Virus record (IMG/VR): IMGVR_UViG_3300023176_003149
Location: 1 to 23,756 of that record
Direction: 5' to 3' (one strand)
Source: a virus
Length of the DNA: 23,756 nucleotides
The stretch's first letter is position 1, and every line of letters starts with the position of its first letter. The notes below the pieces were generated by a model, which saw nothing but the letters and a program-made list of their open reading frames with translations, was not told the origin of the DNA and ran no database searches. A program made the translations under genes and the position numbers. Positions 1 through 23,756 of this stretch are shown here, piece after piece.

Positions 1-290
1 CGCACGGTGCTCCCTGGGTAGCAGTAGCAGATGTTCCCAAGGAACTGCGTCCTACCAAGAAGCAACTAATGGATTATCAAAAGGACGGAACCACTGATCC
101 TAAGTTCTTTGAACGCTGGAACTGGGTCTTGGACGAAATGATTTATGCGTTTGACTGTAAGGCAAACAAGGATGATGTGTATATGCGCTTTGATATTAAA
201 ACACAACGAGAAGCAATGGATGCTGAACAGGAAAGAATATCAAATGGCTTCCGTTTGTTTGGCAGATACTATGAGAATCTATGGGATTAA
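1..290 (+). CDS. Conserved phage protein, C-terminal part (5' end outside window)
   Basis: The reading frame is open from position 3 (HGAPWVAVADVPKELRP...) to the TAA at 288-290, so this is the last ~95 residues of a gene that begins upstream of the window. The pattern 'HG.PWV...DVP..LR', a middle 'F.RW.WVLDEMIYAF' and the ending 'RISNGFRLFGRYYENLWD' match my recollection of a conserved hypothetical protein of tailed phages, usually about 200 residues or longer. Its function is unknown. No signal peptide, membrane segment or catalytic motif is visible in this part. An ATG at 69 exists, but the conserved upstream residues argue against a start there. The next gene has its own promoter, so this gene probably ends an upstream transcription unit. 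Confidence 0.75.
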   Translation, partial: HGAPWVAVADVPKELRPTKKQLMDYQKDGTTDPKFFERWNWVLDEMIYAFDCKANKDDVYMRFDIKTQREAMDAEQERISNGFRLFGRYYENLWD

Positions 291-311
291 TTCTTTTTAG
301 TATGATTTTTC

Positions 312-340
312 TTGACAAATGATATATATCGTCATATACT
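312..340 (+). promoter_or_regulatory. Sigma-70-type promoter (TTGACA-N17-TATACT)
   Basis: The -35 box TTGACA is at 312-317 and the -10 box TATACT at 335-340, separated by exactly 17 bases in the short gap between two genes. The predicted start of transcription is near 347, followed by a strong ribosome binding site (AGAGGAG, 353-359) and the TTG start at 369. This arrangement is typical of phage early or middle promoters read by host RNA polymerase. Confidence 0.8.
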
Positions 341-368
341 TTAATTTTTGTTAGAGGAGCAAAATTAA

Positions 369-1640
369 TTGGCTGGTAGAAAAAAAGTAAGATCAGCACC
401 GCAAATTAAGAGAGGTAATAAACTTACTGAACCAACTTGGGAAGGTTGGGAAAAAATGAGCGGTGAAGAATACCATAGATTAAAAGAAGGTATTCGTTCT
501 TGGTATTATTCCAACTTCAAGCCTGACGATCTGTATCCTTCAATCTTTTCCTACATGGAGAAGTCTGAAAAATACAGTAAGGATGATATTAAAAATGTTA
601 AAAAATTGCCTAAATGGAGGCTTAGCACAACTGCTGCAATTCTTAGCAGAATGCTGCTCAGCGGAATGCCGGCATATAACAAAAAGGAAGCGGAATACTG
701 GGAATCATTAGCGGGAACAACAGGAAAGTTAAAACCAAGTAATGAATGGCTTGAGAAAAATTTGGATGAATGGATCCCTTTAGGGAAAAATATGATAGAG
801 GAAGAAAAGAAACAAGAAGAAGTTAGTCAAGAAAAATACGTTCCGACCATACAGGAAAGAATTAGAGAAGCAACTTCAATCATGTGTGAATTTATAGAAG
901 CAGCATTTGATGATTTCCTTGAAGGAAAAAGAACTGACTTCAGAGATGTTCAGCCAGCAAAACAATTAAGAATGCTTGGGTGCAAACAACCACACGCAAG
1001 ATTAATTTCAATGCATTACATCAATCATCTTGAAGAATACAAAGAACTTCTTAATCCACCCGATACATCTAAAATGGATGAATTACAAAAGGATTATGTA
1101 CAACAATTGAAAGATGCATACTCTCACTATAAAAAACCCGAAGTAAAAAAACTATACGAATTCTGTGTTTCAATCATAGGTGCTTGTGATGCCATCATTG
1201 CAGAATCCAAGGCTAATAGGAAGCCAAGAAAAATGAGCAAGAAGGCTCCTGAACAACTTGTGAAAAAAATAAAATATAAAATTTCCGATGAAAAATATTC
1301 AATAGCCAGCATACCACCGGAAAAACTAATCGGTGCAAATTGCTTGGTTGTGTTTAATGGCAAAACAAGAAAACTTGGAATCTATTATACCAGCGTGGAA
1401 GATCCATTGGGTGGTGGTAGAGAAGGTAGCGGACTAAACATCAAGGGAACTACATTAACAAGATTTAGTGAAGAAAAAAGCGTTGCCTGCACCCTGCGTA
1501 AACCCATAGATCAACTACAGGAAGTAAAAGAGTTAAATACACGTAAGAAGTTTGAAAATTGGTTTGAAAAACTTACTACAACGCCGGTAAAAATGAACGG
1601 TAGAATTAACCAAGAAACCGTTTTAGTGGCTGTATATTAA
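369..1640 (+). CDS. Conserved phage protein of unknown function (423 aa)
   Basis: The gene starts at a TTG, nine bases after AGAGGAG and downstream of a near-consensus promoter; no ATG lies nearby in frame. The N-terminus is basic (MAGRKKVRSAPQIKRGNK). The protein is charged and mostly helical in character, with a lysine- and glutamate-rich middle (about residues 140-160). A C-terminal part from about residue 315 looks beta-rich and contains 'KTRKLGIYY', 'GLNIKGTTL' and 'CTLRKPIDQL'. I recognise this combination from large hypothetical proteins of marine T4-like phages, but no function is known to me. There are no membrane segments or catalytic motifs that I can name. A role in virion assembly or early host takeover is possible, and the early-type promoter leans to the latter. 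Confidence 0.75.
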   Translation: MAGRKKVRSAPQIKRGNKLTEPTWEGWEKMSGEEYHRLKEGIRSWYYSNFKPDDLYPSIFSYMEKSEKYSKDDIKNVKKLPKWRLSTTAAILSRMLLSGMPAYNKKEAEYWESLAGTTGKLKPSNEWLEKNLDEWIPLGKNMIEEEKKQEEVSQEKYVPTIQERIREATSIMCEFIEAAFDDFLEGKRTDFRDVQPAKQLRMLGCKQPHARLISMHYINHLEEYKELLNPPDTSKMDELQKDYVQQLKDAYSHYKKPEVKKLYEFCVSIIGACDAIIAESKANRKPRKMSKKAPEQLVKKIKYKISDEKYSIASIPPEKLIGANCLVVFNGKTRKLGIYYTSVEDPLGGGREGSGLNIKGTTLTRFSEEKSVACTLRKPIDQLQEVKELNTRKKFENWFEKLTTTPVKMNGRINQETVLVAVY

Positions 1641-1671
1641 TGATTATAAGGGATTCTTTTACACAATAAAG

Positions 1672-1679
1672 AATAAATA
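1672..1679 (+). promoter_or_regulatory. T4-type late promoter (AATAAATA)
   Basis: The octamer AATAAATA matches the T4 late consensus TATAAATA in seven of eight positions and lies in the gap before the fibre-like gene at 1685. By analogy with T4, where the start is about six bases after the last A, the mRNA would begin at about 1685, the first base of the ATG. No Shine-Dalgarno sequence is present. Confidence 0.6.
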
Positions 1680-1684
1680 GTAGT

Positions 1685-2500
1685 ATGAACAGAGAACAGA
1701 TCACCGCATCATTAGAAGCACTTAAACTTGCCCTGTTAGAAGACGGAACGCTAACGGCTAATTCTTCTATCAGTTTTACTGATAATGTCTATAATAAGGG
1801 CATTTATTGGGCAGGCAAGGACTACACAAAACAACTTACACTGTTTCCTAATCCTGATAGATTATTTACAACTGAAAATATTGATTTACAGAAAGGTAAA
1901 TCATATCAAATTGACGGTGTTGATGTTTTATCTGGTGACTCATTAGGCACTTCAGTAACTAAGAGTAACTTAAGAACTGTTGGTAATCTAAGAGGTTTGG
2001 TAGTTGAAGGGTCTGTATCGATTAACCAATACCTATATTACGATGGCAGTACTGATAGATTAGGACTTGGCACTGACCAACCAAATGCTGCTCTTTCAAT
2101 AGCAGAAGATGGAATTGAAGTAGTAGTGGGTACTGAAGATTTTACTAAGGGTTTCATTGGAACTTTTGGTAGTAACGATTTCTTAGTTAAGACTGATGAT
2201 ACTACACGCATGTCAATAAAGGCAAGCGGTGATATTTCTGTTGCCAAAAACTTTAAGGTATCAGGAAAAGTAGCAATTGGTGTTAATACACCTGACCCTA
2301 ATGTTGATTTACACGTTAGCGGTCCGATCAAGTTTAATGATAAAGTTCATCTAAACGGATCAAGTCCACCAACCAGTGGTAGTTATAATAGGGGCGACAT
2401 AGTTTGGAATTCAGAACCAACAGCAAAAAGTTTTGTTGGATGGATCTGTGTACAGGCTGGAAACCCTGGTACATGGGCGGCGTTCGGCGAAATTAGGTAA
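1685..2500 (+). CDS. Tail-fibre/appendage-like structural protein (271 aa)
   Basis: This is a beta-rich, low-cysteine protein with features of phage fibres and virion appendages. It has the repeated motif 'LGLGTDQPNAALSI' (about residues 125-138) and 'VAIGVNTPDPNVDLHVSG' (about 195-213), the 'G(I/V)GT..P...L.V' unit common in trimeric fibre shafts. Its C-terminal segment (about 230-271) is of the 'GDIVWNSEP...GWICVQAGNPGTWAAFGEI' type, a terminal module seen on many phage fibres and spikes. The ATG lies directly behind a late promoter with no Shine-Dalgarno sequence, so translation may start on a leaderless mRNA. Late expression suits a virion protein. The exact location in the particle cannot be told from sequence. 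Confidence 0.75.
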   Translation: MNREQITASLEALKLALLEDGTLTANSSISFTDNVYNKGIYWAGKDYTKQLTLFPNPDRLFTTENIDLQKGKSYQIDGVDVLSGDSLGTSVTKSNLRTVGNLRGLVVEGSVSINQYLYYDGSTDRLGLGTDQPNAALSIAEDGIEVVVGTEDFTKGFIGTFGSNDFLVKTDDTTRMSIKASGDISVAKNFKVSGKVAIGVNTPDPNVDLHVSGPIKFNDKVHLNGSSPPTSGSYNRGDIVWNSEPTAKSFVGWICVQAGNPGTWAAFGEIR

Positions 2501-2505
2501 GTCCC

Positions 2506-3111
2506 TTGAACTCGTTGGTAATTGGCAACGGGGAAAGTAGGAGGGCACTCGATCTTACAACAATCTTAGAAAGTTATGTAACTGTTGGATGCAATGCCAT
2601 TCAAAGAGATTATTCAGTTGATCACATAGTCTGTTGCGATAGAAGAATGGTTGAAGAAGCCATTGTCAGCAAAAATACCAAGGACACAATGATCTATGTA
2701 AGAGAAGATTGGTTAAACTATTTCAAAAAAATTAAAAAGGATAATAGAATACAAAAGGTTCCCGATCTTCCATATTCCGAAGAAAGAAAAATTGATAATC
2801 CCATTCATTGGGGTAGCGGACCATATGCAGTTCTTGTTGGAGCAACATTATCAGATGACGTTACTCTAATAGGGTTTGACCTTTATCCGTTTGATGATAA
2901 GATCAATAATGTCTACAAAGGAACAAAACATTATGGTCATAAAACTTCAAAACCCATAGATTATTCATATTGGGTATACCAAATAGCAAAAGTGTTCCAA
3001 CATTATCCTGATACTAAGTTTAAAGTAGTAAATACCAACGACTGGGATTTTCCAAAATCCTGGAAACAACAAAATGTTTTTTTTGAAACATTGGATAAAT
3101 TTAATGGTTGA
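2506..3111 (+). CDS. GT42 sialyltransferase / DUF115-like protein
   Basis: A 201-residue protein starting at TTG (2506), five bases after the previous stop, with a weak AGG eight bases upstream. The start is fixed because the nucleotide-binding-like strand 'LVIGNGES' (residues 4-11) follows at once. Motif order resembles Campylobacter CstII-type (GT42) sialyltransferases and the related DUF115 family: GNGES near the N-terminus, 'GCNAI' (28-32), 'WGSGPYAVLVGATL' then 'VTLIGFDLY' (102-127), and 'KHYGH' (141-145), the last corresponding to the SHYIGH segment that holds the catalytic histidine of CstII. It is shorter than CstII. Activity and donor sugar are inferred, not shown. Its stop overlaps the -35 box of the next promoter. 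The neighbouring sugar genes support a role in glycan modification. Confidence 0.55.
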   Translation: MNSLVIGNGESRRALDLTTILESYVTVGCNAIQRDYSVDHIVCCDRRMVEEAIVSKNTKDTMIYVREDWLNYFKKIKKDNRIQKVPDLPYSEERKIDNPIHWGSGPYAVLVGATLSDDVTLIGFDLYPFDDKINNVYKGTKHYGHKTSKPIDYSYWVYQIAKVFQHYPDTKFKVVNTNDWDFPKSWKQQNVFFETLDKFNG

Positions 3112-3136
3112 CAATATTTTTTATGCCAAGTATAAT
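3108..3136 (+). promoter_or_regulatory. Perfect sigma-70 promoter (TTGACA-N17-TATAAT)
   Basis: TTGACA at 3108-3113 and TATAAT at 3131-3136 are both perfect and 17 bases apart. The -35 box overlaps the stop codon of the upstream gene. Transcription should start near 3143, about nine bases before the riboswitch-like fold, and would read the queD-kdsA-glycosyltransferase-PMM cassette. Confidence 0.9.
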
Positions 3137-3151
3137 GTATATATTGTTAAT

Positions 3152-3187
3152 AGAGGACTCAGACGTCAACCCTCACAAAATATTCTG
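3152..3187 (+). promoter_or_regulatory. Candidate preQ1-I riboswitch aptamer
   Basis: The 5' leader of the queD-like gene folds as an H-type pseudoknot like class I preQ1 riboswitches. P1 is GAGG (3153-3156) paired with CCTC (3171-3174), and the unpaired C at 3170 directly before it corresponds to the preQ1-contacting cytosine of the B. subtilis queC aptamer. P2 is CAG (3160-3162) in the loop paired with CTG (3185-3187) after the A-rich tail ACAAAATATT. Spacing from GAGG to the P2 guanine is the same as in the B. subtilis aptamer (five loop bases before G); the second loop is about two bases longer and the tail one base longer. The position in front of a preQ1-pathway gene supports the call. 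The Shine-Dalgarno GGAGG lies about 30 bases downstream and its GAGG could compete with P1 for CCTC. No terminator hairpin is visible. Confidence 0.7.
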
Positions 3188-3228
3188 CCGTCAAACTTAC
3201 TCTAAAGCAATTATAAAGGAGGCAAGAG

Positions 3229-3693
3229 ATGGGTAAATTTTATAGTACAAAAAATTATGGTAATGACAGAGGTCTGTCTTGCTGTTTTAGACAGTGGCGC
3301 AGTACACACTCGCACTGTTCATTACTTCATGGATACAGTTTAGGTTTTAAATTAATCTTTGAGTGCGACACACTTGATGAACGTAACTGGGTTATGGACT
3401 TTGGTGGTCTTAAAGAATTTAAAAATTGGTTGGAAGATACATTTGATCACACAACTGTTATCGCAGAAGATGATCCTGAAAGAACACTTCTTGAGAACCT
3501 ACCCAAGCATGTGGCAGATGTGAGAGTGGTTCCTGCTGTGGGAGCAGAACGATTTGCTGAAATGGCATACTACAAGATGGAAGAGATCATTAAAAAACAA
3601 AAAGAAGAAGGCACAGCACTTAACACAACCGTAAGAGTGAAAAGCGTGGAGTGTTATGAACACGGAGCCAACAGTGCAATCTATGAAGGATAA
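3229..3693 (+). CDS. queD: QueD / 6-pyruvoyl-tetrahydropterin synthase family protein
   Basis: A 154-residue member of the 6-carboxy-tetrahydropterin synthase (QueD)/PTPS fold family, which in the queuosine/preQ0 pathway turns dihydroneopterin triphosphate into 6-carboxy-tetrahydropterin. Visible family features are the catalytic-type Cys30 in '[11 protein letters not shown]' (27-37), 'WVMDFGGLK' (54-62), 'FDH' (72-74, the Asp/His of the relay) and the C-terminal '[11 protein letters not shown]' (140-150), with the conserved glutamate. The usual HGH zinc motif reads HGY (34-36), and the usual upstream histidine position holds Arg in 'FRQWR', while extra histidines sit at 27 and 29. The metal site is therefore unusual. 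The start ATG follows AAAGGAGG with good spacing. The gene sits behind a perfect promoter and a preQ1-like leader and is followed two bases later by kdsA. The exact substrate is uncertain. Confidence 0.75.
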
Positions 3694-3694
3694 T

Positions 3695-4528
3695 ATGAAA
3701 AAAGTAAAGATAAAAGATTTTGAAATCTCAAATGATTTGCCATTTACATTAATTGCAGGACCTTGTCAAATTGAAAGCACAGCACATGCACTTGATGTTG
3801 CAGGCACGCTTAAAGAAATAACTGATAAACTTAATATTAATTTTATCTATAAGAGTAGTTTCGATAAGGCTAATAGAAGTAGCCTTGGTAGCAAACGAGG
3901 AGTTGGGTTGGATGATGGTTTATATTCGCTTTCTGTTGTTAAAGAAAATCTCGGAGTTCCGGTATTAACTGATATCCATGAAGTTGATCATGCGTATGAT
4001 TGTCAAGACGCAGGAATAGATGTTATACAAATACCTGCTTTCTTATGTAGACAAACTGATTTATTGTTGGCAGCCGGCCAGTCTGGTTTGGTCGTTAATG
4101 TTAAAAAAGGTCAATTCCTTGCACCATGGGATATGAAAAATGTTGCAGATAAAATTGCCTCAACAGGTAATGAAAACATTCTTTTAACTGAGAGAGGAGC
4201 AAGTTTTGGATATAATACACTTGTTAGCGATATGCGTTCTTTACCCATTATGGCACGCACTGGTTATCCCGTGGTATATGATGCCACACATTCTGTTCAA
4301 CAACCCGGAGGACTTGGCTCAAGTTCAGGAGGGGATAGGACTATGGTACCTACGTTAGCAAGAGCGGCCATTGCTACAGGACAGGTAGGTGCTCTTTTCA
4401 TCGAAACTCACGAAGATCCGGATAATGCTCCAAGCGATGGTCCTAATATGCTTCACTTAAATACGGTACAGGATTTATTAGAAGAATTGGTGGAGATAGA
4501 TGGAATCGTTAAAAGAAAATCTAACTAA
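3695..4528 (+). CDS. kdsA: 3-deoxy-8-phosphooctulonate synthase (KdsA)
   Basis: KdsA condenses phosphoenolpyruvate with arabinose 5-phosphate to make Kdo-8-phosphate, the precursor of the inner-core sugar of lipopolysaccharide. The 277-residue length and motifs are full: 'IAGPCQIES' (20-28), '[11 protein letters not shown]' (53-63), 'LTDIHE' (91-96), '[13 protein letters not shown]' (112-124), 'NVKKGQF' (135-141), 'RGASFGYN' (168-175), '[11 protein letters not shown]' (196-206), 'SGGDR' (211-215) and '[18 protein letters not shown]' (233-250). Cys24, His199, Glu237 and Asp248 correspond to the metal ligands of the metal-dependent class (as in Aquifex); the E. coli class has Asn in place of this Cys. 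I chose ATG 3695 because homology starts there and AAGGA precedes it; ATGs at 3656 and 3683 in the same frame lie inside queD. The end overlaps the next gene by 29 bases. Confidence 0.93.
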
Positions 4529-5309
4529 GGAACAGAGAAAAGCACTCAAGAGAGAGCGCAAGTTTAAAAAAGAACAATCTCGTTCTTTAAAACTTGGCAG
4601 GCTTAATACCGACGATACAAACATTCTTTGTGTTCGATTCGGTAATAAGTATGGACAGGATTATGTTGTTAAATTAAGGAACATGATTGAAAGAAACATT
4701 ACGGTTCCTTATAAACTGTATTGTCTAACAGATGACCCTAAACCTATCGAAGGCGTCGAATCAATAGTAATACCTAATCAAGGCTATGCCAAAGGTTGGT
4801 GGCACAAGGTTCACATGTTCGATCCTAAACTTCCTATAACTGGAAGAATTTTATATATGGATCTTGATGTTGTGATCTGTGGTAACATTGACAAACTCAC
4901 ACAAATCTATAATGATGATTTTATGGGGATTAGAGATTTTAATAGAAAATTTCATCCTAACTGGAGATATCTTAATAGCAGTGTGATGAGTTGGAAACAC
5001 GGAACACAATCACACGTTTTCAAAAAATTCAAGGAAGCACCACAAACAGCCATGAGAATGCATGGAGATCAGGATTGGATTTGGAAAACTTCAAGAGAAA
5101 TTATAAAATTTTGGCCAGAGCTATGGATACAAAGTTATAAGTGGGAAATTAGAAGCCGAGAAGAATTGCATGTTCTTCATGGCAAAAGACAATTTAGAAA
5201 TATTCGCAATGACATTAAAGTGGATCCAGAATGTTCTATTGCTGTATTTCACGGAGATCCTTGTCCCGATTCAGTACAAGATCATTTTGTGGCGGAAAAT
5301 TGGAAATGA
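4500..5309 (+). CDS. GT8-like glycosyltransferase
   Basis: A 269-residue GT-A-type glycosyltransferase. It has a strand/nucleotide-sugar region '[12 protein letters not shown]' (41-52), 'KLYCLTDD' (72-79) and '[11 protein letters not shown]' (99-109), then the metal-binding DxD motif in '[15 protein letters not shown]' (117-131). Further on are 'LNSSVMSW' (158-165), 'HGDQDWIW' (188-195) and a C-terminal 'FHGDPCPD' (250-257) of the HxG type that also binds the metal in GT8 enzymes. The first ~38 residues are a strongly basic helical extension rich in Lys, Arg and Glu, not part of the catalytic fold, perhaps for binding membrane or partner. The start lies inside kdsA with GGAG four bases before it, and the stop overlaps the next start as ATGA. 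Translation is therefore likely coupled across kdsA, this gene and PMM. Donor and acceptor are unknown. Confidence 0.75.
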
Positions 5310-6028
5310 CCGTTGTTAATAGATTTATATTTGATGTGGATGGTACCCTAACACCAAGCAGAAGGCCAATTGATCCTGACTTTAAAGAGTGGTTTTTAAA
5401 TTTTCAAACCGAAAATTATACCTATCTTGTTACAGGAAGTGATAGGAACAAGACACTTGAACAGGTAGGATCAAAAATTTATAATTTTGCCGAGCGTGTG
5501 TATAACTGTTCAGGCAGTGATGCTTGGGAACAGGACAAGAATGTTCACACCAGCGACTGGCATTTACCCGAACTTCCTACACAATTCTTAACACAATGCA
5601 TGACCGAAAGTGAATTCGTTCTTAGAACTGGTTTGCACTTTGAACACCGTCCTGGTATGTGTAACTTTAGTGTGGTTGGACGCAATGCAACATTGGGTGA
5701 GAGAAAGTTATACGTGGAACATGATGTTCGCATAAATGAACGCAATAGAATAGCACGTGCATTTGAAACCATGTTTTCGGACATACAGGCCAAGGTAGGT
5801 GGAGAAACGGGCATAGACATATTTCCAAAGGGTTCTGACAAGAGCCAAATTCTAAGAGATTTCGATCCAAAAAATGATATTCTACATTTCTTTGGTGATG
5901 CAATGCATGCCGAAGGAAATGATTATCCATTAAAAAGAGAAATCATTGACAGGGACCTGGGTTTCTGTTATAATGTAAAAGATTATAAAGAAACTTGGAA
6001 AATATTACGTGACGAATTTTCAACATAA
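5306..6028 (+). CDS. Eukaryote-type phosphomannomutase (HAD superfamily, PMM2-like)
   Basis: A 240-residue HAD-superfamily protein that reads along its full length like eukaryotic alpha-phosphomannomutase (PMM1/PMM2), which interconverts mannose 6-phosphate and mannose 1-phosphate for GDP-mannose. Features are the nucleophile motif 'FDVDGTLTP' (9-17, Asp10 and Asp12), 'VTGSDRNKTLEQVG' (42-55), the substrate-binding 'EHRPGMCNFSVVGRNATLGER' region (113-133), 'GIDIFPKGSDKSQIL' (169-183) and 'HFFGDAMHAEGNDYPL' (194-209, corresponding to the HFFG.....GNDYE/F of PMM). I chose ATG 5306 because the family homology begins there and it overlaps the upstream stop as ATGA; an upstream in-frame ATG at 5231 lies inside the glycosyltransferase. 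Bacteria normally use the unrelated ManB/AlgC enzyme for this step. A related sugar phosphatase role is the main alternative. Confidence 0.8.
   Translation: MTVVNRFIFDVDGTLTPSRRPIDPDFKEWFLNFQTENYTYLVTGSDRNKTLEQVGSKIYNFAERVYNCSGSDAWEQDKNVHTSDWHLPELPTQFLTQCMTESEFVLRTGLHFEHRPGMCNFSVVGRNATLGERKLYVEHDVRINERNRIARAFETMFSDIQAKVGGETGIDIFPKGSDKSQILRDFDPKNDILHFFGDAMHAEGNDYPLKREIIDRDLGFCYNVKDYKETWKILRDEFST
5946..5974 (+). promoter_or_regulatory. Intragenic perfect sigma-70 promoter for uvdE (TTGACA-N17-TATAAT)
   Basis: TTGACA at 5946-5951 and TATAAT at 5969-5974 are 17 bases apart and lie inside the 3' end of the phosphomannomutase gene. Transcription would start near 5981, giving a leader of about 28 bases before the GTG start of uvdE. 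Both hexamers are perfect, and the same 17-base spacing recurs at all other strong promoters in the window. Confidence 0.7.
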
Positions 6029-7043
6029 ACGCATAGGCTTTGCCTGCAAATACATGCACCCTGATCAGACTCAGAAGAAGAAACTTCTCGAGGAAATTCA
6101 GCGTCCATTAAACACAAAGGCAACCACCGTTAGGTGGTTGAACAGCCAACCCAAGGACGTTGCAGAACAGCGACTATGGGATATCATGGTTCATAACATT
6201 CAGTCATACATGAACCTTATCTGTTACGTTGGAGGATTACCAAATGAATTACGAATGGTTAGGTTGGGCAGTGATGTTCTTCCTGTTTATACTGAACCTA
6301 CTTGGTCTTACTTTTGGCGCAAGCCTGACGTTCGAGAATATTGCGAAAAGAACTTTGCTAACGTCGGAGCTCGTGCAAGGGAACTTGATGTTAGGGTTAG
6401 TATGCACCCTGGGCAATTCACTGTTCTTGCTTCTGACAATCCAAATATTGTTGAAAGGAGCATAGAAGAATTTGAATATCACACCGATGTCCTGCGCTGG
6501 ATGGGTTACGGTCAATCATTTCAAGATGCGAAATGCAATGTGCATATCTCCGGTCGAAAAGGCCCACAAGGCATCATTGATGTATTACCGAGACTCTCGC
6601 CAGAAGCACGAAACACAATCACGATCGAAAATGACGAAATGTCCTGGGGCATCGACGCAAGCCTCGAACTTGCCGACCACGTTGCACTCGTTCTTGACAT
6701 ACACCATCACTGGGTCAATAGTGGAGAATACATTCAACCCACCGACGATAGATTTAGTCGCATAGTAGATAGTTGGCGTGGTGTGCGTCCTGTAATTCAT
6801 TACAGTGTTAGCCGTGAAGATGTGCTTGTAGATCATCCTACAGATAAAAGACCTAACATGGATTTTCTATTAACCGAAGGGTACAAGAAACAGAAACTAA
6901 GAGCGCATTCGGACTTTATGTGGAATACAGCAGTCAATGAATGGGCTCTATCATTCCGAGATTATGCAGATATCATGGTGGAGAGCAAGGCCAAGAATTT
7001 GGCAAGCATCGCTCTTTATGAGTCTGATCAGCAATATGCATAA
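6009..7043 (+). CDS. uvdE: UV damage endonuclease UvdE/UvsE
   Basis: A 344-residue TIM-barrel endonuclease that nicks DNA 5' of UV photoproducts and so starts alternative excision repair. It has the N-terminal 'RIGFACKY' strand (8-15), 'SMHPGQFTVLASDNP' (131-145), 'NVHISGRKG' (177-185), 'ITIENDE' (204-210), 'VLDIHHHW' (228-235), 'VIHYSVSRE' (262-270) and 'AHSDFMW' (299-305). His133, His158, His179, Glu207, Asp230, His233, His264, His300 and Glu325 fit the metal-site residues of the family. The start is a GTG at 6009, with GGAA nine bases upstream, overlapping the PMM gene by 20 bases. A perfect sigma-70 promoter lies just upstream, inside PMM, which suggests early expression independent of the glycan cassette. 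Repair of phage DNA damaged in sunlit water is the likely use. Confidence 0.92.
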   Translation: MTNFQHKRIGFACKYMHPDQTQKKKLLEEIQRPLNTKATTVRWLNSQPKDVAEQRLWDIMVHNIQSYMNLICYVGGLPNELRMVRLGSDVLPVYTEPTWSYFWRKPDVREYCEKNFANVGARARELDVRVSMHPGQFTVLASDNPNIVERSIEEFEYHTDVLRWMGYGQSFQDAKCNVHISGRKGPQGIIDVLPRLSPEARNTITIENDEMSWGIDASLELADHVALVLDIHHHWVNSGEYIQPTDDRFSRIVDSWRGVRPVIHYSVSREDVLVDHPTDKRPNMDFLLTEGYKKQKLRAHSDFMWNTAVNEWALSFRDYADIMVESKAKNLASIALYESDQQYA

Positions 7044-7046
7044 ATA
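7039..7046 (+). promoter_or_regulatory. T4-type late promoter (CATAAATA)
   Basis: CATAAATA matches seven of eight positions of the T4 late consensus and overlaps the uvdE stop region. The predicted transcription start (about 7052) is one base before the ATG of the superoxide dismutase gene. No Shine-Dalgarno sequence precedes that ATG. Confidence 0.6.
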
Positions 7047-7052
7047 CATCTG

Positions 7053-7610
7053 ATGCTAAAAGAACTTAAAGATTTTATAGCGGAAGCAGAAAAGCAACGT
7101 CCTACTCTGGTTCTTAATAAGTTACCATATGCCCGAGATGCATTGGAACCAGTTATGAGCAAAGAAACCGTTGATTTACACTACGGAGTGTTATCAAAAG
7201 GATATGTTGATCGCTACAACAATAAAGAGGGCGATGATGCATTTAACTTTGGTGGTGCACACCTACACAATCTCTTTTGGCCGATGCTACAATCTCCAAG
7301 TTCAGGAAACAAACCTTCAGAAGCATCCGAAGAACTTATAAACAAAAAGTTTGGATCCTTTGAAAAATTCAAAGAGACATTCATAGAAAAAGCCAAAAGC
7401 CTACAAGGTAGTGGTTGGTGTTACATGGATGTAAAAGGCAAATTAGACTTAATTCCAAATCAAGATTTTAAGAAAGGAACTGAAATCGCATTCCTTGTTG
7501 ATATGTGGGAACACTCATATTTGCTTGATACAACCAAAGACAAATACCTAAATTCAATATGGCAAATCATAAACTGGTCAACAGTTAACGAAAGACTTAC
7601 AGGAGAATAA
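7053..7610 (+). CDS. sod: Superoxide dismutase, Fe/Mn family
   Basis: A 185-residue Fe/Mn superoxide dismutase, which converts superoxide to oxygen and peroxide in the cytoplasm. All four metal ligands are visible: His43 in 'DLHYG', His72 in 'HLHNLFW', Asp150 and His154 in 'LVDMWEHSYLLD'. 'GSGWCYMDV' (119-127), 'PNQD' (135-138, with the Gln typical of Mn-type enzymes), and 'SIWQIINW' near the C-terminus are also present. The second-sphere histidine usually four residues after the first ligand is Leu47, while the gating Tyr51 is kept; one residue also seems missing between 'GGAHL' and the second ligand. The N-terminus has about 20 residues before 'LPYARDALEP', longer than in most bacterial forms. 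The gene lies nine bases after uvdE behind a late-type promoter and lacks a Shine-Dalgarno sequence. Metal specificity is uncertain. Confidence 0.9.
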   Translation: MLKELKDFIAEAEKQRPTLVLNKLPYARDALEPVMSKETVDLHYGVLSKGYVDRYNNKEGDDAFNFGGAHLHNLFWPMLQSPSSGNKPSEASEELINKKFGSFEKFKETFIEKAKSLQGSGWCYMDVKGKLDLIPNQDFKKGTEIAFLVDMWEHSYLLDTTKDKYLNSIWQIINWSTVNERLTGE

Positions 7611-7611
7611 A

Positions 7612-7764
7612 ATGTTAAATTGGTTAAAGAATCTTTTCACGCCTTCTAAAAAGGAACCATTGGTCCTTACTAAAGAAATGGAAGTGAAAAAGAAACCTGC
7701 TGCTAAGAAAAAACCAGCAGCAAAAGCGCCTGCCAAGAAAGGCAGACCTCGTAAATCTAAATAA
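7612..7764 (+). CDS. Small basic AT-hook-like protein (50 aa)
   Basis: A 50-residue ORF one base after sod, preceded by AGGAG (7601-7605) inside the end of sod at good spacing. Residues 1-25 include an amphipathic start (MLNWLKNLF). Residues 26-50 are almost only Lys, Ala, Pro and Arg, with two PAAK-type repeats and the core 'KKGRPRKSK', which matches the minor-groove-binding AT-hook (GRP flanked by basic residues). The tail resembles histone H1-like tails. It may bind phage or host DNA, or act as a basic tail on a small membrane-associated protein. No homologue is known to me with certainty. It is followed 11 bases later by the next gene with its own AGGAG, so the set from sod to the Fe-S carrier is probably one transcription unit. 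Confidence 0.75.
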   Translation: MLNWLKNLFTPSKKEPLVLTKEMEVKKKPAAKKKPAAKAPAKKGRPRKSK

Positions 7765-7775
7765 GGAGAAAAACT

Positions 7776-7949
7776 ATGTTAGATAAATTCAAAGGATGGG
7801 TAGCAAAGCGTTTCACAGAAAGAACTTCGTGGGACGGAGCAGCACTAATTGCGCTCGGCATTGTAGTTTTAATTGCTAAACCTCTTGCAGGATTACTCGC
7901 ATATGCGGCAATCGCATACGGTGCGTGGACTATTTGGAAGAGTGAATAA
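7776..7949 (+). CDS. Small membrane protein conserved in marine T4-like phages (57 aa)
   Basis: A 57-residue protein with a charged N-terminus (MLDKFKGWVAKRFTERTSWD), followed by a hydrophobic stretch of about 35 residues (21-55) that can form one long or two short membrane helices. It begins seven bases after AAGGAGA and its TAA overlaps the ATG of the next gene (TAATG), so translation is coupled. The 'RTSWDG..LIA.G.VVLIA.P...L.AYAAIAYGAW' pattern is familiar to me from conserved small proteins in marine phages. The function is unknown. It has too few features to call a holin. Confidence 0.75.
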   Translation: MLDKFKGWVAKRFTERTSWDGAALIALGIVVLIAKPLAGLLAYAAIAYGAWTIWKSE

Positions 7950-8275
7950 TGCCAGATGCAGTTAATCTAACAGATTCTGCAATTAGGCACATGGAAAGCC
8001 TAATTAAAAAAACCGGTAAACCCATCGTTCGATTATCAATGAAGGGCGGTGGGTGCGCTGGATTTTCCTATGACTGGCAAATGACAGATTCAAAAGATTT
8101 TGGTGATGAAGTTATTAAATTACCCAATGGTGAATTTGTTATAGATTCAAACAGTCTACTATTTCTTGTTGGAACCGAAATAGATTATGTTGAAGAAGTA
8201 TTTGGTTCCTATCTACAGATAAACAATCCCAATTCTAAATCAAGTTGCGGCTGCGGCGAAAGCGTAGGATTTTAA
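7949..8275 (+). CDS. A-type Fe-S cluster carrier (IscA/HesB family)
   Basis: A 108-residue A-type iron-sulfur carrier, which passes Fe-S clusters from the scaffold to target enzymes. The three conserved cysteines are present: Cys36 in 'GGGCAGFSY' and Cys100/Cys102 in the C-terminal 'SSCGCGESVGF'. The overall length and the 'LT..A......I......IRLS.KGGGCAGF.Y' pattern match the IscA/ErpA/HesB family. The gene is translationally coupled to the small membrane protein upstream and is the last gene before a converging minus-strand gene, eight bases away. Its place after sod suggests help with Fe-S enzymes under oxidative stress during infection, but that is inference. Which family member (IscA, ErpA, SufA) it replaces cannot be told. 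Confidence 0.9.
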   Translation: MPDAVNLTDSAIRHMESLIKKTGKPIVRLSMKGGGCAGFSYDWQMTDSKDFGDEVIKLPNGEFVIDSNSLLFLVGTEIDYVEEVFGSYLQINNPNSKSSCGCGESVGF

Positions 8276-8282
8276 TTAACTG

Positions 8283-8570
8283 CTAATATTTTGATATTGG
8301 AAGGTCAGCACTCGCAGGCATGTTCCATATCTGTTTCTGCTCCACGCCCTTGCGCTGTGCAAATCTCTTTGCATCACAATTCGAGCATACGTGAAAATAG
8401 TTGTTGTTTAGCCGGGCTCTGCTGATCTTTTTAAGATCCCTGGTAAATACACTGTCACAGTTATCGCATTGGAGTTTGACTATGGTTTTAACACGCTTAT
8501 ACTTGTGTTCCTTACCCAGTTTGCTCCTGCGTATATGCTCGCTTAAAATTTGTTCTGTACCTAAAAACAT
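8283..8570 (-). CDS. Zinc-ribbon phage protein (95 aa)
   Basis: A 95-residue minus-strand protein with two CxxC pairs, 'CDNC' (35-38) and 'CSNC' (62-65), separated by 23 residues rich in basic amino acids, a typical zinc ribbon. The N-terminal 30 residues are basic (HIRRSKLGKEHKYKRVKT), so nucleic-acid binding is plausible. No HNH or GIY-YIG nuclease motif is seen. It converges on the Fe-S carrier gene with a seven-base gap and diverges from the giant fibre gene. Its ATG lies two bases from the predicted start of a late promoter on the minus strand and has no Shine-Dalgarno sequence. The function is unknown. Confidence 0.7.
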   Translation of the reverse strand: MFLGTEQILSEHIRRSKLGKEHKYKRVKTIVKLQCDNCDSVFTRDLKKISRARLNNNYFHVCSNCDAKRFAQRKGVEQKQIWNMPASADLPISKY

Positions 8571-8577
8571 AGTGTAG

Positions 8578-8585
8578 TATTTACA
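8578..8585 (-). promoter_or_regulatory. T4-type late promoter, minus strand (TGTAAATA)
   Basis: Read on the minus strand this is TGTAAATA, six of eight matches to TATAAATA with the TAAATA core intact. The predicted transcription start (about 8572) is two bases before the ATG of the zinc-ribbon gene. It faces away from the plus-strand late promoter at 8614. Confidence 0.5.
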
Positions 8586-8613
8586 GTTTTACATTAGGCT
8601 TATAGAATGAATT

Positions 8614-8621
8614 GATAAATA
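8614..8621 (+). promoter_or_regulatory. T4-type late promoter (GATAAATA) for the giant fibre gene
   Basis: GATAAATA matches seven of eight late consensus positions. The predicted start near 8627 leaves a normal leader of about 25 bases with an AGGGG ribosome binding site (8642-8646) five bases before the ATG at 8652. Confidence 0.65.
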
Positions 8622-8651
8622 CTTGGGTAAAAAGGACCTTCAGGGGAAAAG

Positions 8652-11600
8652 ATGGCAAGAAAAGTTATTGATATCGGTGCAGTTGGTAATGACGGTACCG
8701 GCGATAGTATTAGAGATTCGTTTAGTAAAGTTAATGATAACTTTAGAGAACTATACAGTTCGCTCGGGCTTGGCGAAAAATTAACATTTTCAGGACTTGA
8801 TGATACACCGTCCTCATACATCGGGCAGGAAAATGCGGTAGTTGCTGTTAACCCAACAACTGACGGACTTAAATTCAAACAGATCACTGGCGGCACTGGA
8901 GTGCTTATTGACAATTCCAGTAACGAAAATCAAATTATTATTTCCACTGAATTCAGTGAAATTTCCGGAGATCCTTCACCACAACTTGGTGGAAATTTAT
9001 CAGTACAATTTGGTGGCAACACATACAAGATTAAGGATCTTGCTGAACCTACTGAAGACACAGAAGCAGCAAACAAAGCCTATGTAGACACAAAAATTTC
9101 ACGTGCAGGCGTAAACGCTATCGACCCTGAGACTGGAACAGTTAATTCTGCCTTTGGTAGAATGAGTGGACCATTAATTCTTTCAAGATCACCAGAACCA
9201 GATGATGACGAAACCTATGATGGTTTGATTGCAGCAACTAAACAATATGTTGACAGTTCTGCTTTTGGTAGTTCGGTCAATTTATATGTTGCAACTTCAG
9301 GTGAAGACGAAAGACCAGGAGTGAGTACCGCACTACAGGGTAGAGCACTTGCATACGCATATAGAACTCTCGAGGCAGCACTTAAACGTGCAGAAGAAAT
9401 TTTACTTGAATCAAATGATGATATTGGTCCTTACAAAAAATTATTAACTTATAATGGTGGTGCGAGTGTTGTAACACTAAGCAAGATTGATACTTCTCCA
9501 AGTTCGGGAGCAGGATTTGTTGGAGCACCAAGAATGAGTGTCGACACAATTACTCTTAACAGTGTTGGCTCCAATTACGAAGCAGGAGATGTTATTACAC
9601 TCTCCGGAGGTACTGGGACTCCTGCGAGATATGAAGTATTATCAACAGCAACTTCTCCTGGTGCCGTTGTAACATTTAGACAACTTTCATCAGGTAACTA
9701 TACAGTACTACCTGGTTCGTCTGGTGTTGCTACAACAACGGACAGTTCATTCGGTAATGGAGTAACTTTTGATGTAACATACAAGGTAAACAATGTTACA
9801 ATTTCATCAGGTGGTAGTGGATACAGTCTTGTATCAGTTCGAGTTACAGGTGGTGGTGGAACCGGCGCATTTGGTACCGCTACAGTAACGGGCGGAGTAA
9901 TTACTGAAATTGATATCACTGATGGCGGTTCTGGTTTTACAACATTACCAACTGTTACTGCCGACCTTCCAAGATTCTTCTTAGCCACTGGTGGATTCAG
10001 AACAGACTTTACTGGTGACGTATTAACCGATACGGAAGTGGCATTTAGAGGAAGAGACATAAGAGAAGGATTGTATCTCAAGGGAGAGACATCAGGTGCA
10101 CTTGCTCAGATTCTTGCACACGAAGGAGCATTGGATTCAGAAGGAAATGAAATATTTGATGTTGATATCAAGTATGGATCATTCCAAAATGGTGAACCAA
10201 TTTCCTATGGCGATATCACAAACCAAACACAGATTACAGTATTGGTGGAAAGTGGAATATACGAAGAAAACTATCCATTAAAGGTTCCACAAAACGTTGC
10301 CATCGTTGGTGATGAATTTAGACGTGTAATTATTAAACCAAGACAGGGAACTTCAAGTTCTCCTTGGGCATTCCAAAGATTTAGAAGAGACACGACAATT
10401 GATGGAATGACAACTGCCACACAATTGTATGGTTATCATTACCTACATGATTCAACACAACCTGTTTATCCTAAGATCAACAATGGTGGTGGTTATAATT
10501 CAGCGGCAGAATTAATTCGTTTGAATAGAAACTTCTTACAAAACGAAGTTACTGCCTGGATCAATTATCAGATAGCAAACAACATAGCACCATTCACAAC
10601 TTCATTTACGTATAACGAAAGCCTCTGTAAGCGTGATGCAGGATTGATCATTGACGCAATGATCTTTGATTTGAAGTATGGTGAATACAATAGAACAATA
10701 TCAGCAGGTTTAAAATACTATCAAAATGCAAGTGGTAGAATAGCAATTACCACTCAATTATCCGAGACCATTGCTTCCTTACAACATCTGGAAACATTAA
10801 TCGGAAATGTAATTGACAACAATTCAATTACCACAGTTTACAACCAAGTATTCCCTCAAATTATTGATAATGCATATGTGAGAGAAACTGATGCCGATAC
10901 CGTTATTGGTGAGTTGTTCGATGCTCTTGAAGACGTCATTGACAATAGTGGATCAGTAAACTATCCTAAAGAAAATGATCAAATGGATGTGTTCCTGTGT
11001 AATGATGCAGTAATACTAAGAGCGATGACCATGCAAGGGCATGGTGGTTTCTCAATGATTCTTGATCCACAAGGACAGATACTTGCTAAGTCACCTTATG
11101 CACAGGAGTGTGCTTCTTTCTCCAAATCAATTAATGCACAAACATTTGCAGGTGGTATGTTCGTTGACGGGTTCTCAGGTAACCTACAATTCAAGCATGA
11201 GACTTCAACATCCTCAACAAGAATTGGTGTTAGTGGATTAGATAGATTTCCACAATTGCCTGCTTCGTTTATCGTAGGCGATGATGTATACAAGATTAAC
11301 TATGTAAGAGATTATTCTTACAGTCCAAGCGGAAGTACGGCAACATTTGTTCTTGATGAAACAACTCCTATCAGTTTAACACCTGGTGCGGTCAGTGGTG
11401 TAACAATTAGTAATGCTGATCCTTGCGTTATTACCAGCAACGACCATCAACTTGAATCTGGCGCTTCGGTGGTGTTTTCAACCACTGGTTCTCTTCCAGC
11501 AGGTATCATTGCTGGAAAAGAATACTACGTTGCTGAAAGCGGAAGAACAAATAATACATTTAGGCTTTCAACAACATTTGGTAGTGATACACTCGTGGCA

Positions 11601-14600
11601 ACGACCAGCGCAGGAAGTGGAACACACAGTTATCAAAGAATTTATGAAGTATTGATGCCTGGTAACAGATCAATGCTGTCAAACGACTTTACGCAGGTTG
11701 CTGACATGGGTTATGGTTTGTTGGCTACCAACGGTGGCTTGACAGAAGCAGTGTCAATGTTTACCTACTACTGTTATGCGTCATACATGTCACTGAACGG
11801 TGCGCAGATTAGAAGTATTGGTGGTTCAAGTTCACATGGTGTGTATGCATTGGTTGCGGAAGGTAGTGATCCACTCGAAGTTCCAACTCCCGTATCATTA
11901 TATCACGAGTTGACACAGAGAGTTGACTGTTATGCTCCAACTCCTTCATATGCCAACACAGCAAATGGTTTGTTTATCTATGTAACAAATTATGATTACA
12001 CTCCATTAAACAATTCGGAACTTGAAGTCGACCACGGACACCTAATTTATAGATATCCTGTGACTTCTGTTACAACAACAGATTTACCCGCGGGCGTTGC
12101 AAGACTTAATTTAACATCAGACGAAACAGGAAATTTCGAAGGACTATTTGATCAAATCACAGATGGCACGGTAATGACGTTGAGATCAAATTCTCAGGTT
12201 ATTCTAACTGGTGACATTGTTGATGTTGCAACAAGACCATCAACTGGTTTGGTACTAAACGAATACACTGATGTTTATCGTGTGTTACAATTTGAAAACT
12301 ATGAAGATACGAGAGGTTTAACATCAGGAGATACATATCTTGGTGATGAAGTATTAATTAGCACGGCTTCGCCAACCGAAATTCAATATCTAAGAACAAT
12401 AACTACCATTGCAAGCAATGTTTGTACAACCAGTCAGCCACACGGATTAAAAGTTGATGATGTAATTTTTCCGCAATCAACATCAAATGGATTTAATAGC
12501 GGTGTTGCTTACTACATCATTGATGTTCCTAATTACAATCAATTTACGGTTTCAACATCTCTGGGTGGTTCAGTTTACACGCTTACCAATGGATCAAGCC
12601 TAACAATTAAATGTATCATACCTCACAAACAGAAAGCAGACTATCTTGTTTCATTCCAAAATGTTGGCGGAACTCTTCCAACGGGAATCAGTGGATCACA
12701 GGACTATTTTGTTCTTGAGGGTGGACTTACTGGTCACAAGTTTAACATTTCAACGGCCAAGAATGGTACTGCCGTAAACGTAACTGGAGCCGGATCCGGA
12801 ACTAATTATGCAGCAGCAGAAGGTCTTGCAAGAACCACACTTAGAGAAAACTATAACTACATCGACCTAACAATTTATAAACCAGGTGAGTCAGTTGGAA
12901 CATCTGGTGCTAACCCCGTAACTCCTGGAGCATTTACAAACTGTACCATAAGCGTGGCAAGTCCGGCAGTAATTACAAAAACAACTCACGGACTAAGCCA
13001 GGGTGATGTTATTAGATTTGAAACAACTGGAGATTTACCTACTGGTATTAATGCTACTTCTCATTATTTTGTTTATTCAACTCCAAGTGCTGATACATTT
13101 ACTATCAGTCTTGAATATCCAACGCTTGGGGCTGCTGTTCAAGTAGACACCAGCGGAACACAGTCTGGAACACAAAGTTATGCACTCGTGACTGGTAGGG
13201 TGGGAGATTCAAGTTTTGCAGTTGTACCTGTTGCTCCAGAAGAAAGAACGAGGGTTCCGGGATCAATCTTATACTTCCAAGGAGAGGAGTACGTTATTGA
13301 CTCATACGAATCAGAAGAGGATCTTGACGAAGCATATGCACGTGTAACACTTAATAGACCACTGGAAGATAGCATTATTGAATTTGGCGCAACCTATACG
13401 GCAAGATCAGCAGTTCCTATTAGAACGCTGGGTGCTGATGGTACATTAACAATTAGAATTTCATTAACACGTGTTACATCACATGACTTACTTGACATTG
13501 GTACGGGATCTTACGCTGACACAAACTATCCAAACGAAATTTACGGTCCACCAGTTAATGCAATTAATGCCGACGGCGAAACAGAAGAAAGAGATGTTGG
13601 ACGTGTGTTCTATGTAACCACTGACCAATATGGTAACTTTAGCGTTGGTCCTTACTTCCGAGTTGACCAAGGTACTGGTCGAGTAACATTCTCCGCAGCG
13701 ATTGCGTTGAGTAACTTGGATGGTATTGGATTCAAGCGTGGTGTTCCAATTGCTGAATTCTCAACAGACTCAGGATTTACTGATAACGCCGTTGATACTG
13801 TACCAACGGAAAACGCAACAAGACTTTACATTGATAGAAGGCTTGGTGTAACCCATGGTGGTTCGTCAGTAACTGCTGACAACTTGATTCCACCGACCAG
13901 TGGTGGTTTTGTAGCATTAAGCGGACAGTTGGCTATGAAAGGCCAACTACAGATGGGTAATAATAAAATTGTACAGGTTGCAGATCCTGTGGATCCAACC
14001 GACGCATTAAACCTTAGAAGTTTAACATTTGATAACTTACAGAACTTTACCTTTAATAATCTTGAATCAAACCAAATATTGGTGTTTACTGGTAACGACA
14101 GAGATGCTATTAACTGTTCGGTGGTTGGAGATATCAGCCTAAACATTGATTCAACTGCAAACACAATTGATGCACAAATTAATCCTGATACAATTTTAGA
14201 TGCTGATATCAATAGTGCTGCTGACATTGCGCAGAGCAAACTATTGATGAATCTTGGAACAACAAGAGCGGCTGCTCCTACAGGATCTGCTGCGGTCAAG
14301 CAGGCAGCAAGTGGTCTATCAAGTTATGACAGTGCAGTATTCACTGTAACTGATGGATTCGTAACACTAAAAGCCAATGGTGTTGCTAAAACTAAACTTG
14401 CACAGATTGCTGCCACAAGTGTATTGGGTAACAATACTCTTACAACTGCAAATGCTTCTGATGTGTCAATGGCTCAGGTCGTTGATACCGGTGGTGCTGT
14501 TAAGAAATCACAATTTTCAAGCGTTGGTTTCCTTGCAAGAATAAGTGCTTCGTCAAGTTCATTGGATGGCGACTATGCAGTAATCAACTACGCTGCTGGT

Positions 14601-15377
14601 TCAAGTTCAACGGTTGAAGCAAACAAATTAATTAGAAGAGATTCAAATGGTGACTTTGGTGGAAGATATGCTGACCTACAAGCACTTTATGTTGATGGTA
14701 TTGAAACGCTTGACACTGGCACAACTGGATCGGGTGGTTTCGTAAGATTACACACATATGGAACCAACGGTGGTATCTATCTACAGGATGGTACGCTAAC
14801 CACTGATAAGATTACTTACTATGATAATAACACCCACCAATTCAGAACACAGGCAGGTACTGCAAATGCTCCTATCATTGCTTCAAGCATACAGGTAAAT
14901 GCAATTACAACTGGCGGAAACACAACCGCAGGAACGATAACTGGTAGATGGACGCTAACAGGAACATCACCAAACGAATCAAGATTTGAGGCAACATACT
15001 CAGCGGACGTTGCAGAATACTACGAGGGTGACAAGGAATACGAAGTCGGAACGGTGTTAGTATTTGGTGGTGACAAGGAAGTCACAACTTCAAACAAACA
15101 AGGCGATACAAGGGTAGCAGGTGTTGTATCCAACACGGCAGCCTATGTGATGTATACTGCTTGCCCAGGTGAGAAGAACCTTGTTGCATTGACTGGTAGA
15201 GTTCCTTGTAAAGTCGTAGGAAAAATTAAGAAGGGTGACATACTCGTAACAGCAGGTATACATGGTGTGGCAACAGTTTCAACAGATCCTAAGGTAGGAA
15301 CAATTGTTGGTAAAGCCATCGAAGATTACGATAGTGATCATATTGGAACAATTCAAGTAGCGGTGGGCAGATCATAA
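8652..15377 (+). CDS. Giant tail-fibre protein with C-terminal peptidase-G2-type domain (2241 aa)
   Basis: This protein is the size of the largest phage fibres. Residues 1-37 form the shared fibre module (VIDIGAVGNDGTGDSIRDSF...NDNFRELY). 'EAANKAYVDTKI' (about 137-148) and 'AATKQYVDSS' are shaft-type helices. About 195-250 is an 'LYVATSGEDERPG...GRALAYAYRTLEAA' region. About 265-445 holds Gly-rich beta repeats. 'VLVESGIYEENYPLKVPQNVAIVGDE' (about 530-555) opens a pectate-lyase-like beta-helix. 'MQGHGGFSMILDPQGQI' lies at about 795-811. Four ~65-75-residue FCCH-like repeats follow at about 920-997, 1252-1320, 1322-1387 and 1433-1513. The last ~130 residues (SADVAEYYEGD... and ALTGRVPCKVVGKIKKGDILV) match the peptidase G2 intramolecular-chaperone type, which can cut itself off after trimer folding. 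Host receptor binding is likely. Its TAA overlaps the next ATG. Confidence 0.88.
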   Translation: MARKVIDIGAVGNDGTGDSIRDSFSKVNDNFRELYSSLGLGEKLTFSGLDDTPSSYIGQENAVVAVNPTTDGLKFKQITGGTGVLIDNSSNENQIIISTEFSEISGDPSPQLGGNLSVQFGGNTYKIKDLAEPTEDTEAANKAYVDTKISRAGVNAIDPETGTVNSAFGRMSGPLILSRSPEPDDDETYDGLIAATKQYVDSSAFGSSVNLYVATSGEDERPGVSTALQGRALAYAYRTLEAALKRAEEILLESNDDIGPYKKLLTYNGGASVVTLSKIDTSPSSGAGFVGAPRMSVDTITLNSVGSNYEAGDVITLSGGTGTPARYEVLSTATSPGAVVTFRQLSSGNYTVLPGSSGVATTTDSSFGNGVTFDVTYKVNNVTISSGGSGYSLVSVRVTGGGGTGAFGTATVTGGVITEIDITDGGSGFTTLPTVTADLPRFFLATGGFRTDFTGDVLTDTEVAFRGRDIREGLYLKGETSGALAQILAHEGALDSEGNEIFDVDIKYGSFQNGEPISYGDITNQTQITVLVESGIYEENYPLKVPQNVAIVGDEFRRVIIKPRQGTSSSPWAFQRFRRDTTIDGMTTATQLYGYHYLHDSTQPVYPKINNGGGYNSAAELIRLNRNFLQNEVTAWINYQIANNIAPFTTSFTYNESLCKRDAGLIIDAMIFDLKYGEYNRTISAGLKYYQNASGRIAITTQLSETIASLQHLETLIGNVIDNNSITTVYNQVFPQIIDNAYVRETDADTVIGELFDALEDVIDNSGSVNYPKENDQMDVFLCNDAVILRAMTMQGHGGFSMILDPQGQILAKSPYAQECASFSKSINAQTFAGGMFVDGFSGNLQFKHETSTSSTRIGVSGLDRFPQLPASFIVGDDVYKINYVRDYSYSPSGSTATFVLDETTPISLTPGAVSGVTISNADPCVITSNDHQLESGASVVFSTTGSLPAGIIAGKEYYVAESGRTNNTFRLSTTFGSDTLVATTSAGSGTHSYQRIYEVLMPGNRSMLSNDFTQVADMGYGLLATNGGLTEAVSMFTYYCYASYMSLNGAQIRSIGGSSSHGVYALVAEGSDPLEVPTPVSLYHELTQRVDCYAPTPSYANTANGLFIYVTNYDYTPLNNSELEVDHGHLIYRYPVTSVTTTDLPAGVARLNLTSDETGNFEGLFDQITDGTVMTLRSNSQVILTGDIVDVATRPSTGLVLNEYTDVYRVLQFENYEDTRGLTSGDTYLGDEVLISTASPTEIQYLRTITTIASNVCTTSQPHGLKVDDVIFPQSTSNGFNSGVAYYIIDVPNYNQFTVSTSLGGSVYTLTNGSSLTIKCIIPHKQKADYLVSFQNVGGTLPTGISGSQDYFVLEGGLTGHKFNISTAKNGTAVNVTGAGSGTNYAAAEGLARTTLRENYNYIDLTIYKPGESVGTSGANPVTPGAFTNCTISVASPAVITKTTHGLSQGDVIRFETTGDLPTGINATSHYFVYSTPSADTFTISLEYPTLGAAVQVDTSGTQSGTQSYALVTGRVGDSSFAVVPVAPEERTRVPGSILYFQGEEYVIDSYESEEDLDEAYARVTLNRPLEDSIIEFGATYTARSAVPIRTLGADGTLTIRISLTRVTSHDLLDIGTGSYADTNYPNEIYGPPVNAINADGETEERDVGRVFYVTTDQYGNFSVGPYFRVDQGTGRVTFSAAIALSNLDGIGFKRGVPIAEFSTDSGFTDNAVDTVPTENATRLYIDRRLGVTHGGSSVTADNLIPPTSGGFVALSGQLAMKGQLQMGNNKIVQVADPVDPTDALNLRSLTFDNLQNFTFNNLESNQILVFTGNDRDAINCSVVGDISLNIDSTANTIDAQINPDTILDADINSAADIAQSKLLMNLGTTRAAAPTGSAAVKQAASGLSSYDSAVFTVTDGFVTLKANGVAKTKLAQIAATSVLGNNTLTTANASDVSMAQVVDTGGAVKKSQFSSVGFLARISASSSSLDGDYAVINYAAGSSSTVEANKLIRRDSNGDFGGRYADLQALYVDGIETLDTGTTGSGGFVRLHTYGTNGGIYLQDGTLTTDKITYYDNNTHQFRTQAGTANAPIIASSIQVNAITTGGNTTAGTITGRWTLTGTSPNESRFEATYSADVAEYYEGDKEYEVGTVLVFGGDKEVTTSNKQGDTRVAGVVSNTAAYVMYTACPGEKNLVALTGRVPCKVVGKIKKGDILVTAGIHGVATVSTDPKVGTIVGKAIEDYDSDHIGTIQVAVGRS
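11410..13190 (+). repeat. Four FCCH-like protein repeats in the giant fibre
   Basis: Within the giant fibre a unit of about 65-75 residues recurs at roughly 11410-11640, 12405-12610, 12615-12810 and 12950-13190. The core reads 'H.L..GD.V.F...G.LPTGI....YYV......FT.ST..GG..V..T..GSG...Y'. The copies are diverged in DNA and only similar in protein. This repeat type is often labelled 'E1 FCCH-like' in phage fibres. A weaker fifth copy is in the next fibre gene near 15535-15750. Confidence 0.6.
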
Positions 15378-17371
15378 TGGCATACGATAATAATATAAAT
15401 CCAGGAAAGGCTCCATTAGTCTGGAGCAGAATAAAATCAGCCTTTGATCAAATCAATGAAAACTTTTCAATCATTGGTGCTTCTGTTGCTGCTTATTCAC
15501 CAATAACCATTGCAAACATTGACCAAAGCAATCCCGTAAAGATAACCTGTACGAGAGAGCACAACATGTCCAATGGATGGAGAGTGACTATCAGAAGTAC
15601 GGGTGTTAGCCAACTTGACGACAATGATTATTATGTTCAGATTTCAAGCAATGATGAATTATTACTTTACAGCGATGAAGCACTAACCACTGCCGTCAAT
15701 GGCACGGCATATGATGCATACTCATCCGGTGGTGGAACCATACAGGCATATTCAGACTTTGCATCAATAGATTTTGAAAATTTAACAACCAGCGTATCAC
15801 CAGAAACGGGTTCAACATACTCATTGGGTGACTCAACAGATACATGGAAAAAATTATACATATCAGAATATTCAGACACTCCTGGCAATGAACAGAATGG
15901 TGTTTGGCTTGGTACTGCCCAGATCAAGGGTGCATCCGGTGTTGTTGATTTACCATTTGGTTCAACAATAAACGGTGACCTAATTATTGATCCTGAAAAA
16001 AGATATTTCCGTTACATTAATCTTGATGATGGAGATACAGTGGAAGCGGATCATACCAATGACACACTGTCAATTTACTCCGGTACAGGTATGCAATTGG
16101 TTGCTGGATCAGCCGCTGATAGCATCACAATCACAAACACAGGTGTAACACAACTTGCGGCTGGAACAGGTATAAGCGTAGATGCAGCAACAGGAAACAT
16201 AACGGTTACAAATACGGGTGTAATTTCTGTATCAAATGGCACATCATTGCCAGCAATTGCAAGTGGAAGAAGTGCAGGAGTTGGAATTATAACAAGCGGT
16301 GCTACAGGAACTTTAACATTAACAAACACCGGTGTAATTGAAGTACAGGCTGGTACTGGTATTACCGTGTTTACTGATACGGCAACTGGTATCGCAACAA
16401 TTACCAACAGTGCTCCGGCGGGTAATGCATTTAGATTCGTTTCAATATTTGGACAAACAACCATAGAAGCAGATGGTGTTGCTGATACACTTGAAATTGC
16501 GGAAGGTTATGGAATCACTTTAACAACTGATGCCCCTAACGATAAGGTCACTGTTAGTTTTGATAATACTGTCGATATCATCGGATCAGTGTTCGGAGAT
16601 GACTCAACCAAGATAGTTGATGCAGTGGAAAACAAAGTTTATGCTGCTGGTGGATTCTTTGGCAATCTAACAGGAAATGTTACGGGTAATATTACTGGAG
16701 ATGTTACAGGCAATGTAACTGGAAACTTGGTAGGCGATACAACAGGTTACCACACTGGAGATGTTAAAGGTTCAGTTTTTGGAGATGATTCTACAAAGAT
16801 TGTTGATGCTGTAGAAAACAAAGTTTATGCAGATGAACTTTGGGGCACATTGAGAGGCCAAACTTGGATGGCTGGATATGACGGTTACCTTACTATTGCA
16901 AATGGTGGCTCTACTGGTCCAGGTGCTATACAGATTGTTGCATCAGCCAATTTAGATTTAACAGCAGGCTCAGGATACACAATTAATGCAAATAGAAATA
17001 TTGTTGCATCGGGCGGAGTTACAGGTAATGTTACAGGTAATTTAACTGGTTATCAAACAGGTGACATGACTGGTTCAGTATTTGCTGATGATTCAACAAA
17101 ACTTGTTGATGCAGTGGAAGGAAAAATTGTAGGACCAATTGAATCAGAAAGTATTTCCGGTAACCTAACAGGTTCGGTGTTTGCTGATGATTCAACAACC
17201 ATAATAGATGGTCCAACAGGAACGGTCGCTGGTATACACGTTCCAGGATCTACCACTCCAGCAAGCGAATTTGCAGATGGTCAGACATACGAAATTAGAG
17301 TTGATGACAGTTTTATTTGGGTTAAGACAAGTACTGGTGCTTGGAAAAAAGCAACATTGGGAAGTTTTTAG
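15377..17371 (+). CDS. Repeat-rich tail-fibre protein (664 aa)
   Basis: A 664-residue beta-rich fibre coupled to the giant fibre by a TAATG overlap. The N-terminus carries a variant of the shared module ('SRIKSAFDQINENFSIIG', about 15-32), followed by one FCCH-like repeat (about 52-125). The middle has repeated 'ITVTNTGV' type units ('TITNTGVTQLAAGTGISV' and 'TLTNTGVIEVQAGTGITV'), a shaft signature. The C-terminal third alternates short 'GNVTGNITGDVTG' steps with four copies of 'GSVF(G/A)DDST(K)(I/L)VDAVE.K'. The last ~40 residues ('YEIRVDDSFIWVKTSTGAWKKATLGSF') form a tip module. No enzyme motif is seen. The ATG follows a modest GGTGGG, so it is probably made by coupled translation. A fibre, distal to or alongside the giant one, is the likely role. 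Confidence 0.8.
   Translation: MAYDNNINPGKAPLVWSRIKSAFDQINENFSIIGASVAAYSPITIANIDQSNPVKITCTREHNMSNGWRVTIRSTGVSQLDDNDYYVQISSNDELLLYSDEALTTAVNGTAYDAYSSGGGTIQAYSDFASIDFENLTTSVSPETGSTYSLGDSTDTWKKLYISEYSDTPGNEQNGVWLGTAQIKGASGVVDLPFGSTINGDLIIDPEKRYFRYINLDDGDTVEADHTNDTLSIYSGTGMQLVAGSAADSITITNTGVTQLAAGTGISVDAATGNITVTNTGVISVSNGTSLPAIASGRSAGVGIITSGATGTLTLTNTGVIEVQAGTGITVFTDTATGIATITNSAPAGNAFRFVSIFGQTTIEADGVADTLEIAEGYGITLTTDAPNDKVTVSFDNTVDIIGSVFGDDSTKIVDAVENKVYAAGGFFGNLTGNVTGNITGDVTGNVTGNLVGDTTGYHTGDVKGSVFGDDSTKIVDAVENKVYADELWGTLRGQTWMAGYDGYLTIANGGSTGPGAIQIVASANLDLTAGSGYTINANRNIVASGGVTGNVTGNLTGYQTGDMTGSVFADDSTKLVDAVEGKIVGPIESESISGNLTGSVFADDSTTIIDGPTGTVAGIHVPGSTTPASEFADGQTYEIRVDDSFIWVKTSTGAWKKATLGSF
16583..17210 (+). 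repeat. Four GSVF[GA]DDST protein repeats with synonymous divergence
   Basis: The unit starts at 16583, 16769, 17072 and 17171. Copies one and two encode the same 21 residues (GSVFGDDSTKIVDAVENKVY plus Ala) but differ at ten of 21 codons, all synonymous. Copies three and four vary in protein (Ala for Gly, and the end changes). Short 'TGN(V/I/L)TG' steps separate the units. Confidence 0.75.
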
Positions 17372-17383
17372 GGGCGTAGATAA

Positions 17384-17638
17384 ATGGCTAAGCGTACAAT
17401 AAATATCGGAACAAGCGCAAACGACAGAACGGGCGATACCCTACGAACTGCCTTTAACAAGATTAATCAAAACTTTAATGAGTTATATGTTGGGCCTCCA
17501 CAACTTACGCAGGCTGAAATAGATGCACTCACACCAGTTTTTGGTATGATGGTTTACAATACAACAACAGGAAAATTTCAAGGGTATGCTGCTGATGCAA
17601 ATAATGACAGTGCAGCAGGGTGGGCAGATCTCCACTAA
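17384..17638 (+). CDS. Short fibre-module protein (84 aa)
   Basis: An 84-residue protein with the shared N-terminal fibre module in near-ideal form (TINIGTSANDRTGDTLRTAF.KINQNFNELY, residues 5-37) joined directly to a short C-terminal tip-type segment, 'PVFGMMVYNTTTGKFQGYAAD....AAGWADL' (51-83). It is in effect a fibre with the shaft left out. The ATG follows AGGGG (17370-17374) inside the end of the previous gene. It may be a minor structural protein that uses the same attachment surface as the long fibres. Homology is by motif only. Confidence 0.75.
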   Translation: MAKRTINIGTSANDRTGDTLRTAFNKINQNFNELYVGPPQLTQAEIDALTPVFGMMVYNTTTGKFQGYAADANNDSAAGWADLH

Positions 17639-17641
17639 ATA
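17635..17641 (+). promoter_or_regulatory. Late promoter (CTAAATA)
   Basis: CTAAATA, the form of the late -10 element described for T4-like cyanophages, overlaps the stop of the short fibre-module gene. The predicted start near 17647 leaves about 12 bases including TAGGAAG before the ATG at 17659. Confidence 0.55.
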
Positions 17642-17658
17642 TAGATATAGGAAGCGAA

Positions 17659-18246
17659 ATGGCAGACATTCAAACAATTAATATAGGTAACGTGGTAAAC
17701 GATGGTCTTGGTGATGATCTAAGAACCGCGTTTCAAAAGGTCAATGCCAACTTTGCTGATCTTAATGCCGAACTTACAGTTACGGTAACAAATACGGGAA
17801 CAACAGGTGTTGGTCTTTTTAAGGAAAAGGTTGGTAGCGAATTAAGATTTAAGAAACTTGTTTCTGGTACTAAGATAGTTCTTGATGAAGCAACAGATAG
17901 TATCATAGTTAATAATACGGAACCAGATGCATTTACAAGAATTGATACTGACAGTGGAACATTGCAGGCTTCTGCTAATCAACAAATTACAATTCAAGGA
18001 ACAGCATCAACTGGTTCTCAGACAGGAGTCAAGGATATTGAAGTTACCGCACTTGCTGGAAGTGGTGTAATCAATATTAAAAATACCATTCCCGTAACGG
18101 AATATCTAACTTCGTTCGATTTTGGACCAATTTCTGAAACTGGTTTTACCAATGCTTTACAACTTGCTTTCACGGCTGCCAATATTGACTTTGCAACTCT
18201 AACTATTGATTCTGATTTAAATTTGGACTGTGGCGGTCTAACGTAG
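17659..18246 (+). CDS. Fibre-module structural protein (195 aa)
   Basis: The N-terminal 40 residues (TINIGNVVNDGLGDDLRTAFQKVNANFADL) are the shared fibre module. The rest is beta-rich with 'VTVTNTGTTGVGLFKEKVGSELRFKKL', 'GTKIVLDEATDSIIVNNT' and 'IEVTALAGSGVINIKNT', typical of fibre shafts, and ends in '...NLDCGGLT'. I chose ATG 17659 because TAGGAAG precedes it and the module starts there; an in-frame ATG at 17620 lies inside the upstream gene and adds unrelated residues. There is no enzyme motif. It is probably a virion protein of the tail or baseplate and is followed ten bases later by the Ig-like protein. Confidence 0.75.
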   Translation: MADIQTINIGNVVNDGLGDDLRTAFQKVNANFADLNAELTVTVTNTGTTGVGLFKEKVGSELRFKKLVSGTKIVLDEATDSIIVNNTEPDAFTRIDTDSGTLQASANQQITIQGTASTGSQTGVKDIEVTALAGSGVINIKNTIPVTEYLTSFDFGPISETGFTNALQLAFTAANIDFATLTIDSDLNLDCGGLT

Positions 18247-18256
18247 GAGGCAACTA

Positions 18257-20773
18257 ATGGCAGTGACTTGGATAACGCCAGCAGGAGACCTTGGAACACT
18301 TGAAGAAAGAATTACAGTTAACATAGTACTCCAAGCATCAACTGATATCGGTAATCTACAATACAAAATTATTGCGGGTTCACTACCTACGGGTTTATAT
18401 CTTGATCAAGCCACAGGAGCAATAAAAGGAACTCCTGGAGAAGTAACTAAATTTACCGAAAAAAGATTTGTCGTTAGGGCGTACGATGCCCAAGACGAAA
18501 AAGATAGAACATTTAAATTGTTCGTTGATGGGTCTGACTTTCCTGAATGGATCACACAAGAAGGATTCCTTAAAGTAGGAGAAGGTGAAGCATACTTTGT
18601 TCTTGATGATTCAAGAGTAGATTTTCAACTTGAAGCAACTGACAGAGATCTTGTTGCTGGAGATGTTTTACAGTATTATGTTATTCCTAACAGTGGAACA
18701 CTGCCTCCGGGTCTAACACTTTCAAAAACAGGAAGAATAACAGGATTCACGGAGCCTGTTGCTGCAATTGATTACACATCAACACCTACTGGAGCATATG
18801 ATACACATTCATTTGATACGGTTCCACTTGATATAGCCAAGAATAATTCAACTGGTTTTGATTCATATTATTATGATGACCAAAGATATGACTATGGTGA
18901 GCAAGGAAGAACTCCTAAAAAATTAAGTAGAATATACACCTTTGGTGTTGCAATAACTGATGGTGTTAACGCAGTAAGCAGAACGTTTAAAATCTATGTT
19001 GTAACTGAAGAATTTTTACAAGCAGACAATACTCTTATTCAGGTTGACACTAATCTATTCCAAGCAGATTCAAGCAGAGATAGAAAACCACTTTGGATCA
19101 CTGATTCAAATCTTGGAAGATACAGAGCAAACAATTATGTTACAATATTCCTTGATGTATATGATCCCCCATCGTTGACTGGTACAATAAGTTATTTTCT
19201 TTTAGAAACTAATCCAGATGATGGAACTCCAAGCGTTTTACCTCCTGGGTTGGTGCTGGATGGGCAATCTGGTGAACTCGCAGGTAAAATTCCTTACCAG
19301 GCAGCGGTTACTGAAAATTATAAATTTTCAATGGAAGCAGTAAACTTTCCACCTTCTTTGGCACAAGGCACATACAATCTAAGGGGAAATTGGAGTTCAA
19401 CAACTGCATATGCAGTCAATGATGCAATTAAATTTGGGAATTTGCTATATGTCTGTGTTAAGGATAATATTGGAGAAATACCAGAAGACAATGAGGAATA
19501 TTGGAATCTTGGAGTGTCAAGTGCTGTTAAAACATTTACGGTTGACATCATAGGTGAAATAGAAAGTGCTATTGAATGGATTTCAAATACCGATGTCGGA
19601 ACCATCAAACCAAATCAACCAAGTAGATTGTTTGTTGAGGCGCGAAGTCTGTTATATGGCGGAAGAATAAGATACGAACTTGTTTCGGGTGAGGTACCTC
19701 CAGGATTAACATTTCTACCAACCGGAATACTACAGGGTAAGGTAAGACAGTTTTCCGATAGTGATCAAGATGGGTTGACAAGATTCTATGATCAGGACAG
19801 TGCATTGATTGATTCTACAGGTTCAAGAAGTTTTAATACAACGTTTGATGATGATCAAACGAGTTACGACAAGATTTTTAATTTCAAAGTTAAAGCAATT
19901 GACGGTGCAAATTTTGCTGAATCCGAAAAAGACTTTACCATAAAGGTCGTGGCTGAAAATGAAAAGACATTTTCTAATCTTTATTGCAAGGCATTACAAA
20001 GCAAAGAAAAGAGATTCAGTTGGTTTAACTTTATTACTGACGGAACCGTGTTTGTTCCTGAGGATATGTATCGATATGGAGATGAAAATTTTGGTGTTCA
20101 AGCAGAATTGAAGACTTTATTATTTGCTGGAATTGAAAGTGTTGAAGCGGTAAGATACATACAGGCAATGAGTAGAAATCATTATAGAAAAAGATTCACA
20201 TTTGGAGATCTGAGATCAGCCAAAGCAAAAGATCCGGAAACACAGGAAACAATTTATGAAGCCATTTATATTGATCTAAAAGATGAATATGAAAAAGAAG
20301 ATGGCACGAGCATAAATGCTGAGATTGAATTAAAGGATAACATCAACAGCAAGGTATTGGTTAGCCAGAGTTCAATAAGGATCGACAGTGATATTCCGCT
20401 TGTTAGTGATAGCGATTTACAGAAAGTATTTCCAAATTCAGTAAAAAACATGAGAGGAAGAATTAGAGCGATCGGAGAAAGAGATCGTGAATTTTTGCCT
20501 CTTTGGATGCGTAGCATACAGGATACGGGAACAGTAGAATTAGGATATACAAAGGCCCTGGTGCTTTGTTATACCAAACCCGGAAGATCAGAATCTATAA
20601 TGGCTAAAATTAGAGCCAAGGGATTTGACTTTAAACTAATAGATTTTGTTGCAGATCGTTACATCATTGATATAGTCAACGGAGAAATACAGGATCAATA
20701 CCTAAAATTTCCGCAGGAATCAATAACAAAACAGAATGAATCATATCCTAAGACGCAGGATATAAGCATATGA
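18257..20773 (+). CDS. Large structural protein with Ig-like (He_PIG) repeats (838 aa)
   Basis: An 838-residue protein starting at ATG 18257 behind a strong GGAGG. It contains repeated putative-Ig (He_PIG/cadherin-like) units marked by 'G.LP.GL.....TG.I.G': 'AGSLPTGLYLDQATGAIKGT' (about 41-60), 'SGTLPPGLTLSKTGRITGF' (about 149-167), 'VLPPGLVLDGQSGELAGK' (about 328-345) and 'SGEVPPGLTFLPTGILQGK' (about 476-494). Two similar 'FDTVPLDIAK..STGFDSYYYDDQRYDYG' style inserts are seen. The C-terminal quarter ('KVFPNSVKNMRGRIRAIGER...FLPLWMRSIQ', 'LCYTKPGRSESIMAKIRAKGFDFKLIDFVADRYIIDI') has a different, conserved alpha/beta character I recall from large structural proteins of T4-like marine phages. 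A baseplate or fibre-linked role is likely. No catalytic motif is visible. Confidence 0.75.
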   Translation: MAVTWITPAGDLGTLEERITVNIVLQASTDIGNLQYKIIAGSLPTGLYLDQATGAIKGTPGEVTKFTEKRFVVRAYDAQDEKDRTFKLFVDGSDFPEWITQEGFLKVGEGEAYFVLDDSRVDFQLEATDRDLVAGDVLQYYVIPNSGTLPPGLTLSKTGRITGFTEPVAAIDYTSTPTGAYDTHSFDTVPLDIAKNNSTGFDSYYYDDQRYDYGEQGRTPKKLSRIYTFGVAITDGVNAVSRTFKIYVVTEEFLQADNTLIQVDTNLFQADSSRDRKPLWITDSNLGRYRANNYVTIFLDVYDPPSLTGTISYFLLETNPDDGTPSVLPPGLVLDGQSGELAGKIPYQAAVTENYKFSMEAVNFPPSLAQGTYNLRGNWSSTTAYAVNDAIKFGNLLYVCVKDNIGEIPEDNEEYWNLGVSSAVKTFTVDIIGEIESAIEWISNTDVGTIKPNQPSRLFVEARSLLYGGRIRYELVSGEVPPGLTFLPTGILQGKVRQFSDSDQDGLTRFYDQDSALIDSTGSRSFNTTFDDDQTSYDKIFNFKVKAIDGANFAESEKDFTIKVVAENEKTFSNLYCKALQSKEKRFSWFNFITDGTVFVPEDMYRYGDENFGVQAELKTLLFAGIESVEAVRYIQAMSRNHYRKRFTFGDLRSAKAKDPETQETIYEAIYIDLKDEYEKEDGTSINAEIELKDNINSKVLVSQSSIRIDSDIPLVSDSDLQKVFPNSVKNMRGRIRAIGERDREFLPLWMRSIQDTGTVELGYTKALVLCYTKPGRSESIMAKIRAKGFDFKLIDFVADRYIIDIVNGEIQDQYLKFPQESITKQNESYPKTQDISI

Positions 20774-20779
20774 TAAATA
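20772..20779 (+). promoter_or_regulatory. T4-type late promoter (GATAAATA)
   Basis: GATAAATA overlaps the end of the Ig-like gene. The predicted start near 20785 leaves about 21 bases with TTGGAGAT before the GTG start at 20806. Confidence 0.65.
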
Positions 20780-20805
20780 CATACGTTAACAATTGGAGAT
20801 AAACA

Positions 20806-21408
20806 GTGGCGAGCAATATTAATTATTTGAGCATCAATGAAAATTTTCCTGTTGCTGGACAGGACAATGATACTCAGGTTTTCAGAGATAACTTTGATAC
20901 CATTAAAACCAGCCTAAGATATGCAAAAGACGAAATCACAGACCTTCAGACTGACTCTGCAAGGCTTGATCTTGATAATGATTTTTCATTAAACAAGATT
21001 CAAAACGCACTTCTCCAAAATAACAGAACACAGAAATTTGATGCTGGCGCTGTAACAGCAAGTCCTACCACTGTTGACTACCAAAATGGTAACTATCAAA
21101 TTTACAGAGTTGGTGCTAATTTGACCATGGATTTCTTAAACTTTCCAGGAGATCCTGTTTTTGTTTCTGAATCTACTCCAATTGGCATGGGCAAGGTCAC
21201 TCTTGAACTGTATGGCGATGGAACCAAGAGACTCGTAACAGTATTAACATCAGGCGGTACAATTACTAAAAAATCCAATTTTCCTGCATTAACAGAAGCA
21301 GGTGTTCACACGTTTGAAGTTACATCGACCACTGATCCTGTAATTATTGAAGTGTGGAGACACAGTGCAGATAAAATTTTCCTACACTACATTGGACAGT
21401 TCAGTTAA
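20806..21408 (+). CDS. Fibre-module structural protein (200 aa)
   Basis: A 200-residue protein starting at GTG (20806) behind GGAG, eight bases upstream. The N-terminus is a distant version of the shared fibre module: 'YLSINENFPVAGQDNDTQVFRDNFDTIKTSL' (7-37), with 'NF..I..SL' at the same place as 'NF.EL'. A short helical stretch (38-75) follows, then a beta-rich domain with 'PIGMGKVTLELYGDGTKRLVTVL', and an ending '..VIIEVWRHSADKIFLHYIGQF'. It is probably a virion protein of the tail. A late promoter directly upstream supports this. It may be a small baseplate or neck fibre; which is not clear. Confidence 0.7.
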   Translation: MASNINYLSINENFPVAGQDNDTQVFRDNFDTIKTSLRYAKDEITDLQTDSARLDLDNDFSLNKIQNALLQNNRTQKFDAGAVTASPTTVDYQNGNYQIYRVGANLTMDFLNFPGDPVFVSESTPIGMGKVTLELYGDGTKRLVTVLTSGGTITKKSNFPALTEAGVHTFEVTSTTDPVIIEVWRHSADKIFLHYIGQFS

Positions 21409-21413
21409 TCATT

Positions 21414-21650
21414 ATGTTTCACCCCTTCGAAGAAGATGTAACACAATTATCGGACACACAATTAACCGATAGAATATCCGAATTGGGGAAAAAATATACC
21501 CAAGCCGCACGTTTAGGTAAGGGTCAACTGTTGACACAACTCCAAACATTTGTTACAATATATAGAGATGAGATTACAAGAAGAGCAATGGCATCGAAAT
21601 TACGTGCAAATGATGATAAGGATTTGGATCAACTAATTAATGTGGAATAA
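21414..21650 (+). CDS. Conserved small phage protein (78 aa)
   Basis: A 78-residue, mostly helical, charged protein starting 'MFHPFEEDVTQLSDTQLTDRISEL' and ending 'DKDLDQLINV'. Both ends match my memory of a conserved hypothetical gene of T4-like marine phages. No clear Shine-Dalgarno sequence precedes the ATG, which lies five bases after the previous stop, so coupled translation is likely. A sigma-70-type promoter lies inside it, and its 3' end overlaps the next gene by 11 bases. The function is unknown. Confidence 0.7.
   Translation: MFHPFEEDVTQLSDTQLTDRISELGKKYTQAARLGKGQLLTQLQTFVTIYRDEITRRAMASKLRANDDKDLDQLINVE
21531..21559 (+). promoter_or_regulatory. Intragenic sigma-70-type promoter (TTGACA-N17-TACAAT)
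   Basis: TTGACA at 21531-21536 and TACAAT at 21554-21559 are 17 bases apart inside the small gene at 21414. Transcription would start near 21566 and read the pol III-like gene, the next conserved gene and the co-chaperonin, allowing these to be made early and apart from the late fibre block. Being inside a coding region, it is less certain than those in gaps. Confidence 0.5.
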
Positions 21651-22110
21651 AACAAACACAATCGATCAGATAGTAAAAGGCGTTACAAAACACGGTACTG
21701 ACATTTTGGAACACTGTGTTACTAATGACGACCTAACGAACTATATTGATAGAATACAAAGTGAGTTTTTAAGTTATCCAATTCCAAAAAAAGAATTTAA
21801 TCCTAATAATTGGTTCATGCCAGACGCCTATAAAGAGATGGATATCAAAAAATATGTGTTAGATTTGTGCAGAACAGATGAAGAAATAGATAGGGTTAAG
21901 ATTGAATTGGCTGAATATGAAAAACGCAATTTACTCATGTTGTTAAAACAAATGAAATACATAGTAGATACATTGCGAAAAAACAATATCGTTTGGGGTG
22001 TAGGACGTGGATCAAGCGTAGCAAGTTATGTGCTTCATTTATTAGGGGTCCACAAGATAAATTCTATTAAATACGATATACCACTAAACGAATTCTTTAA
22101 AGGAGAATAA
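21640..22110 (+). CDS. Protein with a DNA polymerase III alpha palm-like segment (156 aa)
   Basis: A 156-residue protein whose C-terminal half (about 85-153) resembles the start of the palm region of bacterial C-family replicases (DnaE/PolC): 'YEKRNLLMLLKQMKYIVDTLRKNNI', then 'GVGRGSSVASYVLHLLGV' (120-137), matching 'GPGRGSA.GSLVAYLLGI', then 'INSIKYDIPLNEFF', matching 'IDPLKYNLLFERFL'. The two catalytic aspartates of the palm lie further downstream in DnaE and are not present here, so it cannot be a polymerase by itself. The N-terminal half includes 'NPNNWFMPDAYKEMDI' and is not recognised. It overlaps the upstream gene by 11 bases. It may bind primer-template or the clamp, or block the host replicase; this is inference. 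I recall similar proteins in marine T4-like phages. Confidence 0.7.
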   Translation: MWNKTNTIDQIVKGVTKHGTDILEHCVTNDDLTNYIDRIQSEFLSYPIPKKEFNPNNWFMPDAYKEMDIKKYVLDLCRTDEEIDRVKIELAEYEKRNLLMLLKQMKYIVDTLRKNNIVWGVGRGSSVASYVLHLLGVHKINSIKYDIPLNEFFKGE

Positions 22111-22111
22111 T

Positions 22112-22336
22112 ATGGGAACAATTAGAAGTATGCGAGGAAGAGAGATTGATATGGAGAAACTCAATCTTAAAAACGAAGAATTGCCAGCAGTTGGTAATAT
22201 GAAAGTAAATGCTCGCGGTGATGAAATTGGCAAGGGTGGAAAAGTAATCAGAACCAGAGAACAGGTTTTACAAGATTATTACAAGAAAAACCCAAGAGCC
22301 GTAAAAGAAGAAATAGTAAACAGAAAGAAAAACTAA
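22112..22336 (+). CDS. Conserved small phage protein (74 aa)
   Basis: A 74-residue basic protein starting at ATG 22112, seven bases after AAAGGAG and two bases after the upstream stop. It has 'IRSMRGREIDMEKL' (4-17), 'NARGDEIGKGGKVIRTREQVLQDYYKKNPRAVK' (33-65), a pattern I recall from conserved small proteins of T4-like marine phages. It shows no cysteine pairs, membrane segment or known fold. Its place between the pol III-like gene and the co-chaperonin suggests an early or middle function. The function is unknown. Confidence 0.72.
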   Translation: MGTIRSMRGREIDMEKLNLKNEELPAVGNMKVNARGDEIGKGGKVIRTREQVLQDYYKKNPRAVKEEIVNRKKN

Positions 22337-22346
22337 TAGGTGAGAA

Positions 22347-22739
22347 ATGATTAAAGGCAAAGTAAGACCAATCCATGCCGATGTACTAATTTGTGATATG
22401 TACTTTGGTGAAATGAAAACAGCAGGTGGATTGTATATTCCATCGGATGATGCGAAAACCCACGGTGTTAAACCAAGATGGGGTAGGGTCTATGCCAAAG
22501 GTCCAGAAAATAATGAGGATTATCAAGTGGGTGATTGGATCCTCGTTGAACATGGTCGCTGGACAAGAAAGTTCAAAATAGAAGACGAAAACGGTGATAA
22601 GTTAGAAATTCAAAAAGTTGAACTTGAAGCAATCATTGCATATCAAAAAGAAAAACCTAACGATCTTGCCTATTGGGGTAAAGAGTATAACGACGGCGAA
22701 GCAGCCACTATTGATCCAAGCCTATTTGTTAATAATTAG
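22347..22739 (+). CDS. GroES/gp31-like co-chaperonin
   Basis: A 130-residue protein of the GroES/T4 gp31 type, the lid of the host GroEL chamber; gp31 replaces GroES so that the large phage capsid protein can fold. Visible features are the N-terminal beta-strand 'KVRPIHADVLICDMYFGEMKTAGGLYIPSDD' (about 5-36), in which the 18-33 part matches the GroEL-binding mobile loop (...K.GGLYIP), 'RWGRVYAKGPEN.DYQVGDWILVEHGRWTRKFKI' (about 44-78) and 'VELEAIIAY' (91-99). The C-terminal ~30 residues ('KPNDLAYWGKEYNDGEAATIDPSLF') extend beyond the GroES fold. The start follows AGGTGAG. Its stop overlaps the stop of a converging minus-strand gene by four bases. Confidence 0.8.
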   Translation: MIKGKVRPIHADVLICDMYFGEMKTAGGLYIPSDDAKTHGVKPRWGRVYAKGPENNEDYQVGDWILVEHGRWTRKFKIEDENGDKLEIQKVELEAIIAYQKEKPNDLAYWGKEYNDGEAATIDPSLFVNN

Positions 22740-22972
22740 ACTGCTGTAGGAACTCCAAAAACATCAAGTTTATCTTCACGAACACAATAGACCATGTCTA
22801 TTGGTTTTAGTTGAAACTCTATCTGCATATCTCTTTTAATTGAACCAGCATTGTAGCCAACATAAAGTTTGCATTCTTCCACTGTATCAAACTTAGGTTG
22901 CTGATACCAGAATACATCCTTGCTGCCGTCGGGATAGGTTCCCATCATTAACACTATTATGAACCATTTCAT
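22736..22972 (-). CDS. Small exported-type or membrane-anchored protein (78 aa)
   Basis: A 78-residue minus-strand protein starting 'MKWFIIVLMMGTYPDG', a short hydrophobic start that could anchor it in the membrane but is too short for a sure signal peptide. The rest, 'PKFDTVEECKLYVGYN' and 'PIDMVYCVREDKLD', carries two cysteines that could form a disulfide if exported. I recall similar small proteins ('MKW...P.F.S..EC..FV.....KP..MV.C') in marine phages, of unknown function. The ATG lies where a CTAAATA late promoter would start transcription and has no Shine-Dalgarno sequence, so a leaderless mRNA is possible. It converges with the co-chaperonin gene, the two stops overlapping. Confidence 0.65.
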   Translation of the reverse strand: MKWFIIVLMMGTYPDGSKDVFWYQQPKFDTVEECKLYVGYNAGSIKRDMQIEFQLKPIDMVYCVREDKLDVFGVPTAV

Positions 22973-22977
22973 AACAG

Positions 22978-22984
22978 TATTTAG
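22978..22984 (-). promoter_or_regulatory. Late promoter, minus strand (CTAAATA)
   Basis: Read on the minus strand this is CTAAATA in the 26-base gap between two minus-strand genes. With T4-like spacing, transcription would begin at 22972, the first base of the ATG. Confidence 0.55.
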
Positions 22985-22998
22985 ATATAAAATAGCAG

Positions 22999-23187
22999 TT
23001 AATAACTGAGTGCTTTATCTGGACACAGCCTAAAGGTCAATGCCTTTCTCGGCCCACGTGTGGTGTTTATGGATACCTCCCCTGACTTTGGATGGAATTC
23101 AATTTTGGTAATCTTAGCCTTGCTATTGTTCTTGCCAACAAGGATTTCTTGCCCTACTTCGAGGTTTAAATTAAGATTTCTAATCAT
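22999..23187 (-). CDS. Small conserved-type phage protein (62 aa)
   Basis: A 62-residue minus-strand protein, 'MIRNLNLNLEVGQEILVG...AKITKIEFHPKSGEVSINTTRGPRKALTFRL'. The beta-strand pattern with 'VGQEILVG.......ITKIE' suggests a small beta-barrel such as an SH3- or OB-like fold, but no family is recognised. I chose the ATG at 23187 because AAGGAG lies six bases before it; an in-frame ATG at 23205 would place this ribosome binding site inside the coding region. It has its own late-type promoter upstream and lies 26 bases before the next minus-strand gene. Confidence 0.65.
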   Translation of the reverse strand: MIRNLNLNLEVGQEILVGKNNSKAKITKIEFHPKSGEVSINTTRGPRKALTFRLCPDKALSY

Positions 23188-23222
23188 GGGATTCTCCTTT
23201 TGCATAACGATTGTTATAAAAA

Positions 23223-23230
23223 TATTTACC
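23223..23230 (-). promoter_or_regulatory. Late promoter, minus strand (GGTAAATA)
   Basis: Read on the minus strand this is GGTAAATA. The predicted start near 23217 gives a leader of about 30 bases with AAGGAG before the ATG at 23187. It lies close to, and faces away from, the sigma-70 promoter of mazG. Confidence 0.5.
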
Positions 23231-23237
23231 AGATTGC

Positions 23238-23266
23238 TTGACAGTAATTAACAGATAGTATATAAT
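23238..23266 (+). promoter_or_regulatory. Perfect sigma-70 promoter (TTGACA-N17-TATAAT)
   Basis: TTGACA at 23238-23243 and TATAAT at 23261-23266 are 17 bases apart in the gap before mazG. Transcription should start near 23273, followed by AGAGGAG (23278-23284) and the TTG start at 23291. The leader is very like that of the gene at 369. Confidence 0.9.
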
Positions 23267-23290
23267 ATATGTAAATTAGAGGAGTTTAAA

Positions 23291-23734
23291 TTGTCTAACA
23301 TTGATCTAAACAAATACAAGGAATTCGTAGAAAAGGTTACATCTGACGAATCAAATGATCCAAATCGCTTGTATGGACGCTTGGGATATCTAAGTGGCTA
23401 TGCACACAAAACAGAAGCAGAAGTGCAGGACGAAGCACCGTGCAATGTTTCATTACTGCTTACTGGTGGCATCGGTTTGAGTTCAGAAACTGGAGAACTA
23501 AATGAAATTATTAAAAAGGTTATATTCCAAGGCAAACCTTGGAACGAGGATGTTCGCTTTCACCTTAAACGAGAACTGGGCGATATTCTTTGGTATTGGG
23601 TTAATACTTGCAGAGCATTGGATCTTGACCCTAACGAAGTAGTGGAGGAAAACGTGGAGAAACTCAAGGCACGATATCCAGGCGGAGAGTTTGATGTGCA
23701 TTACAGCGAAAATAGGAAGGACGGAGATCTCTAA
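23291..23734 (+). CDS. mazG: MazG-like nucleotide pyrophosphohydrolase
   Basis: A 147-residue MazG-type all-helical NTP pyrophosphohydrolase. The metal-binding signature is visible as 'SSETGELNEI' (64-73, Glu66, Glu69, Glu72) and 'RELGDILWYW' (94-103, Glu95, Asp98). The ending 'NVEKLKARYPGGEF' (121-134) matches single-domain phage MazG proteins. Enzymes of this type split (d)NTPs to the monophosphates; in cyanophages they were proposed to change host ppGpp levels, though nucleotide hydrolysis is better supported. It starts at TTG six bases after AGAGGAG and behind a perfect early-type promoter. The 22 bases after its stop contain an ATG at 23748, too close to the window end to judge. Confidence 0.87.
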   Translation: MSNIDLNKYKEFVEKVTSDESNDPNRLYGRLGYLSGYAHKTEAEVQDEAPCNVSLLLTGGIGLSSETGELNEIIKKVIFQGKPWNEDVRFHLKRELGDILWYWVNTCRALDLDPNEVVEENVEKLKARYPGGEFDVHYSENRKDGDL

Positions 23735-23756
23735 GAAGAAACCAGACATGGTTGTG

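Follow-up and report, generated by a model that had tools for sequence, protein, structure and literature searches.

A conserved pseudoknot in the leader of phage queD genes, probably a riboswitch of the preQ1-I kind

In the 23,756-nt stretch of viral DNA analysed here (the window), a gene of the QueD/6-pyruvoyl-tetrahydropterin synthase (PTPS) family follows a short leader that an earlier note, made from the sequence alone, had read as a preQ1 class I (preQ1-I) aptamer. This raises the question of whether the leader is such an aptamer, a relative of it or an RNA of another kind. The perfect sigma-70 promoter that the note placed ahead of the leader is present, with 17 bases between its two hexamers, and transcription is expected to start near 3143–3145. 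Of the aptamer claim itself, the structured pseudoknot before queD, the preQ1-I topology and the A-rich third loop stood, and membership in the Rfam family RF00522 did not. Our conclusion is a cis-regulatory RNA specific to phages, most likely a riboswitch working like those of preQ1 class I, a reading to which we give a probability of about 0.7.

The coordinates of the leader and the two genes behind it are collected in Table 1. The coding start of the second gene, kdsA-like, is probably at 3698. The QueD of the window carries the motif HCSLLHGY; the corresponding bacterial motif is HKCGRLHGH, so that one presumed zinc-ligand position is a tyrosine in the phage protein. Beyond the two genes lie an ORF without a Pfam match (4500–5309) and, within 4500–8275, genes for a phosphomannomutase (PF03332), the UV endonuclease UvdE (PF03851), an Fe/Mn superoxide dismutase and an iron-sulphur assembly protein (PF01521). 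The sole cultured-phage relatives of the large protein encoded at 18257–20773, about 25% identical to it, are in jumbo phages, Agrobacterium phage Atu_ph07 and Sinorhizobium phage Phosso.

Table 1. Leader elements and adjoining genes in the window
Feature	Positions	Strand	Basis
Sigma-70 type promoter: TTGACA 3108–3113, N17 spacer, TATAAT 3131–3136	3108–3136	+	Read in sequence
Conserved H-type pseudoknot, aptamer-like domain	3152–3192	+	Model R1 score and covariation
P1 5' strand, GAGG	3153–3156	+	Partner 3171–3174; A-T/T-A/C-G covariation in relatives
L1, first three bases [A/T/C]CT in genuine relatives	3157–3161	+	Scan without L1 requirement
P2 outer 5' strand, GACG	3162–3165	+	Partner 3189–3192; innermost pair shows all four Watson-Crick types
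P2 inner 5' strand, CA (putative C3167-G3187; A3168-U3186), beside the U3166·C3188 mismatch	3167–3168	+	TCA/TCG counts
L2, [A/U/C]C; here A3169 and C3170, between the helices	3169–3170	+	Loop counts in relatives
P1 3' strand, CCTC	3171–3174	+	As for P1 5' strand
L3, A-rich, with [T/C]TC at its end	3175–3185	+	Relatives
P2 inner 3' strand, UG	3186–3187	+	TCA/TCG counts
P2 outer 3' strand, CGTC	3189–3192	+	Covariation with 3162–3165
Start of putative expression platform, AAAcTTACTC	3193–3202	+	Sequence and helix analysis
Shine-Dalgarno (SD) site, AAAGGAGG	3215–3222	+	Read in sequence
queD/6-pyruvoyl-tetrahydropterin synthase family, 154 aa	3229–3693	+	PF01242, E = 1.9e-15
DAHP/KDO-8-P synthase family (kdsA-like)	3656–4528	+	PF00793, E = 1.8e-68

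A covarying H-type pseudoknot

Comparison with related leaders revealed an H-type pseudoknot of two helices. A covariance model (R1), built from 12 phage leaders excluding the window and all preQ1-I sequences, matches the window at 3150–3196 with 30.1 bits (E = 2.5e-10) and nowhere else credibly. The P1 helix proposed in the earlier note holds: at the pair flanking GG:CC on the outside, all 94 distinct leaders of one set have A-T or T-A, where shuffled sequences predict 58, and a larger set of 178, pre-filtered on that very pair, has A-T, T-A or C-G throughout. Several sets were also filtered on P2 before counting, and the 94-leader count is the least filtered. P2 lies elsewhere than in that note. 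The CAG:CTG helix first proposed, available in the window at 3160–3162 and 3185–3187, was dropped, as the loop CAG occurs in only 10 of 178 relatives. The true P2 joins GACG to CGTC. In 29 diverse sequences its covariation scores 0.951, compared with 0.265 for shuffled strands; none of 500 shuffles reached that value, and sliding the strands brought it to 0.256 or less. Family-wide, the five bases 5' of TCA pair with the five bases 3' of CTGC, and every position varies on both sides.

The bases next to the outer P2 helix change in concert. Among the matches listed, the structured members comprise 306 with TCA and CTGC, 57 with TCG and CCGC and none with a mixed combination, and in a scan permitting either letter at the CTGC/CCGC site of TCG members the structured ones all had the G-C form. 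This coupling indicates that P2 runs on through a U·C mismatch into a C-G and an A-U pair, thereby reducing L2 to [A/U/C]C. Since the inner C-G pair (C3167-G3187) is invariant in all members, it is proposed as a putative pair. Pattern-derived counts include letters that the pattern itself demands, and invariance was checked with relaxed scans and with protein-anchored loci; in the latter, where L1, L2 and the L3 end were not required, genuine members keep [ACT]CT, TC[AG]NC and [TC]TC[TC]GC. The folding energy of the single leader is ordinary (z = +0.47, in a calculation that takes no account of pseudoknots), and it is thus the comparative evidence alone that lifts the knot above chance.

Distribution and link to queD

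The shared motif was first seen in QueD-anchored viral loci and then sought by gene-blind pattern scans of IMG/VR. It occurs in more than 360 distinct viral leaders, a lower bound like all totals from these scans, and the first gene downstream is practically always that of QueD/PTPS, which is rarely the second. The first gene-blind scan returned at least 120 stretches; among the matches listed, 105 were distinct, 100 of these passed the pairing check, and nearly all sat 19–41 nt 5' of the start codon of a QueD gene. The outcome was the same when the letters for P1 and L3 were varied in two additional gene-blind scans. QueD lies directly 3' in 267 of 275 instances among the matches listed, counting those that have at least four of five P2 pairs and carry no flag for truncation at a contig end. 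Four of the other eight are near contig ends, and four (L119, L606, L610 and L642) have QueD later in the same operon, behind small, methyltransferase-like or intron-endonuclease-like ORFs. A TCG-type scan gave 81 matches with QueD and 12 others without the structure, again among the matches listed. The downstream QueDs fall to about 24%–33% identity between types (aligned part), and the loops are invariant all the same.

In L606 (3' of 3990) a methyltransferase-like ORF, and in L642 (3' of 4833) an ORF resembling an intron-type endonuclease, both named by eye, stand between knot and queD as if inserted. The motif is missing from many viral queD genes, which frequently follow another gene in an operon. 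L017 and L024, two contigs without the knot, have another short leader hairpin, ACGGTGCCCTTCCACCGT, ahead of queD.

An exact-pattern scan of bacterial and archaeal GTDB genomes (257 Gb) yielded 88 stretches, mostly with an incomplete structure and none near a QueD found by profile search. The best of these by model (L275, 25 bits) was rejected, being itself pattern-selected and having no QueD nearby. Cultured phages gave no leader match by blastn, and R1 found nothing credible in ten of their queD regions. No Rfam family scores above threshold in the window, nor credibly in the leader, and the motif is absent from Rfam; a search of the open literature, with subscription papers and preprints outside its scope, found no mention of a phage queD leader RNA.

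Relation to preQ1-I and candidate ligands

Class I aptamers contact preQ1 via C17, the G5-C18 floor, U6 and A30 (PMC11625349). The phage motif resembles preQ1-I (RF00522, types I–III) in being an H-type pseudoknot whose covarying helices P1 and P2 follow the class I order, in a P1 of the AGNGG:CCNCU kind with a G-C floor, in an A-rich L3 and in standing 5' of a queuosine-pathway gene, QueD, in practically all instances. The cytosine directly 5' of CCTC, to which the earlier note had assigned the preQ1 contact, is conserved, and by position C3170 would be the equivalent of class I C17. It is preceded by U or A in 170 of 178 relatives (TCATC in 110, TCAAC in 60), the other 8 having TCACC. In contrast, L1 is NCU in the phage motif and UU in class I, P2 consists of five variable pairs, a mismatch and two inner pairs, and L3 ends in YUC before P2 where class I ends in A. 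Of the four class I contacts, U6, which reads N9 of the ligand, is not conserved (the base at its position is A in 105, T in 50 and C in 23 relatives), and A30, the adenine at the L3 end that reads N2/N3, seems to be replaced: the base directly 5' of the P2 3' strand (P2') is C in genuine members, with an adenine common a few bases earlier. Furthermore, the phage motif was found here only in viral contigs, and it is predicted to be an ON switch with an anti-start helix.

RF00522, which the earlier note had proposed to run, does not match the window leader, even with the search narrowed to 58 bases, and none of 38 motif-bearing records reaches its gathering threshold of 39 bits. Sub-threshold matches of 8–12 bits (best 12.2) fall on the motif in 7 of the 38 records, where about 0.03 coincidences by position are expected by our own estimate from hit density. 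Conversely, R1 matches the aptamer in 8 of 15 preQ1-I loci (six genomes; best 17 bits, E = 7e-5), aligning AGAGGU-UCAUAGCGUCAACCCUCUAUAAAAA over the whole length of the 5' domain. The earlier note had named a sub-threshold score combined with a lack of conserved pairing as the outcome that would tell against it; the score is below threshold and the pairing is strongly conserved. On this comparison of sequences and models, the phage motif is related to preQ1-I, with a like anatomy, yet it stays below the family threshold and lacks one or more of the contacts. The resemblance may reflect homology or convergence.

PreQ1 classes II and III are HLout pseudoknots, class II being almost double class I in size and class III spanning about 100 nt (PMC11625349). 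They (RF01054 and RF02680) share with the phage motif queuosine genes, a pseudoknot and translational control (PMC11625349), whereas the phage motif is of the H-type; neither model gave a match at E up to 10 among 12 motif members. The manA and wcaG motifs (RF01745 and RF01761) are likewise candidate cis-regulatory RNAs, from marine metagenomes and T4-like phages (PMC2864571), but differ in genes and structures and have no Rfam match here.

The route from GTP towards CDG runs through FolE, QueD and QueE, and QueC continues it to preQ0 (PMC6884629). Among the 38 motif-bearing contigs, FolE occurs in 20, QueE-like matches below the curated cut-off in 17 and a clear QueC in one, a few others being weak; tRNA-guanine transglycosylase occurs in none, the contigs being fragments in which absence is no proof. 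Given this gene content, preQ1, preQ0, CDG and pterins remain as candidate ligands. As the specificity cytosine and the G-C floor are kept and U6 is not, the ligand may be preQ1 or another of these.

Expression platform and putative mechanism

A perfect TTGACA-N15–19-TATAAT promoter lies within 75 nt 5' of the motif in 44 of 167 related leaders and in none of 167 shuffled ones. The –10 box typically precedes P1 by 8–16 nt, so that the knot would open the transcript. No terminator-like T run was seen 3' of the knot, and regulation is therefore probably at translation, an output that the earlier note had also favoured. Its particular switch, in which CCTC would pair with the Shine-Dalgarno site, is rejected as a conserved device, since P1 of relatives reads GTGG/CCAC or GCGG/CCGC and the pairing is lost.

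The region 3' of the knot contains anti-start or anti-SD helices (for example TGTCATTGTTA/TAACAATGGCA, AAGTCATC/GATGACTT, CCATTATTA/TAATAATGG and CCTATG/CATAGG). The predicted blocking helix uses P2' bases and covers the start codon or the SD site in 263 of 316 leaders, so that P2' is a strand shared across the family. The helix that P2'+9 forms with the start region averages 6.77 bp in native and 5.64 bp in swapped combinations (p = 4.7e-36, optimistic because the swap tests count related leaders as independent). SD access with and without the knot was analysed after splitting the leaders by type. In the CTATG-hairpin group (64 leaders), P2' pairing with the SD region is 0.489 native versus 0.144 swapped (p = 7.8e-12, optimistic for the same reason), and removing P2' raises SD access from 0.28 to 0.73; knot and blocking helix are mutually exclusive in this group, which predicts an ON switch. 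In the window, AAAcTTACTC (3193–3202) can pair with GGGTAAaTTT (3231–3240), covering the G of ATG, or alternatively CTTACTC (3196–3202) with GAGGCAAG (3219–3226), covering the Shine-Dalgarno site; the sequence CAAACTT[A/G] 3' of P2 recurs in about 80 leaders. Here the blocking helix adjoins P2' without sharing bases, and the predicted SD access goes from 0.53 in the free RNA to 0.74 when the 5' part is held and 0.78 with the knot, a small effect.

The comparisons enable us to propose a putative model in which the leader knot is probably a phage riboswitch of the preQ1-I kind. In most relatives, the open knot would leave P2' and the following bases free to pair with the start codon or SD region, and initiation would be blocked. 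The pseudoknot may be stabilised by a queuosine-pathway metabolite resembling guanine (preQ1, preQ0, CDG or the preceding pterins), which would pair with C3170 between the two helices. Knot formation would withdraw P2', and translation of queD would begin, making a translational ON switch. Joint control of kdsA, the glycosyltransferase and PMM, which the earlier note considered, would be conjecture. We infer the small-molecule binding, the ligand identity and the ON direction from this pattern. PreQ1 riboswitches are generally OFF switches of biosynthesis or uptake genes, and an ON switch on a biosynthetic gene would thus be unusual. A narrower form of the model, in which the motif is a virus-exclusive riboswitch class whose ligand is guanine-faced and not preQ1 (for example CDG, or the pterin that QueD uses or makes) and which turns queD on by withdrawing the anti-start strand, is tentative, its chances lying somewhat below even.

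Three other explanations have to be weighed. A canonical class I riboswitch of known type would account for the order of elements, the G-C floor, the [A/U]C before the P1 3' strand, the A-rich L3 and the queuosine gene downstream, but is unlikely given the lack of an RF00522 match in the window, scores no higher than 12 bits, with a threshold of 39, in those relatives that match, and the departures in L1 (NCU, not UU), in the L3 end (YUC, not A) and in a P2 of 5+2 pairs and variable sequence. Slightly less probable again is a protein-binding site, for instance for a QueD repressing its own translation. Some H-type leader pseudoknots of phages are bound by proteins, as when T4 gp32 represses its own translation at one, and the strict queD link would fit; loops that stay invariant while QueD diverges this far argue against such a site, as does the two-way resemblance to preQ1-I, which it would not lead one to expect. 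The least probable of the three, and improbable outright, is a ligand-free pseudoknot that stabilises the 5' end or tunes translation. The knot does lie a few bases from the predicted transcript start, and 5' structures can shield mRNA; this explanation leaves unaccounted for the invariant unpaired bases, the near-exclusive queD link and the adaptation of P2' and the start region to each other.

If the riboswitch reading is true, hundreds of uncultured phages carry a virus-confined riboswitch group, by which phage queuosine/7-deazaguanine synthesis would be coupled to the infected cell's metabolic state. With its ligand-contact positions altered and the specificity cytosine retained, the motif lends itself to a direct test for a changed ligand, and the strand shared between P2' and the anti-start helix would be a simple and checkable ON mechanism. 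More broadly, structured RNAs in phage leaders escape current RNA libraries.
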